The notes beneath the pieces are model-generated. The model worked only from the letters and a program-made list of their open reading frames with translations, did no database searches and had not been told where the DNA came from. A stretch of DNA of 64,000 nucleotides from Amphirosellinia nigrospora (Eukaryota; Ascomycota; Sordariomycetes; Xylariales; Xylariaceae). Made by a program: the position numbers and the translations under genes. The stretch is from contig SCHM01000006.1 of NCBI GenBank assembly GCA_004123355.1, positions 1,054,001-1,118,000 of the forward strand. Direction: 5' to 3'. Shown in pieces: positions 1 through 64,000 of the stretch (position 1 is the first letter of the stretch; each line of letters opens with the position of its first letter).

Positions 1-1099
1 AATAAATAAAATTATAAATAAATATATTAATTAAAATTAAAACTATATAAACTATTATTAAAATAATTAGTTTAAATATATTTATTATAAATTATATATA
101 AATTTTAATTTTTTATACTTTAATAAAACTATTATTTATAAAATAAAATAAACTTTTTAATATTATTTAATTTCGATTAAAAAACCGGACTATAAAAAAA
201 AAGCTATAAAAACTATTATTAAAAAAAAACAATTTAAATAAATATATAAAAAAAATAAAAAAAAATATAATTTGTAAAATTAGCTAAAAAAACTTATATT
301 ATATTTAAAAATATATAATTAATTAAACTAATAAAATTTATATAAATTTAATTTTAATATAAAAAACTATATATTAATTTTAAAAAAAAATAATTTTAAA
401 AAATAAACCGTTTATTAAATAAACTAAACTTTTTTATAAATAATAAAATTTAAAATATATAAAAAAATAAAAATATATTTATATTAAATATTTTTATAAT
501 TTAAAAATATTTAATTAATATATATAAATCGACTATAAAAATATTTAAATAATTATTATTAAGTTAAAAAATAAAAAACCCGGAAAAAAAAATAATAAAA
601 CTTAAAAATAAAAAAAATTTATTATAAAAAAAATATAAACGTTTTAATTTTATTATTAAATATAATATTAAATAAATTAAAAAAATAAAACTTTAATAAT
701 ATATAATATTTTATAAAAAATTTTAAAAATAATATAAAAATATTAAAAAATTTTATAATATAAACTTTAATTTAATTAAACTTTTAATATAATTATAAAT
801 ATAGCTAATATAATATAAAATAACGTTTTTAATAAATATATTTAAAATAATAAAATTATAGCGTAAAAAAAAAAAAATAAAAAAAAAAACATATAAATAA
901 AAAAAATATATTTATATATATTTAAATATTATATTAAACAAAAAAACTTTAAATAATATATAAAAAACTAATATAATAATTTAATAATATAAAAGTTTTA
1001 TAAAAACTTATATTAATAAAAACTTAAAGCAATTTTTTTTTTCGTTAAAAAATAGTTATAATTTTAACCCTAGTTAAATTATTTTTTTTTTAAAAAAAA

Positions 1100-1345
1100 T
1101 AATTATAAATCTATAAGCTTTAATAGCTATTTATTATTAGCTATAATACCTATAATTTTATTTATAGTAACTATTATTTATATAAATATATAACTGCTAT
1201 TTATAATAATATTATAATAAATAAAAATAAATATTAATAATAAATATAGCTATTTTATATAAATATTTAAACAGCTATTTATTATAAACTTAAACTTTTT
1301 TTCTTTTATTTTATTTATAAATTTTTATATATTAAATATATATAA
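1100..1345 (+). repeat. Degenerate inverted-repeat arm, left copy
   Basis: This stretch starts with ATAAATCTATAAGCTTTAAT and runs through a poly-T tract to about 1345. It aligns by eye with the reverse complement of 4062-4318 over essentially its whole length, including the internal ATATAACTGCTATTTATAAT block and the TAAACTTAAACTTTTTTT tract. The two copies face each other and enclose about 2.7 kb, as terminal inverted repeats of a DNA transposon would. Head-to-head insertion of two elements is an alternative. Confidence 0.65.
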
Positions 1346-4061
1346 GGTTTGTTTTTTTAAATATATAAAGCGTAATTTATATAATAAAGATTTTTTTATT
1401 AAACTTTTAAATAAAAATTAAAGTTATATTTTTATAAAAAAATATAGCTTACGTTTTTTAAAAATAAGTTTTAATAAAAGCTAATTGGATATTATTTATT
1501 TATTTTATTAAAGTTTTTTAACTGGATTATTACGCTTTAAAATAAATATTTTAATTTTTTGTTTTTTAATATTATTTCGTTTTTTTTTATTATTATTAAT
1601 ATTACGTTTTTTAATTTTAAAATTATAGTTTTATTAATTAACGTTAATTAATAAGCTAAATATTATAATTATATATTTATTTATTTATTATTAATAATAT
1701 TTTATATTATAATTAAAAAATAATTAAAATAAAAATATTAAATAGTTTATTAATAATTTAATAAAATATTATAATATTTAAATTATAGTTTATTTAAAAT
1801 AATTTATAAATTAATTAATAATAATTATAAATTTATTTTTAAAAATTTTTTTATATATTTTTAATAATAATAAAAAGTTATTAATATTTTTTTTTGTTTT
1901 TATTATTATATTTTATAACTTTTTAATAAAAAAATTTATAATAATAATAAAATTAAATAGTTTAATAATTTTTTTTACGAATTATTAGTTTATATTATAT
2001 ATATATTATTTTTATATTTTTAAAAAATTATTTATAATTAAAAAAATCTATTATTATATAAATATAAATATATAATAAAAATTTTTTATTTAAATATTTT
2101 TTTAAAATTTATTTATAATAAATAATATTTTTAAAAATATTTTTTTAAAAAAAGCTATTTTTTTTAAAATTATTTTTTTTTTTTTATATTTTATAAATTT
2201 ATTTTTTTTATATATTAGCTAGTTTAATATTTAATATATTATATATAATTAAAATAATAATAATTTAAGTTTTTTTATTTATTAAAGTTTAATTTTTTAA
2301 AAAATATTTTTTTAAAATATATTTTTATTAATAATAATTAAAATATTTATTATTAAAAATTAATTATTATATTTTATTAATATTAAGTTTAAATAAATAA
2401 ATAAAATTATTATTATTATTATTGTTATTTAGTTTTAAAATAAAATAAAAAATTATTTAAATAAAAATAAAAAAAAAAAAAAAAAATTATAATAAATTTT
2501 TACGTTTTTTTTTTATAAATTTTATTTTATTTATAATTAATTTTTATTAAATAATAAACTATTTAAAAATAATATTTTATATAAACGTTAAAATTAACGT
2601 TTTTTTTTAAATATTTTAATATAATTTTAATTATTAATCGAAAAATAATTTATTTTTAAATTTTTTTTTTATTTAGTTTTATTAAATTTAGTTTTATTAA
2701 TTAAATAAATAAAAATAGTTTAAAACTTTAAAAATTTAATTAATATATATTAATTAAAACTAAAAAATTAAAATTAGCTTTAGTTTTTTATTATAGTTAA
2801 TATTAATATAAATTTTTTAAAATATTTAAAATAATTTTTAAATTAATAATATATAAAATAATTAATAAAAAAATAAAAAAAAAATTATTAATATAGCTTT
2901 TAATATAAATTTTAATATTAATTATTTTAGCTATATTATTATAAAATTAATTAATAATTATTATTATTAGCTATATTTATATAATTTAAATTTATATTTT
3001 AAATTTAAATTTATTTTTAATTATATTATTATAAAAAATAAATATTAATATTTTAATTATATATTAGCTATTTTTTTTATTATTTAATAAAATAAAAATT
3101 ATTTTATAATAATTTAATAAATTAATTATTTATTAATTTAAAATATTTAAATTATTTTAAATATAATTATATTATTTAATTATTTTTATAGTTTATTTAA
3201 TAATTAATTAATAATTTATTAATTAATTTATTATTAATTAAAATTATTTTTAATTATAAATTAAAAAATATTAATAATATATATTAATATAATATATATT
3301 TATTATAAAAATAATAATTTTATTTTATTTTTTTTAATTAAATAAAACTTTATTTATTTATTTAATTTTTTAATAAATATATATAAATTAATAATAAAAT
3401 AATAATAAACTATTATTAAAAAATATATATTTTTATTTTTTAAAAAATAATAATAAAATTTTTATATATATTATTTATATTAGTTTAATTTATTTTTATT
3501 AAAATTAAACTAAATTATTTTATTATAATATATTATTAATTTAAAATAAAAATTAAACTTAATATTTTTTATTTATAATTTTATATAATTATTAGCTAAA
3601 TATTAAACTATTTAATTAAAATTAATAATATTTATATCGAATTTTTATTTTTTAAATATATAATTATTAATAATATTATAAAATTATTATATTAAATTAA
3701 TTAAAAATAATTAACTTTTATAGCTTATTATTATAATTTTTATATAGTTTAAAAAGCTAAAATAAATATATTTTTTTATTATTTATTAAAGTTTTATTAT
3801 AAAAAACTTATTATTTTAAATATTTAAAGCAAATAAATTTAAAATATTAATAAAAGCTTTAATATATATAATTATACGTATTTATTATTTTAATTTTTTT
3901 TAAAAAATATTTTAATATTTTTAAATTAAATTAATTGTTTAGTTTAATTAAAAAATATTATAAAAATAGTTTTAATATTTTATAATATTATAAATAATTT
4001 ATAAATAATTATATTTTATATATTCGAAAAAATAAAGCTTTAGTATATATAATATATTATA

Positions 4062-4318
4062 TATAAAATTTATAAATAAAAAAAAAAAAAAAAAAAATCT
4101 AAGTTTATAATATAAGCAATTATTTAAATATTTATATAAAATAACTATATTTATTATTAATGCTTGCCTTTATTTACTATAACTATATTTATTATAAATA
4201 GCAGTTATATATTTATTGCAAATAATAATTACTATAAGTAAAGATTATAGGTGCTATGGCTAGTGGTGGGGCATAGCTATTAAAGCTTATAGATTTATAA
4301 CTCTTGTTATAATTTAAG
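4062..4318 (-). repeat. Degenerate inverted-repeat arm, right copy
   Basis: Reverse-complement partner of 1100-1345. It is the least mutated copy: around 4250-4275 it keeps a G-rich stretch (GCTATGGCTAGTGGTGGGGC) that has become A/T in the left copy. It may therefore show the pre-RIP sequence best. The inner part carries the poly-A tract (4078-4097) matching the poly-T tract of the other copies. Confidence 0.65.
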
Positions 4319-5159
4319 CTATTTTTTTATTATAGCTTTATTTAACGTATAAATATATTATTAAATTATATTAAACATTATTAATAAATAAAGCATTTAA
4401 AAAACTTTAATATATAACTAATTAATATAAATAGTTTTAAAAATATTATTTATTATAAATTAAACAATAAAAAAATAAAAATAATTTAAATATTTATTAG
4501 CTTATATAAGTTTTTAATTAATAAAATATTTATATTTACGTTTATATTTATAATAAATAAAAAATTTAATAAAACTATTAAATTTTTAAAACAGGCAAAC
4601 GAGCGGCTAAATAATTATTTTTTTATATAAAAGTTAACTTATTAAAAATCGGAAATAATAATATAATATTTATAAAATAAAAAAAGCCTATATTAATAAA
4701 GCTTAAAACGTTTAGTTTTATTACCGAGTATTTTTATAAAAATACTATTTTATTAAAACTAAAAATAGTTTTAATAATATATATTAATTAATAAAATATA
4801 ACGTTTTAAAACCGCTATAAAATAAAATAATAAAATATAAAAAGCTATATATATATATTATTATTAAATTTAGCTTATAAATAGCTTTAGCGTAAAATAA
4901 CTAAAATAAAAATCGGATTAAAACTATTTAATCGAAAAAAAACTAATTATATATATAAACTAAATATATAAATCGATAAAAAATTTAATACTAAAAAAAT
5001 TTTTCTAATATAAAAAAAAGCCTAGTTTTTTTTTAAAATAATTTAGTTTAATTAAGCTTTTAAAGCATAAATATTAAACTAAATAGCAAAAAAAGCATAA
5101 AATAATAACTATAAAAAATTTCGTTTAATATATTTTATATATTTAAATAATTTTATAAT

Positions 5160-5365
5160 AGTTATAAATTATAATATTTATAATTTTTATTTATAATAAC
5201 TACTATTTATAATAAATAATATTTATAATAAATAAAAGCAAATATAAACAATAAATATATTTGCACTATTAAATTATAAATATATAAATAGCTATTTATA
5301 ATGTAAAGTTAAACTTTTTTTTTTTTTTTTTTATTTATAGATTTTATATATAATATATTAATAAA
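5160..5365 (+). repeat. Third copy of the same repeat, direct orientation
   Basis: In the same orientation as 1100-1345. Shared blocks are TAATTTTTATTTATAATAAC near 5188 and AGCTATTTATAATGTAAAG followed by a long T tract and ATTTATAGATTTTATATA near 5293-5355. A third copy outside the 1100-4318 pair shows that this is a dispersed repeat family, the condition needed for RIP. Confidence 0.5.
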
Positions 5366-8300
5366 AATCAATAAAACTTAAAAACTTCCTAGCTTATATA
5401 TTAAATATAAAAATAAAATATAAAGTACTAAAAATAAAATTAAAAACTAGTTAAACAAAAAAACTTTACGTATATTATTTTATATTAATAAAGCTTATAA
5501 AAATAATTTTACTAGTTTTTTATATAATAATAAATATTTATATTTTATTTTTACGAAAATTATAATATAAAAAAATTTTATTTATATTTTTAAAGTTTAT
5601 TATTTAAGATTTTTATTTTATATATTAAATAAAACTATATTGTTTTAAAACTTAAAAAAAATTAATATATATTTTTTATTTTATTATAAAACTAAAATAA
5701 AACTTATAATAATTATTTGTTTTTTAAATATAATAGTAAATTAATAAAAATAAACAAAAATAAATATAGCTAAAATAATATATTTAGCTTTTAATAAAAT
5801 ATAGCTAAATATATATTTTTTTATATTTTTATTTTATTTATTTTAGTTTTTTATTTTTATAAGCTATATTAAACCTAAAATATTATTTATTATTTTTTTT
5901 GCTTTTTATTTATAAGCAAAATTAATTCGGCCTTTTTAAAAAAGTTAAATATATTTTATAGCAAAAAAATAATTTATAAATAATTTTTACCGAAAATAAA
6001 AATATTAAAACTATAATAATAAACCGAATTATATATAATTTAAATATATTTAAAATTAAAAAAAAATTATAAAACGTTAATTTTATATTAATATTATAAT
6101 TAAATTTAATTATTATAAAATAATATTTATTAAATATTTTAAAAAAACTAGTATTAAAAAAATAAAAATAGCTAAAGCTTAAATTATTAGCGCTATTATT
6201 TAATATTAACGCAAAGCTACTAATTTTAATAGCATAAGGTTTATTAATAAAAACGCCGATAAAACTGCTAATAAAAATAAAACTATTAATAAAAGCACTA
6301 ACGAAGTTTAAAAACTTTTTTTTATATTTCGAACTTAAGTCCTTTAATGCTTAATAATATGCTTTTTTTAATTAGCGCTACTATTAAAAAATAATATATA
6401 TTTTTATAATTTTAAAAAATATCGGCTATTAATATTTATTTTATTAAAGTAATTACTTATAAGCTTTATTTATAAGCAATACTATTAAGCATAAGCTTAA
6501 AGTTTTTAGTTTTTTATAAACGCGTATATTAAGCAATTAAATCTTTTTTTAGGTTTATGTTATTTTTTAAAATATAAAAAACTATACGTTTAATAAAAAA
6601 AAACAGAATTTTTTATATTAAAAATAAAAATATAAAATAAATAGCATAACTAGCTTTATTATTTATTAAAATATATTAAAACTAAAAATATTATTAAATA
6701 TATTTAATAAAATAATTAAAAATTAATATAATTTAGTATTTATACGTAAAAAATATAATTATAAAATTAATAAAACCGTTTAATAAATTAGCTTTTATTA
6801 TTTATATAATTGTTTTATTTTTTAACTTAATAATATTAATATTAAAAAGTTATTAAAACTTTATATAAATTATATTTTAAATAAAATATATATTATAAAT
6901 TATAAAATTAAATAAATTATTTTTTTATAAAAGTTTTAATAAAATATTACATAAAATATATTAAACTATAAAATTAAAAATAAAATTTAATAAATTTAAA
7001 TATAATAAATTTTAAGCTTAAGTTTATTTAATATATAGCTATTAATCGATTATTATTTATAAATAAACGGAGCTTTTTTAATATTTGCTTTTAAATTTAT
7101 TAATAACTTTTAAATCCGAACTTTTTAAAATTATATTTTAAATTTTTATATAAAACTTTTTAGTTATAGTTGTTTAGCTAAATTTTTTTTTTTTAAATCT
7201 ATTTTAAATTTAATTATTTAGTTTTTAATTTTTATTTATATATATTATAATTATTTATAATATTTTTAGCTATAGCTTTTTATTTTATAAATAATATTAG
7301 TTTTATTTATATTTTATTTGCTACTTTTTTATTTAATTAGTTTAATTTTATTTTCTTATTATTATTAATAGCTATAATAATTTTAAATTGTTTAAAAAAG
7401 CTTCGTTTAATATAAATTTATTAAATAAATTTATTATTTATAATATAAATTAGCTTATATAACTATATAGTTTTTTTTTATTTAAAAAGTAAAAAAAAAA
7501 AACTATATTTATATAATAAGTTTTTATATATTATTAAAATATTTAATAAAATTATTAATAATAATATTAAGTTTAAATATTATCGATTAAATAATTTAAT
7601 TATTATTTTTTTAATTTAAATTAATATTATATAGTTATATTTAAATTTTTTATAAAATTATAAAAAGCTAAATTTATCCGATTTTTTATTTTTTTTAGCT
7701 TTATTATATAATTTTTTTAAAAAATAAAAATAATATAAACTTATTTAATTTTACGTTTAAACTTTATTATTTTTTTATTTAAAAAGTAATATTATATAAA
7801 TAAAAATTATATACTAAAAAATAATATTTAATATAATAAAAAGCTTTATAAATTTTATAAAAATAAAATATAAATATTTATTATTATATAAAAACTAATA
7901 AAATTATTTTTATAAACTTTATATAACTATTTAATTATATAAAAAGTTTTTTTTTTTTAATAATATAAATTAGTTTAATAATATATAGTAAATATTTTAG
8001 CGGTTAATATTTATATTTTTATTAATTAATTAATATTAAAAATAAAAATTAAAAACTAATTAAATAAAAAAATTTTTTATATATAGCTATATAATTATAT
8101 AAAGTTATAAAAATAATTTAATAATAAATATTTATTTTATAAAAATTATAATAAAAAGTTTTAATAAAAATATTTTATAAAATACTAAAAAATTATTAAA
8201 CTAATAGCTAATTTATTTTTAAAATAATATTAGCTATTTTTTTAGCTAATATTTAAATTTAAAAAATCTTTAGTTTTATATAATATTTAAAAATAAATTA

Positions 8301-10028
8301 GTAATATTTATTTTTTAAAACTTATAAAAATATTTTTTTAATTTTAGTATTTTTTTATTAAAATTTTAGCTTAATTTTATAGCTATCGTAAATTAAAACT
8401 TTATTATTTATTTTTTTATTACCGATTTTTTATTAAAATTATAAAGTTTATTATTAATAAAATAAATTTTAATATATTTTTAATTTAATAAAAGTTTTCG
8501 ATTTATTAAAAGCGCTTTTAAAAAAAAATATTTAAATATTATATATATTTATTTATTAGCAGTATTTTCGGAAGTTTTCCAAAAATCTTTTAGTTTATTA
8601 TATAAAATATTTAAAATAAATAATTTTTTTAGTTTAAATAAAATAACTAATTATTAATTTTATATATTTTAAATTATTATTTTTTTTAAGGTTATTATTT
8701 GTTTTTTTAATAATTTAAATAAGAAAAGTATAATATTTATAATATTTTTTTATTTTTATTATTTTGCGAACTTTAAAATTATATTATTAGTGCTATAATT
8801 AAGTTTAAAATAATTTTTAGCTAATATAAACTATTTTTAGTTATTTATAGCTTATAGCGTATAAATTTTTTATTTTTTAAAAATAAAAAAAATTTTTTAT
8901 TTTAAGTTTTTTTATAAATAGCTAATTTAGCGTTTATAAAATTATATTAAATAAATCAATTAATGTTTAAAAAAATTTAAAAATTAAATATATAATTATT
9001 ATATTTTTTATTTAAAAAACTTAGTATATATTTTTTTTATTTATAAAACAATATTAATTTATTTATTTTATATATTTATATTTTTTATAAAAAAATATTT
9101 CGTTAGTTTAATATTAATTTTTGCTTTTTTTAAAAAATATATTATATATTTTAATATAAAGTTATAAGTTTAACTAAGTTTATATTTATTAAAAAATTTT
9201 AAAGTAAATTATATTACTTTTTTTTTCTATAGCTTATAATATAATAAGCTTAATAAAAAATTTTTATAAAACTAAATTATTATATAATTAATAATAATAA
9301 TTAATAATTTAAACGTTATTATTATTAATTATTTATTAAAAAAAATATATAACTGCTAAAAAAACAAATTAATAAACGTTTTTTTTTTTTAATAAAATAT
9401 AAAGCTTAAACAATAAATATTATAATAGCTATAAAAAAACGCGCCGTATTTAATTATTTTAACGTTAATATATATTATTTTTAGTTATATAAAACTTGCT
9501 TTTATAAAACTATATTAAAGTAAAAAAATTATATAATATTTTAAATTTCGATAAAAAAACTAGCTAAACGTTTAACTATAAATAATTATTAACGTATATT
9601 AATAAAAAATTAATAATAATTATACTATTAAGCGGACTATTTATTTAAAGCATTATTTTTATAATATATTACATATAAATATAATTATTTCGTTTTATTA
9701 CTTTTATTCCGGGGTAAATAATAAACTGCGGTTAGTTTTATATAATATAGTAGTATTTGTTTTTTTTATAGTATTAAAGGCAAACTTTTAGTAATAAAAA
9801 AAATATTTAAAATATATATATTACGTTAGTATATTTAACGCTTGTTAATTTATATAATAGCTCTAAAAATATGTTTTTAAAGCTAAGATCTTACCAAAAA
9901 TAGCAAATTGTGCTTCCGGGAGCTTAAGAAACCTATTTAGTAACTTTTCCTAGCATCCTCGTGCTGTAGCCCGTTTTCCGGGCATCACTAAGTAATGAGA
10001 TTAATGTTGGAACCGAAGCCCTCTTGGC

Positions 10029-10438
10029 TTATGTCCTCGTAGACACTTGCTTTGATGATTTTCCAAGGTTATAGTATACACAATAATCGCATCGAGACGG
10101 CAATCCATTGGGATCAACCATATTCAGAGTTAGGTTTCTAGACTGTGCCTTTTGTTGCATCTTATCCAGTTTGGCCAAGCGGCCACAACCCCTATGCTTC
10201 GCAGAAGCGCGGCAAGTTGGACACTTAGTGGAAGAGTCTGTTTTAAACAATGTTTGTATACAATCGTAGCAGAAGCGTGACCACAAGGCAAAATAATGAA
10301 TGACTCGACCCCATTGCCATTTGGCGGGTCATGCACAGAGAGGTGGGCATTGCAGACTGCACATTTGGTCCTAATCAAGCCACCGCTCGCAATAATGCCG
10401 AACCACTCGTGAGTTTGATTGCTAGAAGTTGACGCCAT
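10029..10438 (-). CDS. RING-finger protein, frame broken inside the RING
   Basis: A small protein of about 135 residues with a C3HC4-type RING. The start is the ATG at 10438 (MASTSS...). The first frame gives the CAVC pair and ILPCGH. The second frame, ending with a stop at 10029, gives FCYDCIQ and later KCPTC, plus a further RCDYC pair near the C-terminus. Put together, the spacing CGH-x-F-C-x2-C fits RING ubiquitin ligases. The frames switch right after the CGH triplet (about 10283-10288); one extra base would join them, and there is no room for an intron. RING proteins act as E3 ligases by binding zinc and an E2; the substrate cannot be inferred. It is the first gene beside the RIP block, so true inactivation is possible. 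Confidence 0.6.
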
Positions 10439-10456
10439 TTCTTGACTTGGGTACAA

Positions 10457-12069
10457 AGGAGTTTTAATTGATGGAATAGTAGTTCAGTACTTCTAAAGTT
10501 GTCAGTTGAATGTGTACTAAATTGATGAGTCGACTGTAGTTATGAATTGAAGTTGATGCAAAGAAGCGAATTTAGTGAGAAGCCTAGATGAAAAGGGCTA
10601 AATAGTCTTGTAATCATTGAAACAAGTGCTTTGTTCCAAAACTCACAATAAGTCGGTTCTAGTTCAAGTCCTTAATTCCATATTGGTAATTGAAAACAAA
10701 GCCACTGTAGCATGATTGCATAACTCAATGGAGGTCCGTTATCACCGGAAGCGGGACACCCTAACACACCGATTTTTTCAGGACTAAATTCCTTCAGTTC
10801 TGTTAATTACCTAGGTACTTACCTCATTTGTTTTGGATAAACTTAATAACTCAACGATGCCCAAGCTAGCTTTCTAGTGCCGCCCTTAACGCTTAATAAG
10901 ACCTAATTCCAAAGTTAGGGGGTTATGAGCAACAACCAATCGCCATGTAAGCAGATTTCTTAGCAACTGTGTTCTCATATACAGCATCTCAACGCACTAT
11001 ATATTACCGCTTTCTGGTAACACAGAATCTTGTTGCCATTGCTGGCGGTGTCTCCAGCTACCTATGCAAATAACCCTGCTGATACAACATTTTCAACATC
11101 GAAAAATAGAGTCAAGCGACTCGAAATTTACTATACTATCTTCAACACACCTAGGTAGCTTCCCTACGGACTATCGGTATATCATCCCAAAGTTTGCCAA
11201 TGCTCATTGATTAAAGTCAACTTTGCCAACCATTGTTAGAATGGGACTGATAAAGGAACACTACTTAAAGTACCGGTAAGAAATGTTGAGGTCCTTTAGA
11301 CCCTGAGACAGCGAATAGGACTCTCATGGAATGACCACGCCCATCCATGCCGCTGTTAGATTCCTAAAATACGAAATATTTCTTGAATAGTTGTAGAGTG
11401 TAATCATGAGGCTGGCTGGACTCAAAACTGGGCTGTAAGCTGAAAACTTAGCTTCTAATTTTGTGGCGGCTGAGTCCTTTTCATCTATTTGCTATTATTT
11501 ATAGGCGATCTATAGTTGCAAAAAGAAATTAAAAAAAGGCGCTACTAGCAATATTTCCATGCCTGATCATTCTTTGTAAAAGTTTGCACGCCATCAAAGT
11601 CCAATATGAATCGACACTTGTTCCCACAAAGCCTTGTGAGTGACATGATGATAGCCAGGGATGAACTCGAATGGATAGATATTGGTTCCCTATGGCCGAT
11701 ATCCTGGCCCCAAGAGGAAGATGCACATGTATGGCGTGTCATTGTCTCAGGTAGCGGCAACACCATGGTGATTTATGTGATATTCATCGGAATTTCACGC
11801 AAGGGAACTAATGACCTGAATGAATATGATGTAATGGGTGTCGGCCTGACACTGGTCTGGGTTTCGTATCTCGCGCCCGATGAGTCTGAGGTACATTCAA
11901 GTAGAAAGATGTACTGCGACTAAAAACATTATCGGTCAAGAGGACAGTGAGTTGTATTCAAAAAAAGCAACAGTAGGCATGAATATGCATGAGCTAAATA
12001 TTGTGAATAGGTTGGCCAGTCAGAAATTGCATGATGCACTGTGCCGACGGGGAAGGCAGCATGTTTTTA
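10457..12069. other. Intergenic, no supported gene
   Basis: Normal base composition, many stops. An open frame at 11606-11923 (+) and overlapping short frames up to 12143 show no recognisable motif and partly lie under the 3' end of the next gene, so they are not called. Confidence 0.4.
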
Positions 12070-13088
12070 TCAGAACAGATCCCGAAAAGCCACCAATCTT
12101 ACTTCAACGCTCATCCGCGGGGGTCCCGTCGCCTGGCGATTGAAAACAGCGCAGTGGAAACAGCCTACCCTCATGTTAATTAACCCCTGTTTGATAGACT
12201 GCCACCCTGGAGAAACTTACAGGGCAGCTTCTCCTTCGAATGAGAATTACGGAACACAATCAATTCATCGGTCGTTTGATTTTTGATATAGTACCACTTA
12301 TGGGCCTTATTGGAGTGAAGTGTTGCATTCTCATCCACCTTGTCGCGACGTATGCCGTCATTCAGCAGTATATCGTTATCTTGGTCAATGGTTGTCCAAT
12401 CGCAAACCGCCAACGGCCAATCATCGCTAGGCCCTACCAACGGCCTCCAGACACTGAGGATATCAAGTCAGCATGTTGGCATCTTATGACGTGAGGCTCA
12501 GATACAGTACTTGATTATATCATAGTCTTTGCCTTGCCAGGCATGATCTTGACCTGGAAAAGCGTCATGCATCTGTAACTCCGACCCTTTTGCAGTCCAG
12601 TCGATATGTGGAGAACTCAGAGGCTGTTCATAGTCCCCGTATAGCCTGGAAACCGCAGGGAAGTCCTGTTCCCGCTTACGTACCTTGGGATAGCTTTTAG
12701 CTTTGGGTTCTTTTTAGTTTAACTGTTTAGAAATAGCATTGAATCTTACTGTAAAGTCAAAACTCTCGATTCGAGTATATTCGGGGAATCTTTCTGCTAG
12801 AACTCTCTCTAGCTGTGCCCAATAGGCCTTCTTGACACTTTTGGTTTTCGTAAACGCATCTTCGGGTTCGAGGCTAGTTTCTGCTCGAACTGTGCAGAAT
12901 CCATGAACATTCATATCAAATTCAGAGTCGTCTTGGATTGGATAGACTTCAATAGGGGTTTGATCGACTTGATGGTTGCTTTGGCGTGCCCCAGGCACGG
13001 AAGAAACCGGAAAATCGGTGAAAAATGCTTTTTCTGTCTTGAAGATTTCTAAACGAGCCACATAATTCATCGTAGTGGCCAAGGCCAT
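12070..13088 (-). CDS. NvfI/CmcJ-like Fe(II)/2-oxoglutarate enzyme
   Basis: A complete gene with four exons: 12750-13088, 12511-12683, 12221-12453 and 12070-12164. Introns are 66, 57 and 56 nt, all GT-AG, and frame is kept throughout, giving 279 residues. It belongs to the CmcJ/NvfI/gibberellin-desaturase-like family common in fungal secondary-metabolite loci. Motifs: HGFC near residue 60, SLEPEDAF, the iron-binding HxD in SPHIDW, MHDAFPGQ, DWPLAVCDW, then HKWYY (distal His) and IVFRN (2-oxoglutarate Arg), ending SVEVRLVAF. NvfI relatives catalyse endoperoxidation, desaturation or hydroxylation; CmcJ acts in cephamycin methoxylation. The exact reaction cannot be read from sequence. It is one of only two genes here without a frame break. 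Confidence 0.88.
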
Positions 13089-13845
13089 GACGGGAGCCTC
13101 TCAAATTCTCGAAAGAGGGATAAGGCGCTGTCAAATTGATGTCAAATCAGTTTCTTGGTTATTGAAGGCATCATAAGTGGCTCTGAGTTCTTTGTAGGGT
13201 CGGTGCCTTATAGACGGGATAGATATAGGAACCCTGTCTCGTAGATATCATAGGATTCAATCTCTTGAGTCACATAAACTTGTAACCGGTGTACATATAC
13301 TGCAAGAATATCTCAATTGGGCCTCGTTGGGTTGCCACATCATCATGCATTGCCCGATGCTCAATCGCATAGCCCAGCCTGCGTTAGAACTTGAATCATA
13401 CCCTAAGATTCCTAGACCGACACATGCAAGTTTTGGATGCCCGAACACACCCCGTCTGACAGTTTGGCGATCTCGGTATGCGGCTCTACAAATCATTAGT
13501 GTATATTTTTGCCCTGGCACACACTTCTCTCTTCCACTCGACAAGCATATCCGTTGTCGTCCGATTGTCATCCCAGCAATAGATTCCAGCTCGGTATTGT
13601 AAATATTAGTGCGTCTGCAATACAGGATCCCCAATTTGTTGTTGCAGATTCACGTAGAAGTACCAACCCGACAGAATACATGACCACGTCCTTGACAAAA
13701 TCCTGCGCTTAACAAAATCCTGCGCTTAAGTCCTCCAACCTCCAACACGAGAGCCCAGTCTTCCTTGCCTTATAAGAGATTGTAAACGAGAGACAGACCT
13801 AAGAAATCACTCATTTACTCGCATCCTTCCTATTTATCAATAATT
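13089..13845. other. Intergenic with unresolved coding-like stretch
   Basis: Open frames at 13257-13634 (-) and 13327-13602 (+) overlap each other. In the third minus frame a short stretch near 13530-13600 reads YCWDDNRTT...EWKREV, which looks protein-like, but stops close every frame nearby. It could be a decayed gene upstream of the NvfI-like gene. No family recognised. Confidence 0.3.
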
Positions 13846-14043
13846 ATGCCTACCCAAGCCGAACAAGCGAAGCTTCAGCAACCGTGGAAGAAATGGTTAT
13901 ATCAGTTGGACGCAAAAAGGATCACGGAGAACGGAGTTATCATGGCTAGTAGCAGTGGGACTGGAAACAGTTATCATGGTACGGTTGCACTAAACCCGCG
14001 TAACGATGTCGATTTGAGCAAGCCCAAGGAAAATATGCCTTGA
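13846..14043 (+). CDS. Small hypothetical ORF (65 aa)
   Basis: An ATG-started frame of 65 codons (MPTQAEQ...), hydrophilic, with no signal peptide, cysteine pattern or known motif. It follows a C/T-rich stretch ending CAATAATT before the ATG, an acceptable fungal start context. It may be a first exon whose later exons were not found, or a chance ORF. Confidence 0.25.
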   Translation: MPTQAEQAKLQQPWKKWLYQLDAKRITENGVIMASSSGTGNSYHGTVALNPRNDVDLSKPKENMP

Positions 14044-15198
14044 AGTGAAGTAGGTGATTTCTATTCCGAACAATCTCGTCCACTACTAAACTCATCATCC
14101 GAACAGGGAAAGAATGCACATCTAGGCAGGGCTTGCACTTATAATGAATATATGCCTCGTTGTTTCCAGAATGGTGTTTATGCTTGCAAAAGGATTGAAA
14201 ATATTGGGGACTTTATGCAAAATGGGGTGTTGATTTTGTTTTTTGTCACTCATTCGTGAACGGTCTGGGTTTCGAAGGTCAGAGATTGTTCTTTCTGTAA
14301 TCAAACTCGCTAAGATATCAGTACACGGTTTAGCGAGTAAACATCGTCTATCTTATGTTACAAGGAAGATCCTAACAGAGCCTCAATGACATGTCAACTG
14401 CAAATTCCCTGGCCAGCTGTCAGTTATGGAGGGCCATATATACATCCACCGACAATTCAAAATTCAAAATTCAAAATCCATTTCTTAGTTTCCTAATTAG
14501 GCGAATAGCGAAAAAGTCGTACGAACAAATATTATAAACATAGTCGTTCTAGACCTCTACTAAGTACCTAAAGCCTAGCGAGATAAAAATAAGGTCGTAC
14601 GAATAAGAAATATGCTTACGTGGCGGCGGCGGCGGCGGTAGTAATGCTCGGTGGATTGGGCGACGATGAGGGGTACGGAGTACCGAGCAGCGTGATTGAA
14701 AACCTAGAAATGAGAAATAGATTTTAAGTTTTTGAAAATTAGAATTTAGGTACGATAAAAAAAAAAGATTAAAAAAAAGAGGGGAATATTGCTTACCTAG
14801 GTAATTAAGAACCTAGAAATGAAAATTGGATTTTGAACTTTTTAAAAATTCAATTGTCGGTATATGCACATATGGCCCACCGTCGTCAGTGCAAATTTCG
14901 GAAAATGCAAATAAGCGCCAACTAAGATCCACGAGTGGCCTAACAAATTGAGCAGCTCTCATGTGTCGGTAATGCCACGATCGTTGGGCAGAGATTGAGG
15001 TTGCGATATAGATTAATTTGGGGGCTGCACTCTGATACCTTTCTTAATTGGCCACAATCTACGCTGCGAATATGCAATTTCTCGCCCTGAAATTTTCTAG
15101 GGTCGATAGCATTTTCTCAAATGAGTCTACTTATAAAAATCATAGACCGTGAGCAATAAAAGCGCTTCCTCAACAAGACGTTGAATCATAGTCTCATA
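14044..15198. other. Intergenic with small repeats
   Basis: No gene. It contains a short AATTCAAA tandem (14453-14475), a GGC trinucleotide run (14622-14638), and a degenerate direct duplication in which 14701-14746 resembles 14810-14856; both copies begin AACCTAGAAATGA. The A+T bias of the duplication suggests an old repeat. The ORF at 14122-14304 (-) has no recognisable content. Confidence 0.5.
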
Positions 15199-16820
15199 AT
15201 GCACCAAGGCAGCCAAGACATTGAACAGCAATCAATGGCCACGATGGGAGGAAGGTCAATACACCGATACTGGACCTTGTTGACATTGAAAGTCCCCGAA
15301 TCAAGACAGGTAGTTATTGGTCCTTCTCGTAAGATGATGATTTCTACTCACTGCAAGCATGTGCTAGGCGTCCATTCTTCCCAAGAATTCAACTCATGAC
15401 TCGGGAAGTAGCGTGAGCGAGCAAACCTTCACTCACAACATCGTTGATATGAATTGCCCCCGCCACCGAGCTATTTATACTCTATTCGGGCTCAACGCAG
15501 AGTTTGTCCAAGCTTGGCCTGGTAGCCTATTGTTCTGCAAGTATCTCGAGGAATCATCAGGGGTCTTGATTGAGCACAAGTATGACGTGGTCTGGAAGTT
15601 GATAGGGATTAACGATGCACCACGCTTGAGTGATTGCTGGGAGTGGTACTTTATAGTACTATCCGCTATTAGCAGACTTGAGCCTGAGAAAACCACCATT
15701 GATGGGATTTGCTTCCAATTGGCTTCTGATAAGAACCTCTTCGCCATTTCCAGTGGCATTCCCCAACTCACAGAAACACAACTCAATGAAGCTCGTCGTG
15801 CAGTTTTCGGGGTGCTCTGCTGGGCATCTGCAACATTGGTACCGACTCTGTCGAGGCCTTCAGGTGATGTGAGCTCAGAGCCACTTACACAACTGACTCT
15901 GCCGGAGACCTGGGTACAAGACTCTAAACACATAATGCCTCGCTCTGACTATAGGAGACCAGTTGCTAAGGTCTTCCGTGGGTTCAGGGCGAATGTGGCG
16001 GATCCCATAATTGGCGCTGAGGATGCATTGTATGAAACTAGCATCACCTACGTCTCGCTCTATCGAGTTGGGCATGTGAAGCTTAAGTTGGTAGATACAA
16101 TTACCGACCATCTCCAATTTGATCGACAGCGACGAACTCTATCGTTGTTTCGGTTTCCCACATTTTGCGTGATGAGCATTCTCCAAACTAGGAAATTCGC
16201 TGTCATGGAGAAGTTAGGCCCCCTTCCCCGGGACCGATTTGTTCGGGATATTATTTATCAGGATAAGAAGGCTGACAAATGCCGATAGCATACTGTTAGA
16301 ACTACTACCAACAAGATTTGGGTCTGGTAGCATGCCGGATCCTACGTCCATCTACCGAGAGATACTTCTCTCCTACCGCTTACTTTTCGCACAGTGCGCG
16401 AAGTCCCGGGCACTTATGAGGCAATATCTTCATCAACTGAGTCGAGATGGTGGCGACGACATCGACCCGTTTCTTATTACCCTCTGCACATCACCTATCT
16501 CAGCATTTCACAACAAGTCGACACTCCTTAGGAACGTATTTCCGGACTCAACTTTAGATGTTCATGGCCACTTCAAGGAATCCAGTACTTACTCCGCTAC
16601 AAATGATTTCCCTATTTATGGCTTCCGTCTGCAAATTCTTCAAAGGTATAATATGAGGCAACAACCTAGCAAGGTTAAGGATCTCTGGCGCGACCGTAGG
16701 AACCCCCTCCAGTGGTACACTTTTTGGACTGTGTTATGGGTTGGGGGTGTTTCGATCATTCTTAGCTCATTACAATTGGTGGTTGGCATTGCACAACTGT
16801 ACTACACGATAAATGCTTAG
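15199..16820 (+). CDS. Uncharacterised fungal protein with C-terminal membrane segment
   Basis: Exon 1 is 15199-15309 and a clean 58-nt intron (15310-15367) joins it in frame to the long second exon. The frame then changes near 16260-16275; removing one base from the AAGAAGGCT stretch joins the two parts, and the product would be about 500 residues. The C-terminus reads RDRRNPLQWYTFW and then a hydrophobic helix (about 20 residues), a tail I associate with many uncharacterised proteins of filamentous fungi. The rest is cytosolic in character. No catalytic motif is visible. It is convergent with the DPP III gene, with 137 nt between the stops. Function unknown. Confidence 0.6.
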
Positions 16821-16957
16821 TCTGAGGCAGGCGAGTTTGTATTAGAATGAGAGCATAATATAGATAGCTTGGCATTCCTACTAGGAGCCTAGAATTTCTG
16901 ATCTCGCTTGGTGGATTGTATCTCATACGCCGAGGTCTGAGACACACGGGATGACGA

Positions 16958-19344
16958 TCATATGTTCCTTTCCACCCACGACCGAATGATGCCTTCGTTG
17001 CTGCTCTCGTATTCTTCAATAGTTACTTGTTCACCTTTGAGGAATGTATTTGCATGCACGAATTTCCACCGAGGCTCCGGCTTCCTCGCAACAATTTGCC
17101 TCCATTGTTCATGAATGCCAGTTATCGAGGTCAGCTCTTCATAGTATCTACTGCAAGACTCGACATCTGCGGTGCATCGCCAAATATGAAGACGGCATAG
17201 GAATCTGCCCAGTGATGGCTTCCCTTGGACAACATTTTGTTTGAATCAACTTCGATTGTTAGGCGCTCTGAATCTATGTCAGAGACCACGCGGAGGACAT
17301 CGCCACCGTCTCGAAGAAGGTAGTTCAAGATTGCCCAGTGAGCCTGTTACATGGTATTAAGATGGTATTCTTAGAGCCCCTGAAGAAACGTGTTGGCAAC
17401 TACTCACCCTCTTATGTGCCTGGCCCCAGGCTTTTTGCTCGGGGTTATAGTACGCCAGCGCTTGAGGCCCTCTACCCGATCTGCAGGTATGTGTTGTAAT
17501 GTACTAGAACCGTTAGCGCTCATTAAATGAGTTCATGGAACTTGTAGAATAACTCACGATCTTCGGCAATAACGTCATACTCAAAAATGGAGAGAAGCTC
17601 CTTATTGTCAATTAGATACAAGGGGACGAGCATTGCTCTGCACTCCTCAACGCTAGTAGCGATATTGCCAAAAACGGATGTCCATGTCTGGCCAGGCCGG
17701 TACCAGGAGTCAATGGGTTTTTGGGTCAGTGGGCTGATAGGAGGGCTCGCAATGTCGAAGTTATAATGGCTAGGACTTGTTTCACTTAGAAGCTTGCCAC
17801 TCCCATGCCCAGTAGCTCGTGAATCGCTGTTGTAACGAAGCGGATGATGTGAGTGTATTCTCTATACCTCTTGACGTCAGAGTCATCTACATAATAACAT
17901 GGGCGGGATGAACTGCTGTTTGCGTTCATTCGATTGGCAACGACGATGTTCTTAAAGCCACAGGTTTCCCTAATATCATTGTACTAAAGACATGATTAAT
18001 AGGAAGAAGATCTATTACACGAGACCACACTCACGTTTGGCACGTTTGTGGCTTCGAAAGCGTAGCTTGTGCAGAATGCTAGAGCTATAATAAGATATTA
18101 ATGTCAACTGTAATCGATAGAAGATGGAGGGTGATATTACAGTAACTACTCGTGTAATCTGGAGCGACGAAAACATCCTTCTCGAATGGGCCTTTGCCAT
18201 CGTTCACACCCGGTAACGCCCAAGGTAAGAGGCGGATAAAAGTGGTAGAGTGGTTCACGAAGTATTTCATCTTTAGCGACTCGATAGGGTCGGAGATTCC
18301 CACAAAGCCCCCCATTCGCCTCTGACGCCGTGGGGATCGCGGTATGTCTCAACAAATCCAATGATGCTTTCGACAACAGGGGATTTATCTTTAACCCACG
18401 CTTTCTGGGCAGCTCTGAATGATTTCATATTTCCGGTCCTGAAGTTGCGAATATATTGATCAATGACCTCCTGTTGTGTCTCATCCTGTGTGTACCTTCG
18501 AGCCTTTTCAAGAGAATGGCACACTTTGCGCAATTCTTTGGCATGATCCCCTCCTCTGATCAATATGGACCCAAGCCCATCTACGCCATCCAATCGTGTT
18601 CTTTGATCATCGGTTGATGCTTGGAGGACTTCGAAAACAGGGCAGCCGTTGTCGATGACTTTCTTAACTCTCGTGTTCTCCGGTTCGATCTCGTGGATCT
18701 CAAGCACCTTGGAGACGAGGACAATTTCTTCTTTCGTAATTTCCTCATCCCCGAATAATATGTGGACTGCGCGCGCTCGCTTGGGTAACCGAGGACGAAG
18801 GGAGGCCCCGAAATCATAGGTTTGATGACAATTTCTAGGGCACTTTTAGCGTCGGCGGAAGCTTGCCCAAGCCTTCGTAGTGCATCGGCGGAAAGATCAG
18901 GAACAAACTTTTGATCTCCTTCGCCCTGGATGGTATTAGTGGCGTGTCATTTTTACGATCAAGTTATACACTGTACCCAATAATTGCCCATATTGTAAAG
19001 GAAGTGGCCAGCGTATTCCAAGAATGCAGCCAATTCCTGGGCGCTTACACCGTGATCGCCCACGAGTTTCTGCCATTGCCCGTCACATGACTTGTAGAGG
19101 GCGATGATGAAGTCGAAGATGCCGATGGCCTCAGGGGAGACCTGGCGCATGATAATTCTGCTGCCATACCAAGCAGCACGGGAGATGTGATGCGCATAGA
19201 GCTTTTCGCGCTCTGAGAGCCGTTGGAAGACCTCTTTCACGGCCAGGGCTGTGTGGGTGGGCCGGGTGTCCGGATAATGTCCATATGCGAACAGGTGGAG
19301 GAGTTTGGAGTGGTTGCTGCGGTATTGTACGGCTAGGTGCGCAT
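16958..19344 (-). CDS. Dipeptidyl-peptidase III (peptidase family M49), multiply frame-broken
   Basis: M49 enzymes are cytosolic zinc exopeptidases that release dipeptides from the N-terminus of peptides. Clear family blocks run in order: REKLYAHH and SRAAWYGSR, QVSPEA, LEYAGHFL, an intron, GDQKFVPDLS, PFVLGYPSE, IEPENTRVKK, GGFVGI, FVAPDYT, NDIRETCGFKN, IHELLG, SWYRPGQTW, VEECRA, YYNPEQKAWGQ, NYLLRDGGDV, FVHANTFLKG and a C-terminal SWVERNI. Several introns splice cleanly. At least five one-base losses interrupt it: near 18749-18752, 18308-18313, 17804-17809 (inside the HELLGH zinc motif), about 17460 and 17222-17224. The start at 19344 needs a further one-base correction. Family identity is certain; whether a working enzyme is made is not. 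Confidence 0.85.
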
Positions 19345-20274
19345 GCTAGAGAGAAACGGGGAAAAAGTGGGCGGGAGGAGAGAAGACCCTCAAAGATTGA
19401 GGCTCTGCAGAGCTGGTCCGGTTCTACATTTGTATCATCGTCCAGACATAGGAGACTATGTCAAACGATATAGAGGCTGTGCCCATGTTCTTATCGGGCG
19501 TCTCTGCATATGTAAGAATTCGGATGTAGGGAGGTAGTGTATGATATGCCCCGAGAGTGCCGCGCATCTTGACTTCTGGAATGAATGGCTGTGAGAGTAT
19601 CGATACTTGTCGGTACATGCTACTACCCAGATACATGACCAGTTGTGGCCCCTGATTCAGAAGGGTGGCGGCTTTTAAACTAGAAGTTGATGCAAGGCAT
19701 CATGTCAATGCATTCCCGGCACTTTATTCCCTACTATTGATCACCAATGCAGACCGAACAAGGGTATACATAAGTACAGTATTACTCGCCGATTAACTCA
19801 CCGGTGCCATACCGGTGAGACATCCCTGCTTTGAGTAGGTAGTTTCGAAATTACCACTCTGGCCGATGTCGTAGTAAGGCTCTTACAAGTACTCCCTTAC
19901 ACACACTACAGTACCTAGTATAGGAAGGCTACATTTGTGATCCTTGCCGAGCTGTCCGTGTACGATCATACGCGTCACCCGTGGTATTACTAGCCAGGCA
20001 CGAAGATAGATGGCTTATTATAGCACATTGTGTGGGTGGGCACTGCTCGGGGCCGAGTGTTCTTGCTTTTGATGGTGGTCAGCGTGCTCATACCACTATC
20101 ACATTCTCATGAAAGTACATGACTACAGAAACTATCCTCAGGCAACAAGTCTCATAATACTCAACATGAACCCCCATGACCTGTAAGTGCTATATCCAAG
20201 CCTGGGCGAATTAGGTCTGATGGATATTCTAGAGAACACCTCTTCTCCACTCAGTGGAAAAGAACAATCGAGAG
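19345..20274. other. Intergenic, divergent promoters of DPP III and NLR genes
   Basis: About 0.9 kb between two divergently transcribed genes, so it should hold both promoters. Short ORFs (19285-19636, both strands) show nothing recognisable. No clear TATA box or regulatory palindrome was identified. Confidence 0.35.
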
Positions 20275-23200
20275 ATGTCGTCTTTTGTTGGAGCCACACG
20301 ACATAGACAGTCTAGACATTTTAGTTTCATGGGATGCAGTTCGGGAGGCTATCTTGGAGCCGCCGGGTGAAAATGCAGCTTCCGAGTTTGCCCTGTCCAA
20401 ACCAGCGCTGGGCCATCTGAGCAGCTTCACTCACACTTTTGAGACTAAGCTTGGCCCTAAGTTGAGCTCCTCGTTTCTATGGGGCGTCATTGGCATTATG
20501 ATCCAGGTTGGGTTTAGCCCTAACGACGAGGAACCGCTGTTCATTTGCTCACCATCTTATTCTAGGTGGCATCCGAAAGTCAAGAAGCGACAAGAACAAC
20601 GCTACGCATGCTGAGATCCATCGGCTACAAAGCTGATACGTTCAATACCTGCTGTACTGCGCTTCCTCGCATGGTTGATCAGATTAAGGAAGCTTGCTTT
20701 GATATTCAGATGGAATTGGTAGATTTTATCGTTGATGCTATCAGATGCTTGCGTGGGGACTATGAATTGAGTGTGTATCAACCTTCTTTTCACTTCACTA
20801 CCTCGGTGCATGCAGGGCTGGGCGGGATTGTTCAAGGAACCCAGTTGAGCAAATGGAGAAACGTTACGCCAGGGTGAATATGGAGCTTGAGAAAATATTA
20901 GTGCAAGTTGAAAAGACGGTTCAATTCAATATGTCGCTTGGGCTTCAAGCGCAGCCGGTAACTGCCAAGGCATCACAGACTTTGGCGATACCAGATAAGA
21001 AACCGCCATTTCTATTGCTACCCCAGACAAGAACGTTACGGTTTTTTGACCGTGTCGATATTTTTACCCAGTTAGACGACGTCTTCAGTGACGAAGTAGG
21101 GGAATCTTTCAAGTCTGTTGCGTTATGGGACTTGGCGGTGTTGGTAAGAGCTCGATTGCCGTGCGATACCTCGAGACCAAGAGTAGCCTTGACAGATATG
21201 ACGCTATACTATGGATGCATGCAGAGAAAGACGCATCTCTCCGGCAGAGCTTCACTGAGATAGCTTTGAAGTTGAAACTTTCCGGCGCCCATCCGCAAGC
21301 CCACGATGAGAACCTTGCCCTTGTCCAAGAATGGTTCCAATCCACAGGTAAGATTCCGCGACGTCACTTATTCACAACAGCTTATAGGAACAAATTTCGT
21401 TTTAACACCTCTCTTAGACTGCAAGTGCTTGTTAGTATATGATAACGTTCCCCTACCAGGAATCCCCCGAGGTATTGGCCAGTGGCAGGAAAGGGGCATG
21501 TTATCATCACGACCCGCAATTCCTCAATCGCCTTTGACCAAGCCAGTGCCGCCATCGAAGTCAATTCTTGGGACACTAAGCGAGGTTCCGAATTCTTAAT
21601 GTTTCTGCTCCGAAAGGAGATCGGCAGGGACTTAGAAAACGAGGGGATATCTGCACAAGAGCTTTCGCGCAGACTCAGTGGACATGCACTTGGGATTTCT
21701 CATAGTAAGTAATTTTCGTAACCATTTTCCTCCTATTTTGTCGGCTTTTTCAAAATAGTGCATTTTCGCCATATGAAGATGTCTACAAGCTTATGAAGCA
21801 GTCGCGATTCATATTATAAACGGTAATAACCAACTCCGAGTGTTGTAGTGGCTGGACTTATACACCGACGGTCCTGGACTATCTCCGAGTTCATGAAAAT
21901 ATACTTGAATAACACCAGACGTGTCCACGGCTCCGAGTTTCAGGCTTTGTGGGACTTTTCATTTCAATCCTTAGATGGCCAAACTTGTGCATTCCTTGGA
22001 GTCCTCTCATTCCTGATGGCCGATGACATTCCTCAGTCTTTATTTGAAATAGGTGATCAACTGCCAAAAGCTCTCTGCTTCTGCAAGGACGAATATAGGT
22101 TCGGCTTATGTCATTTTGATATATGCGAAATGTTAATCAAGTTACAGTTTCTACGAAACAATCGAGGGCCTTCTAGAGGTTTCATTGATTAAGAGGAATA
22201 GAGATACTAGAGTATTCTCTATACACAGGATGGTCCAGACACAGTTCAGATATTTCTTAGAACGGTCACAACTCCAACACAGCTTTGCGGATGCTGTCAC
22301 GATTATCTATCGCCAGTTCCCTAAAATGGGGGAGGGTGATAAAGGTCAGCTTTATGATGAATGGACCCGGTGTAATGCCATGCTGCAACACGTCATCTCG
22401 CTGAAGGATTGTTTCAAAGCCTGCTACAACTCGGACAACACCTTCAAGGCTCCGTTGGAGTTTTGTGAGCTTTTAACAGACTGTCAGAGGTGGGCTTCCT
22501 ACATCTATCACGGAAGGATACTACTCATTCATCTTGCAAATTAGGTATCTCTATGAATGTAACGCTTTTGCCGACCTTGAAGATATGTGTAACGTCAATC
22601 TTATGGCCGTCAAGACCCTCGATGACGAGAGCAAGATCAAAGCCCTTCTTCCTCATATTTACTCTCAACAGGCTAATATGTACGAAGGGCTAGGGAATGC
22701 TAAAAAATCTATTGAGCTCAATACCAAAGGTTACCACATTCGATTGGGTGAAAATCCAATTCAGCAGCCGCTTTGCTATGGGTTCGAAGCGAATCTTGGA
22801 TACACATGCAATACCGCTAACAATCATGAAATTGCAATGCAGTGGTTTGAGAAGGCGCGTAATCGTTGGGTCAAGTGTGTCAACAACAATGATGATGAAG
22901 ATTCCTACCCAGCTATTCTAAAAAAGAATATGGCTCGTTGTTTACTATATATGGGTAATCTTTCGGAAGCAAGATGGCTTCTGGACACAGCTATAGCCGA
23001 GTTCAAAATGAGTAAACCTTTTAATTGGGGAATGGTGGCCTTGTAAGTTCCTCACTCGACGACACATGTCCAAGTGTATCAACTAATTATTTTATAACAC
23101 CAGTGCCTACCAGGTCATGGGTCTCATCAACAGAAAGGAGGGTAATCTGGAAGCAGCGGAAGCGAACTTCATTGAGGCTCAGAACTTTTGGCGCCAGGGA

Positions 23201-23596
23201 GATCAGGCTCGGCTGAATCCATTCTTTGGTGGTTGCGTGTATAAAACAGGAGTAGTTTGTCTAGACCAGGGTAAAACAGAAGCAGCGGTGTAGGTCCTTT
23301 CTATCCTATTTGATAGCACATTTGATGGCGTCTAAGTGACTCACCTCGAGCACAGGAAACACCTCCGGGACTCTTTGGATGTTACCGGCTTTCACAAGGA
23401 CACGATGCCGGTAGAACATGCACGTAGCTGTTTTAAGCTTTCGGAGGCACTGCTTCAAGATAACCCGGGCGACACTACAGAAGCGGATGAACTGAGGGAG
23501 AACGCGGAGATGTTCTTGAAGAGACGCGATCCGAAGGCCATAGACTTCTCGAATGAAGACGCGTATGATAAGTTTGTGCCGATCTTTTGGAGATAA
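20275..23596 (+). CDS. NLR-type protein: N-terminal fungal domain, P-loop NTPase, TPR-like repeats
   Basis: A multi-exon gene with introns at 20507-20565, about 20773-20815, 21348-21417, 21705-21848, 22099-22147, 22490-22544, 23043-23103 and 23290-23355. The N-terminal ~200 residues resemble the helical domain (DUF7708-like) that precedes NTPases in fungal STAND proteins. Then come Walker A GLGGVGKSS (about 21133), Walker B LLVYDNV (about 21429) and a sensor-like VIITTRN (about 21493). A winged-helix-like part (FSIHRMVQTQFR) follows, then helical repeats (SQQANMYEGLGN, NMARCLLYMGN, AYQVMGLINRKEGN) like TPRs. Such proteins oligomerise on ligand sensing and trigger cell death or defence. Frame breaks: 20840-20842 (one extra C, or another splice choice), 21127-21129 (one G short, just before the P-loop) and 21464-21468 (one C short). 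The start ATG at 20275 also needs one base to join the frame. Confidence 0.8.
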
Positions 23597-25076
23597 TACC
23601 TGTACTCTAGCAATGAATTCCAGTCGCATACGATAGGCTAGTTTACATCATGTTACCTAGCAACCTTGGCTAGTTTTAACTTCACTTTCAAGACTTTAAT
23701 AACACTCAGACGTAACTCGAAATATGACAGATGCAACTGATACTTTATATTCCATCCCGCTTCAATACTGAATTAGCTTAAATAGTGGGGTCCACTCCCA
23801 AGAGGTCCCGCCTGGCAGACTAGAACTACATATGGAAGGCAAGTAGGTAGGCGAGGCGATATCAACAGTACTTCTATTAGCTCACCTTGGGTCATAGATC
23901 TTGCACCGTTCGATGCATGGAGATAGTCGATCTTTCCGTTTGGAAATTTTCTTGTCGCCACAGGTCTAAGTGACAGAGTTGCTCAAAGAAAAATGTATAT
24001 GCTAGTTTGCATTTATGCATACAAGCTACGGCGACGGCCGAGATGCCAGGAACGAATAAAATTGACGCAGTCGTCCGGATATAATGGATACTCAAAAATA
24101 GCCCTAGCTACTACTGAGTAAGCCTAAGAATGTAGAGCCTCACTCTTATCAATTATTATCAATAATATCCTGCCGAGATTATTCCAATCATCACGACGCT
24201 GATCGGTAATGCATTGTCATGTGCAGGACCGTACCGCACTGCTTGTGTAGAGCTTACTTCACCAGGGTACTCATTTTAGCGCGCAATACAGACATGGTTA
24301 AGAGTCTTAGCTGCCACGATGCACGGACCTAGCCTATAGACAAAGGACGTGTGTGTATATAGACGGAGATTATTCACCAGGGTAGATTTCTTGCGCAATC
24401 AGAAGAGTTTTACCTAGCCCCATACCAGGGGTCCTGATAATAGCAAACGAGGGTTTCATGACAGGTTGATTACAATCTCCCGGGATTCCTTCTTGATACT
24501 CCTGTCTTACTATGCACCGCGCTCAGCGTGGGGGCGGTAGGGGCTGCGATAAGCCGCAAATATGAATTTTATTCAATATGATACGACCGATGACTAAGTG
24601 TCAGAGACCTCGCAGGGGTAGGGTGTAGACATCTGTTGCGCGGAGAACCAATGAAACCATCTGTGTGGGATCTACATGATTACATGACTATATACAGCGA
24701 GTCTCTTTGTCTGGTCTGATTCGTGTGTCTAGATCCCTGGCACTAAGCGTGAACAAATCTCGAGATGACTAGCATGATTCATAGGTAACTATCAGGGTCT
24801 TCTAAGCCCGGCCTCAACGACTTCGTATCATAAGACAGGAGGATTAATACAATATAAATGGGAGTATAATGAGACAAGGACGTTGAATGGCAAGTGCCAT
24901 GTAACACACAAAAGAGAATATAGATTGAATATATGGAGGGGTCGATAATCTATTGGGAAACACCTCAACCCCGAAAGAAGCTATCAGAATATATGGCATT
25001 TGGATAACCCTCTATTGCCGGTGATGATCTTACCTCCCAGTCTCTCCTAACATTAATTTGTCCCGTGTCGGGATGA
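23597..25076. other. Intergenic, nothing recognised
   Basis: About 1.5 kb with only short frames (for example 23773-24095, minus strand) lacking motifs. Intergenic between two genes whose 3' ends face each other. Confidence 0.4.
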
Positions 25077-26342
25077 CTATCTGTTCTGCGAGATACTGGT
25101 TTGAGTTGTTAGCGCATTACCCAGAGAAAATAGAGTGATATCGCCCTTATGATACATGTCATTCCTCGAGCTCAACTTACCCACAATATTGGTAAAGCGA
25201 TACCCCTCTTCTCTTACTCTCTGGGAGTTATCGGTGGTCCCAGTATGGTTCGCCCGTTTTCCAAAACTAGATAATATCGACGTAGTGAGCACTCTGTGAA
25301 TTGCTGGCCCTGAGAGGGGTAGGTTCGCATTGATAATTCCTAACAGTGGAACTAGCGATGACTGCAGAGAAAACTCTGAGGAAGTATACGTGATATCGTC
25401 AGGATTAAGATCAGCGAAGTATTTAATCCGGATGGACGTTATGATGATTATTCTTGGGTAAAAAAACGTGAAGATTAGCTCAAATAACGGAGCAACAGAA
25501 GAGCAAACATAAGGGGAAGAAAACATACATAAAACCTAACCCGAAAATGAAAGTTAGAGAAACTTTTTTCACCGTGGCTAGCTGCAGTCTCCAAAGAACC
25601 GGCATGGGTAGCAGAATGACCACGATATCGATAGCTAGGTCAGTTGATGCCAAAACTATGTACATCGTATCCGAGTCGCCACATCGCCCAGGGATATTTA
25701 AAAACCACGTTTTTTGGGGTGGTCTGCAAAAAATGCAAAGCTGAAAAATGCCGCGATCCCGAAAGCAATGGTGAAGATCATGACGCCGTAAACGAAATAC
25801 TGAATTCGTTTTGTGCCGAAGAGTACGGTATAGAAGTGAAGAATAGACACTTTGATGAGGATTACGAGGATAAGCCACATCAACCCGATCGCATAAGTAA
25901 GCTAATTAACTCGTTAGAATCGCTAACGGAGGTTAGTCGAACTGATAGGACGATTGTAGGACACACCTTGCGAAAAACGACAATCGTGCCCGGTCCACTA
26001 ATTCTCTCTACTTCATCAGAATGAAGTCCCAAGCCACACTCCAAAATCAGAGCAAGTATCACAGCATATCGTGCGGTTAGGATAAGCTAGTGGATTATCG
26101 GCGTTAGCTTTCGCGTCTTCAATCAGTATGCCTGAGTTCAAACGCCTGACAGGTCTTACTAGTGCAATGACAATAAGTATATCATTAGCTTCTAGCCGCG
26201 TTTTCTGCAGCTGTCTTGACCAAAGCCTAATCCCTGTGAATACGTAGTCGAGTGCGAGAAATACTGTTTCGACGATAAGGTCCATCTCGCCAGGGCCATT
26301 GTGAGGGAGACTGTCCGCAAGATTGCCTGATCGCGCAGCCAT
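25077..26342 (-). CDS. Fungal rhodopsin-like seven-helix membrane protein (PTH11-type superfamily)
   Basis: Four exons (26160-26342, 25967-26086, 25529-25901, 25077-25452) with 73, 65 and 76 nt introns give 350 residues once one base is restored in the T6 run at 25710-25715. The protein is a string of hydrophobic helices with charged loops. Family marks are LVILIKVSILHFY in helix 3, then RCGDSDTMYI, DLAIDIVVILLPMPVLW and KKVSLTFIFGLGF, the signature block of the uncharacterised fungal integral membrane family (PF20684) related to PTH11-like receptors. The C-terminal ~80 residues are polar and cytosolic. Members often sit beside secondary-metabolite or effector genes; ligands are unknown. The start ATG at 26342 gives MAARSGN, placing the first helix near residue 25. 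Confidence 0.85.
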
Positions 26343-29300
26343 GGAGAGTATAAACAAGCGGTGGAAGCTGCGAAGGTCAGCTATATATTCCGCAGTGATA
26401 TTGTTAGACTTACGGCAGAAATATTCGAGAAGAAGAGCAGGGCGGGAAAAGAGTATGGACACTGGCCTTAAATTATAACACCAAATCATCCAGTAATCGC
26501 CGAAGTAATGCAAACACGATTCCAATGATTAGCACGGATGCCTCTTATTTAGTCCCCTTTGCTGCCACCATGAGATAGGCCTGCTCCGCCGGTGCGGTAC
26601 ATAATATGATTTTTATTCAGTAATTGCCAGTGTTTTAGTTCTCATTGCGCATAAAGAATGAGGAGAAATAATCCTATTCTAGACATGTCAGTATGAAATC
26701 ACTACTTCTAGTAACACATTCCCATTGATAATAGTATTTTACCACGGACAGGCTCTATTATTAAGGTTCATGCTATCACTAGGCCAACTTTACCAAGGAG
26801 CTAGCTGGTTACGGTAACCTTTCTAGGTAAGTAGCTACTTAAACCATTCCATAAAAGACCATTACTGTTACACGGCTAGCATCGGCCAATACCTTATACA
26901 TACCTAGGTAGCTTAAAACAAGGCGACTAATAGGTGGTGAAGATCAGGAGAACACAGGTGCCTAAGAATAGGTATACAATTGTAGCCTAGCTAAAAAGAG
27001 GCGATTGGATGTAATTAGGGTGAGGGGAGGTGTAAATGCAAAACAAAGTACATTCACCAAACCGAGAAGAAACTAATGAGCCCTTTGAACGTACAATAAT
27101 CATTGGCTAACTCAGAACCCTGATTCGGATCTTTGAGCACAAGCTTATGTCACAGAGGAATCGTGATAGAGTTTTCACACTACGCTAAGCTATTTAACCC
27201 TTGCAAATCGGACCCAGGAGGACTCATGGTCAAAGTTAAAGACTCCTCGGAGTTCTGTTTTAGTTCACGAGAAGCCGAGCGGAAGTCCAAAGCCCTAGTC
27301 TAATGTACTTGTTCTAATTATATGTTTCTATAGCATTGAAAGTAAGTCATATTGTTTCAACTGACCTCGAGTCTGTAATAGGGCATATTAATCGGTATTA
27401 TTTCTCCGGGAACGGTTTCAATTACTTGCAGTTCTACCCGTTCGTTTATTTGGCCAAGCTGCAAGTTGAGATGAACTTGACCGAGCTTCTTGCAAGATTG
27501 ACCGGCTCGATGAAGGGGGACACTAGCCTTATGTGATCAATGACGGCACTTGACGGAAACCAAACCCGTAAACACCAATACTGGTTCTCACGGTACCGAG
27601 ATGGCAACCTTGATAATGCCAGTCGCGAATTTAAACAATTGGACAACAATGTAATGCAAAAGACTGGCTTCCAGAGAAGAAAGCACACTGAGATTAGATG
27701 TGCTAAGGACGACGATGACAGACACGGCCATCGAGTTCAACGCGGGAGCTGCACAGCTTCTCCAATGCGTAAAACATGGGGTAGGGGACATCTATAAGTG
27801 CTGGCATTGAGTAGGTCTTGATGCACGCGGTATTTGCCTAGAACAAAGTATAGGTAAGAACTGAAGTTTGGTTTAACATATAAAAATTATGTATTAATAT
27901 TTAGATTTCCTCTAGTGCTTTCGTTTAGAGAAACTTTTCTGTACATTATATCTGTCATATTAGTTACTGCCACGATGCCGGCTCCTTGGCCCCAAATGGA
28001 TTAACCTAGAAACAAAAAGCGGCCCGGGAGAGTTAGCTTGCTCCCTGATAGTGGATTATATACGCACTAGCAACTACGCGCCTCGATTAGTTGAATAAGG
28101 TAGCTCGTACAAGGGGTATATGATAGTCTAGCGCTGGGGCTAGTTCTACTAAGTATGCAGGGATTCAACTTGAGTATTTCGATGTTATATTCTATCCTTG
28201 TTACTCACATTGTACACTTTAATCGCCACTAACCCGACATATCGAGGTCCTTACAGAAGCCTCGAAAGCCACCTCAAGTTTCGTTTCTGTCCAAACAGGA
28301 TGTCAGGGACCTCGTAGTACGGGGTAGGTCATCTATACTTGTTGTTGCGCGAAGGTCTCTAAACCACCTCCGTAGGCGTAACTAGGCTATATACAGATGA
28401 TCTCTTTGTTCCTGAAGTGGCTGGGGTAATGTGGCTGGGGTAATGTGGCGTGACTTCATGACACAGGATAGATCGAAGGGTAGCTTAGAAAACGGGAGCT
28501 CTCTTGCTAGAAGACTGTGCCCTTCGTGTTCAAGCTTGAATGTTATAGGAATTGGCACTGGAAAGACTTCTACTTTAGCATCGCAACTTTGCTTGGCTAA
28601 CTTGGTTGCAACCATTATTAGTTTTTTCGTGCCCTGTGATCATATGGGATCACGGAGTCGACGTCTAGAGGAAAAGCCTAACATCATTCCGCACAAGACA
28701 ACCTTTACACATGGTATCCGCGTCGACATCCCAGAAATATCCAAAGATGAACATAATTAGCAACAACCTAGTGATCTTCTTATTTTTGACGCTGGCAGTG
28801 GGATAACCTGCAGAATGCCGGCAAGGAATGGGGCTAGACCCAAACTTCCCGGATGCCTTGCTCCGCCGACAAATTAGCGGGTTCAGAGGTACAACAAGAT
28901 TCTATGAGGGCAAAGCCAATCAGCTATTCAATGTGTAAAGTAGCCATCTCCATTCTGGTTGTAGAGTGGATGGAGAACTTCCTGTACACTGGTTACTGTG
29001 GTTACAGTTTGTGTGCAAAGCAAAACATGTAATGTACACGCGCTAGTGTAATATGGGCTCATGGCCTCTACTACAAATGCCATTTCAGGCCGCGCAGTCA
29101 AGTAAACTGAGGCTGTTGTAATCGACCTGCGAAGCCGTGTGACTCCGTCTTCCACGGGTTATTCGCAGGGTCGGCAGCTGAATATGCGTGCCACTGCAGA
29201 GTAATATTATTCGGCAGTCTTAGTATATAGTCGAAAATCTAGCGCTACGACCTAGATAGGTTAGGCCGGCTCGCTGAGATGAGCTTTCTCCGCAGGGTGT

Positions 29301-30180
29301 TTCTGGGCATGTTGCTCCACACCAAGTCCAAGTTCTTTTACACCCAACCATACCCATCCGATTCGAAAATCTACCTTTGTGCTAATGAAGCTGTGGGGAA
29401 TAGGCCAGATGCAAGTCAAACGCTACTGATTGGCCTTACTCGCACAAATTACTAACATGTTGCAGCCTCATTCTATCCTTCTTCCAGTCCTTGACAAGCA
29501 TAGCCACAGAATCACCAACACTTACCCCTTTCCAGATTAAGGTCATACCCAGGTTTACGGTCGATAGTAAGGCTGTTTAGCATAGCCATCTAACGTAAAC
29601 CACTGCATTGAGCCAATGGTATCCGATCCTCCTCGAGAATTACAAACACCACCCTACTAGAAGGGAGAAGCCCACAAAGGCATGCCTTGAACCAGCAGAA
29701 TCAGGTGATCACTCATTACAGAGTACTCTGCTGACTCATTGTGGCAGTACGCGGTCCTGTGGGCTTTGCTTAACAATTCAATAGCTTACATAGCCGGTTT
29801 AAATCTACATTTCAATTACGACACTTTCATGTATAAAAGTATAGTTACCGTTTAGCTTTTTCATTTTTTCAACCAATTCCAAGTGTATTTGAACTTATGT
29901 AACTGTTTAAGAGTGGAGTTGTGTAGAAAGAATATAGGATGAAACGATGTTTCGAAGATAATACCCTAACCCTTGTTTAGAAGAGGTAAAGGATTGACAA
30001 AGGAGGCAATTCAATATAAGCTGTACTAAATGAGTGACTTGGTTGTGTTGTCTTAACTACAAACAAATGCGACAGCGCATGAAAGGTTCTAAAAAAGTTG
30101 GCATCCTACGAACACCCTTTAAAGGCCAACTCTCTCCAATAGTCGAGCGGATGAAGCCATCTTAGGCTTGCCTACCAACA
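26343..30180. other. Gene-poor interval, small unassigned ORFs only
   Basis: Almost 4 kb without a supported gene. A frame at 27336-27536 (+) contains a hydrophobic part (YLQFYPFVYLAKLQVEMNL) that could be the last exon of a membrane protein, but no upstream exon was found. Frames at 28431-28760 (+) and 28928-29155 (-) have no family match. Nothing else stands out. Confidence 0.4.
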
Positions 30181-32271
30181 CTACTTTTCTTCGGCTTCCA
30201 AATCCTTAATCATCTGATCGGCTGCGGCAAGAGCAAAGCAAGCAGCCGTAAGTGTAGGGTTGCAGGCGTTCTGCGTCGGGATAACGCCGCAGCCGCCAAG
30301 GACCAGATTCTTCTGGCCCCAAACTCTACCAGTACGATCAACTACACTGTGTATGCTGTCTTTACCGGCCCTGTAGGTACCGGTGATATGGAGTGCAGAA
30401 CCAGGAGGGAGATAGTTCGGCTCGGCGCCAGGGAGGAAGCCCCCAAGGTTACTTGCCACTTCGACCATGCTATAGGGGATGAGGCGGTTAGCCAGATTGT
30501 ATTTGGAAAAAAATTATTCGCGAATCTACTCACTCTGATATCATTCTGAGAGTGCGTTCCGAGTCTTCCTCGTCAATTTTGTAGTTGAATGTGGGCCAAT
30601 AAGAAGTATGTGAGCCATCATGAAAAACGGAGTTGAGATTCAGAGCAGCGGTATATGTGGCTAAAATATCCGCACTGATTGGACTTACCTGTGGCATCCC
30701 AAACTCGTCTATCAAGTCCTTCGAGAACTCAGCATAGTTATCTTTGAGAGGTTTGACATAAGTGAACCAACGGAAGTCAACCACGACGCGCTGATCGATC
30801 GCAGGTGGGACTTCACCGTACCCAAAAGCATCACAGTGGATCTGGGTATGCCAAGGAAACTCTGCAGTCAAGGGAAAGTAGCACTGCGGATCGGAGTCAT
30901 TGAATGGGAATGGCAAGGGATCATTAGGATACTTTTCGTGGTGGTGTGCCACGATCTCTCCCCAGCCGAGATGCCATGGGTCGTCCTTGACGTTGTCCAC
31001 GAGGCTCTTCTTGAGGATAACTTGGCAAAATGCCATAGCCTGTTCCGTCATGGAATGGCCCTGTTATTGCCAGAAGTTAGAACGTCTGATACCACTCATG
31101 TCCACCGCACTGATTTGTGATCAATTGCACGAGAACTTACCAAGGCAGGCAGGGTCTCTGCGAGAGCCTCTGAGTTGAAGAGAATGCCAGCTGTTAGCAC
31201 AGCACCTGCACAAATACAAACTTTTTAGCCTTAATACAACACTCTGTGCCCTCCATAAGGTTCTTTATATGAGCCAGCTTGACCTCCCCGGTGAGTGAAT
31301 CAACGATGAGCTTGACACACTGGGTATTGGGCCGAATCTCAAAGTTCTCATTATCGCTGCCCGGCTCAGCGAGATCGCCCAAGATTGAAGCAGAACAAGC
31401 CCACTCGACGTAACCAGTGTTAGCAGTGCTGCGTTTACAAGCCAGTGGCATGCTCAGAATATCGCGACCCTGGGCACTGTAAGCGTCCTGGAGGACATGT
31501 TTGACAAGTTGCTGGCGAATAGAATGGTCAAATGAAATGCTGTTCGTCCAAAATAATTCCTCAGCACGATCTTACAACTGATCCCACTCTTTGTCAGTGA
31601 AAAGATCGGATCGCTCAATCCCTTGAAATTGACGTGGTGTGCAGCAGGTCCAGTGTGAGCCCATTCCACCAACAACGCGGGACGCCGCCACAGCGGGGGG
31701 CTGTCAAAGGCCTGCTGGTTCGGATTTTGCCCATTTTGCAGGCAGCAGGTTTGTTCGGGACTAGGATTCCATAGAACATTAACTTCAGATGGGGATCAAG
31801 ACAGGGGTAAGTGGTGAACTCACGTCGGGTTCCAGGATGCAGGCTCGACATCCGTGTCAACACCGCTCGTAAGAACCGACAATGTATGCAATTCTCCTTA
31901 GAATAACTTATAAGTTTGACCACATTGTAGTTTTTGATCAGGGAAACATACCCTCACAGAGCTGTAAATTGATGTAAGAAAATCTTCAAAATGCGCTTAG
32001 TAACCAACGGCCATGGGAACTATACTTACCTTGTGAAGAGGCTGATATCCTTTTGAACTGCAACACTGTTCTTCTTGTGGTCGCCAACCTTTCTACTCTC
32101 CCTATTCCTCCTTATTAGCAGAGTTTCACACTTGATTGTTCGTAGGACTTGCTGATTCCCTATGTCGATCATTACAACGCTTCTTCCAGCCGAAACGAGC
32201 GTGCGCGCAAAGACAGCGCCGATAGGGCCGGAGCCCACAATGAGAATGTCAACTTCTTCTAAGCAATCCAT
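30181..32271 (-). CDS. Pyranose-oxidase-like GMC flavoprotein, disrupted
   Basis: The start ATG at 32271 leads into the FAD-binding VDILIVGSGPIGAVFAR. Further family blocks are GDHKKN, GGMGSHWTC, LPLACKR...YVEWACS, GDLAEPGS, PWHTQIHCDAFGYG, RVVVDFRWF, LHITGTYRAG and the active-site Asn region NACNPTLT near the end. This matches pyranose 2-oxidase-like GMC enzymes, which oxidise sugars at C2 or act on other alcohols and produce H2O2. Disruptions: one base missing near 31211-31214, an in-frame TAA at 31572-31574 in an otherwise conserved stretch, one base missing near 31688-31700, and one in the A-run just upstream. After FGMPQ (about 30690) a perfect GTAAGT donor is followed by ~100 nt of non-family sequence without a good acceptor. 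The stop codon together with the frame breaks makes this the best pseudogene candidate among the longer genes. Confidence 0.78.
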
Positions 32272-33602
32272 CGTTGCTAATATCACTTGGTGGGCGTGAC
32301 AGATTAAAGCAATGTGCAATTACGTCTCATTAGGATATTTGCTAGGTTTATATACTTGATGCCCCCATCCATCTTCGCTCATTTCTCATTACAACTATCG
32401 ATTCACTTCACGAAAACAAGCGGTGTACTTCGATTAACTCAACGAGGCTGGCTGAAAGCAGCTGCAGGTAGCTTGTCACCAATGTCCATCCCCGACATTT
32501 CTGAACGAGTGTGTCGCGCCTCCCGAATTAGAGTCCCAGACGCAGATCATGTCACCGGGTGCAGGTCACTTGTTGCGCCACATTATGTCATATATCGTAC
32601 GGGACAGTCAGTCATGCATAATACTACATATTTTATATTTAACTTGCTTGCAAGTCAAAGTATAACGAAAAGGTCAACCCAATAAAAGATGATCGTAATG
32701 TAACCTTCGGCGCACCCACTTGCAACCTTTCAGAAGGCGCATATATGAGTATGAGTTCGATCACCCCGGTAATAATATTGAATGACTTCCCCTCGCAGGG
32801 CCTGAGAATAGTAAGTACGCTCTCGCTTTCTTCTTTCCCACATGAAATACACAATTAAACAGCCAAGAGATGGCCACCCTTGCGCCGAATAACTCTCAAT
32901 ATAGACCAGGATCTACGTTCGTGGGTACAGTGTAAAGTATACTAAACTAAAAGAATCACATAGGTGAACATTTTCGACCAGTCATTTCGTAGTATGCACC
33001 AAGCACTGTAACAGTTACACGGCGGGCATCATATAGGCCAAGGGGCTCTTGCATCCCCAATTGTATAAAAATCAGTCAAGCACGCGAACTTCAGCTGTCT
33101 CCAAGGCACCCATTCCACGGAGATCGTCAATATCCATAAGCTGAAGCCTTTCTAACCTCGCTCATCAACGTATGATCCTACGCTTTCGGCAGCTTGGCAC
33201 CGATTGCTGTATGTGATCTATCGTGTTTGAGGGTATGGCATAGTTTATCATTACATGACAGGATAAATCCTCGGGGGCTAGAATGCGGGAGAGCATTACA
33301 GAGTAAGCAAAAAATGTATTTCGACATCTAATGAATAAGCGCCACATCATTTCCCATTATCATAGCAAGCCGGGCATAGCAATCATTATTGTCAGGACCT
33401 CTGGTAGGGAGGTAAGACTCTTGTTATTGCGCGAGGGATCTATCGGCCAATTATGACTAGTCTCCATCTATATACACATACATTCTTTGTCTATAGGCTT
33501 CACCGTGACTACTCACATCGTGACAATTATTGTCATATGAAACGTATGCGATGCTATGTTCGAACCGAGATGAATTTATTCAGCCTGCGTGTGTACCCTT
33601 AT
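32272..33602. other. Intergenic, nothing recognised
   Basis: About 1.3 kb upstream of the flavoprotein gene. Frames at 32314-32685 (+) and 32639-32854 (-) show no domain. Probably the promoter of the flavoprotein gene plus the tail of the SDR relic. Confidence 0.35.
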
Positions 33603-34317
33603 CTAGGCCTCCGGCCAGTCCAAAAAGTCCTCGGCCGTGCCGTTGCCACCTTGTGATCTCGACTTGGATCCCTCAAGCATCTCTTTTGACACGTTGCGGA
33701 ATTGGCCCCAAGGAGCGACGGAATTTTCATACCCCCATGGCTAGCTTGGACATTCTCAGGTGGAGAGAGAGGAATGATGATATGCGGATTGAAAAAGCCA
33801 TGCATACCGAATGTTCCCGATTTTCCCCGTGTGACCTCGGGCGAAAACTTAGCGAACACATTAGTATACGCTCCGTAGCGCGGCGGGTGCAGGAGTTTTT
33901 TCTGCAATATGCATGTCACAAGAATAAGAGGTCCCCTTGTGCGCCAGAAGTCGGAGTCGATGTTGCCAAGGTTCAGGGGACGGAGATGATACCGCCAGCA
34001 GTGTGACGGGCAGTAAACTCGGTAGCGTGGTAGTAGTTCTCTAGTTTAGCAAGACAGTACTGTGGGTATTGGTCGTTTTTCTCCCAGTCGGCCAACCCCT
34101 TGACGAAAACCTTTGCGCTCTGGGCCTCGGCGGCTGAGGAGAAGACCGAGACGACGCGAACGGTGCCGGGCGGCGACGTCTTGGCCGTCGACACGAGGAA
34201 AGGCGTTAGGAATTTTGTGATGGCGAAGGTGCCGAGCACGTTGGCCCCGAGCTGGAGCTCGTAGCCCTGGGCAGCTCTGGAGCCCTTCTCGGAGTAGCCA
34301 CCCCAGCGATGTGGCAC
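33603..34317 (-). pseudogene. Short-chain dehydrogenase/reductase, 5'-truncated
   Basis: SDR blocks are plain: QGYELQLGANVLGTFAITKFLTPFL, the VRVVSVFSSAAEA strand with the serine region, LADWEKNDQY, QYCLAKLENYYH containing the catalytic YxxxK (YCLAK), GNIDSDFW, RYGAYTNVF, SPEVTRGKSGTF and a C-terminal GTAEDFLDWPEA. The N-terminal ~90 residues with the cofactor-binding TGxxxGIG are absent: upstream of 34310 the sequence becomes A/T-rich and unrelated just at the NAGV position. One base is missing near 33990 before the GNIDSD block and the 3' part needs an intron or another correction. As it stands it cannot bind NAD(P)H. Confidence 0.75.
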
Positions 34318-34727
34318 TAATTTTTTAATTTGAGTGGTATATAGCCCCTATATTATACTTATGCCCTCCTTGAACTGGAGGAGTAGGAGACTGAAAACCT
34401 TTAGCCTTCTAGGTCGACCGTCCTAACACCTAGTCTAGGTTACGTCGTAAGTTCATGTTTCCGAAGAACTATTAGTAGTTGGAATAATACCAAACGGCGA
34501 AAATGATTGCTAAGTGTGGGCCCAAAATCAAGGTATTAGTTTTTAATGTTTGTAATACCCGCCTATTCCATTCTCCAGATAGGATAACTTTACTCCCTCA
34601 AGTGTTTTTGCTTAGACGCCTCTCTACATGTAGATAAGTTTGGAGGAAGTATTTACTAAAGAGTGGTGCGAATAGCCGACCATCACGCGCTTTATCGTAC
34701 TTCATGCACTATCTAAGCCCGTACCAT
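34318..34727. other. Intergenic between SDR relic and methyltransferase
   Basis: About 0.4 kb downstream of the methyltransferase stop. It contains an A/T-rich patch (34312-34345) at the broken 5' end of the SDR. Nothing else is seen. Confidence 0.3.
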
Positions 34728-35803
34728 TTACTTGGCCTTACAAAGCCTGAAGACAAATTGCATGGGTATCTGGGGGAAGTTGTGGTAGGATTGGAGTTGA
34801 GTCTTATCAGTTCCATCCTGAAACGATGGCTCGAGTACTTTATTCAACAATAACCCAGCGTCAAAAAATGGATTAAGCAACTCATGTATCGGACGATGGA
34901 ACCATATCTTCCAGATAGATTCTGGTTAGTACCATGCTGTCTTTCATCTTAGAGAACTTGCTTACCAAGGGTTCTGGTTGGCCTCTGAGGGCCTGACTTT
35001 GAACACGACCTATGTTGAGGTACTTAGAGACTTTGATAGCAGTTTTGAACTCTTGACTACCTGTCTCTGGGTTTTCTACTACCTCTACAACGCGGTGAGC
35101 GCCCGGCTTGTGAAAGCACGGATGTAAATTTGCCATCACAATCCTAATTAGATGTATCAACAATCATAGTTCATTGACCCCGCGAAGGTCAGCTGATCGA
35201 ATTGCATAAACTTACCGTCCCTTAGGTTTCAAGACTTTTAGCAAGAACTCAGCGAGTGGTTTAATATCTGAAAGCTCTTTGAGCAGCATGCTCGCAGTGA
35301 TGACATCAAATTCCCTATCGGCAACAAGTCAGTTGTTGTAAGTCACGCCTCTGGGGCACCACTTACTCAGCGTGTTGCTTGGCGAAGTCGTTTAGAGCGA
35401 CAGGGTCCGTTAAATCCAGTAGTTCAAATCGTATAGACTTTTTTGCCTTCTCTGCTCGACGTTTGGCGTTTTCAATTTGCGCGGCGCTGAAGTCGGTTGC
35501 GAGAACTTCTACGCCTTCTCGAGACAGCCTACTAGCGACAATGCCGTTTCCAGTGCCGAGATCCAGCACTTTATACCCGGATCTCACTCTTGCGAGCTCC
35601 TCCACGGCCGGGAGGAGTAGTTGTAGGAACATGTCATTACCTTCGCCCAAGGTTTTGTCCCAAAAGTTAGCGATTCCCTCCCAGGCGGCCAAGTTCACAG
35701 GCTTTCGCCCGCTCTCCTGTTGAATAGGAGAATCTGTCACTTGCTGCTCCGCATCGCGTAGTGCGGGTTCCCCTAGGATATACGCCGAATCGTTGTCGTC
35801 CAT
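34728..35803 (-). CDS. SAM-dependent methyltransferase (UbiE/class I type)
   Basis: A complete four-exon gene: 35367-35803, 35216-35314, 34966-35143 and 34728-34907, with 52, 72 and 58 nt introns and no frame break, giving 297 residues. The start at 35803 (MDDNDSAYILG) fits this family, whose members begin near the YILG motif; an in-frame upstream ATG at 35971 is less likely. Motif I is VLDLGTGNG (about residue 80), followed by VLATDFS, then FELLDLTD and VITASMLLKEL. The C-terminal third (RPIHELLNPFFDAGLLL) is the typical lid region. It methylates a small molecule, substrate unknown. Its neighbours (UbiA enzyme, SDR, flavo-oxidase) make a role in a natural-product route plausible, but this is inference. 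Confidence 0.88.
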
Positions 35804-36353
35804 GGTCTCGGCAGGTGTCTTTTCGACTTCGTGATAGCCAAGAAGAGCCAAGCAAGAGGGCTTCTCGGGATATTGATGGCGATGGAGATGGCGTAGGGGA
35901 TGGAATGCCAACTTCGGATCACCCTTTCTGGCTAGTGTGTTAATCCATACCCAAGTAAGTACTCTGGGCATGAATGGAGAAACTTCGCTTCAAATCCTTC
36001 CATGAATCCACACAGACCCCGCTTCATGTTGAAATACAGGGTTCAAGCATACGGCATATCACAACAGGTCATACGTCACCGAGTTACTCCTCTCACAGTA
36101 CCCAATAGTCCAAGGCACCGAATGAGAAGCGAAGCATAGCTACCCTTCTTTCTGAAAAGAGACAAGATCGAACACTTTGAACGGTTGTATTGATCTAGTC
36201 TATGTAATCCTATAGTTGTCCCTCAACTATCGAAGGTGGATGTGTGGATCATAGTGGAGGACATGCAAGTGGCTAGTAACGTAGATGACCTGATATGATT
36301 AGTACGCTTCTCTATATTCTCAAACTCATCACCAGTTCATTCTTATAAGCACA
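35804..36353. other. Divergent promoter region
   Basis: About 0.55 kb between the divergent methyltransferase and TPR/TIR-like genes, so the two may share regulatory DNA. A C/A-rich stretch (CTCATCACCAGTTCATTC) lies just before the ATG at 36354. No known operator was recognised. Confidence 0.35.
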
Positions 36354-39217
36354 ATGGCTGAAGATATTCTGCGATCGGTTGATGCCGGTAATGAGAAGCC
36401 TGGCACGCAAGCTATCCCTCTAGTCGATCTCCTCCACGTTCTCTCCGGGGTAGGAGCTGCCACCAATACATCATCCACAGAAGTAAAAGATCTGGCGGCT
36501 AGATTGGCCGCAGAATACTCCTCACCGGGACAAGACTCTCAATCGGCTACTATTACCATCAGCAACGATAGCCACTATGATGTCGCCCCAGCACGTTCAT
36601 TGCGTGAATGGGGCAATATTATTGCTATTGTCTTGAAGACTGAGAAAGGCCGGCATATCGCTGAATTGTCTCTTGCAGTTGCGTTTCTGCGCCGGACTAG
36701 GCGTAAACAGCTCCAAGAGACAGAAGACGACCTCACATATACCTGGGACCTAATCCATGAAGCTCTCACTAATATGGAAAGCATTCAATGCATCGCGGAT
36801 CCGAGGGCTTCTTAGCCGCTCCGCTCTGTGCCTTGCGAGATACCAAGCAAGAAGAGTCGTTTTATCTGCACATATATCTGCCTCATGAAAGACGAGGGGA
36901 TTTTAATTATCCAATCCGTTCTCACAAAGCTTCCATTCAACGATGGGTCTTTGTCGGGCAGGAAAAACAGATATCGTACGGGGTTAACTTCAACCCTAAC
37001 CTGATACATGCTACTCATGCCTTATACGAGCTCTCAGAAACCGGTTTAAACGGGAAAGACACTAGCACACCACAAGATGAATACCAGCCAAATGGCACCA
37101 TTGTGAATACTGGAAGTTTGGTTCGCCTAGATCAGACAATTTCTGCAACTCATGCTCGTAACACAAACTACAACATTACTAGTGGCATGTTCCATGTCAT
37201 CGAGACTGAGCCAGATACTCTCCACGCTACCCTGGTCTTCTTTGATGCGCCACGTGGTTCTAGCATTGAGGATGGTTTTGCCGGTTCAAAGGATCTAAAG
37301 CCTTACACTCTAAGCCATGACCAGGAAGTTGGAATGACAGCTAGATATCTAGTTGAACTAGCTCATCTCGTCCGAAGATGGGAGATTCAAATGTCTCAAG
37401 GGCAGAAGTATGCGAATACGGCGGATTGGGAGAACTCTTTGAGGTGTTTCAATACAGCGCTTAATCTGTGCGATCATTTCGAGACTTCACAACTTCCAAA
37501 CCAAACCCACTACAGACAAGCCGTCCTTGGCAAAATTGGAGGAGCTTATAGACGTTTTGGAGATATGAACAAGCCGAAGACTTCTTAAAGCGAGCGCTTG
37601 AGACAAGAAAAGAAGCTAGTCCTCAATATGTTGATATTACCGGCGAGCTCTCCGTAGTCTATCGCTCTATGAACCTGCTTAATGCAGCAAAAGAAGCTGT
37701 GGAGTTACAGTATACCACGGCCAAAGATCTCAATCTTCGACGCGAAGAGCTTCGCGCAATCGGAAATCTTGGCATGATTAACTACCAACTATTTCTTAAC
37801 CACAGAGAACAAGAGTTACTGAAACTGGCTATTGACCAGCTTCATGAGCGTATAAGAATCGCCCGACACATACGCGCAAGCGTTAGGTCCCAGGAAGCGA
37901 GTACGAACGCAGAATACATCAGATATGCTTTTATTAGCGAGGCCATTGCCTTTGCGCGGCTCTCACTTTGTTTTACAGCAAGTGGCGACTTGGCAAAAGC
38001 AATAGAGGCTGGGTCAAGCTCTCTAGAAATCAGTCTAGCTGAAGACGAGCCATTCTTAATTGCCATGGCTCGTTTCTTCTATGGGCGGGCGCTATTGAAG
38101 AATGGACAACCTAACGAGGCCAAACAGCAGTTTACCTGGCCAGAGAACCGCTTAACCCCAGCCATGGCTTTCTGCAGAGAAGCCATCGATGAGCATCGGG
38201 ATATCTTCGGGAGTTAGTGGAAGCTGGTATAAACATGAGTCGCACTGACAACAATGGTTATACCGCCTTGGATTACGCGGTTTTTAGCGACGATCCAGAA
38301 TCAACAAGTATTGTGCTTGAGGGAATACGCAGAAACTTACCAGCTATGAGTATTGTAGAGGCCCAGAAGAATCTGGATGCGTTGCATCGAGAGTCAAAGC
38401 TACGAAAAAGCTACAGGCAGCTGTTCCAGGAGAAATTACGGCAAGCTCTTCTGCATAGCCACGGTAGCGAAGGGTTAGAGAGGCTGCGGGAAACATACGC
38501 GCACGCTCTCGCTACGGACCCAGACAAGCGGACTCACTTCGACGCATTCAAAGTCATACCGTATAAGGACTTCGCACAACACAAGAGGCTCCCCCATTCA
38601 AAGGAAAGATTGGCTCGTCAGTATTCCCCGAGCGACGACTCGAAAGAATTTGTTCTCTTCTTCTCCTATAGATGGGTCAAAGACGAGTTCGGGGTATCAA
38701 GACCAGATGATAGAAACAACACCGGGTATGAAAGAATGATAGCCGCTGTAGAGGAATTCTTGCATCTTCACCCGAGTGTTGACCGCGAACGGCTGGGAAT
38801 CTGGCTAGTGAGTACACAATCCCGGCTAATGACAACTAGTAGGATGCTGAGCTTTTTTAGGACGTTGCTTGTATCAATCAGGATGACACAGCATCTGGAG
38901 TTGCCGCTCTACCTATCAATCTGGCACAGTGCAATGCTGTGATTAGCTTAGTTGAAGGTGATTATTATGACCGCGCCTGGTGCTCTGTAGAAGTACTCAT
39001 GGTGCAGACACTGAGAAGGGCATACAATTTGCATTTATGGTATCAGCACGTGCCGACCGACCTAGAAGAGGGTCGGAAGGGGCGAAATGCGGCCAAGTAT
39101 ACTTTACAAGAAGGGCCAATGGAGCAAGAAGTCAATGTAGGGGATAAGGAGTTGACTTATGAGGATGACCGGCCTAAGGTACTATTCCTGGAAAGGCAAA
39201 CGAAGCTCTTAGCGTAA
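36354..39217 (+). CDS. TPR protein with ankyrin-like unit and C-terminal TIR-like domain
   Basis: About 930 residues over two exons; the intron 38808-38860 (53 nt, GTGAGT...CTAAT...TTTTTTAG) is clean. The N-terminal ~150 residues are of unknown type, followed by a beta-rich middle part. TPR-like helices are at about 37395-38130 (GQKYANTADWENSLRCFNTAL; FYGRALLKNGQPNEAKQQF). One ankyrin-like unit, LVEAGINMSRTDNNGYTALDYA, lies near 38215. The C-terminal domain (about 38640-39060) has FVLFFSYRW, GIWLDVACINQDD, CNAVISLVEGDYYDRAW and WCSVEV. This order matches a TIR fold: first strand FxSYRx, GIxxxxD, then WCxxE carrying the NADase glutamate. It also recalls HET domains (IWxDxxCINQ). One-base losses lie at 36804-36807, 37571-37575 and 38207-38210. 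Probably an intracellular recognition or cell-death protein; inferred. Confidence 0.72.
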
Positions 39218-39403
39218 ATAATCACGTTAATCCCATAATAAATCTTATGGAATCAACAGAGTTCCCTTCATTATCACGTAGAGACTCGTTAGTACCTTTT
39301 TAGCGTTTAACTAAATATTATTATTCATCTCTGAGTTTATTTCACCTAATTTACCTATAACACATACGCGGTGGAATATTACTAAGATGTGTCCCAAATA
39401 TAC

Positions 39404-40764
39404 TCACAGGCATAAAACCCGACTGACAGCCTCTTGTAACGAAATACTCGATACTGTAGAACATGGATTGGACGTATGTAGATTTTTTGGGTCTATTTTA
39501 TCAAGAGGCAAGTCATCTCGAATAGTTGTTCGGATATTGGACACACTATTCGTATATTTACCGTGACATGCTCGGTCCTTTTTGCGTATCAAATCATACA
39601 AGGACCAGTAGGGTATCAAGTAGAGGCTGACAATCCACAGATTCCAAATCCTGTATGTAGTCTTATCGTCTTCACGGCCCGATACACGATACTCCTTATT
39701 GCTACGATATACGCCAAAGGCGTAGTAATAAGGTATCCAAACCAACCGCAATCCCAAAAATAGGGACACAGTAAACCCCAGATGGCCATAAACGTAGCAG
39801 TAATATGGCGAGTTGAACTGTCGCCGATCTGAAGTGGTAGGGACCGCCGCCCTCTGAGGGCGTCGCCTTCCTGGTCTTCCATATCTTGAGTTTGTGTGGT
39901 AGTCAGAAGCACGAGCGTCAGTAGTATAACCCATGATTCAAGGGAGTGAGGATTCAGCTGTGTAAAACCACTGCTTTTCGACCCAAAGATTAAGGCTTCA
40001 TTCTGTGCAATCTCTAAAGCTCCGAGGCCAAAGAGCATATATGCGAGAGCAACCAGCAAGTTCCGAACAAACGGGTTCGCATCGGAGCCTCCTAGGGAAT
40101 TATACCAAGTCCCTAGAGTTTTATATCAACCTTATCATGCCTTTCAAACTTTCTGAAGGAAATATACACACCCAGAGCCATGATGCTCGCACTCCAGCGA
40201 AGTGGACCAACCTCGTAGCTTATGAGAGCAGCCTTCGCGTAGAAAAAGAGCATTGTGTAATGAGCTTGGCGAAGAGTACATCGATTTGATGGGAGCGGGC
40301 GCCACGGCTTATTAAGTTTGTCTTCGGCAACGGCGTTGGGCTGTTGTTGGTTGTGGATATCAAGGGGGAGGAGGTTGATCTACAAGAAAAAAAGTTATTA
40401 GTTAGCCGATAAATGATGTATCGTGAAAGAGCGCCGAGATTCAATTAGATAGAGAACCTCAAACTGTCTTCATTTGATTTCGAGTAATCAATAAATACTT
40501 ACCCAAACCCAGAACATGACCATCGGGATTCGGTAAAGAATCTCGCGAGCTTCCCCTTTGTCGGAAACCTCTAGATTTAGTTCAATTTGCGAGAGAGCCG
40601 TGAGGATGCCAAAAAGCGTCTGAGGGAAGAGGATGGTTTTTAGGTCGCTGAAAGTGAAAAGCCAGGGAATGTAGATGATACAACGAGCTCCTAAGAGTTT
40701 GATTTCTAGAGCCCAAGCTAGGGCTTAAGACATCAACCCCTAAAGATGATTGTCCTGTCATCAT
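39404..40764 (-). CDS. UbiA-superfamily membrane prenyltransferase or terpene cyclase
   Basis: A polytopic membrane protein of about 350 residues. Exon 1 (to 40503) has PWLFTFSDLKTILFPQTLFG. Exon 2 (from 40379) has the first Asp-rich motif region LDIHNQQQPNAVAED followed by NKPWRPLPS. After an intron ending at 40113 comes YNSLGGSDANPFVRN and the second Asp motif DMEDQEGDALRGR with LPLQIGD, then the last helices. The UbiA fold binds prenyl diphosphates through these two Asp-rich motifs and Mg2+. In fungi the superfamily includes aromatic prenyltransferases of meroterpenoid routes and the Fma-TC sesquiterpene cyclase of fumagillin biosynthesis; sequence alone does not decide. One base is missing near 39671-39680. 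The 5' end is uncertain: the ATG at 40764 needs a frame correction or another exon. Confidence 0.78.
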
Positions 40765-43085
40765 TTCTGGTGATTAAAATGGGCCCAAGGATACACGTTG
40801 ACCGATTGTGATAAACCAAATTACGGACTGAATTGGAAAAAATACGGGTTTAACAGACACACAAAGGGGTTCTATGATAAACTTAAGTGAGGTAGAGCGT
40901 TTAATCCAGTTGGCTAGCCATGGAGATATATATAGGCATGCGCTAATTAACGAAAACAGCACAAAAGTTCTTCATATTCATCATCTGTGATTGCTTGCGC
41001 AATGACGCCGTGGGGCTTGAATGTATGATTTGAGATTGAGTTTTGAGTCATTAATGGTGTGCAGTGTATGCTTCACTGTCGAGACAACTCTAAGAATTTA
41101 AAATATTCTTCACTATACAGCCTCTTAGTGTAATGGGCTCGTCCCCTGAATCTCCAATGGGAGGCACGGTAAACTTTGTTCGGTCCGGCTCGTTCTATAG
41201 TCATTATTCCGAGCCTCGTATAGCCGAGTTATTGTGGTGAGTCCGGTGACCGTGTTATACAATGAGTGTGTGAAGAGCTAGTTGAAGGATTTTTTGGCTG
41301 CTCCAGAGCGTTTGTGGCGCTGAGACAAATCCACATCCTCACCCATAATCAATAAACTTTGAGTGATTATCCCGCTCCGTCCGATGCGTTACTTTACTAT
41401 AGACGACCAATAGGGCTACGGGGAATCTTTTCATCAAGCATAAAAGATCAATAAAACCAAATTGGGTTTCACTGTGATATTTGATTGAAAGATGCATGTA
41501 GACATCCCTTAACAGGTAAGACTCGTGCTCGTTACATCTCTACCCTCAAGCAACTTCTAGCTCTTATCACTTGAGAAACCGTGCCTCAGTTATTTGTTGC
41601 ATGCAGTTAGTTCGTGCTTACATGCTGACAGTCAGACAATTGCTATCATACGTACATCGTTGGATGACTATTATCATCAACGAAAAACGCTAATGACACC
41701 GACATTTGAGTATTCTAAAGTGATACACGGCTCAGATACTCTAGAAATAGCGGTCAACTACATGGTCTAGAGTCAGCATTATGCGTGGCAGCTATGAGAC
41801 ACCGTGGATTATGGACCAACCGCACCGCCATCTATGGGCTGTCAAGATCACTTCCAGCTCACCGAACAACCGCATTCATACTTCCATGTTTGTTATCCTG
41901 GCTCGCGCGCTCTTGAGGATGGCCTATTCACTGCGCCATGGCATTCTACACTAGTTCAGATTCCCGTTCATTAAAGTTGAAGACGAGGAGATATAGATGA
42001 GTTCTGTCGCAGTAAACTAACTAACCAAAAGTAGATAATAGGAGTTTGGGATATATCACAGGGGAGGACATGGATGTATAAACAAAATTGCTGGAGGTTA
42101 TCCCAAGACTCCGATGCATTTACATGATTTGATAAGAGTCCATGGCCGATATCGTCTATTAAAAGATCTTATAAATGCCAAAGACGCCTTAGTCTTCAAG
42201 TCGAGAAGCCTCGACTGGCAAAACAAGTTAACAATGCAGATTGGGATATATAATACAAATGGCGAAGAGGCTCCGCCGTCGAACGGAACGTAAATCAAGG
42301 AATTTATCCGACTTTGTCATACCTTTCATGTTGGGCCCTCTTGCACCTCTGAATTCACCTATTTCTCCATGCCACTCACCTCCTATTTCTTATTCCCACG
42401 TCGCGAAAAAAGGGAGAAATTGATCAGCAAGACCATGAATGAGATCAAACTAACAGCCACAAACGAAAATCCTATTCGCCCTGCCTTGGAAACACACACT
42501 GATAATACAATTGAAGATAAAAAAATCCCATTATGCGTTACGAAATGGGGGTAATTTGGTGTGGGGGTGTTTCCGGTGATGCCAAGCGCATAATGGCACA
42601 ATAGGTCGCTTAGACAACGAGCTAGGGATTGTGTAACACGTTATTTCATGGGTACGAAAGAAGCTCACGGAAAGTCTAGCCGGTTGTGAGATTTGGAAAG
42701 CGAGACTTGTTTATATATAGACTACGTCAACAATAGGGGCAAGAAAGACTTGCACTGCCTTCAAAAATTAAGTGTTAGGTGCGTTTCTCTCCATGTACCT
42801 CAATCTAACCGTTATTTGAAAGACTAAGTTGCAAGACCAGATTCGCAAACCGCAGGACCAATGGACATGAGGTCGAACCCCTACAGGCCATTACATTAAT
42901 CATACTCACATGCCTAGCTAGCGCTTTTGTGGCTATATGTGGCGGTTGTATCATATTCAATTCGACTTCATATGTCTATTTAGAGTTAGTCATTTGATGA
43001 CATAGACTCCCATTACAGTGAAGAATTCAGTCCAGATATGTCACGGAGATCTACAGGGGTCAAAAAGCTATATATTTCTGTGTGT

Positions 43086-43116
43086 GGGCGCAGGGCAGTC
43101 TGACTGCCCTGTGCCC
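43086..43116. repeat. GC-rich inverted repeat (hairpin), 14-nt arms, 3-nt loop
   Basis: The arms 43086-43099 and 43103-43116 are complementary at 13 of 14 positions around a CTG loop; the core is CAGGGCAGT / ACTGCCCTG and the one non-Watson-Crick pair would be G-U in RNA. It stands out in A/T-rich flanks. It could be the end of a small mobile element, a site bound by a dimeric factor, or a chance hairpin. Confidence 0.6.
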
Positions 43117-43172
43117 CCTATATAGACCTGTTTACGCGATCACGTGACCTAACCTCCGAAGATCCCCTATCT

Positions 43173-43186
43173 GGGTCTATAGACCC
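43173..43186. repeat. Perfect 14-bp palindrome
   Basis: GGGTCTATAGACCC is fully self-complementary. It lies 57 bp after the hairpin at 43086-43116. Short variants of CTATATAGAC recur at 43118 and 43318. It may be a dimeric-factor site or part of the same small element; there is no direct evidence for either. Confidence 0.4.
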
Positions 43187-44067
43187 CCTTGGGAATAGCT
43201 TCATCTAGGGGTAGTATCCACTTTACCGTGATAAGATAACTATCCCCTTCGTGTTAGTGTGGTATTCTTGTAGCGCTCTCTAGGGTGGAAAATGGCGGAA
43301 ACACAAGCTTATGACCTACTATATAGACACTATAGAGATATTCGTCATAGGGGGTTAGAGTAACTGCAAACACTATGTTGACATGATGTCGATATTTTAT
43401 ATATAGCGAGTAAAGGGGGGATTGATTTTGGGCGGGGATAGGCCTGGTGTAAATGCACCGCAGCTGAATCATCACCACGCGAGCCCCACCCGATTTGGTG
43501 TCATCATCATCGCAGATCTTATCAACCCATTCTCAACCCCCAACACTAGAAACTCAATCGTCATGAAATCGTTAGTAACAAAATCCAATACGCCCATGAC
43601 ACTACTAAATGGGTTGTCCTATTGTTGTAGCACAGTACGTTACTCTGGCTACGCAAGATGCTAGACTTAAAACACCACAGTAATTACAGGCTACTCGGAC
43701 GATGGCTTCACATTGGAGTGAGAGGTTGCGTGGTACGCGAAAGGGCATGTCTAAAACTAGTAAGCTATAACCGCATTCGAAGATAGAACTCATAAGTCGG
43801 CCTGTACCAATTATACAGGCGCTACAGGGCTAGGACGTTATTCGCGCAGAAAAGTATGTAGTGTATGCTAGGACGGATCCCGATGTTCTGAGGCATGAAA
43901 TTTAGCCAACTCAGCGGTCGTCGTCTACTGATAACCACGATGAAATAACTTAAACACAACAGCAGTCGCAGTTCGTCTGATGACCATTCGGAGTTGCAAT
44001 ATCAATTTATTAGTCCAAGAGGTTCATCTATATCTACATAGGTAGTTCATCATTCGTCAAATCGCGA

Positions 44068-47000
44068 TCAATCAAACACGTCGGTCGCATATCGCACATT
44101 CCTCAATCCCTCCCACCATTCCAACACTTTCTCCTCGGTCGTTTCCTCGCCGCGATCCTTGGCCTTTTTCACGATCAACTTGACGACCTCGGTCTTGACA
44201 CCCTCGCCGATGGCGCGCGAGCCGCAGATGTATAACCTGGCATTCTGGTCCCACAGGGCCACTACCTCGTCGTAGTGAGTACGGATGAGGTCCTGGACGT
44301 ACTTGGCGCCGTTGGATTTCTCGGTGGCGCGGCTGTACGCCCGCAAGACCGTCACGGCGCCGGCCTTCTCCCACTTGGCTAGTTCATCGGCGTATAGATC
44401 GTCGCGGCCGGGGCTGCGGCATCCGACCAGCAGGAGGGCTGGGGCGAGCTTGCGGCCTGCGGCGATCATCTCGGCGCGCTCTTGCATGAAGCCGCGGAAG
44501 GGGCTGATGCCAGTTCCTGCGGCGATGCAGATTACGGGGGTGTTCTCGGGGTTTTGCGGCAGATGGAACGCGGCGTGTGACTGTCTCACGGCGACGTGTA
44601 GCTTATCTCCCGCCTCCAGGGAGTCTAGATATGACGAGGCGACACCCACGTGGGTACCCAGCCCGGATTTCGATGGCGCCTCGAGCACGGCGAACGTCAG
44701 GGTGACGTGAGAGGTGTTCCATAGCGGAGAAGAGGATATGGAACTGCGGTCTGTCAGCGAGAATGCACTTCGTCTGTCGCGGGACGGATAATTGACTTAC
44801 TATTGTCGGACACGCATGGGTGGAAGCATGGCGAGGAACATTCCTAGAGGGAGCTCGACGTCGGGGAATTTTTCCAGGAGATCAAGAACCGAGATGCGCT
44901 TCTCCAAAACCTCCGGGTAATCCTGGTCTTTGTACTTCTTCAATGCGTCCTTGTCTTGTTGTTTAGTTGCAATCTCCGACAGAGTAAGAATATTCTATTT
45001 CAAGCGTTAGTGATTATTTCTACCGGTGGAATCATTTTACTTTACCCTCTTCGTTGCTGGTTGGGCCAATTCGACGTATGCGCTGAAGACACTCTGCGCT
45101 GGCATGGAAGTCTGCGTGGGCAGCGGTGTATTGGCCGCACCTGAAATTGTGATATGGGAGTCCCATGCCAGCTTAAAGCGCCGCATCACGCGCTGTACCA
45201 CCGACTTTGGGTTGATTGGCAAAACTGCCAGATAGTCGCCCGACCGATAGGTTTGCCCGCTCGGGAGAGCGATCTCAATGTGCTTCTTGGCTGGCTCGCC
45301 GTCGGCCGTTAGTTTGCGAGTTTCCACCACAAATGCCTCCATGACGTCTTGGCGAAGGGTGGAGGTCCGTGGGCTTGTAATCTCCACGCTCAATCCTGCA
45401 GACTGCGAGTCATTCGAGTCTTCAGTGCCATATTTTTTATGGATGGCTGGCCAGAGGACGTTATCTTCCCATGTTTCAAAGTCGGTGAAAGTATCAGTCG
45501 ACCCAGCATCTGAGAGCCCCATATCTGCAATACGGAAAGCACCGTTCTCCTCGAGCTTGCTATCAACGAGTTTGGGGATACGGTGGAATGTCTGTGCCCA
45601 ATCATGATGGCCAACCCCAAAGACAGCGTAATCCACTCCCTCTAGCATCTTCTCATCTTTGGAACCGGCTAGCCAGGAGCAGAAGAGAGCGGCATTATCT
45701 GGAGGCTCTCCTTCGTAGGATGCTGTAATGGCGATCACGGGCTGGTTCTTGGGGAGTGCGCCGTTCGCCGTATCTAAACAGTCTACCTTGTCGACAGTAA
45801 AGCCATGGCGAGAAGCGTCGCTAGCTAGCCGTTGAGCTAATGACTCGCAAGTACCACTATTGCTGCCATAGAGAACCGTAATCTTCTGTCCCTTTCCGAC
45901 AGTCGCAGACGATTCCTCCGTATGCAACTTGGATGATCCCTCAGACGACCCTCTACCAGCCAGACGGTGTTCTAGTTGGGTTGGTGACATGCCATCACGA
46001 ATAATGGCTCGCATGAGGAAATTATCAGGCTTGATGGTCAGTGTTTGCTTGATAGCTAGATTATAAGTGGGATCGTGCATCACGAAATTGAAGTTCTGAA
46101 AGAGCATGGCCATAGCTAAGATCGCTTCTTGCATGGCGAACGGTCTACCAATGCAGGCCCGAGCTCCATTTCCGAACGGTTTCCAAGCATTCTTGGGTAA
46201 TTTATTGAACGGCTCATCTAGCATTCTCTCCGGCTTGAACTCCTGAGCATCATCACCCCAGACAGCTGGGTCAAGATGAGCACGGGCAAGAAACAGTGCA
46301 CACGGCTCATCTTTAGCGACGGGGTATCTCCAGCTAATAGCTGATCTTCTTTAGAGACCACACTAAATACGGAGATAGGCGAATCAACTCGCAGGGTTTC
46401 ACGTAGAACCTAACAAGGAATCAGCCAAACTCTTTAGTATAGCATAAGCAACTACATACCGCCGTGAGGTAAGGCAACTTAGAGAGATGCTCAACGGTAA
46501 TTGGATCTTTTCCGATGACTTCATCAACCTCCTGCTGTACCTTCCGATATGTGTCCGGTTCTTTAGTAGCCGATAGAAGGCAAAGCTCAAGGTTCCGGAA
46601 GTGGTCTCATGTCCAGCACTACCGCTCTCGGTTAGTCATTGCTATTTAAAACTAATTCATGGGAGTCCTGGAAGCTCATTGACACTCTTGTCTCCAAAGG
46701 AAAAACTGTGCTCTAAAAGTTGCCAAAACAGGAAGAACATGGCTCCGAGGATTACTTACATGAGGAATGTCAGTAGATTGTCGATGATACTGGCATCGGT
46801 CATGTGTTTCCCAGTCTTTGGGTCGACGCCATTGATCATTGCGTTCAAAAGATCTTTGCGGTCATCAGGATGTTTCTTTCTCGATTCAAGGACTTCTTGG
46901 GCCGTATTTCTCAGGATTGAGATATCCTTCCAGTACTTGGCGTCGTCAGTTCGGTAAAAGAAAGACGGAAGTACTCGACTCGGTCGTTTTCCAGACTCGA

Positions 47001-47860
47001 CCAGGAAGTCGCCCATGGCTTCTATCATTGGATGTAGTTCTTTGGTGTAAAAACTATTGAAGCGGAAACCCATAGAGCACAGAGCAAGTGTGTCGAGAGC
47101 CAAGCGGGTGAAATCGTCCGATGCCGGATTGGTGTGCTTGGACCATAACGAGCGAACTTCAACGCCATTTGGCTGGCAATGTCGTGCATCTCCTCGAACA
47201 TGCCGCGAATGGACAGTGGTCCGAACCTACGAGGGTCAGTACAGTCTTAACCTTTCCAAGCATATCGCTGGACTGGAAGCCAAGTATAAAAAATGAAGCA
47301 CATACTAGGCACTGGTTAGTACGGATACCAATTAGATCGTGACGTTGAACATTGACTTACCGCTGGCATCAACACGCGATGGGCTATACCCCAGTTTTCC
47401 TCGCCAGGATTCGCCTTGATATAGTTGTGAGCATTCAGTAGAGAGACATTTCATCCTGAGAGAACTCACCGTGAAAAGCCCGTCGCCCACACCATTTCTA
47501 ATTTCCTGCACTTTAGGTTAGCAGCGAGCAAGGCATAAAGGAGCAGAAGGTCACAAACCTCGAGAGGCCCGGTTGGTATTTTGACAAAGCGTTTCTCATC
47601 GCACAACTCATCAATCAATCGGTGGCTATTGGCCATAACTAAGGTCCTTGAAAAAGGGAGCTGTAGACGATAGACCTCGCCTGCCAAATATGTCAGGGTA
47701 TTGTTCTCACTCATACTCTTACTTGCATGTTCCATCGATACATACCATACTTGTCAGCGAATTCGGAGAAGGAGCGGAGTTGAGCAATGGGGTCGATTTG
47801 AGCAGCATTGCCGATGATGGGCAAGCCCGGAGGTGAGGGGATGGGTGTTATCGTCGCCAT
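44068..47860 (-). CDS. Self-sufficient cytochrome P450/P450-reductase fusion (CYP505 type)
   Basis: The start ATG at 47860 leads to the proline-rich [14 protein letters not shown]450 marks follow: AGHETTSG (I helix, about 46605), ETLR region, and heme-binding [10 protein letters not shown] (about 46160) with Cys as fifth ligand. A short linker leads into the flavodoxin/FMN domain ([19 protein letters not shown]), then FAD (MRVRQ and YSISSSP across an intron) and NADPH binding ([33 protein letters not shown]), ending [11 protein letters not shown]505 enzymes (P450foxy, related to bacterial BM3) hydroxylate fatty acids at sub-terminal positions without a separate reductase; some serve natural-product routes. 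Many 50-60 nt introns splice properly. One-base losses lie near 47124-47127 and 46555-46558. The 395-codon frame 45037-46224 is intact, as is the last exon 44068-44688 region. Confidence 0.9.
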
Positions 47861-50800
47861 ATTTCTGCTAACGACGAGTGACACGAATGGCTCGAACTGG
47901 TGATATCGAGGAGACGACAGCGGGGGGGCGCTATAATATAAGTTTTTCACAGCTGGCGTTAACGAACGCTTGGCGCATCACACCTGACTTGGGTATCGAG
48001 GATCGAGGAGACGGTGTTGCGCCATCCAGTGCATCGGATCAATACTCGACCCCGCTGTGGTGCCGCTGCTATGGGGCGCCGGTGACGCCGGGATTCGCGT
48101 GTTTGGCAGCGCCGGGAACTAGGTAGTGTCTGTTTCCAAGCACTGGACAGTACACTGGAGACAGGCCCAATGACCCCTGGCGAGCCGAGGACGATCCACT
48201 CGGAGCAAAACCCATGATGGTGTCGTCGTGTTTGGCTATCTCCAGTACGATGTGCGTCTGGGTGGAGTTATAAGGCTGACTAACCGAGGCATCTCGCACG
48301 CTTCGACCACTATTTCCCATTTCCAAAGGCCTGCGCCGTACTTGACTAACGTAGGCAACTAAGCCGGCAAAAACAGCAACTAGTTATCAGTCGAAGTACT
48401 GGTATGGGACGGCCCACTCGGAAGAGCCGACGGGTAGACGCTTAAATTTAGATATCCATCCTAGGTACTTACTTAAGGCTGCTTGGTTTTCATCGATGAC
48501 GAAGAAAACGGCGGCGGATATCTTATCGTCGAAGCGAATGCATACGTGTATCTTGACGATCAACTCTTCAGAACCGGGCGTATGCGGGATCTACTAGGTG
48601 TCCGTTTGTTGATGTTTGGGAGAAAATGTATCCGCCGGCGCAATTGAAAGTCCATTTGCCGTGCCCCAAAGCGTTGCCTAAGTACTTACCTACTGTGTAA
48701 GATCGGTGCCTGGGCCCTGCTAGGACCGCCAATCCAGCGTACGATAGAGGTAACACTGGGTCTGACCGCTATGTTTCGACCTAAGTATGTGCTGAGTATA
48801 GAAGTAAACAGTACCTGTCATATTGCTTGGGGTAGTGCATTAAATACAATAAAATTCACTCTACATTAATCCAATCCAGATCCCGTCATAGTACCGGCAT
48901 ACATGTTACTTCCAATCCAGAATGACATTGTGTTGTCTAAGTAAGTACTTAGATGTTTTGGTGAGCCACCTACAACTTCGCCCACATTGTGACTAAGCCA
49001 CATCATGTACGTGTAATGTCATTCGGTGTCTCTCACCCTTCCTTTTCATAGGTCGCCAATTCTTTCATTGGGAATTGAAGGTGATAGATAGTAATACCTA
49101 CACGTAATGCCGTATGTAAACCAGGTCAACGGCTGAGGCGGGGCCTGTTAATAGTGCGCCAGGTTGCAAGTTTGGCTGGGTCGACCTAACCTACTACACT
49201 ATGTATGAACCAGCCTCGGTAAAGGTCATCGCCATTTATCTTCTACTTAGTACGTCAGATATTTAGACATTGCCGGACCGGGGCCTAGATAGGTCGTGCC
49301 CGGGCGGGCCCGGGTTTTGGCTCTCGTTCAATTTCGTGCTGGGGTATTTATCAATCACATCACCATGCGCTGATTATCGAGCGAATCCGAACCCGATCCC
49401 GATCCGTAATCTCGGCCTCGGTGCATGGGTTAAGGGGCGCGGGTCTAGCATCCCAATACAGCTCTCGCATCCGCCTACTAGAATAGCCCATCGTCGCTAT
49501 CTTGTCTTCCTCGCCTTTAGGTATACATTTCTATGAAAGTCAGGAGGGTATATGTAATCCGAATCCCGTTGCACGCTTGACATATCCGCCTCGCAGCGTA
49601 CCAAGTTACCTTAGGTCGTCGCTGTGGCGGTGTACCAAGATATAAATCCAGCCGGCCCCCTATTGAGCAGATGCTCACTTAACAGCCATTTCTCACAAGG
49701 CATCCTTTTGGACCTTTAGGATTCCATCTACCAAGTTCCCACCAACGATGTCAATGCGAACCCCATAGTTTATCTTAACACTGTTGGTGTAGAAAATCCA
49801 ACAGTGATCTCTAATATTAAATAACGGAGCACGATACTTCTACGTTGTTCTAGAAGCAGTTGGGCGTCGGAGACCTACTCAGTCTTGTATGCTTTTCAGA
49901 CGATAAATAGCAGCACGACGGACTTCTTTATAATCTCAACAAACGGAGCGATATCTTTTAGCACCTGAACCGCAGTTGGACACAAGCCTACTCTTTCAGG
50001 AAATGCGCTCAACCCCGCGAAACATGACACATTCTTTAGTAACCCCCGCGCGGAAATGAGGCATAACAGAAGCTGGTGTTGACACGATGCAGGCAAGTGG
50101 AAATTGTTTCTATCGAAGAGGAATCGAGCAGCCCAAGCCCAAGAGTTTGTATAACTAGAAGCAAGTTTGATTCCCCAGGTCTAGTCATTAAGAGATCTAA
50201 ACCGCACGCCGAATCGCGTTATCACGGTCTCAAAACAGAAAGTTACTGGTCCGAGGCTCAATAGCGATAAGCAGCAGGCGTGAGAACGATGCCATCCAGC
50301 AGCATCGCTAGAGGGTCCTGCGAAATGCTGGATCTCAAGTTATTTGGCAAGTCCTATTTATATCTTGCTTACGCGGTATCATGCCATATGGTTATTTGGC
50401 CAATGTCCATAAGTAGGTTCCGATTGCCATCAACGTAGTTCCTCAGGTCACTTAGGCCGGTCGGTATAAGGGCATATCTCAATACATTCAAGTCCAACCC
50501 TAGGAAACTGACATATCTAATTATCTTAAATCAATCTTTCCTGAATGTAAACAGAGTTGCAGTTACCTTGCAGCAATTTAAGCTGATGGCCAACGGAACT
50601 CGACTGTGCATCTCGAGCAACGCTCAGCTGGCCACCTCACGATATCTTTCCGTCATTCGACCTTTCAGATTGACTCGTAAGCTCCAACTGTAACCGATCG
50701 AACGTTTGCGAAATCATAGCGAGTTGTTATCAGTACGTATTAAACTCTCCCCGAGAGGTTTCCCATCACGGAACAGAACTGCAGCACTAAACCACAACAC

Positions 50801-52686
50801 TACCAATAGGTAGTCGGTTGTCAAGTCGAACACTTGACGGTCTGAAGCTCTTATATACGTGCTGTGACAGTTACTTCACGTACGATTTCCTAGAAATTGG
50901 TGAGTATTCAGTGAGTAGATGTATAGAAATCAGCTTACATGTCAATAATATCCTGTTCAGATGCCCTCCTCTCTATAACTCATAGCGATTTTGTCCCAAT
51001 TGCGGGTGGAGAATCGCTTTTCGGCTTTCTAAGCTGCCGGAGCACTCGCTGAGCCCACAGTCCGTGATGATCTACGGGTAGGGTGTCCATTATTCTGAAC
51101 TTCAGGTCGGATGCGGCTAAATTGTCTTACTGATGGAGGAGTTCCCTGTTATCTGTACACTCTCCATTTACGACGCGGCATCCTTATCATTGGAAGCAAC
51201 GTCGGCTAATGCATGATCAGGAGAGTCGATGCTAGTACCTAGCTGAGTACTCTGAGGACACGCCGGGGTTTCCAGCAGGGCCCGGACCGAATTCCTCATC
51301 TGTAAGTACCTAGTTTCTGCTCGGAAAATTCAAAGTAGAATTCCCTCTAGCGTTTAAGGAAGCGGAGTTAGTGTTAGGGATCGCCTATCTCTGCCTTCAT
51401 CACCTCCTATCCAACCTGCCCCGCGAATATTTTCATCGAGATCGACACCATGGCATGGTAGACCCGATGCGATGGGAACAGTCGAGATTTTATGTCACGT
51501 CAAGCACTAATTTATGTGCGTTGATGAGGCCCAGTTTTGAGATCTCCATCACCTCGAGTCCTCGCCCAACAATACAATCAATTATTCCAATCTGGGCGCA
51601 AATAAGGGTGTCCTGTGGTTTGCTGGTTGGCATGCAAGGTGTAAGGATTTCAGTACAGGGGAGGGGTAACTTGCCCAGGACACCTTTCCATGACACGAGC
51701 CGTCTTTCTCTCTTATTCTCAGGACAGCTTCTATATTGATAACGACTGTATCGGTACATCAGTCCATCACGATGACAAATCGATAATCAACTTTGAGCTC
51801 TTGCCACAACTTCCGCCCCAGCGTGACCGTGGCAAATCGTGTTGATGGCCTTCACATTTCTTTATCATGGTTAGCAAACAGTTCCGAGATGGTGCAGTAT
51901 TCATGAGGATCTTTGTCCATTTGTTGTGCGACTTATGTGTAGCCATAACCCACGCAGTAGATCCGAAGCCACTGTAGCCGAGGGTTATATCGAATGGACC
52001 AAGTCCGCATCTGGCTGTTGGGACACGAAGAAGCTCGGCGATACGAAGCAATTCTTCTAGTTTGTCGCCTTGAGAAGCCACCATCCTAACACCCCTGGAA
52101 TGTGGGTTGAGAGGACGGATGGTCGGTTTTACAAACGTCCTCGAAGACCTCATCTCAACAGACAGCTAACAAATCCCGTGAACACCGGTCCTCGTCACGT
52201 ATCAATGTACTTCGACCCAAAGATATACCGTCTTCTCGATGTCCTCAAGACAGGCATCGCACTCAGCGCTGACAGCCTTAGAAACAAGTTCCTCGTCAAC
52301 CTTCGGACTTTCAGGAGCCGATTTTGGGTGCAGTTCAACCTGCTTCTTTCATTGTCGCCGGCTGAGGATACCCTCCGATATTTCTTGTTATATTCCGATA
52401 TTCGCCTCTTAGTGCCTTGTGTTCTACCTGCAAGCCGTCGAGGCGTACACAAGTCTACTCTTATATCTGATAGTCATGGTAGGCCGAGTATCATACCGAC
52501 TAAGTCGTGCTGGCTCGAAGTTGTGAAGGAGATAGGACGGACTATAAGCCAGAAAATGGTGTTCTTAATACGCGCACGCGCGGATGAGTTAGGCTCGGAC
52601 TGTGACTCAGCTGCGGGCGCGGACGCGGGCCTTGCCAGGTGCTCGTTGTCGAGAATTTTATTCGTGCTGAGACGCCTGTGTGTGTG
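47861..52686. other. Gene-poor interval, nothing firm
   Basis: About 4.8 kb. No frame with a recognisable family. Overlapping ORFs at 51371-51739 (+), 51490-51759 (-), 51767-52153 (-) and 52070-52705 (+) are the longest. The minus frame 51767-52153 reads protein-like (ASQGDKLEELLRIAELLRV), but its product is unknown and the plus and minus frames compete. Probably eroded transposon or gene remains next to the LTR-like segment. Confidence 0.35.
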
Positions 52687-52689
52687 TCA

Positions 52690-53415
52690 CAAGGGCTCTG
52701 ATTGAGGGCTTGGAATAGGTTCAATTGAGTAATAAACGACTATGGTGCCAAAGGGGCCATATAGATCTAATTCCTTCCTCCGTTTGAGGGAGGATTCGCC
52801 GCCTTTTATGCTTAGAATTCTCCTTCCTTTCCTTTCCTTTCCCTTCTTCACGGGACCGAAAGGTAAGACCTCTGTAGCCGGTGAGGCGAGTGTTTCGGGT
52901 TCGAGTTCAGCTCGGTATCTGCTTCTGAGACTCACGATAACTTCGTACGACTGCCTCAGCCTCGTAGGGTAGTATTTCGCGAGCTCCGTATGGGACCCTG
53001 TGTGGCACTGTATTGCGCACTGACCAGGATCCGTGTGACAGTGTGTGTGTGATAGGAGAATGCTCGCTGACTTAGGTATGATTTGGAACAAGGCTAGCGC
53101 TGGAGATAAAGTTGTTGCCACTTGCGGCATTATAAGGTGATTTCCTCGCATACTAGCTTAGTGCCACCAAGCTTGCTCCGTTGTTGAGGAGACAATAATC
53201 GTCTCAGCATCCGGGGACCCTTATGTCGTTGGCGTTGAAGAATATAGATGTAGAACTCAAAGTGTAAGTTAAGTGGGCGGTGTCTGGGGTATTTATAGAC
53301 GAATCTTTGTTGTGATGCAGAAAGTATAATAGTCGTTAAGTTCCTTGTCTTCGAGACGTGCACGTCTAGGCAGGCTCGCGTTGAGCTGTGAAAGCATGCA
53401 ACTCTACCCAAACCT
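52690..53415 (-). mobile_element. Possible LTR-retrotransposon relic (LTR and leader)
   Basis: Read on the minus strand, a TATAAATA box at 53288-53296 is followed by an untranslated-like segment with several short pyrimidine patches. An open frame with a basic, lysine/arginine-rich end (52687-53151) comes next. The layout recalls an LTR promoter and leader of a fungal retroelement. No protease, reverse transcriptase or integrase is present and no second LTR was found, so a solo or broken LTR is the most that can be said. Confidence 0.3.
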
Positions 53416-53633
53416 TAAGTATTAGGGGATTGTCAAATTTTGACGGCTACTCTAATATATCTCCCAAGGAAGCAACAGTAAGAGCACTGCCAATTTTATG
53501 ATCCTTGAAAGTCAGAAGGAAAGAAATCGCCGTGTTCAATCACTGGATCGAGTCTTCTAGTCGTCTCTCGCATGTGCTATGGGACTTGCAGGGCCAAGAT
53601 GAATACAGGCCTCCTCAAACAGAAGCTGAAGTC

Positions 53634-53847
53634 AACACCTAAACCTAAACCTAGGAGGGAATAAGGTATCGGGGACTAGAGTTTCGGGACAGTATTCTAG
53701 GTTGCTCCCGTTTGCCCGGGCCTCGTGAGCCGAACCTTAACCTTACCCAAACCACTGGGTGCCGAGGTCCAACGGGATCTTTAACCTTATTCGACATGCA
53801 TAGTGCATTAGATTCCCGATTACCAATGAAACCTAAACCCTAACCCA
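53634..53847 (+). repeat. Scattered telomere-like motifs
   Basis: Short CCTAAA/CCCTAA-type runs occur three times: 53634-53655 (ACCTAAACCTAAACC), 53733-53752 (ACCTTAACCTTACCC) and 53829-53847 (ACCTAAACCCTAACCC). Fungal telomeres are (TTAGGG)n, here seen as degenerate CCCTAA-strand copies. They may be a remnant of interstitial telomeric sequence, or a target or tail of a retroelement. Confidence 0.4.
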
Positions 53848-54300
53848 CTAGAAATAACCTTGTTTCCAAACCCGAAGCTACGGTGCCCATGATGTGAATT
53901 TAAGGTGTATAACTATGCTCTCGGGATGGCCGCTTAGCTACAAGCGAGTAAGATAAATTGACATCGTCTCGGCGCTTACCTTCCTACACCATGCGAGATG
54001 AAGCCTTACAGCGAAATATAATGAAAAAAACACTTTAAACAGGCACGCTCAATTAATCCCAATATTAGGTAAGAAGGGGTCACAAATCAATACACTAGCA
54101 ATCGCGATATCTGGGCAAATTCTTGATGACGGATCAACCCCACGACTTGCGTCCGGGAGAAGGGACCCGCGGACATACACTACTGCATGCCAGCTCATGT
54201 CGCCTGGAATAAGATCGGCTATATCAGCCTTGAGGATTTGACGACAATCTCTCCGGATAGATAGTTGAACCGATTGTAGGCAAACCCGGCAATAGCGGAT

Positions 54301-54375
54301 GTACGGGTATATGTGTGTAAACAGACTGAGAATGTAGAACATGTAGCTCAGTGTCCGAGACTGGGGGCACAACAG
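54301..54375 (+). mobile_element. Remnant of a non-LTR retrotransposon (LINE) C-terminal zinc knuckle
   Basis: In one plus frame the segment reads C-KQTENVEHVAQCPRLGAQ. This resembles the Cys/His motif (C...ETVEHVLLxCP) that ends the ORF2 protein of fungal LINEs. Upstream and downstream the frame is lost. The telomere-like motifs just upstream and the LTR-like segment make this a small cluster of old retroelement debris. Confidence 0.4.
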
Positions 54376-54572
54376 TGACGTCGATACACTATATCGTACC
54401 CGACAGCGCCTTGGTAGGGAAGAATGTTGTACTATAGTCTAGGGACGTCAATTTCAGAATGTGAATTATTCTTTCAGACGGCACGTAAATTAGTCGATCA
54501 GTTGATTCCATGCACTATCAAGCTATCTTTAAGTTTGTGTGTATGTACAGGTGTCCTGAAACCATGGAGCTC

Positions 54573-56192
54573 TCACACGAACTTCTCAACCGCACTCCAA
54601 AACCCCTCAGGGTCTTCACACATCGGCAAATGTCCAGTCTGCGGCACAACAGCAAGCTCAGCCCCGGACGCTCCCAGTAGCCCCTTAAAGCCATCCATAG
54701 CCTTAACCAACGCACCCTTCCATCGCCCTCGCCGACGACAAACAGGCCCGGGACCTCAGACCCCTTCATCTGACCGGTCAAATCATAATCCCAGAGCGCC
54801 TGACATCCGTACCGGAAGCCCTCGATGTCGTTACTGGAAACGATATCCTGGATCCAAGACACCGTGTCCTGCTTCTGCATCGTCTCGGGGTGGAACCATC
54901 GCTCCACCGTCTGCCCCGCGAGTTTCCCGATGCCTGCGGATCCGTCATCCAGGGGTGTCTTGGCGACGACGATCCGCTCTTTCCAAGCCGTTGTGTTGGC
55001 GGGGCTAGAGGTCGCATTGAAGTCGCACGCGATGAACTTTTCAAGCTTTGAGGGGTATTTCAGAGCGAATTTAAGCGTTGTGGCGCCGCCCATGGAGACG
55101 CCGATGAGAGCTTCTAGTTTTGGTATCCGTAGCGCGGTCAATAGGCTGCTGATGTCGTCTGCTAGGATGTCTAGTGTGGACGGTTGAGGTGGAGAGGGGA
55201 TGGAGTGTCTTCCGCGGGAATCATATCGGAGAACGCGGTATTGCGGCCGCTTTGCTTTGAATATCTCAATGAAACGATCCCACATGTGCAAGGACGTAAG
55301 TAGCGAGTTGCAAAATGCGACTATTGGTGCCTTTGGATCCGGGTTCCCTTCTAACCGGTAGGGGACGGCGAGGCCATCAGGAGTCGTGATATAAGACTCC
55401 AGGATCGGCGAAGGACTATTCGTAGTGAAAGTCTTGCCATCCGGTGACTTGAATGTAGACTTGGCCGGCGGGAGCAGAGACAAATTGTATAGATCCCGCG
55501 ACAGATGCAAGGACGTAGAATAGAGAGAACATCCTCCTCGAGCTCATCGTAGCATACTTGGCATATATCTCTTTAGTTCGGGGCGTGGAGGTAGCAGCTT
55601 GATACTCGGGACCTCCGAGTCCATTAGTCTTTGCCCAGTCATGCAAGGCCATGAACTTGGTAGGCTCGCCCTCGGCTAGGCCCGATATCTTGAAGAGCCG
55701 CGATCGCAGCCAGCCCGGGACCTTGGACAGCATATCCATATGCTCCTCACCATACCACTTCTCGATCTCCTCCGCGGAGTTGGCCGCATCCTTCGTCGTG
55801 AGTTGAACAGCGACCAAGCCGCGGCCCTCGGCCTCCTCATCCGTCAACTCCTCGATAGGGATGAAGAGCGGGGATTGCTTGCTCCGCAACCGGTCCAGGA
55901 AATAGCGGTCCACGTTGACTTGGCCGATCGTCTCAGCTTCCCGCTCGGATCTCTTGTCCCGGAGAGCGGTGTATATCTCCGTCTCCAGGTCGGGCATCGA
56001 CTTGACGTCGTAGGTTGCTAGGTAGGTCGGTTCCCGGTCATCCACGGCCTGGTACCGCAAGCCGTTGGCGAAGATCTGCGGCAGCTTCAGCCGGGTCGGG
56101 CCATGCTCGTTGTTGTACCACTCGTGAAACTGCTCGAGCAGGAGCCCCGGCTTGGGTTGCGCGGTCACAAAGAGACTTCCCGGGCCGGCCAT
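54573..56192 (-). CDS. EthD-like domain fused to alpha/beta hydrolase (3-oxoadipate enol-lactonase-like)
   Basis: The ATG at 56192 starts MAGPGSLFV. The N-terminal ~220 residues hold two ferredoxin-like halves with WYNNEHGPTRL and WYGEEHMDML, the pattern of EthD/dimeric alpha-beta-barrel enzymes. The C-terminal half is an alpha/beta hydrolase: RYDSRGRHSIP, nucleophile elbow GVSMGGAT, WFHPETM, ALWDYDL and catalytic His in TGHLPMCEDP, close to 3-oxoadipate enol-lactonases, which hydrolyse an enol-lactone in aromatic-ring catabolism. The fusion is seen in fungi as one protein of about 530 residues. Two breaks: near 55510-55525 between the domains (one base too many) and near 54719-54722 (one base short). 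Without the second correction the catalytic His is lost. The gene appears intronless. Confidence 0.85.
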
Positions 56193-58748
56193 GGTATTCA
56201 ATGTGCAGGTGTTTATACAATAACAATTGTCCGTTTAGCTAGCAGAAATGATGAACTTTTACGTGCAGGATTTTGGAAATATCTGGCTGCGGATAAGCAA
56301 GAATAATGGAGACACACACATGCAACGGCGGGGTTCCGACGATACCTTGCTTTCTCATCGCGAGCAGCGGGTAAATGCTTTCCCTCAAAAATGCGCAACA
56401 ACGCTGGATAGTCCTCAAAACTCTACCAAATCAAACCTGGTGCGCATCGTGTCTGATCACAGACTAACCGTACCAATTTCTACACAGCACAGCGCCGTAG
56501 AGAGATGACCAATGCCACTTCTGATGCGCTGCGACAAGCATTGCATCATCCGTGCGATTCAACTTCAAGGGCCCGAGGGCCGGCATTGACCTTCGGCAAT
56601 TACCGGGGCTAAGCCAGCGGTTCGGAGAAATTTGATCTTCAGTTACTCGCATAACATGGATACGCAGATCCATCTTCTTTTAAGATCTCGTCTCCTCCAT
56701 CTGGGGTTCTACTCGTCCCTTATGCTCTGCGTACCTCATGCATGCTGTAAGCTTTTCGGAATCAGGGACCATGAACCGACGCGCCTAGTGCCAGAGATAC
56801 GGGCTGGCGTGCCTCTATATAACGTACTTACTTAAAGTAAGTATTACAACAAAACGCTTCGGGCAATACCTATGGTGCTAGAAATCCCGCCGACATACCA
56901 GAGGCGAATTCTCGGACTTTCAAAGATAAAGGATAAGGGATTAAATTCCCATATTCTCCATCGCCTGATTATTCGAGATCTAACTAGTCTAGTCTACCTA
57001 GGTACTTAACCTAGGTAAGTAGTCTAGTGTAATAAGGGCCGAATCTATATGTACGGCAGCACGCCGCAACCTGGTCCCTGGGACGAGGGCTGGCGGCTCG
57101 GGATCCCGATCCTCCAGCGCCCTCAGGCCGCTGTCTAGCGCGCAGGACCCTAGCGGCTAGGCGGTCAAATCCCCGACGCAGCTACCTCTTTTGACACTTC
57201 AGCTCGAGCCTCACTTACACGTTCCCCCACGAAAGGATGCGCTCCTTTTTTCTCCCCAAACTGTTGAATAGAGTATGAGCTGCTGGTTGCATTCGCGCTA
57301 AAAGGCGTCGCTATCTCCCGCTGTGCTGTTCTTACCATACGATCGGCTGGGCATACCCAGACCGGTCCAGCGTCTCGGGTCGGTCAGGAGCACGTAGGCA
57401 CACACTTCATCACAAGGAGCGCGCTGGTCGATTAGCCTCACTGCGTGCTAGTGAAGATACGTTCTTGCTGTTTTCCCTCAGCTAACCACGTAGGATGCGG
57501 AATCGCCCAGCGCTGGGGGCGACGTATACGGACCATTCATGGCTGGTGTGGAATCGTAAACTGCTTCAGCTCGTCGGTAACGGCTCGCCTAGCTTGTCAA
57601 ATCGGTAACCGGCGACTGATGGGCCGCTGGTCTAGACTAAGAGCGGCCCCCCTGTGCTGGGGTTTACAGTACTGGGATGGTGACCGGGAATATCTACGAC
57701 TAACGGGAACTGCATACCCAATCATGGACAATTCAACCTCTTTGAAGAGGAACGTATAATCCGAGGCGTTCGTTTCGCCATCTCTCGGGGCTTCCGACTT
57801 GGTGTCTCGCGACGAACTTGGACATCTCAACGGCCCTTATCGTGCTCAGGTGATATCTAGACGTTTCAACGCTAGCTAGGTCATGGTTTCTAGCGCGAGT
57901 AGTAAATGTTGGGGAAGTTGGGGTCAGATGAAGCATACGATAGGATTGAGGCCATTTTCACCCCCACCTCTGTCACGGTCGTTGACAGCAGGCCTCTTGT
58001 TAGGCCAATGGTGCAAACACTTGGTATTTTGGCTTGGATGAAGAATAGAAATCAGGTGTTTTCGAGAAGTTGCGGGATGAAGTAATGAGTATATCGTACA
58101 TCTCAGCTCTTCAAATGCCGACTATATGTCTACTATTACGTTAGTTTAACAGCTTCGTGAAGAGGCTAGTTATTTGACGAGGAATTTAAAGAATTAAAGT
58201 GCACGACACTATCTTATCCAGTACGGATGGGCATGAAATCACATACTACATTGGTAGTCGACGACTGTTGTTGTATACCTATCATCCGTTGTCTCCCAGT
58301 AGAGCGTAATAGTCTCAGCTATACTATTAACTTGACAGTAATAGGACCGCAATCAAAGCTCACACATACTTCACGCGTAAACCCAAAGTAGTTTAAAAAA
58401 ATACTTTGCTAGATTCCTAACCTTCCCAGCCCTTTGACGCTAGGACCGCAAGAGGAAAGCTGACTAGCTGCTATATACAAGATATGTGCTACTCTTTGTG
58501 TGCACGGATGCATTGCGTTGTAACGCCCATCGCGATACAGACCACGAAGCGACTAAGCTTTGTATCTCTGTCTTGATGCAACGGACCATATATATATATA
58601 TATCCCATTCATGCAATGATTTCCTAACCGAATCGGTTGACGTCCATCGTCGCCATCTTACACCAGCTCTCACGTAAAGAGGGATAGAAATCTATCTCCT
58701 TGTCAAGATACCCGCTGCTTATTATGCTTGGGTTTTCTACCCCATTGA
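56193..58748. other. Intergenic, nothing recognised
   Basis: About 2.5 kb. Frames at 56632-56835, 57445-57759 (+) and 57597-57936 (-) carry no motif. An (AT)n microsatellite lies at about 58591-58606. It includes the promoter of the hydrolase gene and the 3' flank of the DUF1479 gene. Confidence 0.4.
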
Positions 58749-60512
58749 TCACCTCTCCTTCTCCCTCCGCGTCTGATTCGGCGTAGCCGACGACGAAGAC
58801 GAAGCCGCAGACGTAGGCGTGACGACCTCCTTTTCCTTCTCCCTCGACGTAGGCACGGGACTGCTCGCCCGCGTAGGCATGTAGAAGTCATACCGGTCCG
58901 GGAAGAGGATGATGTTGGCGAGACGGACGACCTCGGTCTCGGCGCGGGAGCTCGACGACGCCGACACCGGGTGTCCATGCCACCACTGTCCTCCATCTCT
59001 ACATCCTTCTCCGTCGGCGAACTCGACTTCGGCGTCTCGTCCGCCGCCAACGACTTCCCGCCGCTCAATGTCCACGGCGATAGACCCATCGCCCGTAATC
59101 CCTCCTCGCCTCCGACTTCGCGGATCTCTTTTTCGCCCAGTCGGCCTGTATGCGGTGCCTCGCTGCCCAGCCCCGTCCCCGTCGAGTCAAAATCCGGTCC
59201 TGGATGGCCACGCAGGAATGCCTTACGTTGACGGGCGAGGAAGAGCGCGTTAGTCTGCGTTAGCGGTGCAGCGGGTGAGTAGACGAGCATAGATGTATTT
59301 GAGCCCGACTCGGACGGTGTGGCGTCGCCGCCGCGGTAGTTGGTGTTGGAGAACTGGTACGCCTGATCCGGGTGCCAGATGATGTAATCGCCGGCCTGAA
59401 GCGTCGGCGGCGTGACGAGGCTCTTGTCGAGCTGGAGATGCGGGTGCCACGCCGCCGTCACGCGCTGTGCGTGGCCCGGCACCGCGCCGTGTATTATCGT
59501 CGTCTGCTCCTTGTCGAGCGCCCAGTTGGCCGGGTCGAGGTACTGCGCCCACTTCTCGGGGCCGTCGCTTGCCTCGGGGGCCGGCTCCTTGGGCGAGAAG
59601 AAGGGGCGCAGGAGGAAGTAGACGGTAGACAGTTTTGGTGAGGGAAGCAGACGGATCATGCCTGGCTCGACTACCGTCAGTGCAAGTATGCCCTGGAACA
59701 TGCGCATCATGGAACATGCACCAGCGCCATTATACAGGTCCGACGTAGCGTTGACGCGGCCTGCCGGATCCCACGCGTTATACGCCTCCCAATTGCCCTT
59801 AAAAATCTCATCGTAAAGACCGCAACGCCCATAACCGTCTAATTCCCACCGCTCCAAACTTCCGTTATCCACCTGCGCAATCGATGCGTTCGATGCCGCC
59901 GCCGCCGCCGCGATGAGGCTGTCCTCGGGCGAGACGGGCGCTGCCGCGACGCCGTTGACGGTGATGATGCCGTTGTTGGTGGATTCTATTCTAATACGAT
60001 CTGCGTATGTAATGGGAAACCGCGTGGCGAGCCGGTCGTCGTTGCAATTCCACAACGACATGGCGAACCGCTGCGCCTGCAGCATGTTGGGGTATGCACG
60101 CGAGCGCACTTGCGCCGGCGTCCAGAAGAAGTCGAAACAGGTCGGGTCCTGCGCCGGGGGCGGCTTGAAATCGTGCTTCGTCTCCAGGTATTTCTTGGTC
60201 TCTTCCACCCACTGGTCAGCGTTCTCGGCGGCACGACGCCGCGGATGACACCGATTCCATGGCGTTTCAGACTAGCTTCAAAGGGCGTCACCTTGGTCGT
60301 GTCGTGGATGTCGGTAAAGTCAATCGAGGGGATCAGTTCTGTGCGGCGTTCGTCTATGTACTTTATTTCGTCGCGCAGTGCGACGATCAGGCGACTCCAA
60401 GACGCCTCGAGTGCGGATTCGTGCCCTGCCACTAGCCGTTTCTTCAGACTGGCAAATCGCGAAGGGAGAGGGACCGGCTGGGTGCCGTAAAAAGATAAAA
60501 CTGGGGCTCCAT
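58749..60512 (-). CDS. DUF1479 family Fe(II)/2-oxoglutarate-type dioxygenase (YbiU-like)
   Basis: Read from the ATG at 60512. The N-terminal part has ALRDEIKYIDER, ELIPSIDF and RHGIGVIRGVVP; then WVEETKKYLETK, DFFWTPAQVR, MSLWNC, RFPITYADRIRI, ERWELDGYG, GNWEAYNAWD, MMRMFQG, GDYIIWHPDQAYQ (metal-binding WHxD region) and SMLVYSPAAPLT. After a polar linker the last part has WHGHPVSAS and IILFPDRYDFYMP. This is the DUF1479 fold, a large double-stranded beta-helix family with members in bacteria and fungi. Substrate unknown. One base is short near 60452, 60226-60232 and 58981-58985; each correction joins conserved blocks. No intron evident. Upstream lies a repeat-rich, GC-rich segment. Confidence 0.82.
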
Positions 60513-60723
60513 GCTCTTGGAAGAAACCGGGCGCTGCCTGCTCTTTGCTATTCTGCTCTCTCTGTGGTCGCTCGGTCGCGGGCGCTTAGTACCATTTGTC
60601 CTGGTGTGCGGGTGCGGCACCGTGATGCTTTTTGCGAGGGTCGAAAACAGCGGTTGCTGCAAGCCCCTATCGTTGTTGCGCCGTGATGGTGGCCAGCGGT
60701 CGCGCAGAGAGGATGGAATTCGT

Positions 60724-60832
60724 GGTCGTCGGTGCTGTCGTCGGTGCTGTCGTCGGTGCTGTCGTCGCAGTGGTCGCAGTGGTCGCAACAGTCGCAGCGG
60801 CAGCAGTGGTGGCGGCAGCGGCAGCGGCAGCC
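60724..60832. repeat. GC-rich tandem repeat, 12-bp unit grading into CAG/GGC triplets
   Basis: Three copies of GTCGTCGGTGCT at 60726-60766 continue into GTCGCAGTG units and then GCAGCGGCA triplets. In the minus strand it spells Cys/Asp/Ser repeats, in the plus strand Val/Ala repeats. Both are products of low complexity rather than evidence for a protein. It sits upstream of the DUF1479 start. Confidence 0.75.
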
Positions 60833-60849
60833 ATGGCGCTCTCGAGTGA

Positions 60850-62966
60850 GGGGACCGGCGCTGCTTGCGCCTGTGCGCGGCACCACGGGCACCACGTCTA
60901 CCTTGGACATCTCAACCCTTTTCCCTATTTCGCGCCCTGTGTCTTCTGACCGGTTTTGCTGCAGCGTCTGGCTCGGCCATTCAGAGTCCGTTCCCTAGCA
61001 CTTCGCGCGCTGGGGCAGCGCGGGGTTCCCAGCACTAATAAATAATGCCAGGCCTTGGTTTGGAGAACCACCCGAACCACCCCCAACCACCCCTGCTTGA
61101 CCCCGTTACCCTGGAAGGGGTCTGGGGCGTGGACATGGGTCCCCGAGGGGCGATGGCGCCCCGCCCGTTGCGGCCCCCCGGCCCGAAGAGGCTCGATGGC
61201 AGTGCATGCTTTGATTGACATGCCGGCTCGCAGCTCCGGGCGCCTGGGCCAGGCCTCGATGAGGCAACGATGGCTTCCTGACGGTCCGTCTCACTCGAGA
61301 CAGCGCCAGAGAAACGCAGTGAGCCGGACTCTTGCCCCCGCCCGCCCCAGACACCACCTAGGTAGGCTCTGGCAGGCATTCGAGACGAATAGATTGCTCT
61401 TTGCGTGCTCTCCCAGCCAGCATCCGAAGCCAATCGACACCAGGACTCCCCGTCAGTCTTGTATACCCCCAGAGAGCAGCCGGCATATTTCTACCCTTTA
61501 CCATTGGTCGGGAATTTGCATGCGAAATTCTCCGTCAGATGTCAGCCCGGTCCATAGGGATGGGGCCTACTAGAATTGTCGACGGAGCATGCGAATTGGG
61601 ACGTTGCCCAAAGAATCGCCAAGAAGGGAACAGCTTGTCACGTCTTCTCTTGCGCCTTATCGTGCCATGCCCTTGTTGGACTACACCATATTACAGTAGG
61701 CCAGACTTATCATAATCAGGAGGCGAAATCCGACACTTGTCAATCCTCCAATTCCGCCGGCCCATCTCCCGTTACTGCTGAGCTCTAGGATGATCGGGAC
61801 AGAACGCCTGGCCTAGATCTGTCCCTTTCTATGCGCAGGTTCGCTGCGGCGAGACTAGCTGGCAGATAAGAGAGTATAGGACAGGGACTAGCAGATGACT
61901 ATTAGCATTGAGGGCATCGAGATCTCGCTTCTAGTTGAACTAGGAGGTAGGTAGGCAAGTGGATATGTTTCGAAGCCATTCGTCCTTGTTTCTTCCTACC
62001 AGCGCAAGATTCAACGCTCCATAGTCCGAAGCTAAGGCAAGTAGTTAATTAATATGAGATAAGCCGTCTCCAACACCCACACTACGTACGGCACGAGGCG
62101 CGCCATTCCATTCCATCCTCACGGGTTTCCGCGCGGGTGCGGAAACCAAAGCGAGTAACGTTACCGTGAGCTGGGCTGCTAGGTTTACTACTTACCTAGT
62201 ACCCAGCTTCCATCATATGTATGAACAAAGTAGAGATTGATCGGCGGTGACCATACATTCACCTGGGGCGGATGCCCGTTTCCCGCAATCCAGTAACACA
62301 AATCTAGCATAGAGCGTGTCCTTGCCACGTCTTCGGATCGCTTGTCGGGTGTGGGATGTGCAGTAGGAAAAATCGGACAATTGCATACTTTTCTTACGAT
62401 TACAAAGCTACCTTATACGACCTAGGGCAGCATTGAGTTTCAAGTCCCTGGCGAGGGCTTTGAAATCTTCTAGAAAGCCCATCCGAACACATCAGATTCC
62501 TGTAGCGCTCGCCTTTACACAACCCCCGAGCCAAACCAGAGTATCAAAGCATGTATTTAGAACCGCAGCAGATCTCTCCCAGGAAGCTCCCGCGTCACAT
62601 GCACATGCCCATGTTCAAGAGCGCAGATACCATGCCATCCTATACTCCCAATACACCCGAGCATTAGTAAACCTGACCAAGACACCAACGCCAGGGCGAG
62701 ATCTACCCAACCAACCCAGGCCATCTCGCAGCTGAGAGCGCTTGCGTAACACTCTTCTCCTCCATCGCGCGAAGACGCAGCCTTAGCCAAGAGCCAAACC
62801 AAAAAAGCAGAACCCAAGCACTGTGATATCATTGCCTAGACTTCAGAGTTAGCGCCCAATCCGACGAACCATCAAGTATGAGAGGAGGCGAGATTATGTA
62901 CCCAGGTAGGCAGCCAGCTCAACTACTACCCAATCTACACACCACGTCGCTACGCGACTCACTCTC
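60850..62966. other. Intergenic, GC-rich then normal, no gene supported
   Basis: Many overlapping ORFs on both strands (60925-61788) arise from GC-rich, stop-poor DNA and compete with each other; none shows a domain. The rest to 62966 is featureless. Short ORFs at 62433-62735 (+) and 62557-62832 (-) overlap and look random. Confidence 0.45.
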
Positions 62967-63194
62967 TTAAACATTAAACACACATATCTTCCACTCCCCT
63001 CCGTGAACATGATTGGCGCTCGACTCCCGCCCGGCGTTGCAGTTAGTGTGGACATCTATCTGCGCAGTATTTATCCCGGGTCTAAGGATGAATCCAAACA
63101 TGACAGCCGTCCCCCACACTTGGCCATCATTGAACGTGGGTTCACTCGACAGATCAGGGTAGAGGTATGAAGTTTTTACGCGTGCATATGTCAT
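62967..63194 (-). CDS. Small hypothetical ORF (75 aa), possible last exon
   Basis: An ATG-started frame on the minus strand, MTYARVKTS... ending EWKICVFNV. It has two cysteines near the C-terminus and no signal peptide, so if real it may be the last exon of a larger gene starting upstream. No family recognised. Confidence 0.3.
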   Translation of the reverse strand: MTYARVKTSYLYPDLSSEPTFNDGQVWGTAVMFGFILRPGINTAQIDVHTNCNAGRESSANHVHGGEWKICVFNV

Positions 63195-63443
63195 TCAACG
63201 CGGGATTAGCCGTGTACATACGCTCAAGTACCCTCTAACTTGGCTTTGCTCCAGCCGCGTTATGCAGCTCGAAGCTGATCATAACTCATTCCTCAGACTT
63301 GGCTCAATCTACCTCGATCACGCAATTACTGGTGCGCCAAAATTACCTTCAGTATCCCGTTGTACATAATCCTCGGCCCATAGCAAACGCCTCGTATCAA
63401 ACATTTCCATCTCCACCGATCAACTTTCTGCTCGGGCCCCAGA

Positions 63444-63998
63444 TCAAACCCTTCTCCTGCTGCTGACACCAGGAAAACCACCACTCATTATTGTAGCCCC
63501 TTCGGCGATGTCCCTCTGTCTCATGGCAATCTCTAGCTCACGTAGGGCGCAATGAGCCGCAATGACTTTGAAGCTCTCAAAATCGACCGCATTCCTCTTG
63601 TTAGTACTACGACGGCTGTTTCTGACTATGCCTGCCTGGAGGCATGCGATGCTTAATTCAAGCGCTGTGAACTCCTCCCCTGAGTCGGTATTGCCATCGT
63701 AGACGTCGTATGTGTCACCCTCGACCCTGTCCAATAGGTCATTCGAGGCCTTCGTATCTTGCTTTCTGATAAGCCCTTCGACCCATTTTGTGATACGATC
63801 AAACTCATCCTTGAGTTTAAGAGATGTGTCACGTTGTCGGCGGGTCTGGACACCAGACTTGTTGAATATTGTGCCAGTGAAAACCTCCAATTCGGTAATA
63901 CTCTTAGAGGCATGTTCTGAGTAATCAATCGTAGCTGTCCAGACCATATCCTCGTACCTGAATACATTCAGCAACGAGCGAGAACAGGAAGGTCTCAT
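63444..63998 (-). CDS. Unrecognised protein, partial at window edge
   Basis: An open frame of 184 codons on the minus strand. Much of it is helical and charged (TRRQRDTSLKLKDEFDRIT...WVEGLIRKQD) with an acidic patch (YDGNTDSGEEF). An intron acceptor-like CTGAATGTATTCAG lies near 63965, so the true exon may start there and earlier exons may lie beyond 64000. The helical, charged character recalls N-terminal regions of fungal STAND or ankyrin proteins, but I cannot assign it. Confidence 0.45.
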   Translation of the reverse strand: MRPSCSRSLLNVFRYEDMVWTATIDYSEHASKSITELEVFTGTIFNKSGVQTRRQRDTSLKLKDEFDRITKWVEGLIRKQDTKASNDLLDRVEGDTYDVYDGNTDSGEEFTALELSIACLQAGIVRNSRRSTNKRNAVDFESFKVIAAHCALRELEIAMRQRDIAEGATIMSGGFPGVSSRRRV

Positions 63999-64000
63999 CA

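What the first reader, a model, noticed from the sequence alone, without database searches (positions are those of the whole stretch)
36354..39217. TPR/ankyrin-like protein ending in a TIR-like domain
The last ~150 residues carry FFSYRW, GIWLD, CNAVISLVE and DRAWCSVEV in the order of TIR strands and helices, with a glutamate at the WCxxE position used by NAD-cleaving TIR domains. CINQDD also recalls HET domains. TIR domains are rare in fungi and the pairing with TPR and ankyrin units is receptor-like: sensor repeats in front, effector at the end. The N-terminal ~400 residues match nothing I know. This is the best candidate for a little-described recognition system in the window.
Basis: partly seen in the sequence, partly recalled or inferred. 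Interest (0 to 1): 0.75.

Follow-up and report, generated by a model that had tools for sequence, protein, structure and literature searches.

The report
Fungal TPR protein with HET-like tail
A fungal gene joins protein-binding repeats to a compact relative of the HET domain, which fungi use to trigger cell death, and distant relatives of that compact domain turn up in a few bacteria, so it may help connect fungal HET domains with the TIR immune domains of other organisms.

Summary
The gene is real: about 937 codons, one canonical 53-bp intron (38808-38860), TPR and ankyrin units confirmed. Chaperonin genes of the same assembly are broken in the same way, so assembly error is likelier than decay. 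The C-terminal domain is not recognised as TIR by any library used. Its nearest known relative is the fungal HET domain: Pfam HET sub-threshold (E 0.016); four-sequence profile against HET 94% probability, against at most 2% in 50 shuffles. It lacks the long insert of HET domains: the distance from the conserved Asp to the conserved Glu is 43 residues, against 41 in 10 of 11 bacterial TIRs and 86-145 in 40 HET domains of this genome. Three bacterial relatives (Verrucomicrobiales, a 70% GC IMG/VR contig, a Pseudanabaena plasmid) share the skeleton S[HY]RW ... WxDxxCxxQ ... RxWCxxE. Two lie beside a TPR gene and one near a ThsB-like TIR gene. Best reading: a repeat-sensor protein with a compact, TIR-length HET-type effector, probably in regulated cell death or immunity. 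Fold, NAD cleavage and fungal distribution could not be tested.

The parts
36354..39217 (+). whole gene (about 937 codons after splicing), frame broken three times in this assembly
36354..36815 (+). piece 1, N-terminal region; no Pfam match at E up to 5
36773..37588 (+). piece 2, N-terminal region of unknown kind; weak first TPR near its end (TPR_2 E 0.18)
37552..38217 (+). piece 3, TPR region (TPR_12 1.5e-7, 31.9 bits over the cut-off of 30.1)
38205..38300 (+). ankyrin unit, Ank_4 8.1e-5 (23.3 bits over the cut-off of 22.7)
38631..38807 (+). first half of the compact HET/TIR-like domain: block 1 (FFSYRW) to the first part of block 2 (GIWL)
38808..38860 (+). intron of 53 bp, GTGAGT ... CTAATGAC ... 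TTTTTTAG
   Evidence: the joined domain aligns with a bacterial protein encoded without an intron across this point
38861..39214 (+). second half of the domain: DVACINQDD (rest of block 2), DYYDRAWCSVEV (block 3 with the conserved Glu), C-terminal tail

Best explanation
The locus is one functional fungal gene whose frame breaks are assembly errors. Its protein has an N-terminal region of unknown kind, a TPR block, an ankyrin unit and a C-terminal domain of about 165 residues. This domain is a compact, TIR-length member of the HET/TIR superfamily, nearest to HET but without the HET insert. Inferred mechanism: the N-terminal and repeat regions bind a ligand or partner and hold the domain inactive; binding brings several copies together; the clustered domains then start regulated cell death or an immune signal. 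The most likely chemistry is cleavage of NAD+ or a related nucleotide using the conserved Glu, as in catalytic TIR domains. Shown here: gene structure, TPR and ankyrin, kinship to HET, conservation of the Glu in four sequences, TIR-like spacing, bacterial relatives. Inferred: ligand sensing, oligomerisation, cell death, enzymology.
For: Domain against Pfam HET E 0.016. Domain against a HET profile from 40 own-genome sequences: 16.5 bits, best of 2200 shuffled or reversed controls 10.4. Four-sequence profile against HET: probability 94.3%, score 47.8; 50 column shuffles at most 2.1% and 18.3. W-hydrophobic-D-x-x-C-I-N-Q-D occurs 6 times in the whole genome as uninterrupted DNA (0 in the reversed-pattern control), all 6 at HET places listed. 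D-to-E spacing 43, against 41 in 10 of 11 TIRs (the eleventh was not measurable) and 86-145 in 40 HET domains. Bacterial relative L078: BLASTP 4e-15 over the whole domain (E-value for a single comparison). TPR genes beside two of three bacterial relatives and TPR units fused in the fungal gene. HET domains induce cell death and are held to be remote TIR relatives (PMC4986451, PMC10890737, PMC12881547: passages read).
Against: No library match of the domain reaches its cut-off. No usable structure was predicted. The profile link to TIR itself is not significant. The HET match covers blocks 1 and 2 securely; block 3 is covered only by the global or greedy alignments. The L078 core alone is barely above its shuffles on the HET profile (10.2 bits, best of 1000 shuffles 9.1; hhalign probability 15.5%). 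The Q of the HET RxWxxQE block is missing. The other two bacterial relatives match the window domain only at 1e-4 and 4e-4 in single comparisons. TPR neighbours were not tested against the background frequency of TPR genes, the Pseudanabaena TPR gene is convergent, and a TPR_12 search of the L082 record gave no match at E 0.001 (the gene is TPR by TPR_2). No expression data and no relatives from other fungi were available. The activity columns for HET in the 2025 review read 'ND', although another passage of it speaks of NAD+ hydrolase activity for the HET/TIR module (PMC12881547, passages).
Confidence: 0.55

Rival explanations
1. Non-enzymatic adaptor: the domain is HET/TIR-like but signals by assembling with other HET or TIR-like domains of the cell, which carry the death activity. 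The Glu is structural.
For: At least 151 HET matches in this genome could be partners. Dyrka 2014 proposed that HET domains recruit other HET proteins (PMC4986451, passages). The Glu is also frequent in some TIR groups irrespective of reported activity (PMC7075850, passages).
Against: The Glu lies in the best conserved block and is kept in a bacterial relative found without demanding it.
Confidence: 0.27
2. Decaying pseudogene: the three frame breaks are real and the protein is no longer made.
For: Three frame breaks in one gene; no second copy found in the genome with pieces 2, 3, 4 and the last exon (piece 1 not searched).
Against: 6 of 10 TCP1/Cpn60 places, which include essential genes (recalled), are broken the same way. 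The intron keeps intact signals and codon usage moderately favours the assumed frame.
Confidence: 0.1
3. A canonical TIR NADase that happens to carry HET-like letters, i.e. a true TIR family member of the kind found at the N-termini of some Pezizomycotina NLRs.
For: TIR-like spacing and Glu position. TIR-like, SEFIR-resembling effectors are reported in Pezizomycotina NLRs (PMC9815663, passages).
Against: No TIR, TIR_2 or SEFIR match listed in Pfam; profile comparison with 11 TIRs below shuffled controls; HET is clearly nearer.
Confidence: 0.06
4. Chance resemblance: the motifs have no common origin with HET or TIR.
For: Single-sequence library scores are weak.
Against: Whole-domain match to a bacterial protein at 4e-15 and 94% profile probability to HET with clean controls.
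Confidence: 0.02

Closest known systems
HET domain, Pfam PF06985 (Podospora HET-E/D/R, BH; Neurospora TOL, PIN-C, HET-6)
   Same: S[YH]xW block, W[IVL]DxxCIxQ block, terminal RxWxxxE block, fungal host, presumed role in regulated cell death
   Different: 32 residues between blocks 2 and 3 instead of 75-134 (n = 40); Q before the Glu missing; below the Pfam cut-off (16.0 against 22.5 bits); C-terminal position, whereas the HET-E and BH domains are N-terminal (PMC9815663, PMC10890737, passages)
TIR domains (PF01582, PF13676), including ThsB of Thoeris
   Same: Asp-to-Glu spacing (43 against 41), order of motifs, conserved Glu; a ThsB-like TIR gene lies near the Verrucomicrobiales relative
   Different: no library match; profile comparison not significant; WxDxxCxxQ is HET-like, not TIR-like
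Fungal NLRs with HET or TIR-like effectors and TPR/ANK repeats (PMC4986451; PMC9815663; PMC12258605, passages)
   Same: repeat sensor combined with a HET/TIR-type effector
   Different: no NACHT or NB-ARC match in any piece, effector at the C-terminus, repeats in front
Uncharacterised bacterial proteins L078:2557-3372, L082:5875-8172, Pseudanabaena WP_126390537.1
   Same: same three blocks and Glu, TIR-like spacing in L078 (43)
   Different: no Pfam match at all, so no TPR or ANK detected in them; longer spacing in L082 and L085 (52, 54); the L082 protein runs to the contig end

Membership tests
HET (PF06985) | Pfam gathering score | tested here: not met
   16.0 bits against 22.5, E 0.016
HET (PF06985) | blocks S[YH]xW and W[IV]DxxCIxQ | tested here: met
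   FFSYRW and IWLDVACINQDD; profile probability 94.3% over these blocks
HET (PF06985) | RxWxxQE block | tested here: inconclusive
   RAWCSVE: R, W and E present, Q absent; 40 of 40 own-genome HET domains, chosen for a full-length match, have QE
HET (PF06985) | long insert between blocks 2 and 3 | tested here: not met
   32 residues, HET 75-134, n = 40
HET (PF06985) | induces cell death when expressed | not testable with these tools
   needs a bench test
TIR (PF01582/PF13676) | library match | tested here: not met
   none listed with the limit at E 10 (filters drop most above 0.1); a PF01582 search of the whole genome also gave 0 matches
TIR (PF01582/PF13676) | profile similarity to bacterial TIRs | tested here: not met
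   score 12.0, 100 shuffles up to 17.1; the aligner chose the expected register
TIR (PF01582/PF13676) | spacing from the strand-B Asp to the conserved Glu | tested here: met
   43 against 41 in 10 of 11 TIRs
TIR (PF01582/PF13676) | alpha/beta TIR fold | tested here: inconclusive
   AlphaFold of the second half alone, without an alignment, pLDDT 33
TIR (PF01582/PF13676) | NAD+ cleavage dependent on the Glu | not testable with these tools
   bench assay
NLR | NACHT or NB-ARC domain | tested here: not met
   five pieces scanned against Pfam at E up to 5, none
TPR protein | TPR match over the cut-off | tested here: met
   TPR_12 31.9 bits against 30.1
Ankyrin repeat protein | ANK match over the cut-off | tested here: met
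   Ank_4 23.3 bits against 22.7; only one short stretch

The most novel reading that the evidence does not exclude
The domain belongs to an unnamed, TIR-length branch of the HET/TIR superfamily shared by fungi and scattered bacteria. In bacteria it works with a separately encoded TPR protein as a two-gene defence or self-recognition module; in this fungus both are fused with ankyrin and an unknown N-terminal region into one receptor. It would represent the compact state from which the HET domain arose by insertion.
Probability: 0.25. Interest if true: 0.72.

Novelty: new variant of a known kind. Interest (0 to 1): 0.5.

Why it matters
How fungal HET domains kill is stated to be unknown (PMC10890737, passage) and their TIR-like activity still to be demonstrated (PMC10197012, passages). 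A compact domain with HET-type motifs and TIR-type spacing, encoded without an intron in bacteria, would be a convenient protein for a direct NADase test and for solving a structure that links the two families. The TPR association in bacteria and fungus also points to a testable sensor-effector pairing.

Tried and rejected
Structure prediction of piece 2 and of the second half of the domain: unusable (pLDDT 35 and 33), so no fold search was run.

Paralogue searches of the own genome with pieces 2, 3, 4 and the last exon: none beyond itself, apart from weak matches (E 0.05 and 6.4, 4.2). The RAWCxxE pattern gave 14 matches against 11 in the reversed-pattern control. Read in frame, three lie in HET domains (L027, L028, L032), one is the gene itself (L033), and the other 10 showed nothing like the domain. 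In one search I had read the five minus-strand matches on the wrong strand; one search repeated them correctly. The codon test had the same fault in its training set and was repeated.

Close-relative searches of viral contigs and genome contigs: 1 and 21 stretches, none confirmed; with the two-sequence alignment 18 stretches in viral contigs, none confirmed. Two-motif patterns in viral contigs: 0 in four scans. One search gave three stretches: L080 and L081 are near-identical frames without the domain, L082 is real; one search found only L082 again. Of 387 genomes of the phylum of L078, drawn from a larger group, only L078's own genome has the domain by the two-row profile. tblastn: with L078 none in plasmids or phages; with the window domain four weak chance hits in plasmids, best E 0.4; with L082 one in plasmids (Pseudanabaena) and none in phages; with the Pseudanabaena protein only itself in plasmids and none in phages.

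NCBIfam, PADLOC and PDB: nothing convincing for the domain. PHROGs: nothing for the second half of the domain, nothing for the L082 protein, one weak match (E 0.021, unknown function) for L078. Rfam: nothing in the window. An idea that piece 2 holds a cupin fold was mine from memory and found no support.

Background frequency of TPR genes near random bacterial genes was not measured.

Full report
What is there. The window is bases 1054001-1118000 of contig 8 of a 48.1 Mb genome in 11 contigs. On the plus strand, ATG 36354 to stop 39217 holds four long open stretches in shifting frames plus a last exon. One gap is a canonical intron, 38808-38860, of 53 bp. The other three transitions overlap, leave no room for an intron and each correspond to the loss of one base.

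Are the breaks real? I used the chaperonin family TCP1/Cpn60 as a yardstick; CCT subunits are essential in fungi (recalled). The search gave 25 matched pieces at 10 places. By the rule 'gap under 45 bases and change of frame', 6 of 10 places carry 10 breaks, 8 of the 10 in the direction seen three times in this gene; one of the 10 (C1:6115572/6115918, with a long overlap) is ambiguous. Genes of this assembly are therefore often broken by single-base loss, and the three breaks here are best read as assembly errors. Codon usage supports the frames moderately: with stops penalised, first of six in 5 of 5 pieces for both training sets; with stops ignored, 3 of 5 with the chaperonin set and 5 of 5 (one a tie) with the HET set (replacing the score).

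Anatomy. Piece 1 has no Pfam match and piece 2 only a marginal TPR at its end. The PDB sequence search of piece 2 gave only insignificant immunoglobulin hits. Piece 3 is TPR and piece 4 begins with an ankyrin unit. No NACHT or NB-ARC appears in any piece, so this is not an NLR in the usual sense.

The C-terminal domain. Against Pfam the spliced domain gives one match, HET, at E 0.016 and 16.0 bits, below the cut-off of 22.5. I fetched 40 of the 151 HET places of the same genome, chosen for full-length matches without stops, and built a profile. The domain scores 16.5 bits; the best of 2200 shuffled or reversed controls scores 10.4. A pattern for W-hydrophobic-D-x-x-C-I-N-Q-D, as uninterrupted DNA, occurs six times in the genome and never as the reversed control; all six lie at HET places. 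The window's own copy is split by its intron and is not among the six.

Bacterial relatives. One two-motif pattern scan of bacterial and archaeal genomes gave a single hit, L078, a Verrucomicrobiales metagenome-assembled genome. Its 271-residue protein matches the window domain over its whole length (BLASTP 4e-15 as a single comparison, 26% identity over 184 columns). Genes around it look bacterial by eye (only three of its proteins were scanned). About 0.7 kb away on the same strand, with one small unknown gene between, lies an HTH-TIR gene that matches ThsB (TIR_2 4.6e-14, PADLOC ThsB 2.2e-17). A block-3 pattern in viral contigs gave three stretches of which one, L082, is a relative. Its protein runs to the contig end, matches the window domain at 1e-4 and L078 at 3e-4 (single comparisons), and the next gene on the same strand is a TPR protein (TPR_2 1e-6, over the cut-off; a TPR_12 search of the record gave nothing at E 0.001). 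The L082 protein then found a third relative on a Pseudanabaena plasmid at 2e-9; that protein matches the window domain at 4e-4. The neighbouring gene there is annotated and confirmed as TPR, but is convergent. None of the three bacterial proteins matches a Pfam family. The domain is rare in the sample: 1 of 387 genomes in the phylum of L078, namely its own.

What the four sequences show. Fifteen columns are invariant, among them S, R, W of S[HY]RW, W, D, C, Q of WxDxxCxxQ, and Y, R, W, C, E of YxxRxWCxxE. Two of the three bacterial sequences were found with patterns that required part of this; the Pseudanabaena one was not, and still has RGWCFAE. The profile of the four matches the HET profile at 94.3% probability and score 47.8; 50 column-shuffled controls reach at most 2.1% and 18.3, the reversed profile 0.2%. 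Subsets do less well: the window domain alone 84.2%, window plus L078 76.9%, L078 alone 15.5%, the three bacterial ones 89.2%; L078's core scores 10.2 bits on the HET profile, hardly above its best shuffle of 9.1. The global alignment of the four spans the whole HET domain at similar strength. Against 11 TIR domains (the L078 neighbour and 10 of the 24 plasmid records), the score of 12.0 lies below the best of 100 shuffles, 17.1. The aligner did place the expected TIR register, but this is not statistical support. The HET profile does not match these TIRs either.

Spacing. From the Asp after the conserved Trp to the conserved Glu the window domain has 43 residues, L078 43, L082 52 and Pseudanabaena 54. 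Ten of 11 TIRs have 41 (the eleventh, L098, was mis-measured because its Asp is Asn), and 40 HET domains have 86 to 145. The domain thus combines HET-type motifs with TIR-type length.

How it probably works. HET domains are reported as sufficient to induce cell death, with chemistry unknown or not determined, and as remote TIR relatives (passages of PMC10890737, PMC12881547, PMC4986451, PMC10197012, PMC9815663); one passage of PMC12881547 speaks of NAD+ hydrolase activity for the HET/TIR module. The likeliest reading is that the N-terminal and repeat regions sense a partner and the compact C-terminal domain then signals or kills, perhaps through NAD+ cleavage by the conserved Glu. That last step is inference; the frequency of the Glu does not necessarily follow reported activity in TIR groups (PMC7075850, passages). 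A purely adaptor role is the main rival.

Novelty. A repeat protein with a HET/TIR effector is a known kind of thing in fungi, in the passages I read with the effector at the N-terminus (PMC4986451, PMC9815663, PMC12258605, PMC10890737). New here, as far as the nine paper searches show (listings read, passages of seven papers read), are the compact HET variant at the C-terminus, its bacterial relatives and the shared link with TPR proteins. Fungal and protist databases were not available, so relatives there may be common and already deposited. I recall similar 'SHRW' proteins in protists but no call shows it.

Noticed in passing
window 1-9900: Extremely AT-rich block (roughly 3-15% GC) with many weak AT tandem arrays, changing to about 40% GC or more near 10,000; looks like a regional centromere or its edge.
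   Followed up: partly
whole assembly (chaperonin places): Frequent single-base frame breaks: 6 of 10 TCP1/Cpn60 places affected. Gene calls on this assembly will often be split or called pseudogenes wrongly.
   Followed up: yes
window 44068-46350 (-): P450, flavodoxin, FAD- and NAD-binding parts in neighbouring frames: a self-sufficient P450-reductase fusion (CYP505 type, recalled), possibly frame-broken too.
   Followed up: no
window 39404-40125 (-): UbiA prenyltransferase piece (1e-11) overlapping a second frame with a weak TLC match, convergent with the finding.
   Followed up: no
window 58703-60268 (-): Gig2-like family protein, 7.6e-109.
   Followed up: no
L078 2557-4862 (-): In a Verrucomicrobiales genome the compact HET-like gene, a small unknown gene and a ThsB-like HTH-TIR gene stand together on one strand between ORFs of the other strand, like an inserted defence cassette.
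   Followed up: partly
L085 3998-6558: Pseudanabaena plasmid: compact HET-like gene next to a TPR gene, with VWA-domain and AAA ATPase genes on its other side.
   Followed up: partly
G000 contigs 7, 8 and 10: HET matches also occur on three contigs of 1.3-1.5 Mb, including at least eight on contig 8, which carries the window (lengths).
   Followed up: no
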